A stretch of 64,000 nt of DNA from NCBI RefSeq assembly GCF_036488675.1, contig NZ_CP133152.1, forward strand, positions 1,426,001 through 1,490,000, written 5' to 3'. The number at the start of each line of letters is the position of its first letter. The first letter of the stretch is position 1. The notes under the pieces are model-generated. The model was given only the letters and a program-made list of their open reading frames with translations, was not told where the DNA came from and did not search any database. This stretch comes from Sinorhizobium chiapasense. Lineage in GTDB: Bacteria; Pseudomonadota; Alphaproteobacteria; Rhizobiales; Rhizobiaceae. Positions 1-64,000 of the stretch are shown here, in pieces. A program made the position numbers and the translations under genes.

Positions 1-1
1 G

Positions 2-292
2 AAGCGTTACCGCGACCTCGGCGCGGAGTTTGTCGTGGTCAAGGACGGCGCGAACGGCATAACGATCGGCGATGCCGGATCACGCATCGATGTTCCCGCC
101 CATCCCGCCGATCCGGTGAGGGACACAACCAGCGCCGGCGACAGCTTCAACGGGGCCTTCTTGGCGATGCACCTGCGGGGACAGCCCTCTCGCGACGCCG
201 CGGCGTTCGCCGCAAAGGTCGCCGCACGCGTCATAGAGCAGCCCGGCGCCCTCATCGGATCGAAGCATTTGCCGCAACCGGAAGTGGCCTGA
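2..292 (+). CDS. PfkB-family sugar kinase, C-terminal part (probable 2-keto-3-deoxygluconate kinase)
   Basis: Only the last 96 codons are present; the gene begins before the window. The visible motif DTTSAGDSFNGAFL is the second PfkB/ribokinase signature, holding the catalytic Asp of the GAGD-type loop (here SAGD). It is followed by the usual helical end with a conserved Ala-rich stretch and a final KHLPQPEVA. Ribokinase-fold enzymes phosphorylate small sugars with ATP in the cytoplasm. The assignment to KDG kinase rests on general resemblance of this tail, so the substrate is an inference. It ends 227 bp before the sulfate transport genes and is probably not part of that operon. Confidence 0.8.
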   Translation, partial: KRYRDLGAEFVVVKDGANGITIGDAGSRIDVPAHPADPVRDTTSAGDSFNGAFLAMHLRGQPSRDAAAFAAKVAARVIEQPGALIGSKHLPQPEVA

Positions 293-531
293 CGTTCCAC
301 CCCCTGCTACAAGGACGGCCGCCGACGGCCGCGATATATGGCGCGATTCTAAAATGCCGTGCTATCTTGCGGCCCCGGAGACACGGACAGGAGAACCAAG
401 CGAGCAAAGAATTTCCGCAAACGCGACATTGGCGACAGAACATTTCGCAAATGCAGTGCGGCGCGTCATAAGTTTGCGTTGTGGTAGTCGATTAAATTGA
501 TAGTTTTATCTGGCAAAGGATGGAGGGCGAT

Positions 532-1557
532 ATGGGCTCGAATAGACTTACCGGAATGATGAAACTAGCGCTTGTGGTCGGCGGCCTGCAGCTTGGCTCC
601 CTTGGCCTCGCTCAAGCGGATACAACAATCCTGAACGTGTCCTATGATCCCACTCGGGAGCTCTACAAGGACGTCAATGCGGCCTTCGCCGAAAAATGGA
701 AGGCCGATACCGGCGAGACGGTGACGATCCAGACCTCTCATGGCGGCTCCGGCAAGCAGGCTCGGTCGGTGATCGACGGCCTCGAGGCAGACGTCGTGAC
801 GCTGGCGCTTGAAGCCGATATCGACGCGATCGCCAAGGAGAGCGGGAAAATTCCTGTCGACTGGAAGACCCGCTTCGCAAACAACAGCTCTCCCTACACC
901 TCGACCATCGTTTTCCTCGTTCGCAAGGGCAACCCGAAAGGCATCAAGGACTGGGGCGATCTCGTCAAGGAAGATATCCAGGTGATCACCCCCAACCCGA
1001 AGACCTCGGGCGGTGCGCGCTGGAACTTCCTTGCGGCCTGGGCCTGGGCACGGGCCGCCAATGGCGGCGACGATGCCAAGGCGCAGGAATATGTGGCGCA
1101 GCTGTTCAAGCACGTGCCGGTCCTCGACACCGGTGCACGCGGCTCGACGACAACCTTCGTCCAGCGGGGCCTCGGCGACGTGCTGCTCGCCTGGGAAAAT
1201 GAAGCCTACCTCTCGCTGGAAGAACTCGGGCCCGACAATTTCGAGATCATAACGCCATCGATCTCGATCAGGGCCGAGCCGCCGGTGGCGCTTGTGGACG
1301 GCAACGTCGACAATAAGGGCACGCGAAAAGTGGCCGAAGCCTACCTGAACTACCTCTACAGCGATGTCGGCCAGAAACTGGCAGCCAAGCACTACTACCG
1401 GCCCTTCAAGCCGGAGCTCGCGGACCCCAAGGACACGGCACGCTTCGCCGATGTGAAGCTGGTCACTATTGACGAATTCGGCGGTTGGAAGGAAGCTCAG
1501 CCGAAGTTTTTCGCCGACGGCGGCGTTTTCGACCAGATCTACAAGCCGGGACAATAA
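532..1557 (+). CDS. sbp: Sulfate ABC transporter, periplasmic sulfate-binding protein
   Basis: This is a periplasmic binding protein that captures sulfate for the CysTWA importer encoded next to it. The start at 532 is preferred over an in-frame ATG at 520 because GGAGGG lies just upstream at normal spacing. From 532 the protein is 341 aa with a clean signal peptide (hydrophobic stretch ending AQA before DTT). Family motifs are visible: NVSYDPTRELY near the mature N-terminus, the sulfate-contacting segment SHGGSGKQARSV, and PNPKTSGGARWNFL in the middle. Sbp and CysP (thiosulfate) proteins are close relatives, so the ligand could include thiosulfate. It is the first gene of a four-gene operon, with 6 bp to cysT. 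Confidence 0.93.
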   Translation: MGSNRLTGMMKLALVVGGLQLGSLGLAQADTTILNVSYDPTRELYKDVNAAFAEKWKADTGETVTIQTSHGGSGKQARSVIDGLEADVVTLALEADIDAIAKESGKIPVDWKTRFANNSSPYTSTIVFLVRKGNPKGIKDWGDLVKEDIQVITPNPKTSGGARWNFLAAWAWARAANGGDDAKAQEYVAQLFKHVPVLDTGARGSTTTFVQRGLGDVLLAWENEAYLSLEELGPDNFEIITPSISIRAEPPVALVDGNVDNKGTRKVAEAYLNYLYSDVGQKLAAKHYYRPFKPELADPKDTARFADVKLVTIDEFGGWKEAQPKFFADGGVFDQIYKPGQ

Positions 1558-1563
1558 TATTTC

Positions 1564-2421
1564 ATGGCCTTTCGCAGCAGCAGGCGATGGCAGTTTCGGC
1601 AGCCGAGCGTCATTCCGGGTTTCGGATTGGCGCTCGGCGTCACCCTGACATGGCTCACCCTCATCGTACTCATTCCGCTTTCCGGCCTCATCTGGCGCTC
1701 GAGCGGCCTTGGCTGGTCGAAATTCTTCGCGCTGGCATCTGACGAGCGGACCGTCAACGCTTTGACGATCAGCTTCGGCACCGCTTTCGTCGCCGCCGTC
1801 ATCAATCTCGTTTTCGGCGTCGTGCTTGCCTGGGTGCTCGTTCGCTACCGGTTTCCCGGAAAGCGTGTCATTGACGCCATGGTCGATCTGCCGTTCGCGC
1901 TGCCGACCGCGGTTGCCGGTATTGCGCTGACCGCGCTCTATGCACCGAACGGCTGGATCGGTTCGCTTCTCGCGCCGCTCGGCATCAAGATCGCCTTCAC
2001 GCCGGCCGGCATCGTCGTGGCCCTCGTCTTCGTCGGCCTGCCCTTCGTCGTCAGAACGGTTCAGCCGATCATGGAGGAAATCGACAAGGAGGTGGAGGAA
2101 GCGGCCGCAACGCTTGGCGCCAGCCGCTATCAGACGATCAGCCGCGTCCTGCTGCCGGGCCTCCTTCCGGCCGGGCTGACGGGCTTCGCGCTCGCCTTTG
2201 CGCGCGGCGTCGGCGAATACGGCTCCGTCATCTTCATCGCGGGCAACCTGCCTTACGTCTCGGAGATCGCACCGCTCCTGATCATCATTCGCCTCGAGGA
2301 GTTCAACTATCCGGCGGCAACCGCGATTGCCGCGGTGATGCTGCTCCTTTCGTTCATCATGCTGCTGGTCATCAACACGATCCAGTCCTGGAGCAGACGG
2401 AGATACGGTTATGGCGCATGA
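1564..2421 (+). CDS. cysT: Sulfate ABC transporter permease CysT
   Basis: This 285-aa inner-membrane permease is one of the two transmembrane subunits of the sulfate/thiosulfate importer. Hydrophobic segments alternate along the protein, beginning with a helix at about residues 20-45. The EAA loop that docks on CysA is visible in the second half ([14 protein letters not shown], then the [11 protein letters not shown] segment). The motif [10 protein letters not shown] is typical of CysT/CysU. No strong ribosome site precedes the ATG, only 6 bp after sbp, so translation may be coupled. The 3' end overlaps cysW by 11 bp. Confidence 0.95.
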
Positions 2422-3298
2422 TGCCGGCACCGCGTCGATTGCGGCGCCATCAAATCTGGTCAAAGCGGCGACCTCGGAGACGCGGTTCGCGCGCATGACC
2501 CTGACCGTGGTTGCTCTCGGTTTCGTGGCACTGTTCCTGCTGTTGCCGCTTGCGACCGTATTTATCGAGGCGTTCCGCAAGGGACCGGCGGAGTTCTTCT
2601 CGGCGCTGCGTGATGCGGAGACGTTTTCCGCCATTCGCCTGACGTTGCTGGTCGCCGCGATCGCCGTGCCGCTCAACCTCGCCTTCGGGGTGGCGGCCGC
2701 CTGGGCGATCGCCAAGTTCGAGTTCAAGGGCAAGGCATTCCTCACGACCCTGATCGACCTGCCCTTCTCGGTGTCGCCCGTGATTTCGGGCCTCGTTTTT
2801 GTGCTGCTCTTCGGATCGCACAGCCTGCTCGGCCCCATCCTGCAGAGCTACGGCATCCAGATCCTCTTTGCCGTGCCCGCGCTGGTGCTTGCAACCGTCT
2901 TCGTCACCTTCCCCTTCGTCGCGCGCGAACTGATCCCGCTGATGCAGGAACAGGGCACCGCCGACGAGGAGGCGGCACTGTCGCTCGGCGCCACCGGCTG
3001 GCAGACCTTCTGGCATGTGACGCTGCCCAACATCAAATGGGGCCTGCTCTACGGCGTGCTTCTCTGCAACGCCCGTGCCATGGGAGAGTTCGGTGCGGTC
3101 TCCGTCGTTTCCGGCCATATTCGCGGCCAGACGAACACCATGCCGTTGCAGGTGGAAATCCTCTATAATGAGTACAACTTCGTCGCCGCCTTTGCGGTGG
3201 CGGCGCTCCTTGCGCTCCTGGCGCTGGTAACGCTCGTCTTGAAGACGGCACTTGAACTTCGCTACAGCGACGAGATCGCTGCCAGCCGCAGGCATTGA
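2411..3298 (+). CDS. cysW: Sulfate ABC transporter permease CysW
   Basis: This is the second membrane subunit (295 aa) of the sulfate importer, partnering CysT. It has a first membrane helix at about residues 33-55, the characteristic [16 protein letters not shown] segment, and an EAA loop ([21 protein letters not shown]) that contacts the ATPase. The [17 protein letters not shown] stretch is diagnostic of CysW. The start codon lies inside the end of cysT, an 11-bp overlap that suggests translational coupling and equal subunit production. cysA follows 15 bp downstream. Confidence 0.95.
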
Positions 3299-3313
3299 AA
3301 GGTCCAGACATTC

Positions 3314-4423
3314 ATGGAAGTCCGCGTCCAGAACATACGCAAGGAATTCGGCCGCTTCCCGGCGCTCGACGACGTCTCGCTCGATATCCGGTCCGGCGAA
3401 CTGATCGCCTTGCTTGGCCCGTCCGGCTCGGGAAAGACCACGCTGCTGCGCCTCGTCGCCGGCCTCGAGAGCCCGACCGGCGGCATGATCTTCTTCGGCG
3501 ACGAGGATGCATCGAAGAAGAGCGTACAGGAGCGAAACATCGGTTTCGTCTTTCAGCACTATGCCCTCTTCCGGCACATGACGGTGCTCGACAACGTCTC
3601 CTTCGGACTGAAGGTACGGCGCGCCAACAGGCGACCGCCGGCCGCCGAGATCCGCCGCCGGGCCCTTGATCTGCTCGATCTCGTGCAACTCTCCGGCCTC
3701 GAAAAGCGCTATCCGGCCCAGCTCTCCGGTGGCCAGCGCCAGCGCGTGGCGCTGGCGCGCGCCATGGCGGTCGAACCCAACGTGCTGCTGCTCGACGAGC
3801 CCTTCGGCGCGCTTGACGCGCAGGTACGCAAGGAACTCAGACGCTGGCTCAGGGAAATCCACGACCGAACCGGCCATACGACCATCTTCGTCACCCATGA
3901 CCAGGAGGAAGCCCTGGAACTGGCCGACCGTGTCGTCGTGATGAGCAAGGGTGCGATCGAGCAGGTCGGCACGCCCGACGAAATCTATGACCATCCGGTC
4001 TCGCCTTTCGTCTACGGCTTCATCGGCCAGTCCAACTGCCTCGAAGTCTCGCTTTCAAGCGGCGAAGTCTGGTTCGAAGACCGGCCGATCGGGCTGCGCG
4101 CAGCAAGCGAGCCCGACGGGCCCGCAACCCTCTACTTCCGCCCGCATGACGTCGAGCTCATCGACGGCTGCGGCGGCTGTCTGGCCGGCCTCGTGACCGG
4201 CAGCCGCCGGGTGGCCGGAACGCGCCATCTCGAACTCGATCTCGGCCGAAAGCACCCGTCCGTCGAGATCGAGCTGCCGCCGGAGCGCGCGACCGCCGCC
4301 GATCACGCCCGCATCGCCTTCAGGCCGACCAAATGGAAGCTCTTCCGCAAGGACGAGGCGCTGCCGGAAGTCAAGCGGAGGGTCGAAACACCCACCGGCG
4401 AACTGGCGCGCACGGGTACGTAA
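3314..4423 (+). CDS. cysA: Sulfate/thiosulfate ABC transporter ATPase CysA
   Basis: This 369-aa ATPase energises sulfate import. Walker A is GPSGSGKT near residue 36, the Q-loop lies in FVFQHYALF, the ABC signature is [15 protein letters not shown], Walker B is [14 protein letters not shown], and the switch His is in FVTHDQEEA. The C-terminal ~130 residues form the regulatory TOBE-like domain found in CysA-type importers (YFRPHDVEL). The operon context with sbp-cysT-cysW fixes the substrate as sulfate or thiosulfate. The stop codon TAA shares its last base with the next ATG (TAATG), so the following oxidase is translationally coupled. Confidence 0.95.
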
Positions 4424-5793
4424 TGTCGGTTATCGAAGATCTGACGCGATCGCTCGGCGAAGCGGTCGTGCTGACGGGTGACCGCATCCCGGAACGCCAT
4501 CGCAGCGACGCAAGCCTTACCGGGCGCAACCTGCCTAAGGCGGTCTTGCGCCCCGCAAGCGTGGCGGAGGTTGCCGCAGCACTCAAGGTTTGCGACGGCC
4601 ACCGTCAAAGCGTGGTGCCGCAGGGCGGTATGACCGGGCTCGCCGGCGGTGCCAACCCGGGCGCCGGCGACATCGTCATTTCGATGGAGCGGCTTTCCGG
4701 CATCGAGGAGATCGACGCGGCGGCCGCGACGATGACCGTACTTGCCCGCACGCCGCTTGAGGTCGCGCAACGCGCGGCCGAGGATGCCGGCTTCCTGCTG
4801 CCGATCGATCTCGGCGCGCGCGGCTCTTGCCAGATCGGCGGCAACCTCGCCACCAATGCCGGCGGTATCCGTGTCATCCGCAACGGGGTCGCGCGTGACA
4901 ATGTCCTCGGCATCGAGGTCGTGCTCGCCGACGGCACGGTGGTCTCTTCGCTCAACAAGATGATCAAGAACAATACGGGCTATGATCTCCGGCAGATCTT
5001 CGTCGGTTCGGAGGGCACGCTTGGCATCATCACCCGCGCCGTGCTGCGCCTGCGCCCGTTGCCGGCCGGACGGCTGACGGCACTCTGTGCGCTCGACAGC
5101 TACACGGACGTCGTCGCCTTTCTGAAGCGCGCTCAGCGGGAGCTCTCCGGTCTCTCCGCGTTCGAGGCGATGTGGGAAAGCTATTTCCGCTTCAATTGCG
5201 AGGCGGAAGGACGGCAATTCTTCGAGACTTCTCCCGCCTTCGCCGCGATCATCGAGCAGGATGTCCACGGACAGGACGGCGAGCGCGAGCAATTCGAAGT
5301 CTTCCTGGGACAGGCCCTCGAAGACGGATTGATCGGCGATGCGCTGATCGCCCAGTCGGAGAAGGAGGCCCAGGCCTTCTGGCGCGTGCGCGAAGGCCAT
5401 GCCATGGACAGGTTACTGCCTTCCCTCGTCAATCTCGATGTCAGCCTGCCGATCGGCGATATCGGGCGCTTTGCCGAGGAATGCGGTAGGGCGCTTTCCA
5501 CGCGGTTTCCGTCGGCGCATGTCTCCTTCTTCGGCCATGTCGGCGACAGCAATCTCCATATCGCCTTTTCGGTTCCGGACGCCGACGACGAAACCGCGCA
5601 TCAGGTCGATGCGATCGTCTACCCGCTTGTCGCCGCCTACCACGGATCGATCTCTGCCGAACACGGGATCGGCACGTTGAAGCGCGACTTCCTCGGCCAC
5701 TCCCGCAGCGAGGCCGAATTGGACGTCATGCGCCGGATCAAGAATGCCCTCGACCCGAACGGCATCCTCAATCCCGGCAAAGTGCTGCGCTAG
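4423..5793 (+). CDS. FAD-binding oxidoreductase (GlcD/D-lactate dehydrogenase-like)
   Basis: This 456-aa flavoprotein has the vanillyl-alcohol-oxidase fold. The PP-loop FAD motif is VPQGGMTGLAGGANP at about residues 65-80, followed by GGNLATNAGG and VVLADGTVVSSL, all typical of GlcD and D-2-hydroxyacid dehydrogenases. The C-terminal half carries HVGDSNLHIAF and SAEHGIGTLK, which hold metal- and substrate-binding residues of this family. A likely reaction is oxidation of a D-2-hydroxyacid to a 2-oxoacid with electrons passed to the respiratory chain; the actual substrate cannot be read. The start at 4423 overlaps the cysA stop by one base. An earlier in-frame start at 4333 lies inside cysA and is rejected. 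Confidence 0.88.
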   Translation: MSVIEDLTRSLGEAVVLTGDRIPERHRSDASLTGRNLPKAVLRPASVAEVAAALKVCDGHRQSVVPQGGMTGLAGGANPGAGDIVISMERLSGIEEIDAAAATMTVLARTPLEVAQRAAEDAGFLLPIDLGARGSCQIGGNLATNAGGIRVIRNGVARDNVLGIEVVLADGTVVSSLNKMIKNNTGYDLRQIFVGSEGTLGIITRAVLRLRPLPAGRLTALCALDSYTDVVAFLKRAQRELSGLSAFEAMWESYFRFNCEAEGRQFFETSPAFAAIIEQDVHGQDGEREQFEVFLGQALEDGLIGDALIAQSEKEAQAFWRVREGHAMDRLLPSLVNLDVSLPIGDIGRFAEECGRALSTRFPSAHVSFFGHVGDSNLHIAFSVPDADDETAHQVDAIVYPLVAAYHGSISAEHGIGTLKRDFLGHSRSEAELDVMRRIKNALDPNGILNPGKVLR

Positions 5794-5892
5794 ATCATTT
5801 CATTGTTTCTTTGAAACAGTGAAATGATCTAACTCTTTGAAATTACGCAATTCCGGACGGAAAACCGTTACACACTTTCCTGGAATTGCTCT
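5791..5892. repeat. Intergenic mosaic repeat, copy A1 (Rhizobiales RIME-like)
   Basis: About 100 bp recurs in inverted orientation and with high identity at 53166-53267. It contains two dyads. One is AGATCATTTCA...TGAAATGATCT around 5792-5831. The other is bounded by CAATTCC / GGAATTG around a core reading GGACGGAAAACCG. It begins at the TAG stop of the FAD oxidase and lies between convergent genes, so it may work as a bidirectional transcription terminator. The resemblance to known rhizobial mosaic elements is from memory. Confidence 0.85.
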
Positions 5893-5987
5893 AGTTCGAG
5901 CTGCCTCCACCCGTGGACTTTCGGCCAAGGCACCCTTCCGCATGGAACGATCAGCAATGTGCAGCATCAACGGCGCACACTGTTCCT

Positions 5988-6548
5988 CTATAGCCAGGAG
6001 GCCGGCGACTTCGGCAGCCTGCCTTCGGGATCTATGACCTCAAGGCGTGGCCCACCCGCGCCGTTCCAGCGCCAGAGCGCGACGCAAGTGCCGCCGGGCG
6101 ACATGAAAGACGGGTAGATCACGCCGTGGAAATTACGAGCCGAGAGATCGGCCTGCACCTTATGGGTCTGCGGCACCGCGCCCCTGTCGAGGTCGTCTCG
6201 CCATTCGCATCGGTGGATGGCATCCGTCAGTCCAAGCTCCGCAAGGACATTGGCGTCCGTGAGATCTGCCAGCCGCGCATCGTAAAGCTCGAGCCGCACG
6301 ATCAGCGCCGGATGTTGCACGAAACCCTGATTGTATTCCGCCCAGGCCGTCGATAGCTCGCGCGCGGCATAGATCGTCGGCGTGCCCACCGGATTCCATC
6401 GGCCGCCGAAGCGCGCCGCACCTTCGCCGGAAAGCGGGACATGGGCCCAGCGCGGCACGAAGGCGCGCCAGAGCGGCATCGGTGCGGCAGGCGGCAGCTC
6501 TAAGTTGGAGCGGGATACGGACGGAAAACCGCTCACGCTTTTCCTCAT
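5988..6548 (-). CDS. RES-domain toxin of a type II toxin-antitoxin pair
   Basis: This 186-aa protein carries a RES domain, with LWRAFVPRWA, FGGRWNPVGTPTIYAA and STAWAEYNQ at about residues 26-75, matching the Arg/Glu/Ser pocket of NAD-consuming RES toxins. Family members deplete NAD+ or ADP-ribosylate targets and are held in check by an Xre/MbcA-type antitoxin, which is encoded immediately upstream here (6555-6926). The start at 6548 lies 6 bp after the antitoxin stop. Its first ~17 codons fall within a mosaic repeat (6498-6557). A second ATG at 6479, giving MPLWRAF, matches the usual RES N-terminus better and may be the ancestral start. The exact start is uncertain; the family call is firm. 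Confidence 0.85.
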   Translation of the reverse strand: MRKSVSGFPSVSRSNLELPPAAPMPLWRAFVPRWAHVPLSGEGAARFGGRWNPVGTPTIYAARELSTAWAEYNQGFVQHPALIVRLELYDARLADLTDANVLAELGLTDAIHRCEWRDDLDRGAVPQTHKVQADLSARNFHGVIYPSFMSPGGTCVALWRWNGAGGPRLEVIDPEGRLPKSPASWL

Positions 6549-6557
6549 CCCGCTTTA
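6498..6557. repeat. Mosaic repeat copy C1, between antitoxin and toxin
   Basis: An imperfect palindrome: read on the minus strand it runs AGCGGGATGAGG, AAAGCG, GCGGTTTTCCG, then ATCCCGCT. The same layout is seen at 61723-61776. One edge supplies the TAA stop of the antitoxin gene, and the body overlaps the first codons of the RES reading frame. Confidence 0.75.
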
Positions 6558-6926
6558 GGCGTAGACGCCGGCGCGAACAGCTTCCAGATAAGCGAGTACC
6601 TTGTCGGCCTTGCCGTCGCCGACGAGATCGAACGCCGTCTTTCCGGCCCATCCGGGGATCGGCTGGTGCTTGAACCAGATGACGGCGCGGGCCTCGTCGC
6701 CCGCCATTTCGGACGCCATGGCGAGGATGCGGACGACCTTGCTGAGAGCGCTATCGACCTTGCGGGCGCCGGTCTTGGCCGTCAGCGTGTTCCGCGCGAC
6801 GCTAATCAGCTTGGCGAGTTCGGCAAGCGTTATGCCCAAACGGTCGGCGACAAGGCGCGCCGACAGAAACGGGGATTGATCCTCCCCGAAACGGGCGGCG
6901 GGAATGTCCAGGTTGAGAGCGACCAT
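6555..6926 (-). CDS. Xre/MbcA/ParS-type antitoxin (DUF2384)
   Basis: This is the antitoxin partner of the downstream RES toxin. The N-terminal half is a helix-turn-helix region (LADRLGITLAELAKLI). The C-terminal ~55 residues are the toxin-binding DUF2384/MbcA domain, with WFKHQPIPGWAGKTAFDLV followed by the usual YLEAVRAGVYA ending. The protein is 123 aa from the ATG at 6926; an upstream GTG at 6956 would add 10 residues and has no better ribosome site. Such antitoxins usually repress their own promoter, and an inverted repeat at 6970-6984 is a candidate operator. The gene order antitoxin-toxin is normal for this family. Confidence 0.85.
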   Translation of the reverse strand: MVALNLDIPAARFGEDQSPFLSARLVADRLGITLAELAKLISVARNTLTAKTGARKVDSALSKVVRILAMASEMAGDEARAVIWFKHQPIPGWAGKTAFDLVGDGKADKVLAYLEAVRAGVYA

Positions 6927-6945
6927 GGCAGAACTCGATCTTGTT

Positions 6946-6984
6946 TTGATCAACACATGGATAAAATAAGATCATTCCGTGATC
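6946..6984 (-). promoter_or_regulatory. Candidate operator/promoter of the RES toxin-antitoxin pair
   Basis: GATCA-N5-TGATC (6970-6984) and the perfect palindrome TTGATCAA (6946-6953) flank an AT-rich stretch reading ATCTTATTTTATCC on the minus strand, which could be a -10 region. Both palindromes share the TGATC core. Autoregulation by the antitoxin is an inference from the family. Confidence 0.5.
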
Positions 6985-7002
6985 ATTTCAAGCTCAGCTC
7001 TA

Positions 7003-7104
7003 CTGCATGTTTCCTTAAGTCGTAGCCGATTTAAGGATAGAAACATACAGCAATTCAAAGTGCTACCGCATCCTTTGCGCGTCTGATAAGACGCGCGGTG
7101 CTGT
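7003..7104. repeat. Mosaic repeat copy D1
   Basis: About 100 bp containing a CTTAAGTCGTAGCCGATTTAAG-like hairpin and then a GCGTCTGATAAGACGCGC hairpin. The same arrangement recurs at 14063-14166, and its second half recurs inverted at 54096-54138. It lies between the antitoxin promoter and the end of liuC and fills nearly all of that gap. Confidence 0.8.
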
Positions 7105-7107
7105 TGC

Positions 7108-7893
7108 TCATCGCTGCCAGGAGGGCGTCCGCCGGTCGAAGAAGGCCGAGATCCCTTCCCGGGCTTCCTCCGTTTCCCAGGTGTCGGCAAGCTGCTCGAT
7201 CGTCGCTGCGATGACTGCATCGGTGATCGGCATGCCAAGCGAGCGCGCCAAGCGCTTCGCCCTTCCGGCCGCTTGTGGTGCGGCGGAAAGATAGGGCGCG
7301 ATTTCCGCATCGACAGCGGCGTCCAGGTGTCCATCGTCGACCACGACCGTCGCAAGACCGGCGGCAACCGCCTCTTCGGCGCCGAAAAGCCGGGCCGACA
7401 TGAACAACGGCCGCGCCCTCCCTTCGCCGATCCTGGCGACGACATAGGGACTGATCGTCGCCGGGATCAGCCCGAGCCTCGCCTCCGTCAGGCCGAACTT
7501 TGCGCCCGCCGCCGCGACGACGGCGTCGCAGACGCTCATCAGTCCGACGCCGCCACCAAAGGCATTGCCATGCACCCGCGCGATCAGCGGCTTCGGCATT
7601 TCGTTCAGCGCCTTGAACATCATCGCGAGACGCGTCGCATCGGCGATCCGCGCCTGCCGGTCGGCGTCAAACTGCTGGCGCATCCAGTCGAGATCGCCGC
7701 CCGCACAAAAGCTCTTCCCCTCGCCGTCGAGGATGACGACACGGACCGCCTTGTCGTCGCCAAGCCGGACCGCCGCATCCGTGAGCTCGCCGATCATCGC
7801 GGCGGAAAGCGCGTTGTGCTTTTGCGGACGGGCGAGCGTAAGGCGGGCGACGCCCCGTTTGTCGACGGCGCACCGGATCGTTTGCTCAGTCAT
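7108..7893 (-). CDS. liuC: Methylglutaconyl-CoA hydratase (enoyl-CoA hydratase family)
   Basis: This 261-aa crotonase-fold enzyme probably hydrates 3-methylglutaconyl-CoA to HMG-CoA in leucine breakdown. The oxyanion-hole segment FCAGGDLDWM lies near residues 60-70, and HGNAFGGGVGLMSVCDAV near 105-125 is the second conserved block, followed by EARLGLIPATISPYV. The last two are typical of LiuC/AUH-type hydratases. It is the last gene of the operon, and its ATG overlaps the hmgL stop by 4 bp (ATGA). The pathway role comes mainly from the neighbouring genes; by sequence alone it could be a general enoyl-CoA hydratase. Confidence 0.9.
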   Translation of the reverse strand: MTEQTIRCAVDKRGVARLTLARPQKHNALSAAMIGELTDAAVRLGDDKAVRVVILDGEGKSFCAGGDLDWMRQQFDADRQARIADATRLAMMFKALNEMPKPLIARVHGNAFGGGVGLMSVCDAVVAAAGAKFGLTEARLGLIPATISPYVVARIGEGRARPLFMSARLFGAEEAVAAGLATVVVDDGHLDAAVDAEIAPYLSAAPQAAGRAKRLARSLGMPITDAVIAATIEQLADTWETEEAREGISAFFDRRTPSWQR

Positions 7894-8759
7894 GCGGCAC
7901 TCCTCAGCGATCGGGCGAAGGCCGCGGCGCGATCGAGCTTTTCGGCGTCAAGCCCGGTCGAAAATCCTCTTTTCCGCAGGTAGCCATCCACCGCAAGCGT
8001 ATCGACGTTGCCGGCGGCGCCGGGAGCGTAGGGGCAACCGCCGAGCCCTCCGGTCGAGGCATCGAACACCCGCAGACCCCGATCGAGGCCGACAGCGATA
8101 TTTTCCAGCGCTCGGCCGGACGTGTCATGGAAATGACCCGCAAGCTTTGTCGCCGCGACGTCACCGAGCACCGTCGCCAGCATGGTATCAACGGCTTCCG
8201 GCGTGCCGCGCCCGATCGTGTCGCCGAGACTGATCTCGTAACAGCCGAGCTCGGAAAGAAGGCGTGCGACGCGGGCAGTGGCCTCCGGCGCGATCGGTCC
8301 CTCGTAAGGGCACTCGACGACACAGCTGACGTAGCCGCGCATCGGAATCCCATGCTGCCGGCTTGCCTCCGCGACCGGGCGGAAGCGCTCGATGCTTTCG
8401 GCAATCGAACAGTTGATGTTCTTCTGAGAGAAGCTTTCGGAGGCGGAGGCAAAAATCGCCACCTCGTCGGCGCGGGCGGCGCGGGCGGCCTCGAAGCCCT
8501 TGATGTTCGGCGTCAACGCGGCGTAGCGAATGCCCGGGCGCCGCGCGATGCCGGCCATGACCGCCGGGGCATCGGCCATCTGCGGCACCCATCGCGGGCT
8601 GACGAAGCTCGTCACCTCGATGCGCTCGAAACCGCAATCCGACAGCAGGTCGACCAGCCGGATCTTGTCATCGGTATCGACAAGCCGGGACTCGTTCTGG
8701 AGGCCGTCGCGCGGCGCCATCTCGACGATCGTGACGTGCTCACTTGCCGACGACGTCAC
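7890..8759 (-). CDS. hmgL: Hydroxymethylglutaryl-CoA lyase
   Basis: This 289-aa TIM-barrel enzyme cleaves HMG-CoA to acetyl-CoA and acetoacetate, the final step of leucine degradation. The N-terminal motif EMAPRDGLQNE holds the catalytic Arg/Asp, and GGLGGCPYAPGAAGN near residues 225-240 carries the family's catalytic Cys. The metal-binding HFHD lies in between (GHFHDTSG). It overlaps liuD upstream and liuC downstream by 4 bp each, so the three are translationally coupled. Confidence 0.95.
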   Translation of the reverse strand: MTSSASEHVTIVEMAPRDGLQNESRLVDTDDKIRLVDLLSDCGFERIEVTSFVSPRWVPQMADAPAVMAGIARRPGIRYAALTPNIKGFEAARAARADEVAIFASASESFSQKNINCSIAESIERFRPVAEASRQHGIPMRGYVSCVVECPYEGPIAPEATARVARLLSELGCYEISLGDTIGRGTPEAVDTMLATVLGDVAATKLAGHFHDTSGRALENIAVGLDRGLRVFDASTGGLGGCPYAPGAAGNVDTLAVDGYLRKRGFSTGLDAEKLDRAAAFARSLRSAA

Positions 8760-10744
8760 TGCGCGGCCTCCTCACTGAGCGTTACAAGGACGGTGCCTTC
8801 GCTGACCTGCGTACCCTCGGCGACGTGCACGCTCGCGACCGTCCCCTCCCGCGAGGCCGAAAGCGTCAGCTCCATCTTCATCGCCTCCATCACCACCAAC
8901 GGCTGGCCCTTGGCGACGGCCTCGCCGGCGCCGACACGGACCATCTTGACGAGCCCTGGCATCGGCGCGACGAGCTCGTCATCGGCAATTTCCCCGCCAT
9001 GTCCGCCGGACAACCCATCCGGCAGATGAAACACCAGGTTCCGGCCACCGAGAAACAATGTCAGCGTCTCGCCCTGCCGAAGGAAGCGAAGCGTTCGCCT
9101 CTGCCCGGCCACTTCCAGCCGCGCACCGTTTTCGAAGCGTTCGAGCACGAGTGCCGGCAGGGTGCTCGTCCCGGCGCGAACCGCGAACTGATCGCGGCCG
9201 CGCGACGCGAGCGTGACAGCCGCGCGCCCGTTCGCGTGGTCGATGGAAATCGTCCGGTGGGCATCGCCCCAGATCTGCCAGTAGCCGAGCGAGGCCCAGG
9301 GATCGGTGGACGTCATCGGCTGAAGGACGCCGGTGGAAACAATCGCCACCAGCGCCAATGCTTCGTCGTCCGGGTCGCTCGGCGCCGCCAGCCGCTCGAC
9401 CGCTCGGTCGATCAGTCCCGTATCCGGCCTGCCGGCGCGGAAATCCTGTTCGTCCGTCAGCCTGATGAGAAAATCGAGATTGGTAACCGTTCCGCCGATC
9501 CGGACTTCCTTCAGAGCCGCCTGCAGCCGGGCGAGCGCTGCCGAGCGTGTGCCTCCATGCACGATCAGCTTGGCGATCAGCGGATCGTAAAAAGGCGTTA
9601 TCGAGTCCCCCTGGGTGACACCGGAGTCAATGCGCACGTTGCTGTCCGGGAAGCTTAGATGTGCGAGCCGCCCGGTCGCCGGCAGGAAGCCGCGCGTCGG
9701 ATCCTCGGCATAGATGCGCGCCTCGAAGGACCAGCCGTCTATGCCGATCTCGCCCTGCTTTTTCGGCAGCGGCTCGCCGTCTGCGACGCGCAGCTGCCAT
9801 TCGACGAGATCGAGCCCCGTGACCGCCTCCGTGACCGGATGCTCGACCTGCAATCGCGTGTTCATTTCCATGAAATAGAACTGGTCCGGCCAGAGGCCAT
9901 TGGTTACGTCGGCAATGAACTCGACGGTGCCGGCGCCGACATAGCCGATCGCATGCGCGGCCCTGACCGCGGCGTCTCCCATGGCGCGGCGCACTTCCGC
10001 GGTCATGCCCGGCGCCGGCGCCTCCTCGATCACCTTCTGGTGCCGGCGCTGCAATGAGCAGTCGCGTTCGAAAAGATGAACGATGTTGCCGTGCCGGTCT
10101 CCGAAAATCTGGACCTCGATGTGGCGGGGGCGGGTCAGATACTTCTCGATCAGAACCCCGGCGTCGCCGAAGGATCCTTGAGCTTCCCGCTGCGCGGCTT
10201 CCAGCGCCGAACCGAAATCCTCTCGCCGTTCGACGCGCCGCATGCCCTTTCCGCCGCCTCCGGCGCGCGCCTTGATCAGCACCGGGTAGCCGATTTCCGC
10301 GGCGCGGGCCGCCAGGAACTCAGGATCCTGCTGATCGCCGTGATAGCCCGGCACGACGGGCACGCCGGACTGCTCCATCAGCGCCTTGGCCGCGTCCTTG
10401 AGCCCCATGGCCCGGATCGCCTCCGGAGGCGGCCCCACGAAAACGATGCCGGCGGCCTCGACGGCCTCGGCAAAATCGGCGTTCTCGGACAGGAAGCCAT
10501 AGCCAGGATGGATGGCGTCGGCGCCGACAGCCTTCGCGGCCTCGATGACGCGCTCGATCGAAAGATAGCTTTCGGCCGCATTCGCGGGGCCGATCCGCAC
10601 CGCCTCGTCGGCGAGCGTCACGTGAAGCGCGTCGCCGTCCGCATCCGAATAGACGGCAACGGTGCGGATGCCGAGACGCCGGGCGGTGCGAATGATGCGG
10701 CAGGCGATCTCGCCGCGATTGGCAATCAGGAGTTTGGAAAACAT
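8756..10744 (-). CDS. liuD: Methylcrotonyl-CoA carboxylase, biotin-carrying alpha subunit
   Basis: This 662-aa protein supplies the biotin carboxylase and biotin carrier of methylcrotonyl-CoA carboxylase. The N-terminal carboxylase domain starts FSKLLIANRGEIACRIIRTA, and the ATP-grasp lid shows the glycine-rich KARAGGGGKGMRRV near residue 160. The C-terminal biotinyl domain has the biotinylation motif MEAMKMELT about 30 residues from the end. Acetyl- and propionyl-CoA carboxylase subunits look alike, but the neighbouring ivd, liuB, hmgL and liuC genes point to 3-methylcrotonyl-CoA. An RidA-like gene lies 17 bp upstream. Confidence 0.94.
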   Translation of the reverse strand: MFSKLLIANRGEIACRIIRTARRLGIRTVAVYSDADGDALHVTLADEAVRIGPANAAESYLSIERVIEAAKAVGADAIHPGYGFLSENADFAEAVEAAGIVFVGPPPEAIRAMGLKDAAKALMEQSGVPVVPGYHGDQQDPEFLAARAAEIGYPVLIKARAGGGGKGMRRVERREDFGSALEAAQREAQGSFGDAGVLIEKYLTRPRHIEVQIFGDRHGNIVHLFERDCSLQRRHQKVIEEAPAPGMTAEVRRAMGDAAVRAAHAIGYVGAGTVEFIADVTNGLWPDQFYFMEMNTRLQVEHPVTEAVTGLDLVEWQLRVADGEPLPKKQGEIGIDGWSFEARIYAEDPTRGFLPATGRLAHLSFPDSNVRIDSGVTQGDSITPFYDPLIAKLIVHGGTRSAALARLQAALKEVRIGGTVTNLDFLIRLTDEQDFRAGRPDTGLIDRAVERLAAPSDPDDEALALVAIVSTGVLQPMTSTDPWASLGYWQIWGDAHRTISIDHANGRAAVTLASRGRDQFAVRAGTSTLPALVLERFENGARLEVAGQRRTLRFLRQGETLTLFLGGRNLVFHLPDGLSGGHGGEIADDELVAPMPGLVKMVRVGAGEAVAKGQPLVVMEAMKMELTLSASREGTVASVHVAEGTQVSEGTVLVTLSEEAAQ

Positions 10745-10761
10745 GCCCCTCGGTTCCGCTT

Positions 10762-11145
10762 CTATTCTGCCGCCACCACTTCGACTTCCAGGAGCCAGCC
10801 GGAATCGAAGATTCCGGCAATCACGACCGTCATCGCCGGTGCCAATGCACCGAGATAGTCGCTACGGATCTCACGGTTCGCGAGGGTATGGTTCCTGTCG
10901 GCGAGGTAGGTCGTCACCTTTACGATATTGGACTTGGTCATGCCGGCGGCCTTGAGCTGGGCGTCGACATTCAGCCAGACCTGGCGTGCCTGCGCCTCGA
11001 AGCCTTCCGGCAAGACGTCATCGGAGGTCATGGGTATCTGGCCGCTGACGAAGAGCAGACGTTGAAAACTTTCGACGCTGACGGCCTGCGCGTAGCCGCC
11101 GCGCGGCTGCGGCGCGTTGATCGCGTTGATGTTGTCGCGCTTCAT
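10762..11145 (-). CDS. RidA/YjgF-family protein
   Basis: This is a 127-aa protein of the RidA superfamily (enamine/imine deaminases and relatives). Visible features include GQIPM near residue 35 and QARQVWLNVDAQLKAAGM followed by the VKVTTYLADR block near 80-90, which in RidA holds part of the active pocket. The usual C-terminal AIFDP-like segment is replaced by GIFDSGWLLEVEVVAA, without the typical R-x-A-V-x-V arginine, so deaminase activity is doubtful. The start at 11145 has GGAGG 5 bp upstream; longer frames are rejected. It sits inside the leucine operon between liuB and liuD, which suggests a role in clearing reactive intermediates there (inference). Confidence 0.85.
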   Translation of the reverse strand: MKRDNINAINAPQPRGGYAQAVSVESFQRLLFVSGQIPMTSDDVLPEGFEAQARQVWLNVDAQLKAAGMTKSNIVKVTTYLADRNHTLANREIRSDYLGALAPAMTVVIAGIFDSGWLLEVEVVAAE

Positions 11146-11155
11146 GCCGGCCTCC

Positions 11156-12763
11156 CTACATCCTGAACAATCCGAAACGTGTATCCGCGATCGGGGCGTT
11201 GAGCGCGGCCGACAGCGACAGTGCGAGCACGTCCCGGCTTTTGCGCGGATCGACGACGCCGTCGTCCCAAAGACGCGCCGAGGCATAGAGCGGATGGCTT
11301 TGCCGGTCGAAAAGATCGAGCACCGGCTGACGGAAGCGCGCCTCCTCCTCCTCGCTCCATGGCGTGCCGGCCCGCCTCAACGCTTCGCCGCGCACCGTCG
11401 AGAGCACGCCGGCCGCCTGTTCGCCGCCCATCACCGAAATGCGGCTGTTCGGCCAGGTCCACAGGAAGCGCGGTGAAAACGCCCGCCCGCACATGCCGTA
11501 GTTGCCGGCTCCGAACGATCCGCCGACCAACATGGTGACCTTGGGCACTTTCACCGTGGCCACCGCCGTCACCAATTTGGCGCCATGCTTGGCGATGCCT
11601 TCGGTTTCGTATTTGCGGCCGACCATGAAGCCGGTGATGTTCTGCAGGAAAACGAGCGGGATCTTGCGCTGTGCGCAGAGTTCGACGAAATGGCTCCCCT
11701 TCAGCGCCGACTCCGAAAACAGCACGCCGTTATTCGCGACAATGCCGACTGGTATTCCATGAATATGGGCGAAGCCGCAGACCAGCGTGGTCCCAAAACG
11801 CGCCTTGAATTCGTCGAAACGGGAGCCGTCGACGATCCGGGCGATCACCTCGCGAATCTCGTAGGGCGTCCTGAGGTCGGCCGGCACGATTCCCGCGATC
11901 TCCTCCGGATCGTAGAGCGGCGGCTCGGGTGTGCGAAGCTCCACCGGCGATGATTTTTCGCGGTTCAAGGCTGACACGGCGCGCCGCGCCAGAGCCAGTG
12001 CATGCGCATCGTCACGCGCCAGGTGATCGGCAACGCCCGACACCCGCGTGTGGACGTCGGCGCCGCCGAGATCCTCGGCCGAGACCACTTCGCCGGTCGC
12101 CGCCCGCACCAGCGGAGGGCCGGCCAGGAAGATCGTGCCCTGCCCCTCGACGATGATCGCCTCGTCGGACATGGCGGGCACATAGGCGCCGCCCGCCGTG
12201 CAGGATCCCATGACGACGGCGATCTGCGGGATGCCGGCAGCCGACATATTGGCCTGGTTGTAGAAGATCCGTCCAAAATGCTCGCGATCGGGAAAAACCT
12301 CGTCCTGGTTCGGCAGGTTGGCGCCGCCGGAATCGACCAGGTAAACGCAGGGAAGCCGGTTTTCGGCAGCGATTTCCTGGGCTCTCAGGTGCTTCTTGAC
12401 GGTCATCGGGTAATAGGTACCACCTTTGACGGTCGGATCGTTGCAGACGATCATGCACTCGCGCCCGGCAATCCGGCCGATGCCGGTAATAAGCCCGGCA
12501 CTCGGCGCGTCGCCGTTGTACATGCCGTGCGCAGCCGTGGCGCCGACCTCCAGGAACGGAGTGCCCGGATCGATCAGCGACGCGACCCGGTCGCGCGGCA
12601 GCAACTTGCCGCGGCTGACATGGCGTTCCCGCGCCGTCTCGCCGCCGCCGTTGACGGCGAGCCGCACCGCCTCCTCGATCGTCGCGATGGCCTCTGTCAT
12701 CGCGGCGCGGTTGCTCCTGTAGACGTCGGAGGATGCCGAGATATGCGATCTCAAAATTGTCAT
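11156..12763 (-). CDS. liuB: Methylcrotonyl-CoA carboxylase beta (carboxyltransferase) subunit
   Basis: This 535-aa carboxyltransferase moves CO2 from biotin on LiuD to 3-methylcrotonyl-CoA. Conserved crotonase-like blocks are clear: [21 protein letters not shown] near residue 55, [20 protein letters not shown] near 190, and the C-terminal [13 protein letters not shown] with [18 protein letters not shown]. The ATG at 12763 with GAGGG upstream is chosen; a GTG 15 bp earlier is possible. It lies 10 bp before the ridA-like gene and 59 bp after ivd in the operon. Confidence 0.95.
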
Positions 12764-12822
12764 GAAGCCCTCAGGCACGGGATTTTGACCAAGATGCGCG
12801 AAGAACGGCCGCCGCCGTTCGT

Positions 12823-13986
12823 CTATTTCGTTTCCGCGAACAGCTCGCGCCCGATCAGCATCCGGCGGATCTCGCTCGTGCCGGCGCCGATCTCGTAGAG
12901 CTTGGCGTCACGCAACAGGCGGCCGGCCGGATAGTCGTTGGTGTAGCCGTTGCCGCCGAGCGCCTGGATTGCCTCGAGCGCCAATGCGGTCGCCTTTTCC
13001 GCCGCATAGAGAATGCAGCCGGCGGCATCCTTGCGCGCGGTTTCGCCTCGGTCGCACGCCGCCGCCACCGCATAGACATAGGCGCGCGCCGCATTCATCG
13101 TCACATACATGTCGGCAAGCTTTCCCTGCATCAACTGGAACTCGCCGATCGGCTGGCCGAACTGCTTGCGTTCATGGAGATAGGGGACGACGACATCGAG
13201 GCAAGCCGCCATGATGCCGAGCGGCCCGGCCGAAAGCACGACACGCTCATAGTCGAGGCCGGACATCAGCACGTTGACACCGCGGCCGTCCGCACCGAGC
13301 ACGTTTTCTTCCGGCACTTCGCAATCCCTGAAGATGAGCTCGCAGGTGTTGGAGCCGCGCATGCCGAGCTTGTCGAGCTTCTGGCCGGTCGAGAAGCCGG
13401 CGAACCCCTTGTCGACGAGGAAGGCGGTGATGCCGCGCGGGCCGGCGGCCGCATCGGTCTTGGCATAGACCACCAGAACATCGGCGTCCGGACCATTGGT
13501 GATCCACATCTTGTTGCCGTTCAGCACGTAGCGGTCGCCACGCCTGTCGGCTCTCAGCGTCATCGAGACGACGTCGGAGCCGGCGCCAGCTTCCGACATG
13601 GCGAGCGCGCCGACATGTTCGCCGGAAATCAGCTTCGGCAGATACTTCGCCTTTTGCTCGGGGCTGCCGTTGCGGTTGATCTGGTTGACGCAGAGATTGG
13701 AATGGGCACCGTAGCTTAGGCCCACCGAGGCGGAGGCGCGGCTGATTTCCTCCATCGCGATGCAATGGGCGAGATAGCCCATGCCGGCGCCGCCATAGGT
13801 CTCATCGGCGGTGATGCCGAGCACGCCGAGCTCTCCCATTTCCCGCCAGAGGGGAGCGGGAAAGGCGTTGCTCCGGTCCGTCTCTTCCGCAAGCGGCGCG
13901 ATCCGTTCGCTCGCAAACCGGCGCACGCTGTCGCGCAACGCGTCGATGTCATCGCCAAGGGCGAAACTCAGTCCACCTTGATACAT
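12823..13986 (-). CDS. ivdH: Isovaleryl-CoA dehydrogenase
   Basis: This 387-aa acyl-CoA dehydrogenase oxidises isovaleryl-CoA to 3-methylcrotonyl-CoA using FAD. The isovaleryl-specific position of the catalytic Glu is visible in [15 protein letters not shown], unlike straight-chain dehydrogenases, where the base lies near the C-terminus. Other blocks are [24 protein letters not shown] and [13 protein letters not shown]. The start at 13986 has GGAGGAG upstream and gives the normal family length. The frame stays open for another 110 codons upstream, but that part is repeat and intergenic DNA. It is the first gene of the leucine degradation operon. Confidence 0.95.
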
Positions 13987-14391
13987 GTCTTTTCTCCTCC
14001 GCATGTCTCCGGCGGCGATCTCCTCATCGCCGGCAGAAACAGGCCTCGCGGGCATCTCCCCCGCTGCATGTCTCCTCAAATCGCACCCGATTTGAGGATA
14101 AAAAACCATGCCGCAAGTCAACGTGCTACAGCGTCCTCGCGGTGAATGAGACGCGCGGCGCCGTAGTGACACAACCGCTCGGCGCATCCTACCGCTCCAC
14201 GGCCATCGCTGCGAACGATAACATCGCCGTTCGCTAATTTCCTTCCAAAGAGCCGCCCGGCCAAGCACGATATGAAAACGCACGCGCCGGAATGCGATAA
14301 ATCGATGCTTCGACACCGGCAGGGCTTCGCCGATATCTGCGGCGCCGATTCGAGGGCTCGTTCCTTCCTTAGCGAGGCAATGGAGAGAGCC
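13987..14391. other. Intergenic region between ivd and bcsK, promoter side of the leucine operon
   Basis: This 405-bp gap holds the mosaic repeat at 14063-14166 and probably the ivd promoter, which I could not identify with confidence. No credible gene is seen; the open frames crossing it are extensions or shadows. Confidence 0.6.
14063..14166. repeat. Mosaic repeat copy D2
   Basis: Same orientation and layout as 7003-7104: CTGCATGTCTCCTCAAATCG, the CGATTTGAGGAT return arm, then GTGCTACAGCGTCCTCGCG and GAGACGCGCGGCGCCGTA. The copy has diverged more in its second half. Confidence 0.75.
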
Positions 14392-16542
14392 TCAATTTTT
14401 GTTAGGCCAGACTTCCCACGCGGTGGTGACGTCGGCAAGCCCGCGCAAGGCATCGCGATTGCCGGTCGCCGCGACCGCTTCGAAGATCTGCTTCGCCTCT
14501 GCGAAGCGTCTAAGCTGCAGATATGCGTAACCACGAAGAACCATCAGGTCAGAGCGATCGGACGCTATCCGGCTCAACCGGTCGAGCAACAGCAATGTCT
14601 CGGGATAGCGCCCGGCATCGAATGCGGCGATCGCCCGATCGGCGAGGATTGCCGTCTGCAGTTCATCGACGCGGGCACGGGGCTGGGGCGATTTCGTCGC
14701 CGCGACCGCCGCCCTGTCGGTCAGGCCGGCGCGCAGATAGGCAAGGCTCTGCCCATAGGCGGCATCCTCGCGCAACCGCGACTGCGGCGCGCGCAGCGCG
14801 ACTTCAAACGCCTCTGCGGCTTCAAGCGGCCGGTTCAGATCCATCAGGCACCACCCGCGCGCCAGCGCCGCCGCCGGCGAGAGCCGGCCCGGATCGCGCG
14901 TCGCGCGGCAACCGGCGGTGCTTCGGGCTGCCGCCCGCGGCGCGGTCCCGCGATAAACAGGCTGAACGCCCTCGCGTCGGGGTGTCGTAACCGCCGCAGG
15001 CCGCTGCGTAACCGTCGCTGGCTGTGGCGCACCGTTTGCCGTCGGCGTCGGCAATTGGGTTTGCGGCGTAGTTTCCGTCTCCGTTAGCCGTGCGATCCGT
15101 TCCGATCGCCCGGCCCAAAGGCGTTGAATTTCGGCGACGCCCGCTTCGTCGCCGAGTTGATGACGGCTGAGCGCCAGACCATAGGCTGACGGCTCGTCAT
15201 CCGGTTTCCAGCGAAGCGCAGCGGAAAACCATTGGGCGGCCGTTTGGTGCTGTCCGAGCGCCCGGGCATACCAGCCGAACTGCTGTGCGGTTGCCGGGTC
15301 GCGGCCCTTCATTGTCTCCACGGAGATACGCTGGAGGACATCGGCTGAAAGCGCGACGGGAGGATCCATCGCCAGCAGATTGGCCGCCGCTGCCATGTAG
15401 GTCGCGTGTGCGTCGGCCGATGCATCCCGCCAAGGATAAAGCACTTGTTCGGCTTCCTGAGGCGCCTTGCGATCGATGAGCGCGAGCGCCAGCCCCTGGG
15501 AAGCCTCGGCGGAATCCTGCTTGTCGTGTGCCCGGCGGAACCACTGCTCTGCCGCGCTCATGTTGTTACGGCGCAGTTGATACCAGCCGAGCAGCAACGC
15601 GTCCGACGCCAGGCCTTGCGTTTCCACCAATCGCTCGACGCGTTGCAGATATTTCGGATCGACGGCAAGCGCGGCATCGTCGTTACCTTCGGCAACGAAA
15701 CGTCGTGCGAGATCGTCGCGGATTGTTTCGAATTCAAGCGTTCCCGCCGCCGTCGTCCTCTCGAAGGAAAGCAGTTCCTGGACGGTCGCGTAGGGTAGCA
15801 GGGCCGCCGCCTTTTGCAGCGTCGCAAGCCGCTCCGATTGGTCGTCGCAATTCTTCAAGATATAAAGATAGGCGTCACGCGCCCGGTCATGCCTGTCCGT
15901 TTGCGCAAAGGCCTCGGCGACGCGCCACAGCACGTCGACTTCGCTGCAGGTCAGAAGGCTTGGCGTGCGGGCGCCCACCTGGATGACAGTCTCGTATTGC
16001 CTGAGGTCGGACGCGTTGATAAGCCTCGCGCGCGCCTCGGCGATGTCGAGGCGCTCGATCAGATCGGCGGGCGGCTGCCAGCCGGGATCGTTCGACTGCC
16101 GTTCGGAGATCGCCCTGCGCACCTCACTGTAGCGCCCCTCCGAATAAAGCTGCCACATGGTTTCGAGTTGCGCGTCGGCGTTGCGCGGCACCGCCAGCGG
16201 ATTTTCCGGAGGCGTCCAATTCGGATAAAGCGTCCGCAAGCGCGCTATCTCGGCCTCCAGACGCGCGGTGTCGCCCTTGCTGGCGAAATAGCGTAGTGCA
16301 GATTCATCGACGACCGGCTCCTCGGGCTGCGCTTCGGCCTCCGGTGGGCTTGCCGCCTGGGCGATCTCTTCCGCCGCAGCCTTGCCGGGGAGGCTGTCGC
16401 CCAGGACGAAAGCAACCCGTTCGGGGACGGTGTGCTTGATCAGTTCCCCGATGTCCTGCCGCAGATGCCTGTCGTCGGCGAGGCCGGCAACGCCGATCGC
16501 CGCGATCAAGACAGCCACGGAGGCAACGATTGGGGTCTTCAT
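14392..16542 (-). CDS. bcsK: Cellulose synthase-associated TPR protein (BcsK-like)
   Basis: This 716-aa protein has an N-terminal signal or anchor helix (TPIVASVAVLIAAIGVAGLA), followed by many tetratricopeptide-like helix pairs, for example around residues 100-130, 325-360 and 405-460. A low-complexity Thr/Pro/Ala-rich linker follows at about 495-540, then more TPR-like repeats (SRLREDAAYGQSLAYLRAGL; FDAGRYPETLLLLDRLSRIA). It lacks the outer-membrane beta-barrel of BcsC. Alphaproteobacterial operons with BcsN commonly carry such a TPR protein instead, from memory called BcsK. The ATG at 16542 overlaps the bcsZ stop by 4 bp and has GGAG upstream; a GTG at 16548 is less likely. A scaffold role in cellulose export is inferred. 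Confidence 0.8.
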   Translation of the reverse strand: MKTPIVASVAVLIAAIGVAGLADDRHLRQDIGELIKHTVPERVAFVLGDSLPGKAAAEEIAQAASPPEAEAQPEEPVVDESALRYFASKGDTARLEAEIARLRTLYPNWTPPENPLAVPRNADAQLETMWQLYSEGRYSEVRRAISERQSNDPGWQPPADLIERLDIAEARARLINASDLRQYETVIQVGARTPSLLTCSEVDVLWRVAEAFAQTDRHDRARDAYLYILKNCDDQSERLATLQKAAALLPYATVQELLSFERTTAAGTLEFETIRDDLARRFVAEGNDDAALAVDPKYLQRVERLVETQGLASDALLLGWYQLRRNNMSAAEQWFRRAHDKQDSAEASQGLALALIDRKAPQEAEQVLYPWRDASADAHATYMAAAANLLAMDPPVALSADVLQRISVETMKGRDPATAQQFGWYARALGQHQTAAQWFSAALRWKPDDEPSAYGLALSRHQLGDEAGVAEIQRLWAGRSERIARLTETETTPQTQLPTPTANGAPQPATVTQRPAAVTTPRREGVQPVYRGTAPRAAARSTAGCRATRDPGRLSPAAALARGWCLMDLNRPLEAAEAFEVALRAPQSRLREDAAYGQSLAYLRAGLTDRAAVAATKSPQPRARVDELQTAILADRAIAAFDAGRYPETLLLLDRLSRIASDRSDLMVLRGYAYLQLRRFAEAKQIFEAVAATGNRDALRGLADVTTAWEVWPNKN

Positions 16543-17582
16543 AAACACTCCGGATGATTTTGCTCCACAAAGGACAACCCCAGCAGGTGAAGTGTCGAAG
16601 GATAATATTGCGTGGGGCTGAACAACCTGGCGGTGTCCGGCAGCTTCGCTCCGTCAAGGACACAGGCCAGAATATGGTTAACAATTCGATAACCCGGGTC
16701 GTCCAGCGCTTTGATCACGGTCCCGCCATCGAGATCGATGATGGCGATTGCTCCATCCGGAGTACCCATGCCGTCCGCCAATCGCGAGAGGAGTTCGCGA
16801 TCCGTGTAGCCTGCGCGCGCAAGGTAGAGTGGAATGCGCAGTGCGTTGTAACCGAAGTGAGCCGGGAAGCCCGCCGCCGGCTTCAGCATCGTCCGGGCGC
16901 TCACCCAGTCCGCCGGCATCTTCCTCGGGCCGAACTGCAGACCCTCAATCATCGCCTCTCCTTCCTCGGAAAGGGTCTGCCACTTGGGTGAAGGGGCGAC
17001 CCGGTTCAGGACCGGGAACGCCTCGAAGATCCAGTAGGACGGGTTGATGACCGGGCCATCGGCACGATCCGACGCCGAGAAGCCGGAAACTCCTGGCGTG
17101 AGCAGCGTCCTGCCGCCATATTCGACTACGGCATTGTCAAGAATCGCCTTCGCCATTGCAGACGCAGTGCTCAGGTAATCGCTTCGCCCCCAGCGCTCGC
17201 CGGCGAGCGCCAGCGCATAGGCAATCAGGATATCGCCATCGGTCGCATTGTTGATGTCGACAACATGCGGCGTATCGACCGGGCTCCATTTCCAGGCGGC
17301 TAGCCCATCGTCGCGAAGCAGGAGTTCGCGGCGGGTAAAGGACCAGATCTGCTCGAAGTCGGCCGGATTGTCGGCAAGAAATGCAAGAAGGAGGCCGTAA
17401 CCCTGTCCTTCGCTATGGCTGATATTATCGTTGCCGTCATCGACGATGCGGCCGCTCGGATCCAGAAACCTCGCCTTGTACTGTGTCCACGCATCTTCGC
17501 TCACGACCGCGCGCACCTCCTGCGCCTGTACAGCGCCACCTGAAATCGCCAGCAAAAATACGAATGCGACCAACCACTTCAT
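16539..17582 (-). CDS. bcsZ: Endoglucanase, glycoside hydrolase family 8 (BcsZ/CelC)
   Basis: This 347-aa secreted endo-beta-1,4-glucanase belongs to the cellulose synthesis operon. The signal peptide is MKWLVAFVFLLAISGGAVQA. The GH8 catalytic acid is in the block HSEGQGYGLLLAF near residues 57-68, and the second conserved region is NATDGDILIAYALALAGERWG near 113-133, whose ATDGD Asp is the second key acidic residue. The enzyme trims cellulose chains in the periplasm and is needed for normal fibre assembly in related bacteria. Its start overlaps the bcsB stop by 4 bp, and its stop overlaps bcsK by 4 bp. Confidence 0.93.
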   Translation of the reverse strand: MKWLVAFVFLLAISGGAVQAQEVRAVVSEDAWTQYKARFLDPSGRIVDDGNDNISHSEGQGYGLLLAFLADNPADFEQIWSFTRRELLLRDDGLAAWKWSPVDTPHVVDINNATDGDILIAYALALAGERWGRSDYLSTASAMAKAILDNAVVEYGGRTLLTPGVSGFSASDRADGPVINPSYWIFEAFPVLNRVAPSPKWQTLSEEGEAMIEGLQFGPRKMPADWVSARTMLKPAAGFPAHFGYNALRIPLYLARAGYTDRELLSRLADGMGTPDGAIAIIDLDGGTVIKALDDPGYRIVNHILACVLDGAKLPDTARLFSPTQYYPSTLHLLGLSFVEQNHPECL

Positions 17583-19909
17583 AGGCGACGCCCCAGCTTG
17601 CCAAGCAGTCCTGCTGTTGAAATGCCGAGCAAAATGGCGAGGCCGACGAGCAACAACGCGTAAAGAAGGACGTTCGTCGACAGCCAGTTGGCGCCGATCA
17701 ATCGATAGTTCCAGAGAGACGGAGCCTGTGTCGGCACGAACTCGAACTGCCTGGCCGGGATCGTTCTGACCAACTCATTGAGCGGTTCGAAGGTCGCAAT
17801 GTGACCGGATAACTGGTTCCATCTCGTGATATCCGCGATCGCCGAGACGCCCTCTTCGAGCAGCTTTGGTGTCGGCGAAGTCACAACGGTCCACGTCGCG
17901 GTCCCTGCGGGATTGGCTGCCTGAGCAATGAGCAGGGTTGCAGCGTCGAGCGGTGCAAAAATGCTCTCCTTCCCCGGCGTGATCGTGAGCGAAGTCAAGG
18001 AAATACCAAAGGTCTCCCTCATCCAGTCTTCAATATTTGCAATCGGCATCCGCCAGCCCCCGCCTCGCAATCGCGCTCTCCACTCATCGAACGCTGTCTG
18101 TGTCACCGTGCGCGAAACCGTATCCGGGGCACTGCCCCACGAAACCTTGACGCTTGCGTCGATACCGACCTGCGTCAGCACCGAGTCCGGCAGCTGCGGC
18201 AAAGCACCGATGAAGAGCGCATTGCGATCACCGACCTCCAAAGGCGTGGCGATGCGCTCGATCTGCGCTAAGCTTTCGCCTGCAAGCGCCAGCCGTGACA
18301 CGAAAGTCGCGGCGGCCGAAAGTGTCTCCGTGTCGCGCCGGTCGAGATAGAGCGCAACCGGTCCCGCATCGGCGCGGTAGGGATAGCCGACGCCCGACAT
18401 GGCGTCGAGGTTCGGACGCAGGCCGATGCGTGCGAAATCCGGCATGCGAAACTCGGACGTATCGAACAGGGCGAATCGCGCCTCGGTCGATGCAGTAGTT
18501 CCCGGTGCGCAGACGCTATCGGCTTCGGTCAGCAAGGCAGCCTCCAACTCGATGAGGTTGGGACCGGGCCGGAAGTGGCGAAGGGTGACGCTGATGGGCA
18601 GGTGGCGGACAAAGCGGCCGCTTGCCGAACCTAGCGGCACCGTCGAAGCGATGTTACCGTTGACATAGATATCGATCCGGCTGCCTGAACGCACCGCTTC
18701 CGTATAGGCCGCGTCAAGCAAAATGGTGGCCTCGCCATAGGCGCCCGCGTAAAAATCCGAAGGGAGGGAGACGCTGAATGGCGTGCGAAAGCGGCGCCCC
18801 GAGAACTCGGCCGTTGTGACCCCGAGCTCCGAGAACCGGAGCGTTTTGGCTGAAACAAACAGGGGCGGCTGAGGCAGGCGCCAGCGTTCCGTATTGATGA
18901 CGTCACGTGGCACGTCCGACGGGCGTTCGGTTATTTTGGTGACCTCTTCGATTGCAGCTTCGACGGCCGACCAATCCGGCCCCGTCAAAACCAGGAGCGG
19001 CGCGCCGCTGGCCTCGTCTTGTACGAAGGTAGCAACAGATGTCGCCGACGCTCCGTCCGGCATCGACGGCAGAAGGGGTGCCAATTCGGATACCGTGCCG
19101 GCCAGGACCGTCAACTCTCCGGGCTGGCCGAGCACAGGCATGTTCTCCGTCACGAGAACGCTCTGAGCGGGCATGTGTCCAAGCAGAGCCAATCCCTGTG
19201 CAAGCCGCATGACTGTGCCGGTCCTGCTCGGCTGGTTGAGCGCAGGCATTACGATATTGAACCGCGTGCGGCCATCGCCGTTGTTGCCGGTCGCGCGTAT
19301 ATCGTCGATCGTCGACAACCGGCCCGCGTCCCGCCCCGCGAACTCGATGAAGGCGGTCTCGGACGGAATTTCCGTCCAGAGTTCATAGGTCGACTGGATG
19401 GTGCAGTCCGTACGGTGACGTTGGTGGACACGAAAGCGGACTTCGTTGGACCCCGCCCGCAACAGATCCGGCGGGAGCTTGTAACTCCGTGTTTGTGGCG
19501 CCTCGGTCGCGCGCACTGGCCCTTCGCCGATGAGCCTGCCGTTCACGATCACGGAAAGAACGGAAGCCTCGGGCGCAACGACTATTGCATTCTGATAGGC
19601 GAAGGTGAGCGTGTTTCCCGCTGCCGCCTGACCCGGCGTCAGATAGACGGACCATGTCCGCTCATCGAATTCCCCCGTCAGCGAAAGCGTCGAAAATGGG
19701 ATGATATGGCGACGGAATGCAATCGGCTGCTCCGCTGGTGGGGTCGCGGCGTCATCAGCCTGCCGGTCTGTCTGGCCGGGCCTCGCCGGAGGTTGTACCG
19801 GGGCCCGCTCCTCGGCGGGACGTTCGCCCGTCATGTCGAAGGGTGCCGGCTGGGCCAGGGTCGGCCCGCACACAAGCACCGAAATCACGAATGCGAGCAT
19901 CCTGATCAT
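17579..19909 (-). CDS. bcsB: Cellulose synthase periplasmic subunit BcsB
   Basis: This 776-aa protein is the periplasmic partner of BcsA that guides the nascent glucan. The N-terminal signal is MIRMLAFVISVLVCGPTLAQ, and a Pro-rich linker follows. Repeated carbohydrate-binding and flavodoxin-like modules include PFSTLSLTGEFDERTWSVYLTPG, and FSVSLPSDFYAGAYGEATILLDAAY in the second module. A single C-terminal membrane anchor (LLYALLLVGLAILLGISTAGLLG) pins it to BcsA. Both gene ends overlap neighbours by ATGA, in keeping with fixed subunit ratios. Confidence 0.94.
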   Translation of the reverse strand: MIRMLAFVISVLVCGPTLAQPAPFDMTGERPAEERAPVQPPARPGQTDRQADDAATPPAEQPIAFRRHIIPFSTLSLTGEFDERTWSVYLTPGQAAAGNTLTFAYQNAIVVAPEASVLSVIVNGRLIGEGPVRATEAPQTRSYKLPPDLLRAGSNEVRFRVHQRHRTDCTIQSTYELWTEIPSETAFIEFAGRDAGRLSTIDDIRATGNNGDGRTRFNIVMPALNQPSRTGTVMRLAQGLALLGHMPAQSVLVTENMPVLGQPGELTVLAGTVSELAPLLPSMPDGASATSVATFVQDEASGAPLLVLTGPDWSAVEAAIEEVTKITERPSDVPRDVINTERWRLPQPPLFVSAKTLRFSELGVTTAEFSGRRFRTPFSVSLPSDFYAGAYGEATILLDAAYTEAVRSGSRIDIYVNGNIASTVPLGSASGRFVRHLPISVTLRHFRPGPNLIELEAALLTEADSVCAPGTTASTEARFALFDTSEFRMPDFARIGLRPNLDAMSGVGYPYRADAGPVALYLDRRDTETLSAAATFVSRLALAGESLAQIERIATPLEVGDRNALFIGALPQLPDSVLTQVGIDASVKVSWGSAPDTVSRTVTQTAFDEWRARLRGGGWRMPIANIEDWMRETFGISLTSLTITPGKESIFAPLDAATLLIAQAANPAGTATWTVVTSPTPKLLEEGVSAIADITRWNQLSGHIATFEPLNELVRTIPARQFEFVPTQAPSLWNYRLIGANWLSTNVLLYALLLVGLAILLGISTAGLLGKLGRRL

Positions 19910-22086
19910 CGCGCGCGCCCCGGTTCACGTTGAGCGGAACCCATGCTGCGGAAGAGATAAACAAGTCCTCGGTTCATCTGATAAAGCGAGAGCCACCAAA
20001 ACCACAGCGTTCCGCGCACCAGCCCAGGATTTGCGCGCCGCAGGCGCTGGAATTCGCTCCACTGCTGCGAATTTGCAAAGATCAGGTCGGCAACGAGGCT
20101 ATGGTGACGGGCCACCTCCGGCAGGTACCGGCAGCCGACGATCGTTATGTCGCCGCCGGATTCGACGTTCTTGATCGCAACCGGCAGCGTATCGAGCGTG
20201 CCGCCCCCGCTATAAGGCTCGAAGCGAATCTGGGCCTGCGTGTCGATGACGAGATTGCCATCACCCAACCCATACACCTGCACGCGGGCGCCGTTTGCCG
20301 AAACGTTCTCGATCGTTGCCGGATACCACTTCTCATTCAGTCCGAACTCGCATCGGCGACTGACCTTGACCCGCCTCGACCCCGATCTTTCACCCCGCTC
20401 GGACACGACGCCGAGCGCGCAACCGGCCAGGACCAGATTGAAGAAATTCCAGCCACCCACAACAAGGGTGATATCCGCCTTGTAGGGTTCCGCATAGACG
20501 CGATAGGCGGTGATCAGGAGGGCAATGAACAGCACGGCGAAGATGACGAAGAACGGCCGGCTGATCTCCGAAAGTCGGCTTTCGAATATCGACTCGTCCT
20601 TTGCGGTCACCTTGAAGGTGGGTTTACGCGGACTCGCCAGAACGGAAAACACTGCCGGCAGGAGATGCACCGCCTGCACATATTCGTAGAGCTCCGAGAT
20701 CCACGGCCAGCGAAACGATCCGTAGAGGTAGTTCTGCATCATCAGGTTCACGAGCATGTAGGCGAGCGTATAGGCCAGGAACTCGCCGCCCGATGCCGTG
20801 AATATCTCGAGATCGAAGAACAGATAGCAGAGCGGCGCGAACAGGAAGATCGTGCGCGACAGCGGGAACATCCAGAACAGGGCGGACGACATGTAGCAAA
20901 GCCGCTGCGGCAGGGACAAGCCGCGCTTCAACAGTGGGAAATGGAACATGAGGATCTGCATCATGCCCTGCGCCCAGCGGCTGCGTTGACCGATGAAGCT
21001 GGCAAAGGTCGCCGGCTGCAACCCGGCGATAAGCGGACGATCGACATAGACGCTGTTCCAGCCGCGCCCGTGCAGCGCCAGCGCCGTTTCGCAGTCCTCC
21101 GTGATGCTGGAGCCGCTGAACCCGCCCGCATCGTCGAGCGCCGCTCGCCGCAGCACCGCCGCCGAGCCGCAGAAAAAGGCGGCGTTCCACTTGTCGAGGC
21201 CGCGCTGGATGATCCCGTAGAACATCTCGTTTTCGCTCGGCATTTTTTCGAACGTCCTGAGGTTTCGCTCGAGCGGATCCGGATTGAGAAAGAAATGCGG
21301 CGTCTGCACCAGGAAGAGACGCGGATCGTCCTCGAAATAGCCGACCGTCTCCAGGAGGAAATCACGGGCCGGCGCATGATCGGCATCGAACACCGCAATC
21401 AATTCGCCGTCGGCGTGCAGCATTCCGTTGTTGAGATTGCCGGCCTTGGCATGTTCGTTGCGCTCGCGCGTCAGATAGCGCACGCCGAGATCGGCGCACA
21501 GTTCCTGCAATTGCAGATGACGCGCCGCGGCGCGCTGCGCCTCGACGAGGCTGGCGGAGTCGCGCTTCTGCTGGGTCCCGCCATCGTCGAGCAGCCATAC
21601 CGTCAGCTTGTCGGCCGGGTAGTCCATGCCTTTCGCTGCCGCGAGCGTATTGGCGAGAAGCGATGCCTCCTCGTTGTAGGAGGGAACGAAGACGTCGACC
21701 TTCGGGGATTTTGCTGCCGTGGCGGCCCGGGATGGTCGAGGCGGGAGCGGCATGGCCACGACGAAAAGGCTGAGGGCCAGCATCATCACGCTGTACATTT
21801 CGGCGAGGTAGAGCAGGAAGCCCGGAATGAAGTTTTCAGGCTGGTTGACGGGCGGCAAGGTGTTGGTCGTCCGCCAATAGACATAGCGCAGCACGATTGC
21901 CGTACCGAAGGCAAGCGCGATCAGCCGCCATCTGCCGCCGGCGTTCACGAGCTTGATCAGCGCCATGAAGGTCACGACGACAACACTTGCGATCAGTTGC
22001 GTCTGCAGATTGACAGGCAGCGTGATCAGGGCGACGACGCAAAGGGAAAGAAACGCCCACACGGCAAGGGCAGCAACTTTACTCAT
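19906..22086 (-). CDS. bcsA: Cellulose synthase catalytic subunit BcsA (GT2, PilZ domain)
   Basis: This 726-aa membrane glycosyltransferase polymerises UDP-glucose into cellulose. The GT2 catalytic motifs are all present: LLDDGG near residue 168, the DxD motif DADHAP near 237, TED near 335 and QRSRW near 375. Several membrane helices flank the catalytic domain. The C-terminal region from about residue 570 is a PilZ domain, with VSRRCEFG and the NVSANGARV core, expected to bind cyclic di-GMP and open the active site. GGAAGG precedes the ATG. bcsN lies 98 bp upstream, so a separate promoter or a processed operon is possible. Confidence 0.96.
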   Translation of the reverse strand: MSKVAALAVWAFLSLCVVALITLPVNLQTQLIASVVVVTFMALIKLVNAGGRWRLIALAFGTAIVLRYVYWRTTNTLPPVNQPENFIPGFLLYLAEMYSVMMLALSLFVVAMPLPPRPSRAATAAKSPKVDVFVPSYNEEASLLANTLAAAKGMDYPADKLTVWLLDDGGTQQKRDSASLVEAQRAAARHLQLQELCADLGVRYLTRERNEHAKAGNLNNGMLHADGELIAVFDADHAPARDFLLETVGYFEDDPRLFLVQTPHFFLNPDPLERNLRTFEKMPSENEMFYGIIQRGLDKWNAAFFCGSAAVLRRAALDDAGGFSGSSITEDCETALALHGRGWNSVYVDRPLIAGLQPATFASFIGQRSRWAQGMMQILMFHFPLLKRGLSLPQRLCYMSSALFWMFPLSRTIFLFAPLCYLFFDLEIFTASGGEFLAYTLAYMLVNLMMQNYLYGSFRWPWISELYEYVQAVHLLPAVFSVLASPRKPTFKVTAKDESIFESRLSEISRPFFVIFAVLFIALLITAYRVYAEPYKADITLVVGGWNFFNLVLAGCALGVVSERGERSGSRRVKVSRRCEFGLNEKWYPATIENVSANGARVQVYGLGDGNLVIDTQAQIRFEPYSGGGTLDTLPVAIKNVESGGDITIVGCRYLPEVARHHSLVADLIFANSQQWSEFQRLRRANPGLVRGTLWFWWLSLYQMNRGLVYLFRSMGSAQREPGRAR

Positions 22087-22184
22087 TCATTCGCCTTCCA
22101 GCAGACGGCATCATGCCGCTGGTTTGACCAAAACAGGTCCTTAAAGTTCGACCAGCCTCATACCAAACGTTGGTTACAGGCTGA

Positions 22185-23165
22185 TCAAGGACAATCGGTT
22201 CCGGCCTGCGCGTCGCAGGTCGGCATTGGTACCACAACCGTGCTCCCCGCCCCCGCCGGCGTTCCCGTCGGCGTTGGCAGGCCGCTTGCAGCCTGGTCCG
22301 GCGGCCCGGGCACCGCAGCCTGCTCCCGCACTTGCGGCCTCCCCATTCCGGCCCCTACTGCCGGACGGACGATCCTTCTCTCGACCACGGTAACACGCTC
22401 GATCGCGGGTGGCTCCTTTGGATAGATGGGACTGCCGGTACGACCAATGCCGGGATCTACCGCGGGCGGTTCGCCATAAGGATTCCACCTCGGATCGGGA
22501 AAGGTGCCGCTGATTGTGTAGCCATAAACGGGCGCGAGAAGTTCTCTTTCCGTGGCTCCAGCCGCACAATAGCGCACCCGGACCTGTATTGTGCCATGGT
22601 TCTGCAGCGGCGAGCGGCGGTGTTGCGGCGGGCGAATCTGCTGCCAGGCATAGAGGCAGGCATCGTCCCCGCGACCGCGCCCGAAGGCGTAACCGAAAGG
22701 TCCGTAGCTGTTCTGAAGGAAATAGGGCGATTGCGTCAGTGCCGCTCCGGGCACCGCCCGCCGCGCCTCGCGCATCATCTGCGAGCTGCGAACAGGGAGG
22801 TATGCGCTGCTCTGCTGGCCGAAAACCGTTTCCATCGGCCCGAAAAACTGGGCCTTGAGAAAATTCTGTCCGGGCGTCGAGGCGGATGTATGGAGAAAGA
22901 CGTCCTGTGCTATGGAGTTGGCGAAACGGCGTTCGACGACGTTGAGGACCGCCGGGCCGCCGGGCGGCGGCAAGATGAGCGCATTCTCCGTCGGCACAAG
23001 GGCCGCGCCTGACATCGTGCGTACGCCTTCGCGCGCCGCGCACCCGACCAGCAGAAGGCCCAGAATGGCAAGCATGCCCGTGGGACCGCCCGTGCATCGG
23101 CGGGCGGCAAGCGCCACCCCTTCCCAAAAAAGGCCGAATCGCCGACTCAAGAACCGCTTTGCCAT
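22185..23165 (-). CDS. bcsN: Cellulose biosynthesis protein BcsN (lipoprotein-like)
   Basis: This 326-aa protein has an Arg-rich N-terminus, a hydrophobic stretch and a lipobox (LLLVGCAAREG, Cys near residue 42), predicting export and lipid anchoring. The mid-region AIAQDVFLHTSASTPGQNFLKAQ-type block and repeated Gly/Pro-rich C-terminal segments are typical of BcsN, a protein found only with alphaproteobacterial cellulose operons. Its molecular role is not established. The C-terminal 70 residues are low complexity (Gly, Pro, Ala, Val). A shorter start at the Met before LAILGLLL is possible but would lose the positive n-region. It is transcribed toward bcsA. Confidence 0.82.
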   Translation of the reverse strand: MAKRFLSRRFGLFWEGVALAARRCTGGPTGMLAILGLLLVGCAAREGVRTMSGAALVPTENALILPPPGGPAVLNVVERRFANSIAQDVFLHTSASTPGQNFLKAQFFGPMETVFGQQSSAYLPVRSSQMMREARRAVPGAALTQSPYFLQNSYGPFGYAFGRGRGDDACLYAWQQIRPPQHRRSPLQNHGTIQVRVRYCAAGATERELLAPVYGYTISGTFPDPRWNPYGEPPAVDPGIGRTGSPIYPKEPPAIERVTVVERRIVRPAVGAGMGRPQVREQAAVPGPPDQAASGLPTPTGTPAGAGSTVVVPMPTCDAQAGTDCP

Positions 23166-23227
23166 GCGGAATCCATAGTCGATCCGTGCCGTTTATCAAA
23201 CCTTAGGGAATAGGGGGGCGCGTGCGG

Positions 23228-23770
23228 CTACATCTTGCCGAGGGCGGTAAGCGCCTCATCGACGATCGCAGCCAGCGGTTGGTCGATGTCGATCGCCACG
23301 GTGTTCACCTCGCTGGTCGGATCTTCCAACGTCGCGAGCTGGGTCTTCAGCAGGGACGGCGGCATGAAGTGGCCGGTGCGATGCTGCATGCGCTCCGCCA
23401 ACACCGCCTCGGTTCCATGGAGATGGACGAAGGCCAGCCCCTCCGGCGCGCTTTCACGCAGCTTCTGCCGATAACTGAGTTTGAGCGCCGAACAGGCAAC
23501 GACGGCCGGGCCCGAGTTTTCCGCGAGCCTACGGCCGATCGCCGCCAGCCATGGCCAGCGGTCATCGTCCGTCAGCGGAATGCCCTCCGACATCTTCTTG
23601 ATGTTCTCGGGTGGATGGAGCGCGTCCCCCTCGATGAAGGGATAGCCACAGGCCTTCGCGATGTGTTCGCCCACGGACGATTTTCCGCTGCCAGACACGC
23701 CCATCACGATGATCGAGCCTGGAAATCTGTGTGCCGGTGCCGCGGGCCTGTGCCTCTTGTCGATCATCAT
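23228..23770 (-). CDS. gntK: Gluconokinase
   Basis: This 180-aa P-loop kinase phosphorylates gluconate to 6-phosphogluconate. The Walker A motif is GVSGSGKSSVG near residue 24, followed by the signature FIEGDALHPPENIKKMSEGIPL that fixes the gluconokinase assignment, then DDRWPWL and CSALKLSYR. HRTGHFMPPSLLKTQLATLE is the usual lid region. The frame is open for 150 codons further upstream, but the normal length starts at 23770 (an ATG-ATG pair). It is divergent from the Lrp-family gene, with 171 bp between them. Confidence 0.93.
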   Translation of the reverse strand: MMIDKRHRPAAPAHRFPGSIIVMGVSGSGKSSVGEHIAKACGYPFIEGDALHPPENIKKMSEGIPLTDDDRWPWLAAIGRRLAENSGPAVVACSALKLSYRQKLRESAPEGLAFVHLHGTEAVLAERMQHRTGHFMPPSLLKTQLATLEDPTSEVNTVAIDIDQPLAAIVDEALTALGKM

Positions 23771-23941
23771 CCTGGACCTGGCATCCCTGTCTGTGGGCAA
23801 GCGATTGCGCCTCGCTCTTAACTTCCGCGGCGGCGGTGGGCAAGCGGCGCGAAGCGCACGTCGCCGCTGCCCCGGCCATTTGAAACGACGAAATCCAAAA
23901 AAACAGTTGAATTTTCTCATAACGCCACGTATTTTTCCGAA

Positions 23942-24394
23942 ATGGACGTCACAGACAGAAAAATCATTGGAATCCTTGCGGAGGATGCCCGCACATCGTT
24001 GACCGACATCGGCGCGGCGGTCGACCTTTCGCCCTCGGCGATCAACGAACGCATCCGCCGTCTCGTCGCCAGTGGCACGATCCGCCGTTTTACGCTCGAC
24101 GTGGATCATCGCGCTCTTGGCCTCGACGTTCTCGCCTTTGTCTGGATCGCCCTCTCGGCCGATGCCGATGAAACCGAATTCCGTGCATTCATGGCAACGC
24201 ACCCGGTTGTCGCCGAATGCCATCACGTGACCGGCTCATGGTCCTATTGCGTCAAGATCCGCATGCCGACGCTCGGCGACATCGAGCCTTTTCTCTCGGA
24301 GCTGAAAGCACGGCGATACCTCGCCCGCAGCGAGACCGTCATCGCGCTTTCGACCGTTGCCGATAACCTCTTCACGGGACCGGAGGTCCGATAG
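23942..24394 (+). CDS. Lrp/AsnC-family transcriptional regulator
   Basis: This 150-aa regulator has an N-terminal AsnC-type winged helix (DRKIIGILAEDARTSLTDIG, then LSPSAINERIRRLVASGTI) and a C-terminal RAM domain that binds amino acids and forms octamers (GLDVLAFVWIAL through CHHVTGSWSYCVKI). No clear Shine-Dalgarno precedes the ATG. It is followed after only 2 bp by a LysE-type exporter, so it very likely senses the amino acid or similar effector exported by that protein and controls this pair. It diverges from gntK. Confidence 0.92.
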   Translation: MDVTDRKIIGILAEDARTSLTDIGAAVDLSPSAINERIRRLVASGTIRRFTLDVDHRALGLDVLAFVWIALSADADETEFRAFMATHPVVAECHHVTGSWSYCVKIRMPTLGDIEPFLSELKARRYLARSETVIALSTVADNLFTGPEVR

Positions 24395-24396
24395 AC

Positions 24397-25020
24397 ATGT
24401 CTGTACTGCTTTTCGGAAAAGGCCTCCTGCTCGGCCTTGCCATTGCCGCGCCGGTCGGGCCGATCGGCGCGCTTTGCATCAGCCGTACGCTGACGCGCGG
24501 CTTTTGGGCCGGCGTTGCCGGCGGCCTCGGAACGGCCCTCGCCGACGCGACCTACGCGATGCTTGCGGCGGTCGGTTTCGCGGCATTCGCTGCCGTGCTT
24601 TCCGTGATCGCGACACCGCTGAGCCTGGTGGGAGGCCTGTTCATGATCTGGCTCGGCTGGCGCGGACTCGCGCCGAAACCCGTTGCCATGGCCGCCGAGA
24701 TCGACGCGCGCGATCTCGTTCACACAACGACTGCGACCTTCTTCCTGACGATCGCCAACCCCACGACGATCCTGTCCTTCGCCGCCATCTTCGCGGGGCT
24801 CGGGCTTTCGACGGTCGGCGAAGGGATAAAAGGCGCGATTGCCGTCTCGGGCGTCTTTCTCGGTTCGCTTGCCTGGTGGTTCTTCTTGAGCGGCGGCGTC
24901 GCGCTTGCCAAGGCGCGGCTCCCGGACGGTTTCGCCACCTGGGTGTCGCGCATTTCCGGGCTTCTGCTCATCGGATTTGGCGTAACTGCGCTCGTCTCGA
25001 GCGCAACCCGGTTTGTCTGA
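24397..25020 (+). CDS. LysE/RhtB-family amino acid exporter
   Basis: This 207-aa inner-membrane protein has about six hydrophobic segments. The family signature GLAIAAPVGPIGALCISRTLTRG lies at residues 9-31, followed by GLGTALADATYA, and the second-half repeat ANPTTILSFAAIF is typical of LysE/RhtB carriers. Such proteins export amino acids or homoserine-like compounds by proton exchange. The substrate is unknown. It is coupled to the Lrp-type regulator 2 bp upstream, the common lysE/lysG-like arrangement but with an Lrp protein. Confidence 0.92.
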   Translation: MSVLLFGKGLLLGLAIAAPVGPIGALCISRTLTRGFWAGVAGGLGTALADATYAMLAAVGFAAFAAVLSVIATPLSLVGGLFMIWLGWRGLAPKPVAMAAEIDARDLVHTTTATFFLTIANPTTILSFAAIFAGLGLSTVGEGIKGAIAVSGVFLGSLAWWFFLSGGVALAKARLPDGFATWVSRISGLLLIGFGVTALVSSATRFV

Positions 25021-25128
25021 CGCCCTCGCGGTCGCCGGTGCCGAAGCCTTCGCGGCGCCGGTTTCAGGGCGAACCAGCCGTCTGGTGAGTCACAAGGCGG
25101 CCAACGGGCGGTCGTATGCCGGCGCGCC

Positions 25129-25151
25129 ACAATCATAACGCGACACAATCA
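25129..25151 (+). promoter_or_regulatory. Direct repeat CACAATCA upstream of the XRE gene
   Basis: CACAATCA occurs at 25128-25135 and again at 25144-25151, 16 bp apart, about 110 bp before the XRE start. The 240-bp gap (25021-25260) holds no gene. A regulator-binding role is only suggested by the spacing and position. Confidence 0.35.
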
Positions 25152-25260
25152 CAAAATGTGTTTCGGCCCATGGATTCTGGCGCGCCATGATTGCATCGCA
25201 ACACTTATTCGAGCAAACTCATACGCATGAGGTCGCACCGCTCCGAGGAGAATCATTGAG

Positions 25261-25719
25261 ATGAACAAGAAGGATCCAAACCCGATTGATACCTTCGTCG
25301 GTTCTCGCGTCAGAATGCGCAGACTGATGGTCGGGCTGAGCCAGGAGAAGCTGGCCGATGGCCTGGGCATCACCTTCCAGCAGGTACAGAAGTACGAAAA
25401 GGGCACGAACCGCATCGGCGCGAGCCGGCTGCAGGCGATTGCCGATATCCTGGGCGTCCACCCAAGCTTCTTCTTCCAGCGCGACGAAGAAAGGCCGTCG
25501 GGCCGAGAAAGCGCCGGCGACATGCATGAGTCGAACGAGATTTCCTCCTTCGTCGCCTCGAAGGAAGGCATCGCGCTCAACAGGGCGTTCCTGAAGATCG
25601 CCGATCCCGTGTTGCGGAAGAAGATCATCTCGCTCGTAGCCGCGATGGCCCAGACACCAGATACGGAGTCAACGAGCGTCGCCGCTGGCGCGCGCCGCAC
25701 AGAGCCCCTGCACGGTTAA
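25261..25719 (+). CDS. XRE-family helix-turn-helix regulator (PraR-like)
   Basis: This 152-aa protein has a classic HTH_3 domain at about residues 14-68 (RVRMRRLMVGLSQEKLADGL, then TFQQVQKYEKGTNRI and LQAIADILGV). The C-terminal tail is variable and has VLRKKIISLVAAMA, probably for dimer formation. Rhizobia hold several related proteins that act in quorum sensing or development. GAGGAG precedes the ATG by about 10 bp. The SARP-like gene follows after 31 bp on the same strand, so this is probably the first gene of the YcaO-TfuA operon and may control it. The target is not known. Confidence 0.9.
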   Translation: MNKKDPNPIDTFVGSRVRMRRLMVGLSQEKLADGLGITFQQVQKYEKGTNRIGASRLQAIADILGVHPSFFFQRDEERPSGRESAGDMHESNEISSFVASKEGIALNRAFLKIADPVLRKKIISLVAAMAQTPDTESTSVAAGARRTEPLHG

Positions 25720-25750
25720 GAGCTAGCCTTACCGTCAGCGAGGGGGCCGC

Positions 25751-27619
25751 ATGACCTACAGGTTGCAGACTCTGGGACGATTGCGCCTGCTTAATGAAGC
25801 GGGCCGCGAAGTCGCATTCCCCGAGAAGGGCCTGCTCATCCTGTGTCTCGCGATTGCCAACGGCCATCGCGAGCAGTCCCGGGCGGAAACGGCCAAGCTG
25901 CTGTGGGACGGGGTCGAGCCCAGCCAGGCCTATGTCAACCTGCGCAAGACAATCTCCCGCATCACCGCCCAGCAGATGGAGCTCGGGCGCACCTTTCTGA
26001 CCTTTTCGCAGTCGTCGATCCTGCTCAATCCGGGAACCCTGACGAGCGATCTGGATGCCGTGACGGACGATGGCGGCGACGCCGTGGCTCGCTTCTGCCG
26101 CATTGCCACTGTGCTGCGCGACGATTTCCTGAAGGACGCGAAATCGCACGGCAAGGCGCTCGATGCCTGGATCAGCCACCAGCGCGAGACGCATATGTCG
26201 CTGCTCAGGGAACGCCTGCTTGCCGCGACGCCCGCCGCCGCCGGCAAACATCGCGAACTTCTCAAGTCGGCGGCAATGCGATTGCTCGAACGCAGTCCGT
26301 CGGACGAGGAAGTCCGCGCGATCTTGAAGAGTGCGCTGGAATCCGAAGGGCGGCATCATGATGCGCAGGTCATCTTCGACAGCGTCAGCCGCTCGGTGCC
26401 TGTCATCGGCAGCCTGCCCTCCGCACCGGTCGAGGTCCTTGTCGGGGATGACCATCAGCAGAGAAAGCCGCCGCGGCTCGTGCTGCTGCCGCCAAACTCC
26501 GAGCGCGCGGATAGCGCCGCGGCAATCTTCGCAAGCTCGCTCATCGAGGACGTGACGATCGGCCTCTGCGCCCTTCGGTCCGTCAGCGTCATCGCGCCCT
26601 ATACCGCGGCGCAGATCGGCCTTCAGGCCGACAAGGCGAACACCTACGAACGGCACACCATCAGCTATATCCTCGACACACGATTGACTGACGAGGGCGA
26701 TCGGCAGAGCCTCTTTGCCCAATTGATCTTCTTTGCGAGTGACGAGGTCATCTGGGCCGACCGGTTCAATCTCGTCGGCGATGGGCTGATGCAGTCGCGC
26801 AGGGGCATTGCGCACCGGATCGCTTCGGCGATCGCAAGCCAGGTCGAACGGAATGAAGCCGCCCGACACGCCTACGAGCGCAATGGCGAGTCCTATCGCA
26901 GCTATCTCCTCGGCCAGCGGTATCTCAAGCATCTCAACCTTCCGGAGATCCGCCGCGCGCGCAAGAGCTTCCGCGAGGCGTTGAGCGACCAGCGGGACTT
27001 CGCCCCCGCCATGAGCGGGCTTGCCAGGAGCTATTTCGTCGAATGGCTGCTGACGGCGCGCGGCGATCGCGAGCTGCTGACGCTGGCCGAAAGACATGCG
27101 CGTGACGCGATCGCCGCCGACGAGACGCTCGCCTCCGGCCACCGGGAACTCGGAGTCGTCAAGCTCTACCTCCGCGAATTCGACGAAAGCGTCGAATTCC
27201 ACGACCGGGCGGAAGAGCTCAGCCCGCACTATGCCAATGTTATCGCCAGCTATGCCGACACCCTCGTGCAGGCCTCCCGTCCCGGCGAGGGCCTGCAGAA
27301 GATCGAGGCGGCGATCGATCTCAACCCGATCGCTCCGGACGAATATTTCTGGACGGCCGCCGGCGCCAGCTACTCTCTTGGCCACTACGAACAGGCGCTC
27401 GCCTATATCGACCGGATGCGGGACCGGACACCGGCCGACCGGTTGTCGGCCGCGAGCTGGGGCATGCTCGGCGACCGCAGAAAGGCTCGCCAGTTCGTGC
27501 GAAAGACACTCGATGTCCATCCGGACTTCGATCTCGACCGCTGGATGGCGATCGTGCCCATCCGGGAGGATTGGCAGAGGGAGCATTACCGCGAGGGCCT
27601 GAAGAAGGCGGGTTTTTGA
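25751..27619 (+). CDS. SARP-like winged-helix/BTAD regulator with TPR tail
   Basis: This 622-aa protein begins with a winged-helix domain of the SARP/OmpR kind (YRLQTLGRLRLLNEAGREV through LLWDGVEPSQAYVNLRKTISRI, residues 3-70). A BTAD-like helical region follows to about residue 215. Residues ~235-320 resemble the TolB-like segment seen in adenylate-cyclase/TPR regulators (PPRLVLLPPNS through IEDVTIGL). From ~380 to the end there are TPR-type helix pairs (FAPAMSGLARSYFVEWL; HYANVIASYADTL). There is no membrane helix. SARP-type proteins activate peptide and secondary-metabolite clusters, and this one directly precedes a peptide-YcaO-TfuA set. Direct repeats at 29872-29911 resemble SARP sites. 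Confidence 0.82.
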   Translation: MTYRLQTLGRLRLLNEAGREVAFPEKGLLILCLAIANGHREQSRAETAKLLWDGVEPSQAYVNLRKTISRITAQQMELGRTFLTFSQSSILLNPGTLTSDLDAVTDDGGDAVARFCRIATVLRDDFLKDAKSHGKALDAWISHQRETHMSLLRERLLAATPAAAGKHRELLKSAAMRLLERSPSDEEVRAILKSALESEGRHHDAQVIFDSVSRSVPVIGSLPSAPVEVLVGDDHQQRKPPRLVLLPPNSERADSAAAIFASSLIEDVTIGLCALRSVSVIAPYTAAQIGLQADKANTYERHTISYILDTRLTDEGDRQSLFAQLIFFASDEVIWADRFNLVGDGLMQSRRGIAHRIASAIASQVERNEAARHAYERNGESYRSYLLGQRYLKHLNLPEIRRARKSFREALSDQRDFAPAMSGLARSYFVEWLLTARGDRELLTLAERHARDAIAADETLASGHRELGVVKLYLREFDESVEFHDRAEELSPHYANVIASYADTLVQASRPGEGLQKIEAAIDLNPIAPDEYFWTAAGASYSLGHYEQALAYIDRMRDRTPADRLSAASWGMLGDRRKARQFVRKTLDVHPDFDLDRWMAIVPIREDWQREHYREGLKKAGF

Positions 27620-27655
27620 GGCGCAATTCCGCGCGAGAGCAAGAGGGGTGAAATA

Positions 27656-27874
27656 ATGGCTGAGGTTGTTGTTTTCGGCATTGCCGGAGAGGATCATTTG
27701 TGGCTCGCGGATCTCAGGGCGGGGACAGTCACCAGGATCGATCCGCCCAAGCAGGGTGCGCTGGCAGACGCCGACGCATTGCGCAAGGCAGGGTCCACCG
27801 TCATCAAGACTGTCAATCTGGCCGCTGCGGCAAGTTCTGCCGACCGCGTTTTCGGGGGGTTCCTGGACGGCTAG
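27656..27874 (+). CDS. 72-residue small protein, candidate precursor peptide for YcaO/TfuA
   Basis: A short gene with a strong ribosome site (GAGGGG 8 bp before the ATG) sits between the SARP-like regulator and the YcaO gene on the same strand. The product starts MAEVVVFGIAGEDHLW and ends SSADRVFGGFLDG. It has no Cys, no signal peptide and no membrane helix. The N-terminal ~50 residues are mixed alpha/beta-like, and the tail is Ala/Ser/Gly-rich. No known family is recognised. Position and size fit a RiPP precursor with a leader of ~50 residues and a C-terminal core, but a small accessory protein is equally possible. There are 61 bp to the YcaO start. Confidence 0.7.
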   Translation: MAEVVVFGIAGEDHLWLADLRAGTVTRIDPPKQGALADADALRKAGSTVIKTVNLAAAASSADRVFGGFLDG

Positions 27875-27935
27875 CCGGGTATTGCCACGGGCGGCAGGCC
27901 AAAGGGGCTGTCGCCCGTGCGACCCCTCGATAGCC

Positions 27936-29129
27936 ATGTCCAGCTCAATTCGCTATTCCGATCGCATCTGTGCCGCCGAAACGACCTTCGGCCGGATCGA
28001 ACCGCTTTTGCCGGAGTTCGGCATCACGCGGCTTGCACGCCTGACCGGACTGGATTGCATCGGCATACCGGTCTGGAATGCCGTGTCTCCGAATTCGAAG
28101 TCGCTGGTCATCAATCAGGGCAAGGGCATAACGGACATCGACGCCAAAGTCTCGGCCGCCATGGAGGCGCTCGAGCGTGCCGTCGCATGCGCGCCGCGCG
28201 TGCCGACGAGAGTTGTTAACCGCAGCGAGCTATTGGCCGAAGGCGATCAGGCCCTGCCTCTACCGGGGCTGATCGCCAGCGCGCGAGCCGATCTTGCCGA
28301 CGATGAACCGATCCGCTGGGTTCTCGGCCGCGACCTCGACAGAGGAGCGCCGACATGGGTTCCGCTGGAGGCCGCGCTGCTCGACAGGACGGTGGAGAAC
28401 TGCCGGTACTGGCAATCGTCCGATGGCCTCGCCTCCGGCAACACCGAGACTGAAGCGGTGCTACATGGGCTCCTGGAGCGGATCGAACGCGATGCGGAGG
28501 TGCTGTGGCGCCTCACGCCATTGGCAACGAGGCTTCGACGCTGCGTTGCACCGCAGGCGCTCGGCGATCCGGTGCTCGATGCGATGGCCGCAAAGTTTGC
28601 CGCAGCCGAACTCGAGCTGCGCCTTTTCGACATCACCAGCGACGTCGGCATACCGAGCTTCACCGCTGTCGTGGCCGGGAAAGACATTCTCACGGCGAAG
28701 GCGCCGCTTTTCCATCACGTGACGGTCGGACATGGGGCACATCCGACTGCAGCACGGGCGGCCATCCGCGCCGTAACCGAAGCGGCCCAATCGAGGCTCA
28801 CCTACATCAGCGGCGCGCGCGACGACGTCTATCCGGAGACGTTCGTTCGCCCCTTGCCGCAGCAGACGCAAAAACTGTTCGAGGCTGTGCCGCAAGCGCC
28901 GACACGCGTCGACGCTACCCAGGCGGGGGGACCGGACGCGCTCTTGTCTTTCGTCCTGCAGCGGCTGCGGGACGCCGGCATCGGTCAGGTCATCTCCGTG
29001 CCGCTGCTCGGGGATGACCTGCCCTTTGCGGTTGTGAAAGTGTTCGTTCCGGAGCTGGAAAACCCGGAGGGCGAGCGCAAGCGCCGCTTCGGCACACGGG
29101 CACTCTCCCGGGCGCTGGAGGTGGCATGA
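27936..29129 (+). CDS. YcaO-domain cyclodehydratase/thioamidation enzyme
   Basis: This 397-aa YcaO enzyme is of the kind encoded beside TfuA. The ATP-binding elements are visible: SAAMEALERA at residues 73-82 (Sx3ExxE), ASGNT at 166-170, and EAVLHGLLERIERD at 173-186. The C-terminus (FGTRALSRALEVA) lacks the Pro-rich PxPxP end of azoline-forming YcaO proteins, which fits TfuA-dependent members. YcaO-TfuA pairs are known to install backbone thioamides using ATP and a sulfur source. The ATG at 27936 has only a weak ribosome site. The frame is open back to 27666, but that part overlaps the small peptide gene and shows no YcaO homology. The stop overlaps tfuA by 4 bp. Confidence 0.88.
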   Translation: MSSSIRYSDRICAAETTFGRIEPLLPEFGITRLARLTGLDCIGIPVWNAVSPNSKSLVINQGKGITDIDAKVSAAMEALERAVACAPRVPTRVVNRSELLAEGDQALPLPGLIASARADLADDEPIRWVLGRDLDRGAPTWVPLEAALLDRTVENCRYWQSSDGLASGNTETEAVLHGLLERIERDAEVLWRLTPLATRLRRCVAPQALGDPVLDAMAAKFAAAELELRLFDITSDVGIPSFTAVVAGKDILTAKAPLFHHVTVGHGAHPTAARAAIRAVTEAAQSRLTYISGARDDVYPETFVRPLPQQTQKLFEAVPQAPTRVDATQAGGPDALLSFVLQRLRDAGIGQVISVPLLGDDLPFAVVKVFVPELENPEGERKRRFGTRALSRALEVA

Positions 29130-29845
29130 AGATCGTCTTCGTCGGCCCGACCGTCCCGGATGCGCGCGCGCTCGCCGGTGCGGCTTTCGCGGTCCATCCG
29201 CCGGCGATGCAGGGAGATATCCTGCGTGTCGTACGCGCCGGGGCGACGATCATCGGCCTTGTCGACGGCAACTTCGAACATGTGGCGCCGGTCTGGCACA
29301 AGGAGATCCTGTTCGCCCTTTCACAAGGTGTACAGGTCTTCGGGGCGGCGAGCATGGGTGCCTTGCGCGCCGCTGAGTGTGCGCCGTTCGGAATGGTGGG
29401 GATCGGAGACATATATCGCCAGTATGCCGCAGGCGAGCTTGCGGACGACTCGGATGTGGCCCTGCTTCATGCGCCCGCCGAGCTCGGCTATGCGCCCCTG
29501 ACGGTCCCGCTGGTCAATGTGCGCGCGACGCTTGCGCGCCTCAGGCAGGGCGGCTCGATTACGATTGCGGATGCCATGCGGATCGAAGCGGCAGCCGGGC
29601 AGATATTCTACAAGCGGCGCACATGGGCGGCGATCGTTGCCGATGCAGAACTTCAGGCGGATGCCGATCGCGCCGCCTTGGCGGCAAGGCTTCATCAGGA
29701 GATGGTCGACCAGAAGCGCATCGACGCCCTCGCGCTTTTCGACGCGGTCAGCGCCCAGCCGGAGGAACGGCGCGGCGAAAGACCCGGCCGGGCATTCAAT
29801 TCGACAAGTATGTGGAAGGTTTTGCTTAATCAACCTGAGACGTAG
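29126..29845 (+). CDS. TfuA-like protein, YcaO partner
   Basis: This 239-aa protein has the TfuA core. KIVFVGPTVPD opens a Rossmann-like strand, HKEILFALSQGVQVFGAASMGALRAAE at about residues 54-80 is the family signature, and FGMVGIGDIYRQY follows. TfuA was first described in the trifolitoxin locus, and family members act with YcaO in thioamide formation, probably delivering sulfur. The C-terminal ~80 residues are helical and charged. Its ATG overlaps the YcaO stop (ATGA), so the two are co-translated, as expected for a complex. The sulfide source is not encoded nearby. Confidence 0.88.
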   Translation: MKIVFVGPTVPDARALAGAAFAVHPPAMQGDILRVVRAGATIIGLVDGNFEHVAPVWHKEILFALSQGVQVFGAASMGALRAAECAPFGMVGIGDIYRQYAAGELADDSDVALLHAPAELGYAPLTVPLVNVRATLARLRQGGSITIADAMRIEAAAGQIFYKRRTWAAIVADAELQADADRAALAARLHQEMVDQKRIDALALFDAVSAQPEERRGERPGRAFNSTSMWKVLLNQPET

Positions 29846-29871
29846 GACCGGTTGCATTTCCCATTCAGCGT

Positions 29872-29954
29872 GTGTCACGCCCGTGTCACGCCCACGGCGC
29901 CAAAGTCACGCTATATTTGCTGCGGAAAGCGGGTCGCAGTGACCCCCGAGTGAC
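29872..29954 (+). promoter_or_regulatory. 11-bp-phased direct repeats and promoter of the 78-aa gene
   Basis: GTGTCACGCCC occurs twice in exact tandem (29872-29882, 29883-29893), and GTCACGC appears again at 29905-29911, next to TATATT (29912-29917), a -10 candidate. Further on, AGTGAC occurs at 29938-29943 and 29949-29954, again 11 bp apart but inverted relative to the first set. Heptamers phased by 11 bp are the known layout of SARP operators. Binding by the SARP-like protein encoded at 25751 is an inference. Confidence 0.6.
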
Positions 29955-29967
29955 ACTGGGGAAAATC

Positions 29968-30204
29968 ATGCAGCAATCCATCAAGCTACCTATCGACGTG
30001 GAAGACAAGGAGAAGGAACTTCTGGCCCTTGCCCGCCTCGTCAGCTACGCACGAGACTCCGCCAAGACTTTGAACGTCGAGGGCGTGCAATATTGCCTGG
30101 AATTGGCCTTGGCCTCCCTGCTTCAGGAAGTCGAATACATCAGCGACAAGAACGTTCTTCCGACGGTCGATCTGGTGGCTCTGGGCAGCCTGGGCCGCTG
30201 CTGA
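29968..30204 (+). CDS. 78-residue conserved-looking small protein
   Basis: The start at 29968 has GGGG seven bases upstream and follows a structured promoter. A longer frame from 29872 would run through the repeats and is rejected. The product is acidic and helical: VEDKEKELLALARLVSYARDS forms a likely amphipathic helix, and VQYCLELALASLLQEVEYI a second. It ends VALGSLGRC with a terminal Cys. No signal peptide or known domain is recognised. It lies 122 bp after tfuA on the same strand but behind its own promoter. It could be a small regulator, an immunity factor or a second peptide substrate; none is shown. Confidence 0.75.
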   Translation: MQQSIKLPIDVEDKEKELLALARLVSYARDSAKTLNVEGVQYCLELALASLLQEVEYISDKNVLPTVDLVALGSLGRC

Positions 30205-30214
30205 CTGAACGCGT

Positions 30215-30247
30215 GGGGAGCGGTTTCCAACCGGAACCCGCTCCCAC
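30215..30247. terminator. Hairpin between convergent 78-aa gene and protease gene
   Basis: GGGAGCGG pairs with CCGCTCCC (30238-30245), extended by TTTCC/GGAA around a 4-5 nt loop. There is no T-run, so termination efficiency is uncertain. It lies in the 77-bp gap between convergent genes. Confidence 0.5.
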
Positions 30248-30281
30248 TGCTCAGCCATCGCGGGCGGCCAACACAGACCGC

Positions 30282-31238
30282 TTACGATCGAGCGACGGGC
30301 ACCAAGGTCCTCTTTTCAATCTTGCCTGCCACCGAAAAGATCAGGAATTCGGTGGCCTGACCGATTTTCTCACCGTCCATCAGCCTGACGACGTCGTCCA
30401 CGCCGCCGACCGGCTTGCCGTCGATCGCCAGGATATAGTCGCCTTCCCGAAGACCGCCGCGCTCGGCCGGACCGCCGGGTTCCAGCCGTCTCAGCCGGAC
30501 GGATGTCGTCCGGTCAGACCCGGCCGCGAGCGCGATCCTGCGGGGCAGTTCGATCGTGTCGCCGGCTATGCCGATGTACGCCCGCCTGACATGACCGTAT
30601 CTCAGAATCTCGGAAATCACGAAATTCGCCGTGTTCGAGGCGACCGCAAAGGCGATGCTCTGCGCGCCCTGGATCATAGCCGTGTTGACGCCGATGACTT
30701 CGCCGCCCGACGAGACCAGCGGCCCTCCGGAATTCCCGGGATTGAGGGCGGCGTCCGTCTGGATCACGTCGTCCATCAGGCGTCCGCTCGCCGCCCGCAT
30801 GGTGCGACCAAGCGCCGAGACGATGCCCGCCGTGACGGTCCACTCGAAGCCCAGCGGATTGCCGATGGCAATTGCAATATGGCCCCGTCGCAACCGCTGC
30901 GAGTCCCCTAGTCGCGCCCAGGCGCCGACGCCCGAGTTCGCTCGTATGAGCGCGATGTCGGTGTCGACGTCGCGACCGAGCACACGACCTTCCGTCACGA
31001 AGCCGTCCGGTGTCGTGATGCGAACGGCCCTCGAATCCCCGACGACGTGATTGTTCGTCACGATCAGCCCGTCGGAAGAAATGGCGAAGCCCGAGCCATG
31101 ACCGGCCCTGCCGCCAACGCGCTCGATGCGGTTGACCGCGGGACCGACCACGTCGACCGCGCCGGCAATTGCATGCGAATAGGCATCCGTCAGCGCGCCG
31201 TCGTCGACGGGCGCTATTTCCTTGTCGATGAAACCCAT
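30282..31238 (-). CDS. HtrA/DegP-like serine protease with PDZ domain, no signal peptide
   Basis: This 318-aa S1C-family protease has a visible catalytic triad: His64 in VTNNHVV, Asp94 in DTDIAL and Ser170 in NPGNSGGPL. A single PDZ domain fills the last ~100 residues (PGGPAERGGLREGDYILAIDGKPV). The ATG at 31238 with GAGGA upstream is chosen; a longer frame adds only 14 residues. Unlike DegP, no signal peptide or membrane helix is seen at the N-terminus (MGFIDKEIAPVDDGALTDAY), so a cytoplasmic location is likely unless another route is used. It is divergent from nasT and convergent with the 78-aa gene. Its substrate is unknown. Confidence 0.9.
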   Translation of the reverse strand: MGFIDKEIAPVDDGALTDAYSHAIAGAVDVVGPAVNRIERVGGRAGHGSGFAISSDGLIVTNNHVVGDSRAVRITTPDGFVTEGRVLGRDVDTDIALIRANSGVGAWARLGDSQRLRRGHIAIAIGNPLGFEWTVTAGIVSALGRTMRAASGRLMDDVIQTDAALNPGNSGGPLVSSGGEVIGVNTAMIQGAQSIAFAVASNTANFVISEILRYGHVRRAYIGIAGDTIELPRRIALAAGSDRTTSVRLRRLEPGGPAERGGLREGDYILAIDGKPVGGVDDVVRLMDGEKIGQATEFLIFSVAGKIEKRTLVPVARS

Positions 31239-31418
31239 GATCTGATCCTCAAACGGCGGCGACCATCGCCGCCGAACCAACGGACCGAAACAATTTGGTA
31301 CTGTTGTTCAAAATAGATGGAGGGGCCTGCAGACCGGTTCAAGCCTCGGCTGATTAGAGGCACTTCGCACTCCAATATCGCCTTAAATTCATGCAATTCT
31401 CGGCTGCGCAAATTTTTT

Positions 31419-31433
31419 AGGCAAATGTATTGC
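31419..31433 (+). promoter_or_regulatory. Sigma-54-like promoter upstream of nasT
   Basis: AGGCAAATGTATTGC has GG and GC in the required -24/-12 spacing (12 bp offset) and matches most invariant positions of the sigma-54 consensus. It ends 31 bp before the nasT ATG. A role in nitrogen control through NtrC is inferred. Confidence 0.55.
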
Positions 31434-31464
31434 GAAATTTGCTGCGCTGCATCATGATCGCCGC

Positions 31465-32058
31465 ATGACCCGCCGCGACCTGACCATTCTTGTGATTGAC
31501 GAGAACGCCATCCGCGCCTCGATCATCGAGGAAGGCTTGCGCGATGCGGGCCACAACCGCGTGAGCATCGTGCACGATGTCCATGGCGTCGGGCGCGTGA
31601 TCGAACGGCTGCAACCGGATGTGATCGTCATCGATCTCGAAAATCCCAATCGCGATTTGCTGGAGAGCATGTTCCAGCTCTCTCGCTCGGTGAAGCGCCC
31701 GATCGCCATGTTCGTTGATCGATCCGACAGCAGCATGATCGAGGCGGCGATCGACGCCGGCGTCTCGGCCTACGTCGTCGACGGACTGCGGCAGGAGCGC
31801 GTGAAATCGATCCTCGACATGGCGATCAGCCGTTTCAATGCCTTTTCACGCATGGAGCGCGAGTTGGCGGAAGCGCGCAGCGAGCTTGCGGACCGCAAGG
31901 TGATCGACCGCGCCAAGGGCATCCTGATGAAGTCGCGCGGCATCAGCGAAGAAGAGGCCTACAAGCTCCTGCGCACCGCTGCGATGAACCAGAACCGAAA
32001 GTTAGCCGAAATCGCACAGAGCCTGGTGCTGGCGGCGGGATTGCTGGAGGACCTGTGA
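31465..32058 (+). CDS. nasT: Nitrate-responsive antiterminator NasT (ANTAR)
   Basis: This 197-aa protein has an N-terminal receiver-like domain (ILVIDENAIRASIIEEGL; VIVIDLENPN) and a C-terminal ANTAR RNA-binding domain (LADRKVIDRAKGILMKSRGISEEEAYKLLRTAAM). NasT binds paired hexaloop hairpins in nitrate-assimilation leaders and prevents termination; NasS holds it inactive until nitrate binds. Here nasS follows with no gap (stop at 32058, ATG at 32059). The target leader with matching hairpins is found at 33477-33575. The order nasT-nasS is the reverse of some other bacteria. Confidence 0.94.
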   Translation: MTRRDLTILVIDENAIRASIIEEGLRDAGHNRVSIVHDVHGVGRVIERLQPDVIVIDLENPNRDLLESMFQLSRSVKRPIAMFVDRSDSSMIEAAIDAGVSAYVVDGLRQERVKSILDMAISRFNAFSRMERELAEARSELADRKVIDRAKGILMKSRGISEEEAYKLLRTAAMNQNRKLAEIAQSLVLAAGLLEDL

Positions 32059-33279
32059 ATGGCTGCCACCGCCGACATTACCCTTGGCTTCATGCCGCTC
32101 TTCGACAGCGCCGTGCTGGTCGCCGCCAGCGAAAAGGGCTTCATCGCCGACGAGGGCCTGTCGGTGCAACTGGTCCGGGAAACCTCCTGGGCCAATATCC
32201 GCGATCGGATCGCCGTCGGCCATTTCCAGGCCGCCCACATGCTGGCACCGATGCCTATTGCATCCAATCTCGGCCTCACGCCACTGTCGCTGGACCTCGT
32301 GGCACCCTTTGCGCTTGGACTTGGCGGCAATGCGGTGACGGTCTCGCGCGGCCTTTGGGATCGCATGGTCGCCGACGGCGCCGGACCCGGCACCGACCCG
32401 ACCGCCAATGGCGCGGCGTTGAGGCGCGTCGTCCAGCGACGCCGCGACGCCGGAGAACCGCCACTGCGTTTTGCCGTCGTCCACCCTTTCTCCGGCCATA
32501 ACTACGAGCTGCGCTATTGGCTCGCGGGCTGCGGCATCGATCCGGAAAGCCACGTCGAGATTGTCGTGGTTCCGCCGCCGTTGATGGCCGATGCGCTGTC
32601 GACTGGCGCCATCGACGGCTTCTGCGTCGGCGAACCGTGGAACAGTGTCGCGGTTGCAAGGCATGCCGGGCGTATTGCCACCACCAAGGCGTCGATCTGG
32701 CGGCTGAGTCCGGAAAAGGTGCTCGGCGTTTCGGCCCGGTTTGCCTCCGAACACCGCCCCGCGCTGGACGCGCTGCTGCGTGCGCTCTACCGAAGCTCGA
32801 TGTGGTGCAGCGAAGCCGCAAACCACGAAGAACTCGCGGCACTGATGAGCACGCCTGCTTATCTTGACCTGCCGCGCCAGAGGCTGATGCCGATCCTCAC
32901 GGGCCGACTGATGCTCGGCGATGGCGCGACCGGCGACATTCCGGAGTTCTTTGTCCCGCACGCCAAGGGCGCGAGCTTTCCCTGGCAGAGCCACGCCCTC
33001 TGGTTCTATAGCCAGATGGTGCGGTGGGGACACACGCCGCATTCGGCCGCGCTTGCTGAGCGCGCGCGTGACACCTACCGGCCCGACATCTACCGGCAGG
33101 CGCTGAAGCCGATCGCCGCGCCGATGCCTGGCGCCAATATGAAGGTCGAGGGCGCCCTGACCGTGGCGGCACCGGTCGGAGCTTCGGAAAAAGGGCTCGT
33201 TCTCGGCCCCGATGGTTTTTTCGACGGCCGGATCTTCGACCCGGACCGGCTCGACGACTATCTGGCGAGCCAGCGCTGA
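32059..33279 (+). CDS. nasS: Nitrate sensor NasS (NrtA-like, cytoplasmic)
   Basis: This 406-aa protein is homologous to nitrate-binding NrtA but lacks a signal peptide, so it should remain in the cytoplasm. It begins TADITLGFMPLFDSAVLVAASEKG and shares the ligand-pocket blocks seen in NrtA, for example [19 protein letters not shown] and GFCVGEPWNSVAV. NasS proteins sequester NasT without nitrate and release it when nitrate or nitrite binds. The direct junction with nasT supports this role. A periplasmic transporter role is excluded by the missing signal sequence. Confidence 0.92.
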   Translation: MAATADITLGFMPLFDSAVLVAASEKGFIADEGLSVQLVRETSWANIRDRIAVGHFQAAHMLAPMPIASNLGLTPLSLDLVAPFALGLGGNAVTVSRGLWDRMVADGAGPGTDPTANGAALRRVVQRRRDAGEPPLRFAVVHPFSGHNYELRYWLAGCGIDPESHVEIVVVPPPLMADALSTGAIDGFCVGEPWNSVAVARHAGRIATTKASIWRLSPEKVLGVSARFASEHRPALDALLRALYRSSMWCSEAANHEELAALMSTPAYLDLPRQRLMPILTGRLMLGDGATGDIPEFFVPHAKGASFPWQSHALWFYSQMVRWGHTPHSAALAERARDTYRPDIYRQALKPIAAPMPGANMKVEGALTVAAPVGASEKGLVLGPDGFFDGRIFDPDRLDDYLASQR

Positions 33280-33416
33280 ACCCGCGCCGGCACTCTGCTC
33301 GATTATTGTGCACTGCGCAAAATTTATTCAAGCAACAGCTTAATCGCCTTTCATCAGCGGAATGCCCTTCGGGCTTCATCACTGAAAGATCATGAGAATC
33401 CGGCCATCCGCGAAAC

Positions 33417-33432
33417 TGGCACGGTTCCTGCA
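33417..33432 (+). promoter_or_regulatory. nrtA: Sigma-54 promoter of the nrt-nir-nas operon
   Basis: TGGCACGGTTCCTGCA matches the sigma-54 consensus TGGCACG-N4-TTGCA at all but one defined position. Transcription would start near 33443, giving a leader of about 190 nt before nrtA. An imperfect palindrome, TTGTGCACTGCGCAA, at 33306-33320 could be an upstream activator site. Confidence 0.75.
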
Positions 33433-33476
33433 TTGAGGAAAGCGTAGGGCCAGTGAGGGTCCGCTCGAAATAATTG

Positions 33477-33510
33477 GCGCCCAATGAAGGGCGCAGAAGG
33501 CAAGGCTGCC
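33477..33510 (+). promoter_or_regulatory. Tandem ANTAR-target hairpins in the nrtA leader
   Basis: P1 is GCGCCC-AATGAA-GGGCGC (33477-33494), with hexaloop positions 1 = A and 4 = G. After a 4-nt linker, P2 is GGC-AAGGCT-GCC (33499-33510), again with A at 1 and G at 4, but with only a 3-bp stem. P2 uses bases that also form the 5' arm of the terminator at 33504, so the two folds exclude each other. This is the known ANTAR leader design and fits NasT. Confidence 0.8.
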
Positions 33511-33575
33511 AAACCGGGAACGCGCTCTGAACGAGGCAGAGCGTTGGACTGCGGTTTGGCAGCCTTTTCTTTTTT
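33504..33575 (+). terminator. Leader intrinsic terminator before nrtA (conditional)
   Basis: GGCTGCCAAACCG (33504-33516) pairs exactly with CGGTTTGGCAGCC (33552-33564), followed by TTTTCTTTTTT (33565-33575). The 35-nt loop holds an inner hairpin CGCTCTG/CAGAGCG (33523-33543). It lies about 56 bp before the nrtA start and should stop transcription unless NasT stabilises P1-P2. Confidence 0.9.
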
Positions 33576-33631
33576 GCCCGAACGTCGCAACCGCAGGCGA
33601 ACCTCCCATCGCCGGTACACAGGAGAAAAGC

Positions 33632-35032
33632 ATGAGCAGGCCTTCCACCGGAAAATTCGCGAAGTGTTCGACCGTCGCCGCCTGGGCGGTAACCATCTAT
33701 GTCGGCGTTGGCTCTTTCGCGTCTGCCGAGATGCTGGTGCCCGAGAAGGACGAGCTCAAGCTCGGCTTCATCAAGCTCACCGACATGGCGCCTCTGGCGA
33801 TCGCCTATGAGAAGGGCTTCTTCGAAGAAGAGGGGCTGTTCGTCACGCTCGAGCCGCAGGCCAACTGGAAGGTGTTGCTCGATCGCGTGATAACCGGCGA
33901 ACTGGACGGCGCGCACATGCTCGCCGGTCAGCCGCTCGCCGCCACGACCGGCTTCGGCACCAAGGCGCATATCGTGACGCCCTTCTCCATGGACCTGAAC
34001 GGCAACGGCATCACCGTCTCGAATGACGTCTGGGCGATGATGAAGGAGAATATTCCGCTCGGCGAGGACGGCAAACCGCTCCACCCAATCAAGGCTGACG
34101 CGCTGAAGCCCGTCGTCGATGCGTTCAAGGCCGAGGGCAAGCCGTTCAATCTCGGCATGGTGTTTCCGGTTTCCACCCACAACTACGAGCTTCGCTACTG
34201 GCTCGCTGCCGGCGGCATCCATCCTGGATTCTATTCGCCGGAAAACGTCACGGGACAGATCAGGGCGGACGCGCTCCTGTCCGTGACACCCCCGCCGCAG
34301 ATGCCGGCGACTCTCGAAGCCGGCACGATCGTCGGCTACAGCGTCGGCGAACCGTGGAACCAGGCCGCGGTCTTCAAGGGCATCGGCGTTCCGGTGGTGA
34401 CCGACTACGAAATCTGGAAGAACAATCCGGAGAAGGTCTTCGGGCTGACCAAGGAATTCACCGAGAAATACCCGAACACGACCCTCGCGCTGACGAAGGC
34501 GCTCATTCGCGCTGCCAAATGGCTGGACGAGAACAACAACGCCAACAGGGCCGAGGCCGTCGAAATCCTGTCGCGCAGCGAATACGTGGGGGCCGACGCG
34601 GCCGTCATCGCAAACTCGATGACCGGCACCTTCGAATACGAGCGGGGCGACAAGCGCGACGTTCCCGACTTCAACGTCTTCTTCCGCCACAACGCGACCT
34701 ATCCGTTCTACTCCGATGCCATCTGGTACCTGACGCAGATGCGCCGCTGGGGCCAGATCGCCGAGCACAAGGACGATGCCTGGTACGCGGAAACGGCAAG
34801 GTCCGTCTACCTGCCTGACATCTACCTGAAAGCGGCAGGGATGCTGGTCGAAGAGGGCAAGGCCGACACAAGCGACTTTCCCTTCGGCACCGACGGCTAC
34901 AGGGCGCCGACCTCCGACTTCATCGACGGCGTCAGCTTCGATGCCAAGGCGCCGAACGCCTACATCGACTCCCTCAAGATCGGGCTGAAGAACGAACAGA
35001 CGATTTCCGGGTCGGATGTCGTCGGCGGCTGA
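33632..35032 (+). CDS. nrtA: Nitrate ABC transporter substrate-binding protein
   Basis: This 466-aa nitrate/nitrite-binding protein has an N-terminal export signal ([17 protein letters not shown] before EMLVPEKD). The conserved pocket regions [56 protein letters not shown] and [14 protein letters not shown] match NrtA/CynA-type binding proteins. AGGAGA precedes the ATG. It is the first gene of the nitrate assimilation operon and comes after the sigma-54 promoter and antitermination leader. NasS (32059) is its cytoplasmic paralogue. Confidence 0.95.
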
Positions 35033-35037
35033 ACGTC

Positions 35038-35071
35038 GAGCCGGCGGCGCGAAACCCGTGGCCGCCGGCTC
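35038..35071 (+). other. Stable hairpin between nrtA and nrtB
   Basis: GAGCCGGCGGC pairs exactly with GCCGCCGGCTC (35061-35071), with no T-run. Such stems after binding-protein genes often stabilise the upstream mRNA and lower downstream expression; that role is inferred. Confidence 0.6.
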
Positions 35072-35104
35072 CCGGATCACAATTCCAACAGATGAGACAA
35101 ATCC

Positions 35105-36178
35105 ATGACTCAAGCGATTACCCTGGCTGACCCGAAACTCGCGCGACGAGAGCGCCTGTTTCAGCGGATCAACAAAGCCGCCGGCTGGCTCAATGTGCTT
35201 GGCCTCGGCTGGGTGACCCCGATCCTGCGGATGGCGGCTGGCGACAATGTCGCCGAACAGATGTCCGAGATTCGCAAGGTGCTGCTGGTGCCGCTCGCCG
35301 GCATCCTGTGCTTCCTCGCCCTCTGGGGCTTTCTTGCGCCGAAGGTTCAAACCTCGCTTGGCGCCATTCCCGGCCCCGCCGCCGTCTTCGGCCAGGCGAA
35401 CGTGCTGCTCAAGGATCATTTCGCGGAACGGAGCAAGGCAACGGCTTTCTATGCCCGGCAGGACGAACGCAACGCCAAGCTCGTTGCCGACGGCAGGGCC
35501 GATCAGGTGAAGCATCGGGTGTTCACCGGCAAGCCGACCTACATCGACCAGATCACGACATCGCTGATGACCGTCGGGCTCGGCTTCGTGATCGCGACGA
35601 TCGTCGCCGTGCCGCTCGGGATAGCCTCCGGGCTCTCCAAGACGATCAACGGCGCCATCAACCCGCTGATCCAGATCTTCAAGCCGGTCTCGCCGCTGGC
35701 GTGGCTGCCGATCGTGACCATGGTCGTCTCGGCACTTTATGTCGATCCGTCGAGCCTGATGCCGAAGTCGCTGGTGATCTCGGCCGTGACCGTGACCCTC
35801 TGTTCGCTGTGGCCGACGCTGATCAACACGGCGCTTGGCGTCGCTTCGATCGACAAGGACCTGGTGAACGTCGGCAAGGTCCTGCAGCTCTCGACGGCAA
35901 CGACGATCCGCAAGCTGGTTCTGCCCTCCGCCCTTCCGTTGATCTTCACCGGCCTGAGACTCTCGCTGGGTGTGGGCTGGATGGTGCTGATTGCGGCTGA
36001 GATGCTCGCCCAGAACCCCGGCCTCGGTAAGTTCGTCTGGGACGAATTCCAGAACGGCTCCTCCGACTCGCTCGCCCGCATCATGGTTGCGGTGCTCACA
36101 ATCGGTATCATCGGCTTCATTCTGGACCGGGTCATGTATGCCCTCCAATCCGCCTTCACCTTCTCGACGAACCGATAG
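35105..36178 (+). CDS. nrtB: Nitrate ABC transporter permease
   Basis: This is a 357-aa inner-membrane permease of the nitrate/taurine/bicarbonate family. A long N-terminal segment with a first helix near residues 60-82 precedes the core transport domain. The EAA-like loop is DKDLVNVGKVLQLSTATTIRKLVLPSALPLIFTGL near 255-290, followed by the typical LSLGVGWMVLIAAEMLAQNPGLG. It pairs with NrtC, whose gene starts 9 bp downstream. Two NrtB copies would form the membrane channel. Confidence 0.94.
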   Translation: MTQAITLADPKLARRERLFQRINKAAGWLNVLGLGWVTPILRMAAGDNVAEQMSEIRKVLLVPLAGILCFLALWGFLAPKVQTSLGAIPGPAAVFGQANVLLKDHFAERSKATAFYARQDERNAKLVADGRADQVKHRVFTGKPTYIDQITTSLMTVGLGFVIATIVAVPLGIASGLSKTINGAINPLIQIFKPVSPLAWLPIVTMVVSALYVDPSSLMPKSLVISAVTVTLCSLWPTLINTALGVASIDKDLVNVGKVLQLSTATTIRKLVLPSALPLIFTGLRLSLGVGWMVLIAAEMLAQNPGLGKFVWDEFQNGSSDSLARIMVAVLTIGIIGFILDRVMYALQSAFTFSTNR

Positions 36179-36187
36179 GAGGCGCGC

Positions 36188-37951
36188 GTGGCAATTCTTC
36201 AACTCAGCGATGTCTCGAAGTCCTTCGGCGAGGGCAAGTCGCGCAACGATGTCCTGTCGGGCGTGAACCTCAAGGTCGAGGAAGGCGAATTCATTGCCAT
36301 CGTCGGCTTCTCCGGCTCGGGCAAGTCGACACTGATTTCGCTCCTCGCCGGCCTGACGATGCCGGATCGCGGCGCGGTGCTCTTCCGCGACAAGGAAGTG
36401 TCAGGGCCCGGGCCCGAGCGCGGGGTCGTCTTCCAGTCCTATTCGCTGATGCCCTGGCTCTCGGTCCGCGCCAATGTCGCCCTTGCCGTCGATGCCGTGC
36501 ATTCCGGCAAGAGCAAAGCGGAAAGGGCGAGCGTCGTTCAATACTATATCGAAATGGTAGGTCTCTCCCATGCGACGGAGCGCCGGCCCGCCGAGCTCTC
36601 GGGCGGCATGCGCCAGCGCGTGGCCGTGGCAAGAGCGCTCGCGATGCGGCCCGACGTGCTCCTGCTCGACGAGCCGCTCTCAGCACTCGACGCGCTCACC
36701 CGCTCGAAGCTGCAGGACGAATTCGCCGAGATCTCGTCGAAGGAAAAGAAGACCATCGTCCTCATCACCAACGACGTCGATGAGGCGATCCTGCTTGCAG
36801 ACCGGATCGTTCCCTTGGCGCCCGGCCCGAATGCCTCGCTCGGGCCGAGCTTCGAGGTGAACCTGCCGCGCCCACGCGACCGCGCGGAAATGAACTCGAA
36901 CGCCGAGTTCATCCGTCTGCGCGGCGCCGTCACCGAATATCTGATGGATCTGGGCGCCGGGCGAAATACCGGGGAGAGCGGCGCCGTCGCCTTGCCCAAC
37001 GTCGTGCCGATCACGCAGAAGCTTACCGGCACCAAGCTGCCGGACGCCTATGCCCGAAAGGCGCGTTCCGCGATCGAGAAGAGCTACGTCGAGTTTTTCG
37101 AAGTCCGAAAGGTCTATCCGACGCCGAAAGGTCCGCTGACGGTGGTCGACGGCTTCAACCTCAAGATGAACAGGGGCGAATTCATCTCGATCATCGGCCA
37201 TTCGGGATGCGGCAAGTCGACCGTCCTGTCGATGATGGCCGGCCTCAACCCGATCTCGTCCGGCGGCATCATCCTCGACGGACGGGAAATTTCGGGCGCC
37301 GGTCCGGATCGGGCAGTGGTCTTCCAGGCCCCTTCCCTGCTTCCCTGGCTGACCGCCCGCGAGAACGTCGCGCTCGGCGTCGACCGGGTCTATCCCGACG
37401 CGACGCCTGCCGAGCGCCGCGACGTCGTCGAATATTATCTGCAGCGCGTCGGCCTCGGCGATGCGATGCATCGGCTCGCGGCGGACCTGTCGAACGGCAT
37501 GAAGCAGCGCGTCGGCATCGCCCGGGCGTTTGCGCTTTCGCCGAAGCTGCTCCTCCTCGACGAACCCTTCGGCATGCTCGACAGCCTCACCCGCTGGGAA
37601 CTGCAGGAAGTGCTGATGGACGTGTGGAAGCGGACCCAGGTGACGGCGATCTGCGTCACGCACGACGTCGATGAGGCGATCCTGCTCGCGGATCGGGTGG
37701 TGATGATGTCGAACGGCCCGAACGCGCGGATCGGCAATATCATGGAAGTGAACCTGCCGCGGCCTCGTTCGCGCAAGGAGCTGCTGTCGCACCCCGATTA
37801 CTACGCCTATCGCGAGGAGCTCCTGGACTTCCTGGAGGCCTACGAAGGCGGCGCCAGCCCCGCTCCCGAACATCTCGAAGCGATCCGTGCGAAGCGCGCC
37901 GCCCGAACGATGTTGTCCGCCCAAACCCTCAAGAAACAAGCCGCGGAGTAA
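36188..37951 (+). CDS. nrtC: Nitrate ABC transporter ATPase, fused tandem nucleotide-binding domains
   Basis: This 587-aa protein starts at GTG (AGGAGG 5 bp upstream) and has two full ABC domains in one chain, joined by an ~85-residue linker. Domain 1 has Walker A GFSGSGKS (40-47), signature LSGGM (137-141) and Walker B LLLDE. Its switch-loop His is replaced by Asn195 (ITNDVDEA). Domain 2 has GHSGCGKS (337-344), an altered signature LSNGM (434-438) and a normal switch His492 (VTHDVDEA). The protein lacks the binding-protein-like regulatory domain of cyanobacterial NrtC. It energises nitrate uptake through NrtB. Its stop is just before nirB. Confidence 0.94.
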
Positions 37952-37955
37952 TGGA

Positions 37956-40406
37956 ATGACCGAGAAGCTGGTTATTGTTGGCAACGGCATGGCGCCCGGC
38001 CGCATGCTGGAAGAACTCTTCGAAAAGGCCCCCGGGCGCTACGAGGTGACGATCTTCAACGCTGAGCCGCGCGTCAATTACGACCGCATCATGCTCTCGC
38101 CGGTGCTTTCCGGTGAAAAAGAGTACGAAGAGATCATCATTCATGGCGACGGATGGTACATCAAGCACGGCATCACGCTCTACAAGGGCCATAAGATCAT
38201 TGCTATCGACCGTAACGCCAAGACGGTCACTTCCGATCACGGGGTCACGGAAAGCTACGACAAGCTGGTGATCGCCACCGGTTCGGTGCCGTTCATCATT
38301 CCCGTGCCAGGCAAGGATCTGCGCGGCGTCATCACCTATCGCGATCTCGACGACGTGCAGGCGATGCTGCTCGCCGCCCAGTCGCGCGAAACGGCGGTCG
38401 TCATCGGCGGCGGTCTGCTTGGCCTGGAAGCGGCTGCCGGACTCAAGGCGCGCGGCATGGATGTCACCGTGCTGCACGTCATGCCGACGCTCATGGAGCG
38501 CCAGCTCGACCCGGCCGCCGGATACCTCTTGCAGAAGGCGGTCGAGGAACGCGGCATCAAGGTCATCACCAAGGCGAATACCAAACGGATCGTCGGTGAG
38601 GAGAAGGTCGAGGGCATCGAGCTCGACGACGGCCGGATCATCCCGGCGACATTGGTGGTGATGGCCGTCGGCATCAGGCCGAATGCCGGTCTCGCCAAGG
38701 AAGCTGGGCTCGCCGTCAACCGCGGCATCGTCGTCGATGCCGGCATGCAGACCTCCGACGGGGACATCATGGCACTCGGCGAATGCGCCGAGGTCGACGG
38801 CATGGTCTACGGCCTGGTGGCGCCGCTCTACGAGATGGCACGGATTGCCGTGCGCCATCTGGCCGGCGATCGCAGCGCCGCCTTCGTCCATTCCGATACA
38901 CCGACAAAACTGAAGGTGACCGGCATCAACCTCTATTCGGTTGGCGACTTCGCCGATGGCGATGGCCGCGAGGAGATCGTGCTGCGCGATGCCACCGCCG
39001 GCATCTACAAGCGGCTGGTGCTCAAGGACAACCGCATCATCGGCACGGTGCTTTACGGTGAAACCGGGGACGGCGCCTGGTTCAACGATCTGTTGAAGCG
39101 CGGCACCGACATAACCGAGATGCGTGACACACTGATCTTCGGCCAGGCCTATCAGGGAGGGTCCCCGCTGGACCCTATGGCGGCCGTTGCAGCCTTGCCG
39201 GATGATGCGGAAATCTGCGGCTGCAACGGCGTCTGCAAGGGCAAGATCGTTTCGACGATCACTGGAAAGGGCTTGACGTCGCTCGACGACGTGCGTGCCC
39301 ACACCAAGGCTTCGGCCTCCTGCGGTTCGTGCACCGGCCTCGTCGAGCAGTTGATGTCGCTGACGCTTGGCGACGCGTACAATCCGGCCGCCGTGCAGCC
39401 GATGTGCGGCTGCACGGAACTCGGGCATGACGACGTCCGTCGGTTGATCAAGGCGAAGGGCCTGAAGACCATTCCCGCCGTCATGCAGGAGTTGGAGTGG
39501 AAGACCTCTTGCGGCTGCGCAAAGTGCCGGCCGGCGCTGAATTACTACCTCGTCTGCGATTGGCCGGACGAATACGCCGACGACTACCAGTCGCGCTTCA
39601 TCAACGAACGCGTCCACGCCAACATCCAGAAGGACGGCACCTACTCGGTGGTACCGCGCATGTGGGGCGGGGTGACCAATTCGAAGGAATTGCGGGCCAT
39701 CGCCGACGTCGTCGACAAGTTCGATGTCCCGCTCGTCAAGGTCACCGGCGGCCAGCGCATCGACCTGCTCGGCATCCAGAAGGAGAACCTGCCGGCCGTC
39801 TGGGCCGATCTCGGCAAGGCCGGTTTCGTCTCGGGCCAGGCCTATGCCAAGGGGTTGAGGACGGTGAAGACCTGCGTCGGCTCCGATTGGTGCCGGTTCG
39901 GCACACAGGATTCGACCGGGCTCGGCATCCGCATCGAGAAGTTCATGTGGGGTTCGTGGACACCCGCCAAGGTGAAGATGGCCGTCTCCGGCTGTCCACG
40001 CAATTGCGCCGAGGCGACCTGCAAGGACGTCGGCGTCATCTGCGTCGACTCCGGCTACGAGATCCATTTCGCCGGCGCGGCCGGACTCGACATCAAGGGC
40101 ACGGAAGTTCTGGGGCTCGTCAAGACCGAGGACGAGGCGCTGGAGCACATCGTTGCCCTGACGCAGATGTATCGCGAGCAGGCCCGCTATCTCGAGCGCA
40201 TCTACAAATGGGCGAAGCGCGTCGGCCTCGCCGAGATCCGCCGCCAGATCATGGACGATACGGAGAAGCGCAAGGCCTATTTCGACCGCTTCGTCTTCAG
40301 CCAGAAGTTCGCCCAGGTCGATCCCTGGTCGGAGCGCGTCTCCGGCAAGGACAAGCACGAGTTCCGGCCGATGGCGACGGTCGGTTTCAATCAGGCAGCG
40401 GAGTGA
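37956..40406 (+). CDS. nirB: Assimilatory nitrite reductase large subunit
   Basis: This 816-aa NAD(P)H-dependent nitrite reductase makes ammonium. It has an N-terminal FAD/NAD domain (LVIVGNGMAPGRMLEEL; VVIGGGLLGLEAA near residue 150), BFD-like [2Fe-2S] segments (CGCNGVCKGKI; SCGSCTGL; a second at MCGCTELGHDD), and a C-terminal siroheme/[4Fe-4S] domain with TCVGSDWCRFG and SGCPRNCAEATC. The ATG at 37956 with GGAG upstream is chosen; earlier in-frame starts lie in nrtC. It overlaps nothing and is followed 4 bp later by nirD. Confidence 0.96.
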   Translation: MTEKLVIVGNGMAPGRMLEELFEKAPGRYEVTIFNAEPRVNYDRIMLSPVLSGEKEYEEIIIHGDGWYIKHGITLYKGHKIIAIDRNAKTVTSDHGVTESYDKLVIATGSVPFIIPVPGKDLRGVITYRDLDDVQAMLLAAQSRETAVVIGGGLLGLEAAAGLKARGMDVTVLHVMPTLMERQLDPAAGYLLQKAVEERGIKVITKANTKRIVGEEKVEGIELDDGRIIPATLVVMAVGIRPNAGLAKEAGLAVNRGIVVDAGMQTSDGDIMALGECAEVDGMVYGLVAPLYEMARIAVRHLAGDRSAAFVHSDTPTKLKVTGINLYSVGDFADGDGREEIVLRDATAGIYKRLVLKDNRIIGTVLYGETGDGAWFNDLLKRGTDITEMRDTLIFGQAYQGGSPLDPMAAVAALPDDAEICGCNGVCKGKIVSTITGKGLTSLDDVRAHTKASASCGSCTGLVEQLMSLTLGDAYNPAAVQPMCGCTELGHDDVRRLIKAKGLKTIPAVMQELEWKTSCGCAKCRPALNYYLVCDWPDEYADDYQSRFINERVHANIQKDGTYSVVPRMWGGVTNSKELRAIADVVDKFDVPLVKVTGGQRIDLLGIQKENLPAVWADLGKAGFVSGQAYAKGLRTVKTCVGSDWCRFGTQDSTGLGIRIEKFMWGSWTPAKVKMAVSGCPRNCAEATCKDVGVICVDSGYEIHFAGAAGLDIKGTEVLGLVKTEDEALEHIVALTQMYREQARYLERIYKWAKRVGLAEIRRQIMDDTEKRKAYFDRFVFSQKFAQVDPWSERVSGKDKHEFRPMATVGFNQAAE

Positions 40407-40410
40407 GGTA

Positions 40411-40749
40411 ATGGAGATGAACTGGATCGCAATCGGTAACGTTTCCGATATCCCTCTGCGCGGCGCCCGCTGCGTGAGGACGCCGCAGGGTAAGATCGCC
40501 GTCTTCCGCACCGCGGAGAACGATGTCTTCGCGATCGAGGACCACTGCCCCCACAAGGGTGGGCCGCTCTCGCAAGGGATCGTCCACGGCACTGCGGTGA
40601 CTTGCCCGCTGCACAACTGGGTGATCTCGCTCGAAACCGGCAAGGCGCTCGGCGCAGACGAGGGCGCGGTCCGCACGATCCCGGTGAAGAACGACAACGG
40701 CGCGCTCTTCATCGCACTCGAGACCCTGACACTGGCAGCGGCGGAGTAG
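40411..40749 (+). CDS. nirD: Nitrite reductase small subunit (Rieske-type)
   Basis: This 112-aa protein has a Rieske fold. CPHKGGPL and CPLHNW supply the full set of two Cys and two His ligands for a [2Fe-2S] cluster, unlike the enterobacterial NirD, which has lost them. It partners NirB in the cytoplasm. It starts 4 bp after nirB and stops 2 bp before nasA, in a tight operon. Confidence 0.94.
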   Translation: MEMNWIAIGNVSDIPLRGARCVRTPQGKIAVFRTAENDVFAIEDHCPHKGGPLSQGIVHGTAVTCPLHNWVISLETGKALGADEGAVRTIPVKNDNGALFIALETLTLAAAE

Positions 40750-40751
40750 GC

Positions 40752-43409
40752 ATGGCGTGCGAGGTCAAAACCACCTGCCCCTATTGTGGCGTCGGTTGCG
40801 GCGTCATCGCCCGCGTGGACGATGAGGGCTCCGTCAGCGTCAAGGGCGATCCCGAGCATCCGGCCAATTTCGGCCGGCTCTGTTCCAAGGGCTCGGCACT
40901 TGCCGAAACCCTCGATCTCGACGGTCGCCTTCTCCATCCGGAGATCGGCGGTCGCCGCGCAGGCTGGGACGAAGCGCTGAACCTCGTCGCCCGCCGCTTC
41001 GCGGAAACCATTGCCGAGCACGGCCCGGATTCTGTCGCCTTCTATGTCTCCGGCCAATTGCTGACCGAGGACTATTACGTCGCCAACAAGCTGATGAAGG
41101 GTTTTATCGGTTCGGCGAACATCGACACAAACTCACGCCTATGCATGTCGTCCTCGGTCGCCGGTCATCGCCGCGCCTTTGGGTCCGATACGGTTCCGGG
41201 CGCCTACGAGGACCTCGAGCTTGCCGATCTCGTCGTGCTCACCGGTTCCAATCTCGCCTGGTGCCACCCGGTGCTTTACCAGCGTCTCGCCGCGGCCAAG
41301 GCAAGCCGACCCGAAATGAAAGTTGTCGTCATCGATCCACGCCGGACGATGACCGCCGACATCGCCGACATGCATCTGGCGCTTGCTCCGGACAGCGATG
41401 TCGCGCTTTTCAACGGCCTGTTCGCCCATCTGGCGGTGAGCGGAGCGGTCGATCAGAACTATATATCGGCGCACACAAGAGGCTTCGCCGAGGCCTTTGC
41501 AGCGGTTTCCGCGCTGGATCTCGCGGAGCTCTCGGCCCTGACCGGACTTTCGCAGGCGCAATTGCGCGATTTCTTCCGCCTGTTCGAGACGACCGAAAAG
41601 GTCGTCACCTGCTACAGCCAGGGCGTGAACCAGTCGGCTTCCGGCACCGACAAGGTGAACGCCATCATCAACTGCCATCTCGCGACCGGGCGGATCGGTC
41701 GGCCGGGAATGGGTCCTTTCTCGCTGACGGGCCAGCCCAATGCCATGGGTGGGCGCGAGGTCGGCGGGCTCGCCAACATGCTCGCCGCCCACCTCGACAT
41801 CGAAAAATCCGTTCACCGTGATCTCGTCCGGCGCTTTTGGGGCGCGCCCGCGCTCGCGGGCAAGCCGGGCCTCAAGGCCGTGGACATGTTCCGTGCCGTC
41901 GCCGACGGGCGGATCAAGGCGCTCTGGATCATGGCGACGAACCCGGTCGTCTCGATGCCCGACGCGGACGCGGTCGAGGCCGCGATCCGGGCCTGTCCGT
42001 TCGTCGTCGTCTCCGACATCCTGCGAGAGACAGACACGGCCCGCCACGCCCATGTGCTCCTCCCCTCGCTCGGCTGGGGCGAGAAGGACGGCACGGTCAC
42101 CAATTCCGAACGGCGCATCTCGCGCCAGCGCGCCTTTCTCGACGCTCCCGGCGAGGCACGCCCCGACTGGTGGCAACTGGCCGAGGTCGGACGGCGCATG
42201 GGCTTTTCGCAGGCCTTCGCCCACGCCTCTCCTGCGGAGGTCTTCGCCGAACATGCCGCCCTTTCCGGCTTTGAAAACGACGGCCGCCGTGATTTCGACA
42301 TCGGCGCTCATGCCGCAATCGATAAAGCGGCCTACGACGATCTGAAGCCGTTCCAGTGGCCACAGCCACGGGGCACGCAGCCCCGTGAAAGGCGGTTTTT
42401 CGCCGAGGGCGGGTTCTACCATGCGGACGGGCGCGCCAGTTTCGTCGCCGTCGACGCTTCGGTCTCCAGGCGGGCAAACGACACCTATCCCTACACGCTC
42501 AACACGGGCCGGGTGCGCGACCATTGGCACACGATGACGCGAACCGGAAAGAGCGCCCGGCTCTCCGCCCATATCGCGGAACCGTTTGCCGAAATTCATC
42601 CGCGCGATGCCGAGAAGCTTGCCGTCGCGGATGCCGATCTGATGAGGATCGAGAGCCCCTATGGACGGGCGATCGTCCGCGCCCTCATCACCGAGCGCCA
42701 GGCGGAGGGAAGCCTCTTCGTGCCTATGCACTGGAACGACCAGTTCGCCTCGAAGGGCCGCATCGACGCGCTGGTGCCGCCGGTCACGGACCCCGTTTCC
42801 GGGCAGCCGGCGTCGAAAAACGTGGCGGTAAAGGCTACGCGCTTCGAGGCGCGGGCCTATGGTTTCGCAGTCTCCGCCGAGAAACCTCAAGGCGTCGATG
42901 CCGCCTACTGGGCGATCGCCAGGGCCGAGGGCGGCTGGCGCCTGGAACTCGCCTTCGCCGAGCAGCAAGCCGACTGGATCGGGTGGTGCCGGCGGGTCTT
43001 TTCCATCCCGGCCGGAACAGAGCCGATCGGCTACACCGATCGTCAGTCCGGCGAGCTCCGCCTCGCCTTTTTCGACGGTGAAAGGCTACTTGCCGCCCTG
43101 TTCCTGGCAACCCGCCCGGTAGCGGTCGCCCGCAACTGGGCTGTCTCGCAGCTTCGTGCCTCGCACACCGACCTCGGGACGCGCTTCGCCGTGGCGGCGG
43201 GTCGTCCGGGCGCCGGCAGAGAGGACCCGGGCGCCACGGTCTGCTCCTGCTTCAGCGTCGGCGTCAATCAGATCACCGCGGCCATCCGGGACGGCTGCCA
43301 CAGTGTCCAGGCTATCGGCGAGAGGCTCAGCGCCGGCACCAATTGCGGCTCCTGCCGCGCAGAGATAAGGGGGATCATCGATGGATGCCTGGCCGCTGCC
43401 GCCGAATGA
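40752..43409 (+). CDS. nasA: Assimilatory nitrate reductase, catalytic subunit
   Basis: This 885-aa molybdopterin oxidoreductase reduces nitrate to nitrite. The N-terminal [4Fe-4S] site is CPYCGVGCGV with a later RLCSKG, followed by molybdopterin-binding blocks (SNLAWCHPVL, VIDPRRTMTAD, CYSQGVNQSASGTDKVN, GPFSLTGQPNAMGGREVGG). The final ~70 residues carry a BFD-like [2Fe-2S] site (VCSCFSVGV and GTNCGSCRAEI), the arrangement of NasA that accepts electrons directly. The start at 40752 is fixed by the nirD stop; the open frame before it lies in nirD. It overlaps the cysG start by 29 bp. Also called narB in cyanobacteria. Confidence 0.95.
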   Translation: MACEVKTTCPYCGVGCGVIARVDDEGSVSVKGDPEHPANFGRLCSKGSALAETLDLDGRLLHPEIGGRRAGWDEALNLVARRFAETIAEHGPDSVAFYVSGQLLTEDYYVANKLMKGFIGSANIDTNSRLCMSSSVAGHRRAFGSDTVPGAYEDLELADLVVLTGSNLAWCHPVLYQRLAAAKASRPEMKVVVIDPRRTMTADIADMHLALAPDSDVALFNGLFAHLAVSGAVDQNYISAHTRGFAEAFAAVSALDLAELSALTGLSQAQLRDFFRLFETTEKVVTCYSQGVNQSASGTDKVNAIINCHLATGRIGRPGMGPFSLTGQPNAMGGREVGGLANMLAAHLDIEKSVHRDLVRRFWGAPALAGKPGLKAVDMFRAVADGRIKALWIMATNPVVSMPDADAVEAAIRACPFVVVSDILRETDTARHAHVLLPSLGWGEKDGTVTNSERRISRQRAFLDAPGEARPDWWQLAEVGRRMGFSQAFAHASPAEVFAEHAALSGFENDGRRDFDIGAHAAIDKAAYDDLKPFQWPQPRGTQPRERRFFAEGGFYHADGRASFVAVDASVSRRANDTYPYTLNTGRVRDHWHTMTRTGKSARLSAHIAEPFAEIHPRDAEKLAVADADLMRIESPYGRAIVRALITERQAEGSLFVPMHWNDQFASKGRIDALVPPVTDPVSGQPASKNVAVKATRFEARAYGFAVSAEKPQGVDAAYWAIARAEGGWRLELAFAEQQADWIGWCRRVFSIPAGTEPIGYTDRQSGELRLAFFDGERLLAALFLATRPVAVARNWAVSQLRASHTDLGTRFAVAAGRPGAGREDPGATVCSCFSVGVNQITAAIRDGCHSVQAIGERLSAGTNCGSCRAEIRGIIDGCLAAAAE

Positions 43410-44580
43410 CCGGGTCGCAAAGCCGTCGCCGCAACGCGTCGCTCCGCTTGCCACCCTGCCGCTGTTCTGGACGTTGAAGAGGAAGCGCGTCGTCGTTGCC
43501 GGCGGCAGCGATGCCGCTGCCTGGAAGGCGGAACTCTTGGCAGCCTGCGGCGCGGATGTTGATGTTTACGCACCGGGCTCGCAATTGAGCAACGTCTTTC
43601 TCGGCCTGATGAAACGTGGCGCCGCACATCAGGATGGCAGCTTCGTCCATCACGATGAAATCTGGCATGATGGCATCTTTGCCGGCGCCGCCCTTGCGAT
43701 TGGCGATTGCGACGACAATGCCGAAGCCGAGGCGTTCTTTGAGGCGGCGCGTTTAGCCGGCGTTCCCGTCAATGTCATCGACAAGCCGGCCTTCTGCCAG
43801 TTCCAGTTCGGCTCGATCGTCAATCGCTCGCCGGTCGTCGTGTCGATCTCGACCGACGGCGCCGCGCCGATCCTGGCGCAAGCGATCCGCCGTCGGATCG
43901 AGGCGCTGCTGCCGCCGGCGATCAAGGGCTGGGCAGCGATCGCACAGGCGATCCGCGAAAGGGTCAACGCCCGGCTGAATCCGGGCGCGGCGCGCTGCGC
44001 CTTCTGGGAGCGGTTCGTCGATCGCGCCTTTTGGGATACACCGGAGGAGGGTGTCGAGACGCGGCTGATGGAGGAGCTGGATTGCCTGTCCGCGACCCGC
44101 TCCGCCATCGGCCGCGTCGCGATCGTCGGCGCGGGCCCGGGCGATGCCGAACTCCTGACGCTGAAGGCCATCCGTGCCTTGCAGGCCGCCGACGTCATCC
44201 TCTTCGACGAACCGATCTCGAACGACGTGCTCGAACTTTCCCGCCGCGAAGCAAAGCGCCAGTTCGTTGGCGGGCCGAACAGCCGCGTCGCCGATGGCCG
44301 GAGCGGTATCCACGATGCCGTGGTGGAGCTGGTTCTGTCAGGCAAGCGCGTGGTGCGCCTCAAATCCGGCGACCCCACCGCTTCGGCCGGAATGCGTAAG
44401 GAAATCCGACGGCTGGAAAGCGAAGGCATTCCCGTCGAGATCGTGCCGGGGGTACCGGCCGAGCGCCATTACTCTGGAGTGCAGGGGCCGGCCAAAATCG
44501 ACGGGCTCGCCAATGTCGGTATTGCGGCCGGCCTGGCTGTCGCGGTCGCGACCCCGGCCGCGCACATCGCCAATCATTGA
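43381..44580 (+). CDS. cysG: Siroheme synthase CysG-like, C-terminal methyltransferase shortened
   Basis: This 399-aa protein would supply siroheme for NirB. The N-terminal half is a precorrin-2 dehydrogenase/ferrochelatase (FWTLKRKRVVVAGGSDAAAWKAELL; VNVIDKPAFCQFQFGSIVNRS). The C-terminal part starts like uroporphyrinogen methyltransferase (VAIVGAGPGDAELLTLKAIRAL; KRVVRLKSGDP), but the expected GDPxxFGR motif reads GDPTASAGM. The chain also stops ~40 residues after the IVPGVPA motif, where the family normally runs on for about 100 and contains an LTHRG/FVTGH segment. No alternative frame restores this. Methylation by another enzyme such as CobA is therefore likely (inference). It is the last gene of the nitrate operon. 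Confidence 0.85.
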   Translation: MDAWPLPPNDRVAKPSPQRVAPLATLPLFWTLKRKRVVVAGGSDAAAWKAELLAACGADVDVYAPGSQLSNVFLGLMKRGAAHQDGSFVHHDEIWHDGIFAGAALAIGDCDDNAEAEAFFEAARLAGVPVNVIDKPAFCQFQFGSIVNRSPVVVSISTDGAAPILAQAIRRRIEALLPPAIKGWAAIAQAIRERVNARLNPGAARCAFWERFVDRAFWDTPEEGVETRLMEELDCLSATRSAIGRVAIVGAGPGDAELLTLKAIRALQAADVILFDEPISNDVLELSRREAKRQFVGGPNSRVADGRSGIHDAVVELVLSGKRVVRLKSGDPTASAGMRKEIRRLESEGIPVEIVPGVPAERHYSGVQGPAKIDGLANVGIAAGLAVAVATPAAHIANH

Positions 44581-44604
44581 CCGTGCGAGCCTTCGCCGAC
44601 TTTC

Positions 44605-44652
44605 CGAAGGTCATTCGGGCCGAAGGTCATTCGGGCCAAAGGTCATTCGGGA
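44605..44652. repeat. Three tandem 16-bp repeats
   Basis: CGAAGGTCATTCGGGC occurs exactly at 44605-44620 and 44621-44636, with a third, slightly changed copy, CAAAGGTCATTCGGGA, at 44637-44652. The last copy encodes the final residues and stop of the Nudix protein on the minus strand. It lies just after the cysG stop. Confidence 0.95.
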
Positions 44653-45107
44653 GACAGCGAGGCTTCGAGGCGATCGAGAAATGGCCGTTGTGACGCGTTT
44701 ATCTTCTCCCGAGCGTCCGACAGGCTGAACCATCCGGCGCGATCGACCTCCGGGAAAGCTTGTGTTTTGCCGCTGTGCGGCGGCCATTCCATCTCGAACA
44801 GATTGCTGCGGATCTTGGTGATGTCGAAATCGCTTTCGCTGGCATAGGCGGTGACGAGCTTGCCGCTTTTCTGACGAAGCTCGCCAAGAAACGCGAGGGC
44901 GCCGTCCACTGCAATGCCGGTCTCCTCAAGGAACTCGCGTCGCGCCGCCGCTTCCGGCTGCTCGTCGGGGCCATATTCGCCCTTGGGGATGGACCACGCA
45001 CCAAGGTCCCTGTTGCTCCAGAACGGACCGCCAGGGTGAACGAGCAAGACGAAAAGTGCCCCGCCATCGTATTTGTAGAGCAGGATGCCTGCGCTTCTTT
45101 TCGGCAT
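44643..45107 (-). CDS. Nudix hydrolase
   Basis: This 154-aa protein has a full Nudix box, GEYGPDEQPEAAARREFLEETGI (GX5EX7REUXEEXGU), at about residues 43-65, preceded by AWSIPKGE. The N-terminus SAGILLYKYDGGALFVLLVHPGGPFW is typical of NTP-pyrophosphohydrolase-type or diadenosine polyphosphate Nudix enzymes. The exact substrate cannot be read. The last three codons and stop lie in a tandem repeat, so the C-terminus may vary between strains. It is divergent from the alcohol dehydrogenase gene. Confidence 0.93.
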   Translation of the reverse strand: MPKRSAGILLYKYDGGALFVLLVHPGGPFWSNRDLGAWSIPKGEYGPDEQPEAAARREFLEETGIAVDGALAFLGELRQKSGKLVTAYASESDFDITKIRSNLFEMEWPPHSGKTQAFPEVDRAGWFSLSDAREKINASQRPFLDRLEASLSPE

Positions 45108-45273
45108 TTGCGATCCTTCCGGGGTCGATGGCGGTCTTGATGAAAAAGGCTCTTCGATGTGGAGGGAACAGGACTATCCGGCGTCCCTGGCAAGAGGATA
45201 TCATTGCTGAGCCTCATTTCGAACAGAGCGAGCAGCAATCGCGACTTGTGCAACTTCAGGGAGGCAAAGGCTG

Positions 45274-46257
45274 ATGCGCGCGATGGTCCTTGAGAGGATC
45301 GGGGAACCGTTGAAAGCGGTGGAGCGGCCACTTCCAGAACCGCTCGCCGGCGAAATCCGGCTGCGCGTCGAGGCCTGCGCCGTCTGCCGCACCGACCTGC
45401 ACGTGGTCGACGGCGATCTGCCGCGGCCAAAGCTGCCGCTCGTTCCGGGCCACGAGATCGTCGGCATCATCGAGGCGGTCGGGAGTGGCGTCGATCCGGC
45501 ACGCATCGGTCGGCGCACCGGGATCCCTTGGCTCGGCCATACCTGCCAGCACTGCTTCTATTGCCGGTCGAACGCGGAAAACCTTTGCGACGATCCGCTG
45601 TTCACCGGCTATACCCGCGACGGCGGCTTCGCCACCGGCGTCATCGCGGATGCAGACTATGCCTTCGATCTGGATCCCCAGGGCGATCCCGTATCGCTTG
45701 CGCCCCTCCTCTGCGCGGGTCTCATCGGCTGGCGCTCGTTGAAACGGGCCGGCGACGGCAGGAGAATCGGCATCTACGGGTTTGGCGCCGCTGCGCATAT
45801 CATAACGCAGGTTTGCGTCTGGCAGGGCCGGCAGGTCTATGCCTTCACCCGCCCGCACGATAGGGCAGCGCAGCGCTTCGCCCTCGACCTCGGCGCGCTT
45901 TGGGCCGGCGGTTCGGACGAGCCGACACCGGAGCCGCTCGACGCTGCGATCATCTTCGCGCCGGTCGGAAACCTCGTGCCGGCGGCGCTGAAAGCGGTGC
46001 GCAAGGGCGGACGGGTGGTCTGCGGCGGGATCCACATGAGCGATATCCCCGCCATGCCCTATGCTGTGCTTTGGGGCGAACGCGAACTGGTTTCGGTCGC
46101 GAACCTCACGCGTAGGGATGGCCGCGAGTTTTTCGCAATCGCCGCAGAAGCAGGCGTCAAGGCGCACACCATCGTTTATCCGCTCGATGAAGCCAACCGC
46201 GCCCTCGCCGACCTTCGCGCCGGCAGGCTCAGCGGAGCGGCCGTACTCGTTCCTTAA
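45274..46257 (+). CDS. Zinc-dependent alcohol dehydrogenase family protein
   Basis: This 327-aa medium-chain dehydrogenase has a catalytic zinc site (CAVCRTDLHVVDG and GHEIVGII) and a structural zinc set CQHCFYCRSNAENLC. The Rossmann segment reads IGIYGFGAAAHIITQVC, slightly unlike the usual GxGxxG, and the protein belongs to the short AdhP-like subgroup. It should oxidise an alcohol or reduce an aldehyde with NAD(P). GGGAGG lies before the ATG. It ends convergent with the TetR gene, the two stop codons sharing the palindrome TTAA. Confidence 0.92.
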   Translation: MRAMVLERIGEPLKAVERPLPEPLAGEIRLRVEACAVCRTDLHVVDGDLPRPKLPLVPGHEIVGIIEAVGSGVDPARIGRRTGIPWLGHTCQHCFYCRSNAENLCDDPLFTGYTRDGGFATGVIADADYAFDLDPQGDPVSLAPLLCAGLIGWRSLKRAGDGRRIGIYGFGAAAHIITQVCVWQGRQVYAFTRPHDRAAQRFALDLGALWAGGSDEPTPEPLDAAIIFAPVGNLVPAALKAVRKGGRVVCGGIHMSDIPAMPYAVLWGERELVSVANLTRRDGREFFAIAAEAGVKAHTIVYPLDEANRALADLRAGRLSGAAVLVP

Positions 46258-46964
46258 CCAGGCGGCGTGACAGGCCCACCTTCCGCCGATTTCAGATAGC
46301 TGATGACTGCATCGGCGATCATCGTGCGATGCCGTTCGATCGTCGCCTTTTCCGAGAGGTCACGGCGGAAGATCGTGCCGAATGTGTAACGGTTCGACAC
46401 GCGGAAGAAGCAGAAGGCGCTGATCAGCATGTGAACATCGATCGGGTCGGCCTTGCGGCGAAAGGTACCGTCTGCGAGACCGCGCGCGATGATGGCCTCT
46501 ATCATCTGAATGACCGAGACATTGAGCTCGCGGATCGCCTCCGAACGCAGCATATGCGCCGCGTGGTGGATATTCTCGATGCTGACCAGACGGACGAAAT
46601 CCGGATTGGTCTCGTCGTGATCGAAGGTGGTCTCGATCAATGTTCTGAGCGCCTTTTCCGGCGGCAGGTTGGCGAGTTCGAGATCGGCCTCGAGAGTGCG
46701 GATCCTGCGATAGGAGCGCTCGAGCACGGCGAGATAGAGCCCCTCCTTGCTGCCGAAATAGTAATAGATCATCCGCTTCGAGGTGCGCGTGCGCTCGGCG
46801 ATCGCATCCACCCGCGCGCCGGCCAGGCCGTGCGTCGAAAATTCTTCCGTCGCTACCGCAAGGATATCCTCCTGCGTCCTCTGTGGATCGTTCTTTCTGC
46901 CGTTCCCCTGCCGCTCCGCCATTTCCGCACTGCTTCCCGGCCCGACAGGCCATTGAATCATCAT
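46254..46964 (-). CDS. TetR-family regulator of the TRAP/shikimate operon (probable)
   Basis: This 236-aa protein has a TetR DNA-binding domain at about residues 28-75 (QEDILAVATEEFSTHGLAGARVDAIAERTRTSKRMIYYYFGSKEGLY) and a helical ligand domain. It is divergent from the TRAP transporter operon, and a palindromic site lies in the TRAP promoter at 47140-47169, so it probably represses that operon and responds to a shikimate or quinate derivative. It converges with the alcohol dehydrogenase gene and overlaps its stop by 3 bp. Later ATGs (15 residues in) are possible starts. Confidence 0.9.
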   Translation of the reverse strand: MMIQWPVGPGSSAEMAERQGNGRKNDPQRTQEDILAVATEEFSTHGLAGARVDAIAERTRTSKRMIYYYFGSKEGLYLAVLERSYRRIRTLEADLELANLPPEKALRTLIETTFDHDETNPDFVRLVSIENIHHAAHMLRSEAIRELNVSVIQMIEAIIARGLADGTFRRKADPIDVHMLISAFCFFRVSNRYTFGTIFRRDLSEKATIERHRTMIADAVISYLKSAEGGPVTPPG

Positions 46965-47139
46965 GCCTATTTCCTGCGGCTTCGCGCGCCTCGATGAATG
47001 TCCGAAACGTTCGTCTCACGATCCGAGACTGCCTGCCTCGCCCAAAATCACCTGCCGATTTTCGACCCGAAGCTGTGCCCCGCAAGAGCAATGCCTCAAG
47101 TCATATTCACGTTGTCATCCTCTTTCAATAGCATGGCGC

Positions 47140-47169
47140 TTGACATTCGAACTAGTTAGTACATTTTAT
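47140..47169 (+). promoter_or_regulatory. Promoter and candidate TetR operator of the TRAP operon
   Basis: TTGACA (47140-47145) and TTTTAT (47164-47169) are 18 bp apart. Between them lie AACTAGTT (47150-47157) and the overlapping inverted repeat ACTA-GT-TAGT (47151-47160), a good place for a repressor. The rest of the 340-bp gap (46965-47304) shows no gene. Confidence 0.6.
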
Positions 47170-47304
47170 AAACCCACTGCCGATCCGTGCCGAGGAGCGC
47201 GGGGCGGCCGCCGGCGAACCGCCGTGCGTTGGAAGGAGGAGGCCTGCCACAGACGCGTCGTCGCGACGTGCCGCCGGTACGCCCGATCGCTTTGGGAGGA
47301 GCGA

Positions 47305-47868
47305 ATGGCCCGCATCATCGATTTCTATTTCTTCGCGCTGAAGGTGACGATCGCGCTGCTGCTCGCCGGCATGGTCGTGCTCGTCTTCGGCAATGTCGTC
47401 CTGCGCTACGCCTTCAACCAGGGGATCACCGTTTCCGAGGAGCTGTCGCGGATCTTCTTCGTCTGGCTCACCTTTCTCGGCGCCGTCGTTGCCATGCGCG
47501 AGCATGGTCATCTTGGCGTCGACTCCCTCATCAAGCGCTTGCCGCCGTTTGCCGCAAAGGTGGCCGTGCTTTGCGGCCATGCACTGATGCTCTATGCCAC
47601 ATGGCTGGTGATCAGCGGCAGCTGGACGCAGACGCTGATCAACCTCCATGTCGGCGCGCCGGCCACCGGCATTCCGATGGCCGTCTTCTATGGCGCCGGT
47701 CTCGCCTTCGGCATCCCGGCCTTCCTGATCCTGCTTTCCGACGCCTTCGCGATCGCGACGGGCCGCATTGACGTGACGACGGTCGACCTCGTGCGCGAGA
47801 GCGAGGATGAGGCCGCCCTCGACGATCTGCCCGAGCCCGTGCTCGGCCAGCTCTCGCCGAAGCATTGA
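47305..47868 (+). CDS. dctQ: TRAP transporter small permease (DctQ-type)
   Basis: This 187-aa inner-membrane subunit has four hydrophobic helices (ALKVTIALLLAGMVVLVFGNVVLRYAF; EELSRIFFVWLTFLGAVVAM, then two more). The REHGHLGVDSLIKRLP segment is typical of DctQ. The ATG at 47305 follows GGGAGGAG; longer frames start in the promoter. The large subunit starts 10 bp downstream. Substrate specificity is set by the binding protein, probably quinate or shikimate here. Confidence 0.93.
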   Translation: MARIIDFYFFALKVTIALLLAGMVVLVFGNVVLRYAFNQGITVSEELSRIFFVWLTFLGAVVAMREHGHLGVDSLIKRLPPFAAKVAVLCGHALMLYATWLVISGSWTQTLINLHVGAPATGIPMAVFYGAGLAFGIPAFLILLSDAFAIATGRIDVTTVDLVRESEDEAALDDLPEPVLGQLSPKH

Positions 47869-47878
47869 GGAGGCGACG

Positions 47879-49159
47879 ATGACGGTCACCATCTTTCTCG
47901 GCGCGCTTCTCGGACCCATGGCACTCGGCGTGCCGATCGCCTTCGCGCTGATCCTGAGCGGCGTGGCGCTGATGCTCTATCTCGGGCTCTTTGACGCCCA
48001 GATCGTCGCGCAGAACGTTCTGAATGGCGCCGACAGCTTCCCGCTGATGGCAGTTCCCTTCTTCCTGCTCGCCGGCGAGGTCATGAACACCGGCGGCCTT
48101 TCCCGCCGCATCGTCGCGCTCGCAATGGCAATGGTCGGCCATATCCGCGGCGGTCTCGGCTTCGTCGCGATCTTTGCGGCCTGCATCCTTTCGAGCCTTT
48201 CGGGCTCTGCGGTCGCCGACGCGGCCGCGCTTGGCGCTCTCCTCTTGCCGATGATGCTGAAAAGCGGCCACGATCCGGCGCGCGCCGGCGGGCTCATCGC
48301 CTCTGCCTCGATCATCGGCCCGATCATCCCGCCATCGATCGGCTTCATCCTCTATGGCGTCGTCGGCGGCGTCTCGATCACCAAGCTTTTCCTTGCCGGC
48401 ATCTTCCCCGGGCTGATGATAGCCGTGGCGCTCTCCGTCACCTGGCTCATCGTTGCCCGCAAGGAGCAGTTCGAGCTGCCGCCGAGAGTGAGTGGCGCCG
48501 TGCGCCTCAAGGCTTTCGTCGACAGCTTCTGGGCCCTCATGCTGCCGGTGATCATCATCATCGGACTGAAGTTCGGCGTCTTCACGCCGACGGAAGCGGG
48601 CGTGGTGGCGGCCGTCTACTCGCTCTTCGTCTCGATGGTCGTCTATCGCGAATTGCCGCCGGCGCAACTCTTCCATGTCTTCGTCGCGGCGGCGAAAATC
48701 ACCGCCGTCGTCATGTTCCTGGTCGCCTGCGCGGCAGTCTCGGCCTGGCTGATCACCGTCGCCGACGTGCCCGGCGCGCTCGCCGCGCTCGTCGAGCCGC
48801 TGATGGACAACCGGACGGCGCTCCTCGTCGCCATCATGGTTCTGATCGTCGTCGTCGGCACCGCCATGGACATGACGCCGACCATCCTGATCATGACGCC
48901 GGTTCTGATGCCGGTCATCAAGCAGGCGGGCATCGACCCGGTCTACTTCGGCGTGCTTTTCATCATCAACAATTCGATCGGCCTCATCACGCCGCCCGTC
49001 GGTACGGTCCTGAACGTCATTTGCGGCGTCTCGAAACTGTCGATGGAAGACCTGATGAAGGGCGTCATGCCGTTCATGATCGCCGAACTGATCGTCCTTT
49101 TCCTGCTCGTCTTGTTCCCTGAGTTGGTGACCGTTCCGGTCTCCTGGTTCGGGCACTGA
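47879..49159 (+). CDS. dctM: TRAP transporter large permease (DctM-type)
   Basis: This 426-aa membrane protein with about 11-12 helices is the ion-coupled carrier of a TRAP system. Conserved family blocks include PLMAVPFFLLAGEVMNTGGLSRR, SSLSGSAVADAAALGALLLPMM, PIIPPSIGFILYGVV, and NNSIGLITPPVGTVLNVICGVSKL near the C-terminus. The ATG at 47879 is preceded by GAGGAGG; an earlier in-frame start lies in dctQ. A GC-rich hairpin and dctP follow. Confidence 0.95.
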   Translation: MTVTIFLGALLGPMALGVPIAFALILSGVALMLYLGLFDAQIVAQNVLNGADSFPLMAVPFFLLAGEVMNTGGLSRRIVALAMAMVGHIRGGLGFVAIFAACILSSLSGSAVADAAALGALLLPMMLKSGHDPARAGGLIASASIIGPIIPPSIGFILYGVVGGVSITKLFLAGIFPGLMIAVALSVTWLIVARKEQFELPPRVSGAVRLKAFVDSFWALMLPVIIIIGLKFGVFTPTEAGVVAAVYSLFVSMVVYRELPPAQLFHVFVAAAKITAVVMFLVACAAVSAWLITVADVPGALAALVEPLMDNRTALLVAIMVLIVVVGTAMDMTPTILIMTPVLMPVIKQAGIDPVYFGVLFIINNSIGLITPPVGTVLNVICGVSKLSMEDLMKGVMPFMIAELIVLFLLVLFPELVTVPVSWFGH

Positions 49160-49185
49160 CGGGCGCGACTTCTGACTGTCAACAC

Positions 49186-49205
49186 GGCCGGCCTGAACGC
49201 CGGCC
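49186..49205 (+). other. Hairpin between dctM and dctP
   Basis: GGCCGGC-N6-GCCGGCC without a T-run lies 18 bp before dctP. It is likely an mRNA processing or stability element that sets the expression of the binding protein apart from the permease. Confidence 0.5.
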
Positions 49206-49222
49206 CAACCTGGGAGGAAAAC

Positions 49223-50239
49223 ATGTTGAACAGAATGACGAAACTGGCGCTCGGCCTCGCCCTGCCCCTGGCGCTGCTGGCGGGCGGACCGGCAGAGGCC
49301 GAGATCCGCGACCAGGCCATTAAATTCGCCTCGGCGAACAACAAGGGCCACCCGCAGGTGACCGGCATGGAGAAATTCGCCGAACTCGTCAACGAGAAGA
49401 GCGGCGGCAAGATCAATGTGAAGCTCTTCCCCGGCGGCACGCTCGGCGGCGACGTCCAGACCGTCTCGGCGCTGCAGGGCGGCGTGATCGAGATGACCGT
49501 GCTCAATGCCGGCATTCTTGCAAGCAACGTCAAGGAGTTCGGCGCCGTCGACCTGCCCTTCCTGTTCAACAGCGGCGAGGAGGCCGACAAGGTGATGGAC
49601 GGTCCGTTCGGCACCGGCCTGATGGAGCGCCTCTCCGACACCGGCCTCGTCGGCCTCGCCTATTGGGAGCTCGGTTTTCGAAATCTCACCAACAACCGCC
49701 ATCCGGTGACCAAGCTCGAGGACATCAAGGGCCTGAAGATCCGCACGATCCAGTCGCCGATCCCGGTCGAGCTCTTCAACTCCCTCGGCGCCAACGCCGT
49801 GCCGCTGCCCTACACCGAACTCTACACCGCGCTCGAAACGGGAACCGTCGACGGCCAGGAGAACCCGGCCGCCAACATCCTCAATGCGAAATTCTACGAG
49901 GTGCAGAAGTACATGACGCTGACCCGTCACCAGTACAACCCGCAGATCGTGCTGATCTCGAAGAAGTTCTGGGACGGCCTCAATGACGAGGAGAGGGCGG
50001 TCCTGCAGCAGGCTGCGGTCGAAGCACGCGATTTCCAGCGCAAAGTATCGCGCGAGCAGGATGCCGCAGCGCTCGAGGAAATCCGCAAGACCGGCATGGA
50101 GGTGAGCGAGCTCAGCCCCGAGGAAACGCAGCGCCTGCGCGATGCCGTCAAGCCGATGATCGACAAGTTCAGTGCCGACATCGGCCAGGAGACGGTGCAG
50201 GCCCTCTTCAAGGACATCGGCGCCGTGCGCGGCCAGTAA
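49223..50239 (+). CDS. dctP: TRAP transporter substrate-binding protein (DctP-type)
   Basis: This 338-aa periplasmic protein has a signal peptide ending GPAEA and the DctP fold. GGTLGGDVQTVSALQGGVIEMTVL lies near residues 70-95, the conserved Arg in GLKIRTIQSPIPVELFNSLGANAVPLPYTELYTAL near 170-205 binds the substrate carboxylate, and VDGQENPAANI follows. Its genes for uptake and the next two enzymes point to a cyclic hydroxy-acid such as quinate or shikimate. A stable hairpin follows its stop. Confidence 0.94.
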   Translation: MLNRMTKLALGLALPLALLAGGPAEAEIRDQAIKFASANNKGHPQVTGMEKFAELVNEKSGGKINVKLFPGGTLGGDVQTVSALQGGVIEMTVLNAGILASNVKEFGAVDLPFLFNSGEEADKVMDGPFGTGLMERLSDTGLVGLAYWELGFRNLTNNRHPVTKLEDIKGLKIRTIQSPIPVELFNSLGANAVPLPYTELYTALETGTVDGQENPAANILNAKFYEVQKYMTLTRHQYNPQIVLISKKFWDGLNDEERAVLQQAAVEARDFQRKVSREQDAAALEEIRKTGMEVSELSPEETQRLRDAVKPMIDKFSADIGQETVQALFKDIGAVRGQ

Positions 50240-50251
50240 CGGGAGAAAACC

Positions 50252-50283
50252 GCCGGCCCGTCTGATCCGAAAGGCGGGCCGGC
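50252..50283 (+). other. Hairpin after dctP
   Basis: GCCGGCCCGTC pairs with GGCGGGCCGGC around a 10-nt loop, with one G-T pair and no T-run. It may be a partial terminator or mRNA 3' stabiliser between dctP and the dehydrogenase gene. Confidence 0.5.
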
Positions 50284-50336
50284 TTCAGCGGCGGCGCGAA
50301 TGCCGCCGGCGCGGAAAACACATGGAACGGGAAACC

Positions 50337-51197
50337 ATGACCGATACGCTCGTAAGATCCTTGAAGGCCGGCTTGATCGGCTCTGGCATCCAGGCCTCGC
50401 TGACACCGGCAATGCATATGGCGGAGGGCGCGGCGCAGGGGCTTCGTTACGAATACGAGCTGATCGATCTCAATGCGCTCGGCGCAACGGAAGATGACTT
50501 GCCGCGTCTCATCGCCGATGCCGAGCGGCGCGGCCTTGCTGGGCTCAACATCACCCATCCCTGCAAGCAGGCAATCATTTCCTTCCTCGATGAGCTCGCC
50601 CCCGACGCCCGGCGGCTCGGCGCCGTCAATACCGTCGTCCTCAAGGGCGGCCGGCGCTACGGCCACAACACCGACTGGTGGGGTTTCGCCGAAGGCTTCC
50701 GGCGCGGTCTGCCGGATGCGGACCTCGGCTCGGCCGTCCAGCTCGGCGCCGGCGGCGCGGGCGTGGCGACGGCCTATGCCGCGCTTTCGCTCGGCTTGCG
50801 GCGGCTTACCGTCTTCGACCGCGAGCCGGAGCGCGCGCAATCGCTTGCAGAGATGCTGTCGCCGATCTTTCCTGAGGCCGACGTTTTGCCCGGCACGGAT
50901 CTCGCCGCCGCGATGCAAGACGCATCGGGTCTCATCCACGCCACACCGACCGGGATGACGAAATATCCGGGGCTGCCGCTCGACGCTAAACTCCTCGACC
51001 ACCGGCACTGGGTCGCCGAGATCGTCTATTTCCCGCTGGAAACGGCGCTTCTTAAGGAGGCGCGTCGGCGCGGCTGCCGCACCCTCGACGGCGGCGGCAT
51101 GGCCGTTTTCCAGGCCGTCGGCGCCTTCCGGCTCTTTACCGGGCTCGAGCCCGACGCTGCGCGGATGCTCACGCACTTCAAGGCGCTGACCGGGTGA
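50337..51197 (+). CDS. Shikimate/quinate dehydrogenase (AroE family)
   Basis: This 286-aa dehydrogenase interconverts shikimate (or quinate) and its 3-dehydro form. The substrate Lys is in NITHPCKQAI and the catalytic Asp in NTDWWGF. The dinucleotide loop is LGAGGAGVATAY. Its position after a TRAP importer and before a dehydroshikimate dehydratase suggests a catabolic rather than biosynthetic role, probably oxidising imported shikimate or quinate. An ATG at 50322 would add five residues; the ribosome sites of both are weak. A separate biosynthetic aroE would be expected elsewhere. Confidence 0.9.
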   Translation: MTDTLVRSLKAGLIGSGIQASLTPAMHMAEGAAQGLRYEYELIDLNALGATEDDLPRLIADAERRGLAGLNITHPCKQAIISFLDELAPDARRLGAVNTVVLKGGRRYGHNTDWWGFAEGFRRGLPDADLGSAVQLGAGGAGVATAYAALSLGLRRLTVFDREPERAQSLAEMLSPIFPEADVLPGTDLAAAMQDASGLIHATPTGMTKYPGLPLDAKLLDHRHWVAEIVYFPLETALLKEARRRGCRTLDGGGMAVFQAVGAFRLFTGLEPDAARMLTHFKALTG

Positions 51198-51278
51198 GGA
51201 TCGGATCCGTGGGCTTGGCAGTGGGGGGGTATCACCGCCCGCCTCCCGATATCGCAAGTCAGAACCGAGGACAGGACG

Positions 51279-53168
51279 ATGAAGACCTCGATAGCCACCG
51301 TTTCTCTGAGCGGCGATCTCAAGGACAAGCTGCAGGCGATCGCCAAAGCCGGCTTCGACGGCGTGGAAATCTTCGAGAACGACTTCCTCGCCTTCGACGA
51401 AGGCCCGCGGGAGGTGGGCCGCATGGCACGCGACTTCGGCCTCGAGATTACGTTGTTCCAGCCGTTCCGCGATTTCGAGGGCATGCCGGAACCGCTTCGC
51501 ACGCGAACCTTCGACCGTGCTGAACGCAAGTTCGACGTGATGCAGGAGCTTGGCACCGATCTCGTGCTCGTCTGCTCCAACGTTTCACCGGCCGCCCAGG
51601 GCGGCATCGACCGTGCAGCCGCCGATTTCCGCGAGCTCGGCGAGCGGGCAGCGAAGCGGAACCTCAGGGTCGGCTACGAGGCCCTCGCCTGGGGCCGGCA
51701 CATCAACGATCATCGCGACGCCTGGGAGATCGTCCGGCGCGCCGACCACCCCAATGTCGGCCTCATCCTCGACAGTTTCCACACGCTTTCCCGCAAGATC
51801 GACGTCAATTCGATCCGGTCGATCCCGAAAGAAAAAATCTTCATCATCCAGCTCGCCGACGCGCCGCTGATAAACATGGACCTGCTCTACTGGAGTCGGC
51901 ATTTCCGCAACATGCCCGGCGAAGGTGATCTTCCGGTCACCGACTTCATGCGCGCCGTCGCCGCGACCGGCTATGACGGCTACCTGTCGCTGGAAATTTT
52001 CAACGACCAGTTCCGCGGCGGCAATGCCGGCGCCATCGCCGTCGACGGGCGCCGCTCGCTGATCTATCTCGGCGACCAGGTCAAGCGCGCCGAACCGGAC
52101 ACACCCTTGTCGGTACCGGCGATGCCGGCGCCCGTCGAGGTGAAGGGTGTCGCCTTCATCGAATTCGCCGCCGACGAAGAGCAGGCGGCTGAACTGGAGG
52201 CGCTGATCGGAACGCTCGGCTTTCAGAAGACCGCGACCCACAAGAGCAAACGCGTCGCGCTTTATCGCCAGGGGGCAATCAATCTGGTCATCAATACGGA
52301 GCGCGAGGGGTTCGCCAACGCCTCCTACCTGGTGCACGGCACGTCGGCTTATGCCTTCGGGCTGATGGTCGACGACGCCGCGGCGACGGTCGAGCGCGCA
52401 AAGGCGCTCGGCGCCGAACCGTTCGCACAGGCCGTTGGCCCCGGCGAGCTATCGGTGCCGGCGATCCGCGGCGTTGGCGGCGGCGTCATCTATTTCCTCG
52501 ACGAAAAGTCCGACCTCGCGCGCATCTGGGAGATCGAATTCGAGCCGGTGGAAAATGACCTATCGACGATGCCGGCCGGCCTCATCTCCGTCGACCATGT
52601 CGCCCAGACTGTCAAATACGAGGAAATGCTGACCTGGCTCCTCTTCTACAACTCGCTGCTCGACGTGCATAAGACGCCGATGGTCGACATCATCGATCCG
52701 GCCGGGTTGGTGCGCAGCCAGGTGGTGGAGAATGACGCCGGGTCGCTGCGCATCACTTTGAACGGCGCCGAAAACCGCAACACACTCGCCGGGCATTTCA
52801 TCGCCGAGACCTTCGGCTCCGGCGTCCAGCATCTCGCCTTTGCCACGAACGATATCTTCACGGCGGCCGAGGCATTGCGGGCAAACGGCTTCCGGGCGCT
52901 GCCGATCTCGCCCAACTACTATGACGACATCGAGGCGCGTTTCGCGCTCGAGCCGGAACTGATCGAGCGCTTGAAAGAAGCCAATATTCTCTACGACCGC
53001 GACGAGCACGGAGAGTACTTCCAGCTCTACAGCCCGACCTATGGCGAGGGTTTCTTCTTCGAGATCGTGGAGCGACGCGGCTATCGCGGCTACGGTGCCG
53101 CCAATGCCATCTTCCGCATCGCCGCGCTGAAGAAACAGCTGCGGCCGGCAGGCCTGCCTAAAGACTAG
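51279..53168 (+). CDS. quiC: 3-Dehydroshikimate dehydratase, fused to VOC/HPPD-like domain
   Basis: This 629-aa protein has two parts. Residues ~1-275 form a xylose-isomerase-like TIM barrel with metal ligands expected in YEALAWG, LILDSFHTL, IQLADAP and SLEIFNDQF, as in dehydroshikimate dehydratases. Residues ~290-620 are a two-repeat vicinal-oxygen-chelate region like 4-hydroxyphenylpyruvate dioxygenase (VEVKGVAFIEFAADEEQ; SVDHVAQTVKYEEML; VQHLAFATNDI; FFFEIVERRGY). Such fusions are known in QuiC proteins. The likely reaction is 3-dehydroshikimate to protocatechuate. It is the last gene of the TRAP operon, and its TAG stop lies at the edge of a mosaic repeat. Confidence 0.9.
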   Translation: MKTSIATVSLSGDLKDKLQAIAKAGFDGVEIFENDFLAFDEGPREVGRMARDFGLEITLFQPFRDFEGMPEPLRTRTFDRAERKFDVMQELGTDLVLVCSNVSPAAQGGIDRAAADFRELGERAAKRNLRVGYEALAWGRHINDHRDAWEIVRRADHPNVGLILDSFHTLSRKIDVNSIRSIPKEKIFIIQLADAPLINMDLLYWSRHFRNMPGEGDLPVTDFMRAVAATGYDGYLSLEIFNDQFRGGNAGAIAVDGRRSLIYLGDQVKRAEPDTPLSVPAMPAPVEVKGVAFIEFAADEEQAAELEALIGTLGFQKTATHKSKRVALYRQGAINLVINTEREGFANASYLVHGTSAYAFGLMVDDAAATVERAKALGAEPFAQAVGPGELSVPAIRGVGGGVIYFLDEKSDLARIWEIEFEPVENDLSTMPAGLISVDHVAQTVKYEEMLTWLLFYNSLLDVHKTPMVDIIDPAGLVRSQVVENDAGSLRITLNGAENRNTLAGHFIAETFGSGVQHLAFATNDIFTAAEALRANGFRALPISPNYYDDIEARFALEPELIERLKEANILYDRDEHGEYFQLYSPTYGEGFFFEIVERRGYRGYGAANAIFRIAALKKQLRPAGLPKD

Positions 53169-53267
53169 AACAATTCCAGGAAAAGTGTGTAACGGTTTTC
53201 CGTCCGGAATTGCGTAATTTCAAAGAGTTAGATCACTCACTGTTTCAAAGGAACAATGAAATGATCT
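53166..53267. repeat. Intergenic mosaic repeat, copy A2
   Basis: Nearly identical, in the reverse orientation, to 5791-5892. It starts at the quiC stop codon and lies between convergent genes (quiC and the stomatin-like gene), the same setting as copy A1. Terminator-like function is an inference. Confidence 0.85.
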
Positions 53268-53289
53268 CGGGAAAGCGCGGCGCCCCGCC

Positions 53290-54063
53290 TTATTGCGAAG
53301 AACCGCCCGTCTTCGCCGCGAGGATGTTCGCCAGTTCCATCGGGAACGGGAAGATGATCGTCGAACTCTTTTCAGCGGCGATGACGTTCAGCGTGCTGAG
53401 ATAACGCAGTTGCATCGCCTGCGGCTGCCGGGCGAGAATTTCCGCCGCTTCGAGCAGTTTCGCCGCCGCCTGCTGTTCGCCCTCGGCGTTGATGACCTTC
53501 GCCCGCCGTTCGCGTTCCGCTTCCGCCTGGCGCGCGATGGCCCGGATCATCGATTCATTGATGTCGACATGCTTGATCTCGACGGTCGCGACCTTGATGC
53601 CCCAGGCATCTGTCTGGACGTCCAGTATCTTCTGGATATCGTCGTTGAGCCTGTCGCGTTCGGCCAGCATCTCGTCAAGGTCGTGCTTGCCGAGCACGGA
53701 GCGCAAGGTCGTCTGAGCGAGTTGGCTCGTCGCCGCCATGAAGTCCTCGACCTGGATCGTCGATTTTTCCGCGTCGATCACCCGGAAATAGATGACCGCG
53801 CTGACGCGGACCGAAACGTTGTCGTGGGAAATGACGTCCTGGCTCGGCACATCGAGCACCCGCGTCCTGAGATCGACCCTCACCATCTGCTGGACATAGG
53901 GAACGAGCAGGATCAGCCCCGGCCCCTTGACGCCGGTGAACCGGCCCAGCGTGAAGATGACGCCGCGTTCATATTCGCGCAGGATCCTGATCGCGTAGGC
54001 AATGACGATGAGCAGCACCACAAGCGCCGCGATGAACGGGGCGAGACTTCCGACTATGTCCAT
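53290..54063 (-). CDS. Stomatin/SPFH (band 7) membrane protein, slipin-type
   Basis: This 257-aa protein has one N-terminal membrane segment ([22 protein letters not shown]) followed by the SPFH core ([57 protein letters not shown]). The coiled-coil region rich in Ala, Glu and Arg ([26 protein letters not shown]) follows near residues 180-205. Slipins pair with NfeD proteins, encoded upstream here, and are thought to organise membrane proteolysis. A mosaic repeat separates it from nfeD. Confidence 0.94.
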
Positions 54064-54095
54064 GACCTTCTCCCTGCCACTTTCCAGGAATCGCC

Positions 54096-54202
54096 CTACA
54101 GCGCCGTGCGTCTTTCAGGACGCACAAAGGACGCTGTAAGTCTTTGAATCTACGCATCGTGCTTTCCGAAAATCGATTCCGATTTTCGGGCCGATGCGCT
54201 AG
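54096..54202. repeat. Mosaic repeat with D-type half, inverted (copy D3)
   Basis: The first part (CTACAGCGCCGTGCGTCTTT ... AAAGGACGCTGTA, 54097-54138) is the inverted counterpart of the second half of 14063-14166. The second part has a CGAAAATCGATTCCGATTTTCG palindrome (54168-54189). Its outer edge CTAG gives the nfeD stop codon on the minus strand. Confidence 0.75.
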
Positions 54203-55563
54203 GTTTGCGACGCGCTGCGCGCGACTTTCAGCGTCAATCCGTTACGGTCTATGACCGTCACGTCTTCCCCGGCTGCGAGCGGCTCGCCGCTGACCGCCTT
54301 CCAGCGTTCGCCGCGGGCGATGACGTAGCCTGTGCCGCCCGTCCAGCTATCGACGGTGCCGGAGATGCCGATCATCTGCTCCGCACCGGTGACGACCTTG
54401 TGCCGGCGCGAGATGAACGCAAGCCGGGCAACGAGAGCGCTGAAGGCGAGGCTTGCGATGGCGACGCCACCGAGGACCGGCCAGGAGACCTGCAGACCCG
54501 GCACGTCCGTGTCGAACAGGATGGCGGCGCCGAGCACCAGCGCGACCCCGCCGCCGAGCCCAAGCGCCCCGAATGACGGCGCATGGGCCTCGGCCACCAG
54601 CAGCCCCACGCCGAGGATGATCAGTCCGATGCCGGCATAACTCACCGGCAGCACCGCAAGTGCATAGAGCCCCAGCAGAAGGCTTATGCCGCCGACTGTG
54701 CCAGGCAGGACCGTTCCGGGTGTCAGAAACTCGAAGATCAGCCCATAGATGCCGACGATCATCAGAAGCAGGGCGACATTCGGATCGGTGATCACAGACA
54801 GGAGGCGGGTCCGCCAATCGGGCAGAGCGTCCTCGACGGCGAGCCCCGCGGTGTCGAGGCGAATATCCGCCTGGCCGAGACGAACTGTTCGGCCGTGCGC
54901 CTGCTTCAACAGATCCTCGATGCTGCCGGCGGTGAAATCGATGACCTTCTCACGGACGGCCGCCGTCGACGATAGGCTCGCAGCCTCGCGCACGGCGCGC
55001 TCACCCCAGTCGGCGTTGCGGTTGCGCAGCTCGGCAAGGCCGCGGATATAGGCGACCGCATCGTTTATCATTTTCGCTTCGCCGGCATTGGCCGGCTGCT
55101 TCGCGCCGCTCTGCTTGTCAGCCTCGCCGGAACCACCCTTGTCGCCCTCGTCGCCGCCGAACAGACCACCGCCGATTGCAATCGGTGTCGCGGCACCCAG
55201 ATTGGTACCCGGGGCCATCGCCGCGACATGGCTGGCATAGAGAATATAGGTGCCGGCGCTCGCCGCCCTCGCCCCGCTCGGCGCCACGAAACTCGCAACC
55301 GGTACGGAAGAATCGAGGATAGCGCGGATGATGTCGCGCATCGACGTGTCGAGGCCGCCGGGCGTGTCCATCTGCAATATGACGAGCGAGACGCCACGCG
55401 CATCGGCCCGCTCAAGGCCGCGCGTCACATATTCCGCAGTCGCGGGGCTGATCGCGCCGTTCACATGCAAGACCATCGCCAGGCGCTCGGCGCCGGATGC
55501 AGACGCGGCAGGAAACGCGAACGCGGATATCAATGCCATGAGCAGGATGAGGATTCGGGACAT
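54199..55563 (-). CDS. nfeD: NfeD-family membrane serine protease
   Basis: This 454-aa protein starts at 55563 (the upstream TTG frame is rejected) with a signal peptide (ILILLMALISAFAFPAASASGA). Residues ~25-230 form a ClpP-like protease domain (VLHVNGAISPATAEYV; MDTPGGLDTSMRDI; SGARAASAGTYILYASH, with the nucleophile Ser in the last). Four or five membrane helices follow (ITDPNVALLLMIVGIYGLIFEF onward), and a C-terminal OB-fold domain (GISGTVDSWTGGTGYVIARGE). The name comes from nodulation formation efficiency in rhizobia. It pairs with the stomatin-like gene downstream. Its stop codon is at a repeat edge. Confidence 0.92.
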   Translation of the reverse strand: MSRILILLMALISAFAFPAASASGAERLAMVLHVNGAISPATAEYVTRGLERADARGVSLVILQMDTPGGLDTSMRDIIRAILDSSVPVASFVAPSGARAASAGTYILYASHVAAMAPGTNLGAATPIAIGGGLFGGDEGDKGGSGEADKQSGAKQPANAGEAKMINDAVAYIRGLAELRNRNADWGERAVREAASLSSTAAVREKVIDFTAGSIEDLLKQAHGRTVRLGQADIRLDTAGLAVEDALPDWRTRLLSVITDPNVALLLMIVGIYGLIFEFLTPGTVLPGTVGGISLLLGLYALAVLPVSYAGIGLIILGVGLLVAEAHAPSFGALGLGGGVALVLGAAILFDTDVPGLQVSWPVLGGVAIASLAFSALVARLAFISRRHKVVTGAEQMIGISGTVDSWTGGTGYVIARGERWKAVSGEPLAAGEDVTVIDRNGLTLKVARSASQT

Positions 55564-55791
55564 TCGCCGCCACAACCTCTGAGTTCCATTGGACCGCGAT
55601 GATTCTGCGCCGACGCGATCCAAATGCTTAAATGTGATCGCTCTCTAATATAGGCCAGAACTGCCGAAAGGGTAAGGCGTTCCGCAACCTGTCGTGGAAG
55701 ACGCGCCGCAGCGTTCGCCCGGTGCCGTCGGCTCGCACCGGCGGCCGAGCAGGCGTCCGATCGCCTTGCCGAGCGTCACCAAAGCGTCGTC

Positions 55792-57558
55792 TCAGGAACC
55801 GCTCGAGAAGCGAACGCCCGCCTTGCGCAAGCCGGCTTCGATCAGCGCCGCGAGCTCGGGAGAGAAATGCTGCGCCCACATCTGCCGGCGCAAGACGGAC
55901 TCGAATCTTTCGACACGGCCGCGCAGTTCCTCCATGGCATCGGTCGCCTCCTCCTGAAGGCCCAGTTGCCCTGCGGCCGCGATCCTCAGGATGTTGACCA
56001 TAGTATCCGACGGGCTCGCCAGTTGGCGGACCCGCCGCAGCGCCTCGTCGTAGTTGCCAATTCTGTAGTCTTCCAATGCCAGCGTCAGCACCGCGGCGCG
56101 CTGGACATATTCCTTGTTCTGCCCGGCAGAGCGCGCAAGCTTCACACCTTCCTGCCACTCGCCGCTGACGAACAACAGGTAACCGAGCCTGGCGAGGACG
56201 GAGTCATCCAGCGGGTTCAGCGACGCGGCGCGTCGGCCGGAAAGAAAAGCGGCCTCGGTTTCGCCGGCGGCAAAGCGCGCCATCATCTGCGCCGCATAGC
56301 TCTGACTGGACTGCGGGGCGAGTGCCGTTGCCCTGTCTGCCAGCTTCAGCGCCCTCTCGGTGGCGACCGAGGAATTGCCCGTCGCTCCCGCGACGAGAAC
56401 CGTGGCGAGGCTTGCCAGAACCTCGGCATCGTTTTCCTGGTAGGTCAGCGACCGCTCGAGGCAAGTTCGTGCCGCAACCATGCTTTCGCGGTCGGCGCGC
56501 GCAAGCGCAGTGTCGGCAAGCAGCACGCAGCCATAGCCAAGCGAAGGGTTGGTGAGCTGACGTGCGGCTTCGAGGCTGGTGACGATTCCCTGATCGCCGG
56601 CGAGCGCGCGGGCGAGCTTGACGACGACATCCTGGTGCTCCCCGGCCGCCTCGCTGTTTCCGCTCTCGGCTTCGGCGACGCCTGACCGCAGCGTTTCATT
56701 GGTCTGCATGTCGATAACCTGCCAGGAGAAACCGCCGGAACCGGCCGCGTCGCCATAGCTCACCGAAAGCCGGTAGACGTTGCTCTTCGGCGGCAGCGGA
56801 CGGCCGGCCGATATGTCTCCGGTGATCGCTGCCGTATCCACATCCGCCTGCCGCGGCTGCGTGAACGTCCTGACCGTGGAGAATTGCGAGAGCGCGTGCA
56901 CGAGCGACTCTTCGAGCCCCTGCGCAGCCGACGCCGCCGTGGGCTCGCTCCGTACATCGACGATGATCGTCGGTTTCACGGAAAGCGCAGGCGGCCAGCC
57001 GAGATGCCCCGTGGCGATGCCATAGACCGCGGCGAGAGCCGTGACCGTGAGGCCGGCGCAGGCGGCGAAGAGGCCCGGGCGGATGGTCCTCGGTCGTTGC
57101 GCGGGCGCCTCCTGTGCTTCATCCTGCGCCCCGGGCTCGAACGACGGCGCATCCTCTAGTTGCACCGATCCCCCCGGTCCCGAAAGCGCGATGAACCGCG
57201 GTCTGTAGTTGCCGCGCGGAAGCTCGATCCTGAGCGGCGCCTGTTGGCCCACGGTTTCATAATATCGATCCAACGCCGCGCGCAGGCGGGAGACCTCAAC
57301 GCGAACGATCGGGTCGACATTCGGGTCGAACGAACTGGGCCGACCGAAGACATCGACCGCGATGGAATAGGCCTTTACAGTCGCCGAGCGGCCGGCAAGA
57401 AACTCGTCGACGAGATATTTCAGAAGCTTCCGGTGGCGCTCCGTCGCGTGAAACCGAGCGTCGTCCAGCAGTCGCTCGGTCTCGACGCGCACGTCGCTCT
57501 CGGCAACCATGCACTGCGCGGCGTGTTCGCTGTCTTCTCCGGCGTCCATTGCTTCCAT
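55792..57558 (-). CDS. Winged-helix regulator with membrane helix and TPR-rich C-terminus
   Basis: This 588-aa protein has an N-terminal DNA-binding region (FHATERHRKLLKYLVDEFLAGR; VKAYSIAVDVFGRPSSFDPNVDPIVRVEVSRLRAALDRYY), a layout seen in rhizobial adenylate-cyclase-like or CadC-type regulators. One membrane helix at about residues 147-167 (ACAGLTVTALAAVYGIATG) separates it from a TolB-like domain (TIIVDVRSEPTAASAAQGLEESLVHAL) and TPR pairs (TERALKLADRATALAPQSSQSYAAQM; LNPLDDSVLARLGYLLFVSG). It may sense envelope signals and act on genes nearby. The ATG at 57558 is preferred over an upstream TTG; 57549 is also possible. The target is unknown. Confidence 0.8.
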   Translation of the reverse strand: MEAMDAGEDSEHAAQCMVAESDVRVETERLLDDARFHATERHRKLLKYLVDEFLAGRSATVKAYSIAVDVFGRPSSFDPNVDPIVRVEVSRLRAALDRYYETVGQQAPLRIELPRGNYRPRFIALSGPGGSVQLEDAPSFEPGAQDEAQEAPAQRPRTIRPGLFAACAGLTVTALAAVYGIATGHLGWPPALSVKPTIIVDVRSEPTAASAAQGLEESLVHALSQFSTVRTFTQPRQADVDTAAITGDISAGRPLPPKSNVYRLSVSYGDAAGSGGFSWQVIDMQTNETLRSGVAEAESGNSEAAGEHQDVVVKLARALAGDQGIVTSLEAARQLTNPSLGYGCVLLADTALARADRESMVAARTCLERSLTYQENDAEVLASLATVLVAGATGNSSVATERALKLADRATALAPQSSQSYAAQMMARFAAGETEAAFLSGRRAASLNPLDDSVLARLGYLLFVSGEWQEGVKLARSAGQNKEYVQRAAVLTLALEDYRIGNYDEALRRVRQLASPSDTMVNILRIAAAGQLGLQEEATDAMEELRGRVERFESVLRRQMWAQHFSPELAALIEAGLRKAGVRFSSGS

Positions 57559-57750
57559 CCGGTTGTTTGACAAACGGCAAGGGAGTGCAATTGCGGAAAG
57601 AACATTAGACCGTTACTACCAGAACGGGAAGCGGATTCTTGATAAAGATCAGGACGTTTCGCGATCACATCATGTTGAATACATGAAACGACGATGTCGC
57701 CACCGCGGGGAAGCCGGCATCCCGCTTCTGCCGCAGGCGGTCATCACCGC

Positions 57751-58032
57751 TCAGGCCCTGGGCGTGTCCTGATCTTCATTGAAGAGACAGATCGCGATGA
57801 CCTCCTCCTCGATTTCACGGCAGATCAGCTCGTATTCCGCAAGGACGGCCTTGTCCTGCAATTGGCCACTGCGCTCCCGGTCGAGCATGGAAGTCGCTTC
57901 GTCATAGGCTTCGCAGAGACTATGAAGCGACGAATCCTTCGCGCTCAGCAACTGGAGCTGGCCCCGGAGCACGGGCAACTTCAGCATCAGCTTCAGCAAT
58001 CCTCGCTGTCTGTGTTCGCCGGACATTGGCAT
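57751..58032 (-). CDS. 93-residue hypothetical protein
   Basis: This small helical protein contains LLKLMLKLPVLRGQLQLLSAKDSSLHSLCEAYDEATSML-type helices (residues 12-50) and an acidic C-terminal helix with Cys (LICREIEEEVIAICLFNEDQ). There is no signal peptide, membrane helix or recognised domain. ATGs at 58032 and 58026 are both possible, with only a weak ribosome site. It lies between the winged-helix regulator and the HAD gene on the minus strand, and a GTTACNGTTAC motif sits about 200 bp upstream. The function is unknown. Confidence 0.65.
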   Translation of the reverse strand: MPMSGEHRQRGLLKLMLKLPVLRGQLQLLSAKDSSLHSLCEAYDEATSMLDRERSGQLQDKAVLAEYELICREIEEEVIAICLFNEDQDTPRA

Positions 58033-58443
58033 CTACCAAGCTGCGCCGCGTTCGCGTTGTCCCGAGTTCCTGGCACACGCCGCGTGTCCGGTAGGCGCGA
58101 TCCTGAGCGCGCACCGGTCGCCGGAAGGCCGTGTCGGATCGAGGGATGCCGACACACGATTCAAATCGAGATGCCAAGGGGTCTCCGAGAGACAGATGAT
58201 GGCCGATGCAACGGTCCGCATGGAAGTACGTAACGGTAACGCAGATGCAAACGGGTCCGGCCACGACGGTGCTGGAGGGCGCGCGCCTCGCATATGGCGG
58301 GGCAAAAAGGAGGAGATGGTTGCGAACGGGATGGATGGCAATGGCGATCCTCCCTCGACAGGATCTCAGCCGATCGCCGCTACCCCTGCAAAGCACGCGC
58401 TGTAAAAGAGCCCGGTCCGGATTGGAGAAGGCGCGCGGCCGTC
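58033..58443. other. Intergenic region with a GTTACNGTTAC motif
   Basis: This 411-bp gap has no credible gene; frames inside it look like noise. GTAACGGTAAC at 58230-58240 is the minus-strand form of GTTACCGTTAC, a motif that recurs twice at 60594-60669. It is oriented toward the 93-residue gene. Confidence 0.55.
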
Positions 58444-59499
58444 CTATTTCTCGAATGCGTATACGCGGTTCCAGTCGGCTTTCATGTCGACCAGTTGCCA
58501 GCCGCGCTCAGGAGCCTCGGTCAAAGCCTTGTCCAGCTTGCCGACATGCGACTGGCGGTCATAGGCCCACTCGCGTTCGCCGTCGGTGTGATGCACGATC
58601 AGCCCGAAGCGGGCTCTGGGGGCCGACGTCACCCAGCGAAGCATTTCGTAGTCGCCGTCGGAATTGCCGGCGGCGAAGATCGGACGCCGGCCGATGAACT
58701 TGTTGATGCCGACAGGCTTGCCGGGACCGTCGTCGATGAAATCGATCGTCGGTTCACGCATCAGCACCGGCGTATCGCCCTCGAGTTCGTACTTGGTCGT
58801 GATGCTGCTGCCGATGACCTGCTCGGGCGGAATCCCGTACATCTGTTCCGTCATCGGCCGCATGAATTCGATTCCGCCGCCCGAGACGGTCTTGAAGCCG
58901 TTCGCCCTGAGGTAGTCGAGAAGTTCCCGCATCGGCAGAAAGGTGATCTCGTTATACGGCCGATCGAAGCGCGGGTGTCTGGCCGTAGCGAACCAGTCGC
59001 TGACGATCTTGTTGAATTCCTCCGTCGTCACGCCGGCATGGGTCGCCATGGCGAGTTCGACCAACCCCTTCTCGCCGGATGCGGCGACGCCGGCCACGTC
59101 GCCTTTCAAAAGCGAGGCAAAGGGCTCCTTCTCCTTCCAGTCGGGATGTTCGGGTGCCAGCGCCCTGACGCGATCGTTGATGAACAACGCCTGGAAATAG
59201 GCGGGCTGCTCCGTCCAAAGGGTGCCGTCATTGTCGAAGACGGCGATGCGGTCGGGCACGGCGACGTAATCGGGCCCGCCCTCCGTCGTCACGCGCGTGA
59301 CGAAATCGACGATCGCCGACTTCACGTCGCCGTCGTTCCATGAAGGCAGATTAGCGGGGGCAGCATCCGCCGCGAGCGCCGCCGGCATGACAAGCACCAG
59401 CGCCAGCAGTGCAAAAAAGGTCGCGAGAAGCGGCGCCCGACGATCACCGATGGAGGCGGTCGCGACAGCCGACATTCCCGATCTGGCATCTGCGATCAT
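58444..59499 (-). CDS. Exported HAD-family phosphatase-like hydrolase
   Basis: This 351-aa protein has a signal or anchor helix at about residues 22-44 (PLLATFFALLALVLVMPAALAA) and a HAD motif I (VFDNDGTLW, Asp89 nucleophile, Asp91 acid). Motif III/IV-type residues are in SGGGIEFMRP and IFAAGNSDGDYEMLRW. The predicted location is the periplasm. The substrate is unknown. It follows the formylglycine-generating enzyme gene by 42 bp on the same strand, and GAGGAG lies before the ATG, so the two form an operon divergent from moxR. Confidence 0.88.
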   Translation of the reverse strand: MIADARSGMSAVATASIGDRRAPLLATFFALLALVLVMPAALAADAAPANLPSWNDGDVKSAIVDFVTRVTTEGGPDYVAVPDRIAVFDNDGTLWTEQPAYFQALFINDRVRALAPEHPDWKEKEPFASLLKGDVAGVAASGEKGLVELAMATHAGVTTEEFNKIVSDWFATARHPRFDRPYNEITFLPMRELLDYLRANGFKTVSGGGIEFMRPMTEQMYGIPPEQVIGSSITTKYELEGDTPVLMREPTIDFIDDGPGKPVGINKFIGRRPIFAAGNSDGDYEMLRWVTSAPRARFGLIVHHTDGEREWAYDRQSHVGKLDKALTEAPERGWQLVDMKADWNRVYAFEK

Positions 59500-59541
59500 G
59501 GTGAGTTCTCCTCGAGTGAATTGCGCGTTCGGGAACCGGCG

Positions 59542-60513
59542 TTACGACCGTCGGACGCAGCGGAACCCGATATGGGTGGTCGCCGAGTTCTCTTCCTGTG
59601 CGTGGCGCGCCGCCGGCCGGTAACGCCGGCAATAGTTGGGCGCACAGAGGTGCGATCCGCCCTTGACCGCCCGCCTGGCGATGCGGATCTTCGGTTGCGT
59701 CGGGTCGAAGCTTTCTTCCGCGCTGCCTCCGCGCGGATTGGCGGGGATGCAGCAGGCCTTTTGCGCCGGTGTGGGATGAGCGGAGGACCAGTAGTCGCTC
59801 GTCCATTCCCAGACATTGCCGATCATGTCGTAGAGCCCGTAGCCGTTCGGCGGAAAGCTGCCGACCGGCGACGTTCGCTCGAAGCCGTTGGGCTTGAGAT
59901 TTTCGGTCGGGAACGCACCGTGCCAGGTATTGGCCATGAACCGGCCGTCCGGGACAAGTTCATCGCCCCAGGCGAATTCCGCGCCTTCGAGGCCGCCCTT
60001 GGCGGCAAACTCCCATTCGGCTTCGGTCGGCAGATCCTTGCCCGCCCAGGCCGCATAGGCCTTGGCGTCGGCATAGGCGACCTGAACGACCGGGTGGTCG
60101 AGTTTTCCACGCAGATTGCTCAAGCCCCCATAGGGCCGTCGCCAGTTGGCGCCGAACTTGAAATTCCACCATTGCGAATGATCGCGGCCGGTTATCCGCT
60201 TCGGCGGATCGAAAACGACCGATCCGGCTTTCAACATATGCGCCGGCGCGCCCGGATAGTCGTTCGGGTCGGACGGTCTTTCGGCCAGCGTCACATAGCC
60301 GGTCGCCTCGACGAATTCGGCGAACTGCCGGTTGGTAACCGGCGCGACGTCGATCCAGAATCCACCCACCTTCACCGGATGCGCCGGGGCCTCTTCAGGG
60401 TAGTGGCGGTCCGATCCCATGACGAAAGTGCCGCCTTCGATCCAGACCTGTTCGCGGGCAGCGATCGCCATCGGCGATTCATCGCCCGCCGATCGATTGA
60501 GCGGAATGTTCAT
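59542..60513 (-). CDS. Formylglycine-generating enzyme (SUMF1 family)
   Basis: This 323-aa protein converts a Cys in sulfatases (or alkaline-phosphatase superfamily enzymes) to formylglycine. The start is typical (IEGGTFVMGSD), with the PVTNRQFAEFV and WEWTSDYW blocks. The active-site pair is present: Cys290 and Cys295 in LCAPNYCRRYRPAAR, followed by the final GFRCVR. Many SUMF1-like proteins lack these Cys residues, so this one is probably active. It has no signal peptide. No sulfatase gene is in the window; a client must lie elsewhere. GAGG precedes the ATG. It is divergent from moxR. Confidence 0.9.
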   Translation of the reverse strand: MNIPLNRSAGDESPMAIAAREQVWIEGGTFVMGSDRHYPEEAPAHPVKVGGFWIDVAPVTNRQFAEFVEATGYVTLAERPSDPNDYPGAPAHMLKAGSVVFDPPKRITGRDHSQWWNFKFGANWRRPYGGLSNLRGKLDHPVVQVAYADAKAYAAWAGKDLPTEAEWEFAAKGGLEGAEFAWGDELVPDGRFMANTWHGAFPTENLKPNGFERTSPVGSFPPNGYGLYDMIGNVWEWTSDYWSSAHPTPAQKACCIPANPRGGSAEESFDPTQPKIRIARRAVKGGSHLCAPNYCRRYRPAARHAQEENSATTHIGFRCVRRS

Positions 60514-60593
60514 GCGTTACCTCATCGACCTTGCAGCAGATAGTCCGACCTCACCACTCTTACTCTACGCGCGATCGCCTGCCCTCCAAGTAC

Positions 60594-60669
60594 GTTACGG
60601 TTACGAAGGTCAGGAGCGACTGACCGAATGCCCAAAATTGAACGTTCCCCCGGCCTTCGTTACTGTTAC
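60594..60669 (+). promoter_or_regulatory. Two GTTACNGTTAC motifs in the divergent SUMF1-moxR promoter region
   Basis: GTTACGGTTAC (60594-60604) and GTTACTGTTAC (60659-60669) are tandem half-sites of the response-regulator kind, 65 bp apart, in the 240-bp gap 60514-60753. A third copy is at 58230-58240. The factor is unknown. Confidence 0.5.
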
Positions 60670-60753
60670 GTTCTTCCGATCCGTTCTCGGCTCGCTAAGC
60701 TCTAAGATAATGAAAGCAAAACCGGTGGCAATTGGACGAAGGGGCATAGTCTG

Positions 60754-61725
60754 ATGGGTGCGCGCGACGACATCGAGCAACTCGGCAAGCGGATCGGCGC
60801 GGCGATCATCGGTCAGCAAGGCATGATCGAGCGTCTGCTGCTCGGTCTCATCAGCAACGGCCACCTGCTCGTCGAAGGACTGCCTGGCCTCGCCAAGACA
60901 CGCGCGATCAAGAGCATGGCGAAGAATCTCGATGCCAGGCTGTCGCGCATCCAGTTCACACCCGACCTCCTGCCGGCCGACATCACCGGCTCCGAGGTCT
61001 ATTTCACCGAAGGTGGCAAAGGGGAGTTCCGCTTCCAGGAGGGGCCGGTCTTCGCCAACCTGGTGCTTGCCGACGAGGTCAATCGCGCGCCGGCGAAGGT
61101 GCAATCGGCATTGCTCGAGGCGATGGAGGAGCGGCAGGTCACCATCGGCGGCAAGAGCCACGGCCTGCCCGATCTCTTCCTGGTGATGGCGACCCAGAAC
61201 CCGATCGAACAGGAGGGAACCTATCCGCTCCCCGAAGCGCAGCTCGACCGGTTCCTGATGCATGTGCAGGTCGACTATCCGGACGCGAAGTCGGAAGCCG
61301 ACATCATGCGGCTGGTGCGTTCCGAGGAGACAGCGACAAAGGGCAACGGCCACGCGATGCAGAAGCTCGCGCAGGATGCCGTCTTCGCCGCCCGCGAAGA
61401 GATTTCCGCCCTCACCGTGTCGGAGGCGATCGAAAACTACATCGTCGCCCTGGTGATGGCGACACGCTATCCGGACAAGCTCGACAGCGAGCTTAGCAAA
61501 TGGATCCAGGTCGGGGTCAGCCCGCGCGGCGTCATCGGCCTCGACAAGGTGTCACGCGCACATGCCTGGCTGAAGGGGCGCGACTTCGTGACCCCGGACG
61601 ATGTGCAGGCCACCGTCCACGACGTCTTCCGGCACCGCCTCGTGCTCTCCTACGAGGCGCATGCCGGCGGCATTTCCGCCAACCAGGTCATCGACAGGAT
61701 CGTTGAGCAGGTGGCGGTTGCATAG
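60754..61725 (+). CDS. moxR: MoxR-family AAA+ ATPase
   Basis: This 323-aa AAA+ ATPase is of the MoxR/RavA-like class, a probable chaperone for the VWA proteins encoded downstream. Walker A is GLPGLAKTR near residue 45, Walker B LVLADEVNRAP near 108, sensor 1 is in VMATQNPIEQEGTYPLPEAQLDRF, and the C-terminal lid contains SPRGVIGLDKVSRAHAW. AAGGGG lies upstream of the ATG. Its TAG stop lies at the edge of a mosaic repeat, and DUF58 follows after 80 bp. Confidence 0.95.
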   Translation: MGARDDIEQLGKRIGAAIIGQQGMIERLLLGLISNGHLLVEGLPGLAKTRAIKSMAKNLDARLSRIQFTPDLLPADITGSEVYFTEGGKGEFRFQEGPVFANLVLADEVNRAPAKVQSALLEAMEERQVTIGGKSHGLPDLFLVMATQNPIEQEGTYPLPEAQLDRFLMHVQVDYPDAKSEADIMRLVRSEETATKGNGHAMQKLAQDAVFAAREEISALTVSEAIENYIVALVMATRYPDKLDSELSKWIQVGVSPRGVIGLDKVSRAHAWLKGRDFVTPDDVQATVHDVFRHRLVLSYEAHAGGISANQVIDRIVEQVAVA

Positions 61726-61776
61726 AGCAGGATAAGGAAACGTGTGTGCGGTTTTCCGCCTGCATCCCGCTCTGAC
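61723..61776. repeat. Mosaic repeat copy C2
   Basis: Runs TAGAGCAGGATAAGGAAACG, GTGTGCGGTTTTCCGCC, then GCATCCCGCTCTGAC: a palindrome around GCGGTTTTCCGC. It matches 6498-6557 in inverse orientation. It lies in the 80-bp gap between moxR and the DUF58 gene and begins with the moxR stop codon. Confidence 0.75.
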
Positions 61777-61805
61777 TTTACCTGATCCAGGATGGGAGAA
61801 TCCCA

Positions 61806-62801
61806 ATGGGCATATCCATACCTGCTTTTGCCCGATCGAAAGGCATCACGCGGACGCGCAGTGAAGCGGGTTCGGGCGTCTACACCTCGATCGACGAACT
61901 GATCGGGCTGGAAGCGACCGCCTGCGATCTGGCTTTCCTGCGCAAGGCACCTGTTCGCCGCCTGCTCGCCGGACGCCATGAATCGCGCATGCGCGGGCGC
62001 GGTCTCTCTTTCGAGGAGTTGCGCGACTATCTGCCCGGCGACGACATCCGCACGATCGACTGGCGCGTGACGGCCCGCACCGGCAGGCCAGCCGTCCGTG
62101 TCTACGACGAGGAGAAGGACCGGCCGGCGCTGGTCGTCGTCGACCAGCGAATGAACATGTTCTTCGGCAGCCGCCGCGCGATGAAATCCGTGGCAGCGGC
62201 ACAGACCGCGGCGCTTTGCGCCTGGCGGGTCATGGCGCTTGGCGACCGCGTCGGTGGCTTCGTCTTCGGTGACGAAGCGGTCGACGAGATCCGTCCCCAC
62301 CGCAGCCGCGAGGCCGTCATCCGCTTTGCGAACGCGATCGCCAGGCACAACGCGTCGCTTCATGCTGCGTCCGAAACTGCTCGGGGAGCGGACCAGCTCG
62401 ATCTCGTTCTTTCGACCGTCGCCGCCATTGCCAAGCATGATCACCTCGTCATCGTGATCAGCGACTTCGACGGCTATGGCCTCGACACGCGCGAGATGCT
62501 GCTCAATCTGTCAATGCACAACGATGTCGTTGTCATTCTGATCTACGATCCATTCCTGCTCGAACTGCCACGCAAGGGCGACCTCGTCGTCAGCGGCGGC
62601 GCGCTCCAGGCGGAGCTGCAACTCGGCCGCGGAAACGTGCGCGAAGCGATCGACAGCTTCGCCCGCAAGCGCGGCCGGGCACTCCGCGCCTGGCAGCAGG
62701 AAATGGGCCTGCCGATGCTGCCGCTCTCGGCCGCCGAAGAGGTCGCACCCCAGCTCCGCCGTCTTCTCGGGCAGCTCGGATGGCGGCAACGGAGGCGATA
62801 G
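61806..62801 (+). CDS. DUF58-domain protein
   Basis: This 331-aa protein has the DUF58 signature RGLSFEELRDYLPGDDIRTIDWRVTARTG at about residues 65-95 and a VWA-like second half (RPALVVVDQRMNMFFGS; LVIVISDFDGYGLD). These proteins accompany MoxR and VWA proteins in envelope-related operons. The mechanism is unknown. GGGAGA precedes the ATG. The next gene starts 2 bp after its stop. Confidence 0.93.
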   Translation: MGISIPAFARSKGITRTRSEAGSGVYTSIDELIGLEATACDLAFLRKAPVRRLLAGRHESRMRGRGLSFEELRDYLPGDDIRTIDWRVTARTGRPAVRVYDEEKDRPALVVVDQRMNMFFGSRRAMKSVAAAQTAALCAWRVMALGDRVGGFVFGDEAVDEIRPHRSREAVIRFANAIARHNASLHAASETARGADQLDLVLSTVAAIAKHDHLVIVISDFDGYGLDTREMLLNLSMHNDVVVILIYDPFLLELPRKGDLVVSGGALQAELQLGRGNVREAIDSFARKRGRALRAWQQEMGLPMLPLSAAEEVAPQLRRLLGQLGWRQRRR

Positions 62802-62803
62802 CA

Positions 62804-63334
62804 ATGGAACCCAGCATCCCCGTCACAACCGATCCTGCCCTTGCGGCAACGTTGCGGGGTCTGGCGGACGTCGCGCTGCCGGCGCCGGTCTCAATGCTGC
62901 CGCAGACATGGGCTTGGGGTGTGCTTGGCGCCATCATCGTCTTGGCTGTCGCCACGGCGTTATCGCTGTGGTTCCGCCGGCGCGCCGCCAATCGCTATCG
63001 CCGCGAGGCACTGTCCGAGCTCGCCGCGATCGAACGGCGTCTCGCCGACCCCTCGACACGCGGCATGGCGCTTGCCGCACTGCCTCCCCTCTTGAAACGC
63101 GTGGCGCTCGCCGCCTGGCCTCGCGAAACCGTCGCGGATCTGAATGGACCGCTCTGGGTCAGTTTTCTTGACGCGCGCTCCGGCGGAGCGGGCCTTTCGC
63201 CTGAATTCGCCCGGTTCTTCGAGGAGGCGGAATATCGTGGCGAGGACACGCTGCGGCTGACCGACGAGAAGAGGGCGCGAGCCTATGCGGCCGCGGCCAG
63301 GCAATGGATCGAGGGCCACGATGTACGTGCTTGA
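62804..63334 (+). CDS. DUF4381-domain membrane protein
   Basis: This 176-aa protein has a single membrane helix near residues 38-58 (WGVLGAIIVLAVATALSLWF), followed by a basic helical domain (RRAANRYRREALSELAAIERRL) and WPRETVADLNGPLWVSFLD. Its position between DUF58 and VWA genes is usual for DUF4381. The ATG at 62804 has GGAGG 8 bp upstream; an earlier frame start at 62780 overlaps DUF58. It overlaps the VWA gene by 14 bp. Confidence 0.88.
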   Translation: MEPSIPVTTDPALAATLRGLADVALPAPVSMLPQTWAWGVLGAIIVLAVATALSLWFRRRAANRYRREALSELAAIERRLADPSTRGMALAALPPLLKRVALAAWPRETVADLNGPLWVSFLDARSGGAGLSPEFARFFEEAEYRGEDTLRLTDEKRARAYAAAARQWIEGHDVRA

Positions 63335-64000
63335 CTATCCCTGGCTGCTCTTGCTTCTGCCGCTGCCGTTCCTCGTCTGGTGGCTTCTACCGCCTTACCG
63401 TGAGCAAACGCCGGCCGTCCGCATCCCCTTCTTCAAGGATGTTACCGAGGCGGCCGGAGTCGGCGCGACGGAAGGGTCGGTGGTGCCGCGGTCCAATCTC
63501 GGGCAGATGCTGATCGCACCCGTTTGCTGGGGGCTGATCGTGTTGGCGCTGGCGCGCCCGCAGTTCATCGAGCCGCCGATCGAGAAGACCGAGCCGCAGC
63601 GCGATCTGATGCTTGCAATCGACCTCTCCCAGTCGATGGACACTCGCGATTTCCGCGATCCCGACGGAACCCTTGAGGCCCGCGTCGATGCGGTTCACAA
63701 GGTGGTCGCCGACTTCATCGGCCGCAGGCCGAGCGATCGCCTTGGCCTCATTGCCTTCGGCGATGCCCCCTATCCGCTTGTGCCCTTCACGCTCGACCAC
63801 CGGACGGTCAAGGCGATACTTGCCGATAGCCTGCCCGGCATGGCCGGCTCTCGCACAGCGCTCGGCGACGCCATCGGCCTCGCCATTAAGATGTTCGACC
63901 AGAGCCAAGCACCCGACAAGGTCCTCATTCTCTTGACCGATGGCAACGATACCGCCAGCAAGATGCCGCCGGACAAGGCGGCCGACATCGCCGGACAGCG
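63321..64000 (+). CDS. VWA-domain membrane protein (BatA-like), N-terminal part
   Basis: At least 226 codons are visible; the gene runs past the window. Two N-terminal membrane helices (LDYPWLLLLLPLPFLVWWLL; LIAPVCWGLIVLALA) precede a von Willebrand A domain with a metal-ion adhesion site (AIDLSQSMDTRD; the Thr/Asp loop TDGNDTASK). Such proteins act with MoxR and DUF58 and are often followed by a second VWA gene and a BatD-like gene. It starts inside the DUF4381 gene. Confidence 0.92.
   Translation, partial: MYVLDYPWLLLLLPLPFLVWWLLPPYREQTPAVRIPFFKDVTEAAGVGATEGSVVPRSNLGQMLIAPVCWGLIVLALARPQFIEPPIEKTEPQRDLMLAIDLSQSMDTRDFRDPDGTLEARVDAVHKVVADFIGRRPSDRLGLIAFGDAPYPLVPFTLDHRTVKAILADSLPGMAGSRTALGDAIGLAIKMFDQSQAPDKVLILLTDGNDTASKMPPDKAADIAGQ

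Follow-up and report, generated by a model that had tools for sequence, protein, structure and literature searches.

YcaO-TfuA pairs are abundant in rhizobia, and the published mining passages name no product or role for the lineage considered here. What such a pair makes, and to what end, is the question raised by a locus of Sinorhizobium chiapasense in which both enzymes stand beside two regulators and a 72-residue protein, within a window (the whole stretch of DNA analysed) of 64,000 nucleotides.

A conserved six-gene module around YcaO and TfuA

The sequence-only reading of this locus had proposed a same-strand run of five genes (XRE, SARP-like, P72, YcaO and TfuA) at 25261..29845; the ORF positions bear this out, all five lying on the plus strand where it had placed them. 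It overlooked a sixth member, P78 (29968-30204), and an operator (29872-29917). The features are as follows.

25261..25719, + strand: XRE-family regulator, 152 aa (PF01381 HTH_3, E 2.1e-14, 53.7 bits)
25751..27619, + strand: SARP-like regulator, 622 aa, with a winged-helix and BTAD-like N-terminus, a middle domain and a C-terminal TPR
27656..27874, + strand: P72, predicted RiPP precursor, 72 aa (coding pattern, co-occurrence with the YcaO clade, structure model)
27851..27871, + strand: predicted core peptide F66-G67-G68-F69-L70-D71-G72 (motif, repeats, Gly68 conservation)
27857-27859, + strand: Gly68, predicted thioamide site (conservation)
27936..29129, + strand: YcaO enzyme, 397 aa (PF02624, E 4.7e-63)
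29126..29845, + strand: TfuA, 239 aa (PF07812, E 1.2e-44)
29872..29891, + strand: operator, a pair of 9-bp repeats GTGTCACGC spaced by 11 bp (scan of the genome and its relatives)
29905..29917, + strand: third half-site GTCACGC (29905-29911), then a -10-like TATATT (29912-29917) (sequence)
29968..30204, + strand: P78, a protein of 78 aa that looks helical by eye and is the predicted output

The six-gene module is conserved across Rhizobiaceae, and the XRE gene precedes the SARP gene in most loci. A conserved exporter, importer or protease was absent from the module in the 32 loci compared, in keeping with the earlier statement that the locus has no exporter or protease; many of the compared loci come from close relatives, so that counts of this kind overstate independence.

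P72 as the probable substrate of YcaO-TfuA

The 72-aa ORF has GAGGGG upstream of its start and encodes no Cys, as had been read from the letters alone. Judged by its substitutions relative to ten close relatives (49/29/165 by codon position) and by homologues in all 32 further genomes sampled from the genus, it is a real gene. P72 and the YcaO clade of the window occur in the same 49 of 297 Rhizobiaceae genomes; in each of these except G085, whose assembly is fragmented, P72 lies upstream of YcaO at a distance of at most 0.8 kb. The sequence-only reading was to be given up if P72 were missing where YcaO-TfuA is kept; all 49 YcaO-clade genomes carry it. Conversely, the two genomes with regulators and no P72 (G272 and G325) are also without YcaO, and without TfuA at the locus, the three having been lost together while the regulators and P78 were kept.

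The structure model of P72 (pLDDT 83.5) comprises three strands and a helix followed by a tail of lower certainty; the protein divides into an N-terminal part that is predicted to fold and a core at its C-terminus. The core motif, [S/A/G]-Gly-x-hydrophobic-Asp/Glu (GGFLDG in the P72 of the window), was found in 85 of 97 unique homologues, against a mean of 11 and a maximum of 22 in 500 shuffles, and was absent from eight homologues (L150, L155, L158, L162, L167, L170, L172 and L180). Gly68 is invariant in a 15-row alignment (A1) and conserved at 90% or more in a 48-row alignment (A3). Most homologues have a single core; tandem repeats with an exact 7-residue period occur in five and with a 23-24-residue period in three, an arrangement that fits a precursor and that the sequence-only reading had not foreseen. 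The locus combines adjacent YcaO and TfuA genes, a co-occurring small predicted precursor, and a leader with a conserved or repeated core, all of them features of YcaO-TfuA RiPP loci. P72 is very probably a RiPP precursor, and the 49/49 co-occurrence, the joint loss in G272 and G325 and the repeated cores of relatives make it highly likely to be the substrate of this enzyme pair.

Both enzymes exceed their Pfam cut-offs and their genes overlap at ATGA, confirming the coupling first read from the sequence. YcaO residues S73, E77, E80, E173, E181, E184 and R185, which we take to be the ATP motifs, are at least 98% conserved in 84 aligned YcaOs including that of the window. The genome holds one YcaO and one TfuA at E ≤ 0.001; one stop codon falls within the aligned stretch in 4 of 49 YcaO matches (G194, G300, G073 and G347). 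The closest solved relatives are the archaeal YcaO MJ1094 and, for TfuA, 6xp8. The best curated matches are the models of McrA-glycine thioamidation (TIGR03266 and NF033432), at 206.3 bits for YcaO and 176.9 bits for TfuA, below the respective cut-offs of 365 and 235.2, and both equivalog assignments were rejected; an E. coli-type YcaO (NF040716) was likewise rejected, at 15.5 bits against a cut-off of 700. The archaeal system as described places its thioamide on Gly (PMC5589413), and differs in having a large enzyme as target where the rhizobial locus has a small precursor. From the enzyme families, the P72 core probably carries a thioamide.

A single operator in front of P78

P78 matched no Pfam family. 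Of the 297 Rhizobiaceae genomes, 47 were found to have it; P72 accompanies it in 43 and a related SARP locus in four. The operator repeats upstream of it (0.08 occurrences expected in the window at up to three mismatches) form the sole exact site in the genome of the window. They are exact in front of 60 of 69 P78 genes and within one mismatch in 67, and were found before none of 86 XRE, 97 SARP, 101 YcaO, 97 TfuA and 98 P72 genes. Nearly all genomes of the genus have one exact operator each, and 30 of the 33 exact sites lie directly before P78; this count of about one per genome supports the view that the SARP controls essentially one transcript, that of P78.

The label 'SARP-like' is fair: the TPR is clear (TPR_19, 28.8 bits, cut-off 25), while the BTAD scores below its cut-off (18.6 against 22.1 bits) and is weak by sequence. 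Among 19 family members, BTAD and Trans_reg_C were each detected in three (E ≤ 0.1). An AF2 model (pLDDT 83.9, pTM 0.54) gave TPR matches over residues 238-621, and the match to the AfsR structure 8hvr was weak (E 0.22).

Residue 66 of the recognition helix (NLRK66TIS69R in the window) varies together with the half-site: S66 goes with GCAACG (23/23) and K66 or Q66 with GTCACG or GTAACG (45/45), close relatives being included in both counts. GCAACG repeats also precede a P78-like ORF in all five S66 loci whose P78 was missed by the profile, and TGTCACG repeats were found for a K66 locus with P78 beyond the first stretch (L149); for six Q66 loci the operator was not found. With this covariation, an 11-bp direct repeat of SARP type is well supported as the binding site, and the SARP very probably binds the P78 operator. 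The SARP of the window (K66) would bind GTGTCACGCNNGTGTCACGC, and a K66S change would shift its preference to GTGCAACGC. The classical SARP promoter spacing, with 8 bp between the 3' repeat and the -10 element, does not apply: among the 66 loci with a TAnnnT-like box within 30 nt (71 scanned), the box lies 19-20 nt past the second repeat in 59.

Regulator-peptide pairs apart from the enzymes

P72 follows the SARP gene in nearly all tabulated loci, with or without YcaO. The SARPs of nine separate SARP-P72 pairs form one clade (support 1.00), and six of the nine pairs have no adjoining YcaO, TfuA or P78. Residue 66 of these separate SARPs matches the P78 operator of their host in 8 of 8 cases; at the separate loci themselves no operator was found except in L142. 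The P72 core follows the TPR domain of the SARP more closely than it follows the leader or TfuA: in Mantel-type tests, which are anti-conservative on related sequences, core distances correlated with those of the TPR domain (r 0.26, p 0.001) once six other distances had been removed, the remaining partial correlations being 0.17 for the winged helix, 0.15 for YcaO, 0.07 for the leader and -0.13 for TfuA. This pairing and covariation suggest that the product binds the TPR half of the SARP; that it is the SARP ligand has, in our judgement, an even chance. The RiPP reading made from the sequence is strongly supported by the co-occurrence and the repeated cores, and what it missed was the regulatory side: P78, its operator and the regulator-peptide pairs apart from the enzymes point to a regulatory circuit, not only a biosynthetic cluster.

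In the mechanism that we propose, the N-terminal part of P72 would be recognised by YcaO, which with TfuA would put a backbone thioamide on the C-terminal core (...FGGFLDG), most likely at Gly68. The modified peptide or modified protein would then bind the TPR half of the adjacent regulator, which would bind the 11-bp direct repeats and control P78, a small protein serving as effector; SARP-P72 pairs located elsewhere in some genomes would depend in trans on this one set of enzymes and act on a common P78 promoter. This full explanation, drawn from comparative sequence evidence, could as readily be wrong as right. A more specific form is somewhat less probable: a Gram-negative peptide-receptor switch with a thioamidated heptapeptide of ribosomal origin as signal, a SARP-TPR activator as receptor and one small protein gene as its whole output, the separate pairs (different cores in one cell) acting in trans at the same promoter and G272 and G325 being receivers without producers.

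Alternative explanations

The same genes might form an ordinary RiPP cluster for a thioamidated bacteriocin-like or metal-binding peptide that leaves by housekeeping export, with the SARP as pathway activator and P78 as immunity protein. The retention of P78 in G272 and G325, which lack P72, YcaO and TfuA at the locus, agrees with this, immunity genes often being retained in non-producers. SARPs, moreover, are described as usual activators of antibiotic clusters (PMC10936776). We nevertheless consider it unlikely, given the pairs without adjoining enzymes or P78, the presence in every sampled relative of the genus, the lack of a conserved exporter in the 32 loci compared and an operator that precedes P78 and not the biosynthetic genes. 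Equally unlikely is a reading in which the whole modified P72 is the partner of the SARP, its folded N-terminal part staying on and the thioamide tail tuning binding in the cell. The predicted fold, a module without protease or exporter and the sufficiency of one core in most homologues would suit it; the 7-residue tandem cores of several homologues, however, suggest release of copies, and the leader correlates little with the core and adds little beyond the TPR domain.

Very improbable is that YcaO-TfuA modifies another cellular protein, with P72 as an RRE-like adaptor or sulfur carrier. In its favour, a Foldseek search with the P72 model matched best to TbiB1, presumably an RRE protein, with its leader peptide, at an E of only 0.34. 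Against it, P72 is without the C-terminal Gly-Gly of ThiS-type sulfur carriers, and the repeated C-terminal cores and the SARP-P72 pairs without enzymes would be left unexplained. E. coli YcaO is reported to thioamidate uL16 with no precursor, but TfuA is described as not near the suspected uL16-type YcaOs (PMC13063428).

Relation to known systems

Thiovarsolin loci of Streptomyces (varA/varY/varT) also combine YcaO, TfuA and a small precursor, and are described as having precursors with from one core to five repeats, a short linear thioamide product and no specific cluster protease (PMC6511847); the tandem cores of several P72 homologues resemble those repeats. Their core is APR, that of the rhizobia GxPhi[D/E]; the rhizobial conserved set, unlike theirs, lacks genes of the heme oxygenase, ATP-grasp, amidinotransferase and MFS types, and the regulator and P78 are its fixed parts.

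AfsS is a small protein. In Streptomyces coelicolor its gene is activated, through two 11-bp direct repeats, by AfsR, a large SARP with a C-terminal TPR, and the passages on AfsR describe no peptide precursor (PMC10936776). The rhizobial operator is set back from the -10-like box by roughly one additional helical turn, a Pfam scan found no NOD in the rhizobial SARP, and P78 has no family match. Receptors of the RRNPP family carry an XRE-type HTH. In RRNPP pairs of Firmicutes, as described, the gene of a TPR receptor adjoins a small gene, and the signal usually consists of the final few residues which that small gene encodes (PMC10075063). P72 likewise lies beside its putative receptor gene; membership was rejected, as RRNPP receptors have 250-500 aa with the TPR at the C-terminus and their propeptides an N-terminal secretion signal, while here the putative receptor is SARP-like with 622 aa, the core is predicted to be modified, the host is Gram-negative, and P72 begins with a part that should fold according to the model and in which no basic-hydrophobic secretion signal is seen by eye.

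If true, the mechanism would represent a novel type of peptide switch in bacteria, running from a small sulfur-modified peptide through a regulator to one small protein; if the peptide is the ligand, it would bring modified-peptide regulation to Gram-negatives and a non-toxic physiological role to a bacterial peptide thioamide. Because the module has a defined substrate, because its modification site and its receptor can be predicted and because its output is one measurable promoter, chemistry and purpose are testable in an ordinary laboratory rhizobium. Strain Ak57 of Sinorhizobium meliloti has SARP, P72, YcaO and P78 together. An antiSMASH survey flagged over 500 TfuA-related clusters of Rhizobium; its passages do not describe the precursor or P78, and its main text does not contain 'SARP', 'tetratricopeptide' or 'repeat' (PMC8120280). 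Loci of the type in the window are probably among those clusters, and the operator before P78, with the covariation of recognition helix and half-site, is new here.

A six-gene module with a single set of enzymes

The locus is a conserved module of precursor, enzyme, regulator and target, for which a thioamide product, a ligand role and an effector function of P78 are predicted. The XRE, SARP-like, P72, YcaO and TfuA genes that the sequence-only reading had grouped as a thioamide-type peptide locus were all borne out at their positions, and a sixth gene and its presumptive control site were added:

27656–27874, P72, 72-aa predicted precursor
29872–29891, operator GTGTCACGCCCGTGTCACGC, two repeats with 11-bp spacing, before P78
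29968–30204, P78, 78 aa, sixth gene, 122 bp after TfuA

The source genome (6.87 Mb, 5 contigs; the window lies on the 1.63-Mb contig) encodes one YcaO and one TfuA, and each of the 32 other same-genus genomes encodes at least two of each (E≤0.001). One same-genus genome, G017, gave five YcaO matches, among them one of 327 bits and a pair on either side of a TfuA (G017:C26:11566-12576; G017:C48).

P72 was present in 34 of 60 genomes in a first search, comprising its own genome, 32/32 same-genus relatives, 1/3 other genera of the family and 0/24 genomes of other families. Among 297 evenly drawn Rhizobiaceae genomes, P72 matched in 50 and the window's YcaO in 95; the 49 with YcaO scores of at least 250 bits were exactly the P72 genomes, a chance match in G285 aside, while P72 occurred in none of the 20 genomes whose top YcaO scored 170–250 bits (Fisher P=1e-55). 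The P72 gene lay at most 0.8 kb upstream of YcaO in 48 genomes and elsewhere in G085, an assembly of 1890 contigs. SARP matches of at least 238 bits were found in 51 genomes, namely the 49 P72 genomes together with G272 and G325; SARP-like matches of lower score were common (116/297 at 1e-20), with three more in the source genome. The order XRE-SARP-P72-YcaO-TfuA-P78 was seen in 46 of 94 loci with a P72 profile match, a set that includes the window itself and near-duplicates, the remainder being mostly variants thereof. Comparison of ORFs across 32 loci in 19 groups revealed the six module genes as the only widely spread families; an ABC-type ATPase family seen in 6 groups seems incidental, and two others, present in 5 and 4 groups, seem to represent reading frames that overlap genes of the module.

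P72 as the probable substrate of YcaO-TfuA

In the AlphaFold2 model of P72, residues 4–44 include three strands and a helix; the C-terminal part after them is less certain, with block means of confidence dropping from 90–92 to 58. A G-x-hydrophobic-[DE] motif follows residue 45 in 85 of 97 unique homologues, at the last or next-to-last position in 71 of the 85; shuffled residues gave a mean of 11 (maximum 22), and the N-terminal 45 residues contained it in 4. Of the 12 homologues lacking it, three are the long-repeat forms, one is a fragment and eight are divergent sequences; six of these eight adjoin SARPs just 27–33% identical to the window's. Tandem cores with a 7-residue period were found at L143 (FSGKL[ED], four copies), L144 and L109 (GLHE, three) and L153 and L165 (GGYMD, three), and repeats of 23–24 residues at L066 (three), L058 (two) and L107 (three, degenerate). 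Thiovarsolin precursors have one core up to five repeats (PMC6511847), and the P72 family likewise ranges from one core to several. Plasmid pC5.7c of Rhizobium rhizogenes (L107) carries a tandem of two P72-YcaO-TfuA units; the first TfuA matched only in part, and the second P72 carries the degenerate long cores.

Archaeal McrA-glycine thioamidation models were top-scoring for both YcaO and TfuA, each below cut-off; among solved structures, YcaO is closest to MJ1094 (E=9e-33) and TfuA to the TfuA protein 6xp8 (E=2e-26). A backbone thioamide would thus be placed in the P72 core, where Gly68, at least 90% conserved, is the best candidate site; the thioglycine of McrA likewise stands before a bulky residue. 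P72 is well supported as the substrate of YcaO-TfuA. TfuA is described as a hydrolase that delivers sulfide together with a thiocarboxylated carrier (PMC13063428). YcaO-TfuA clusters in rhizobia have already been counted (PMC8120280), so the enzymes themselves are known; no description of the precursor core, core repeats, operator code or separate SARP-P72 pairs was found in the available text of the literature searched.

A probable operator link between SARP and P78

The pattern G[TC][CA]ACG, present twice with 11-bp spacing in the 160 bp that precede a gene, was found exactly before 60/69 P78 genes and with at most one mismatch before 67/69 (L151 and L163 have P78 without it), and before none of 86 XRE, 97 SARP, 101 YcaO, 97 TfuA and 98 P72 genes; the background expectation is 0.005 per 160 bp. 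Across the genus, 33 exact degenerate sites occurred in 30/33 genomes (reversed control, 0), with P78 directly behind 30 of the sites. The other three, without P78 behind them, at L246, L248 and L249, the last 44 nt before a 75-aa ORF, look like chance. SARPs classically bind 11- or 22-bp direct repeats 8 bp from the −10 element, and AfsR turns on afsS via such a box, according to PMC10936776; here a TAnnnT-like box begins 19–20 nt after the repeat in 59/66 loci with such a box, about one turn further away. The link between SARP, operator and P78 is well supported.

P78 was detected in 47/297 Rhizobiaceae genomes (43/49 P72 genomes, G272, G325, and G152 and G244, whose loci are of a different SARP-YcaO-TfuA type), a lower bound, as the profile missed existing P78-like ORFs. 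All six P72 genomes that gave no match are members of the two groups that diverge most. P78 matched no Pfam family.

Position 66 of SARP, which lies in its presumed recognition helix NLRK66TISR, covaried with the half-site, being Ser in 23/23 CA loci and non-Ser in 45/45 TC or TA loci, although the operators of L151 and L163 among the 45 are doubtful and many loci are close relatives. TGCAACG repeats directly preceded a P78-like ORF in 5/5 S66 loci missed by the P78 profile (L142, L144, L109, L170, L110). At L149 (K66) the first stretch held no repeats; its P78 lies about 7 kb further (L247), preceded by TGTCACG repeats, as expected from K66. Six Q66 loci of divergent groups had no operator repeats. 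YcaO loci with an 'RQLL' helix had TGTAACG repeats in 3 of 11 scanned (L196, with one half-site reading AGTAACG, L198 and L199), likewise L184. The S66/CA loci fall into two clades with deep support of 0.10–0.22 between them, and are likely, on these sequences, to have arisen independently.

Separate SARP-P72 pairs and possible core specificity

SARP-P72 pairs located away from any same-strand YcaO were found on chromids and plasmids, and the SARPs of nine such pairs form one clade (support 1.00). In 6/9 loci (12–14 kb fetched) there was no YcaO, TfuA or P78; TfuA stands beside L044 and L112, a divergent P72-YcaO-TfuA beside L066, and none of the nine has the operator. Residue 66 fits the host P78 operator in 8/8 pairs where it is known, with Ser66 and GCAACG at L044, L066 and L106, and Lys66 and GTCACG at L054, L064, L065, L146 and L181; the L106 operator was taken from another S. 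meliloti strain (L070), and one half of the L146 host operator is imperfect. The nine pair cores read SGHY[DE]G or HGRFDG, and the main cores of the four host genomes compared, each with a second, main P72, read GGFMDG (G013, G322), GGYMDG (G018) and GGFLDG (G004). Next to the L112 pair (Rhizobium leguminosarum plasmid) lie a short TfuA and several genes whose annotations read S8 peptidase, HEXXH peptide-modification protein and ThiF.

Across 36 loci holding all genes (a 51-pair version was also run), core distance correlated more strongly with TPR (0.53), YcaO (0.49) and winged helix (0.47) than with middle domain (0.30), leader (0.25), BTAD (0.21) and TfuA (0.14). Given all others, and with tests that are anti-conservative, the values were 0.26 for TPR (P=0.001), 0.15 for YcaO (P=0.009) and 0.07 for the leader (P=0.15), 0.17 for winged helix (unpermuted), −0.01 for middle domain and −0.13 for TfuA. 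These values support a P72 core that would face the TPR domain as well as the enzyme.

Splitting, loss and other candidate precursors

One clade of the genus has SARP-P72-YcaO-P78 at one locus and an XRE-TfuA pair at another, the two lying on separate contigs in G016, G028 and G015 (3–4 contigs each). XRE directly precedes TfuA in 17/18 unlinked TfuA loci examined, L079 being the exception; these XREs are 79–88% and the TfuAs 62–67% identical to the window's. G025, G024 and G001 have a YcaO-P78 locus without nearby SARP or P72, and their P72 matches lie at a second locus, adjoining SARP.

G272 and G325 retain XRE (66–68%), SARP (56%), operator and P78, with SARP-P78 gaps of about 411 and 300 bp and no trace of P72, YcaO or TfuA at the locus; P72 and YcaO had no match anywhere in either genome (E≤0.001), TfuA being searched at the locus only. 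Since their relatives L153 and L165 carry P72-YcaO-TfuA between SARP and P78, and G272 and G325 keep the regulators and P78 without it, loss of this cassette as a unit is possible, and the regulatory part can exist without it.

Seven loci (L191, L192, L195–L199; YcaO 218–240 bits) have a different peptide of 42–47 aa between SARP and YcaO-TfuA, with a conserved C terminus (NIVHA[LV][RK]FR or [NS]LTHAL[RK]FR) and a P78-like ORF after, preceded by TGTAACG-type repeats in L196, L198 and L199; these peptides are a candidate second precursor family with the same architecture. ORFs of 137–158 aa between SARP and YcaO in four SARP-YcaO-TfuA loci (L193, L194, L205, L206) start like FYVIGKRGSGVLFIRTDPLRA and have no profile similarity to P72.

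Outside the module, the minus strand at 19909–23165 encodes a cellulose synthase-like glycosyltransferase with a PilZ domain, adjoining BcsN, and an ANTAR response regulator and then an NMT1-like binding protein, a pair presumably with a nitrate role, lie at 31465–33276 and also adjoin the module in each of the ten nearest relatives.
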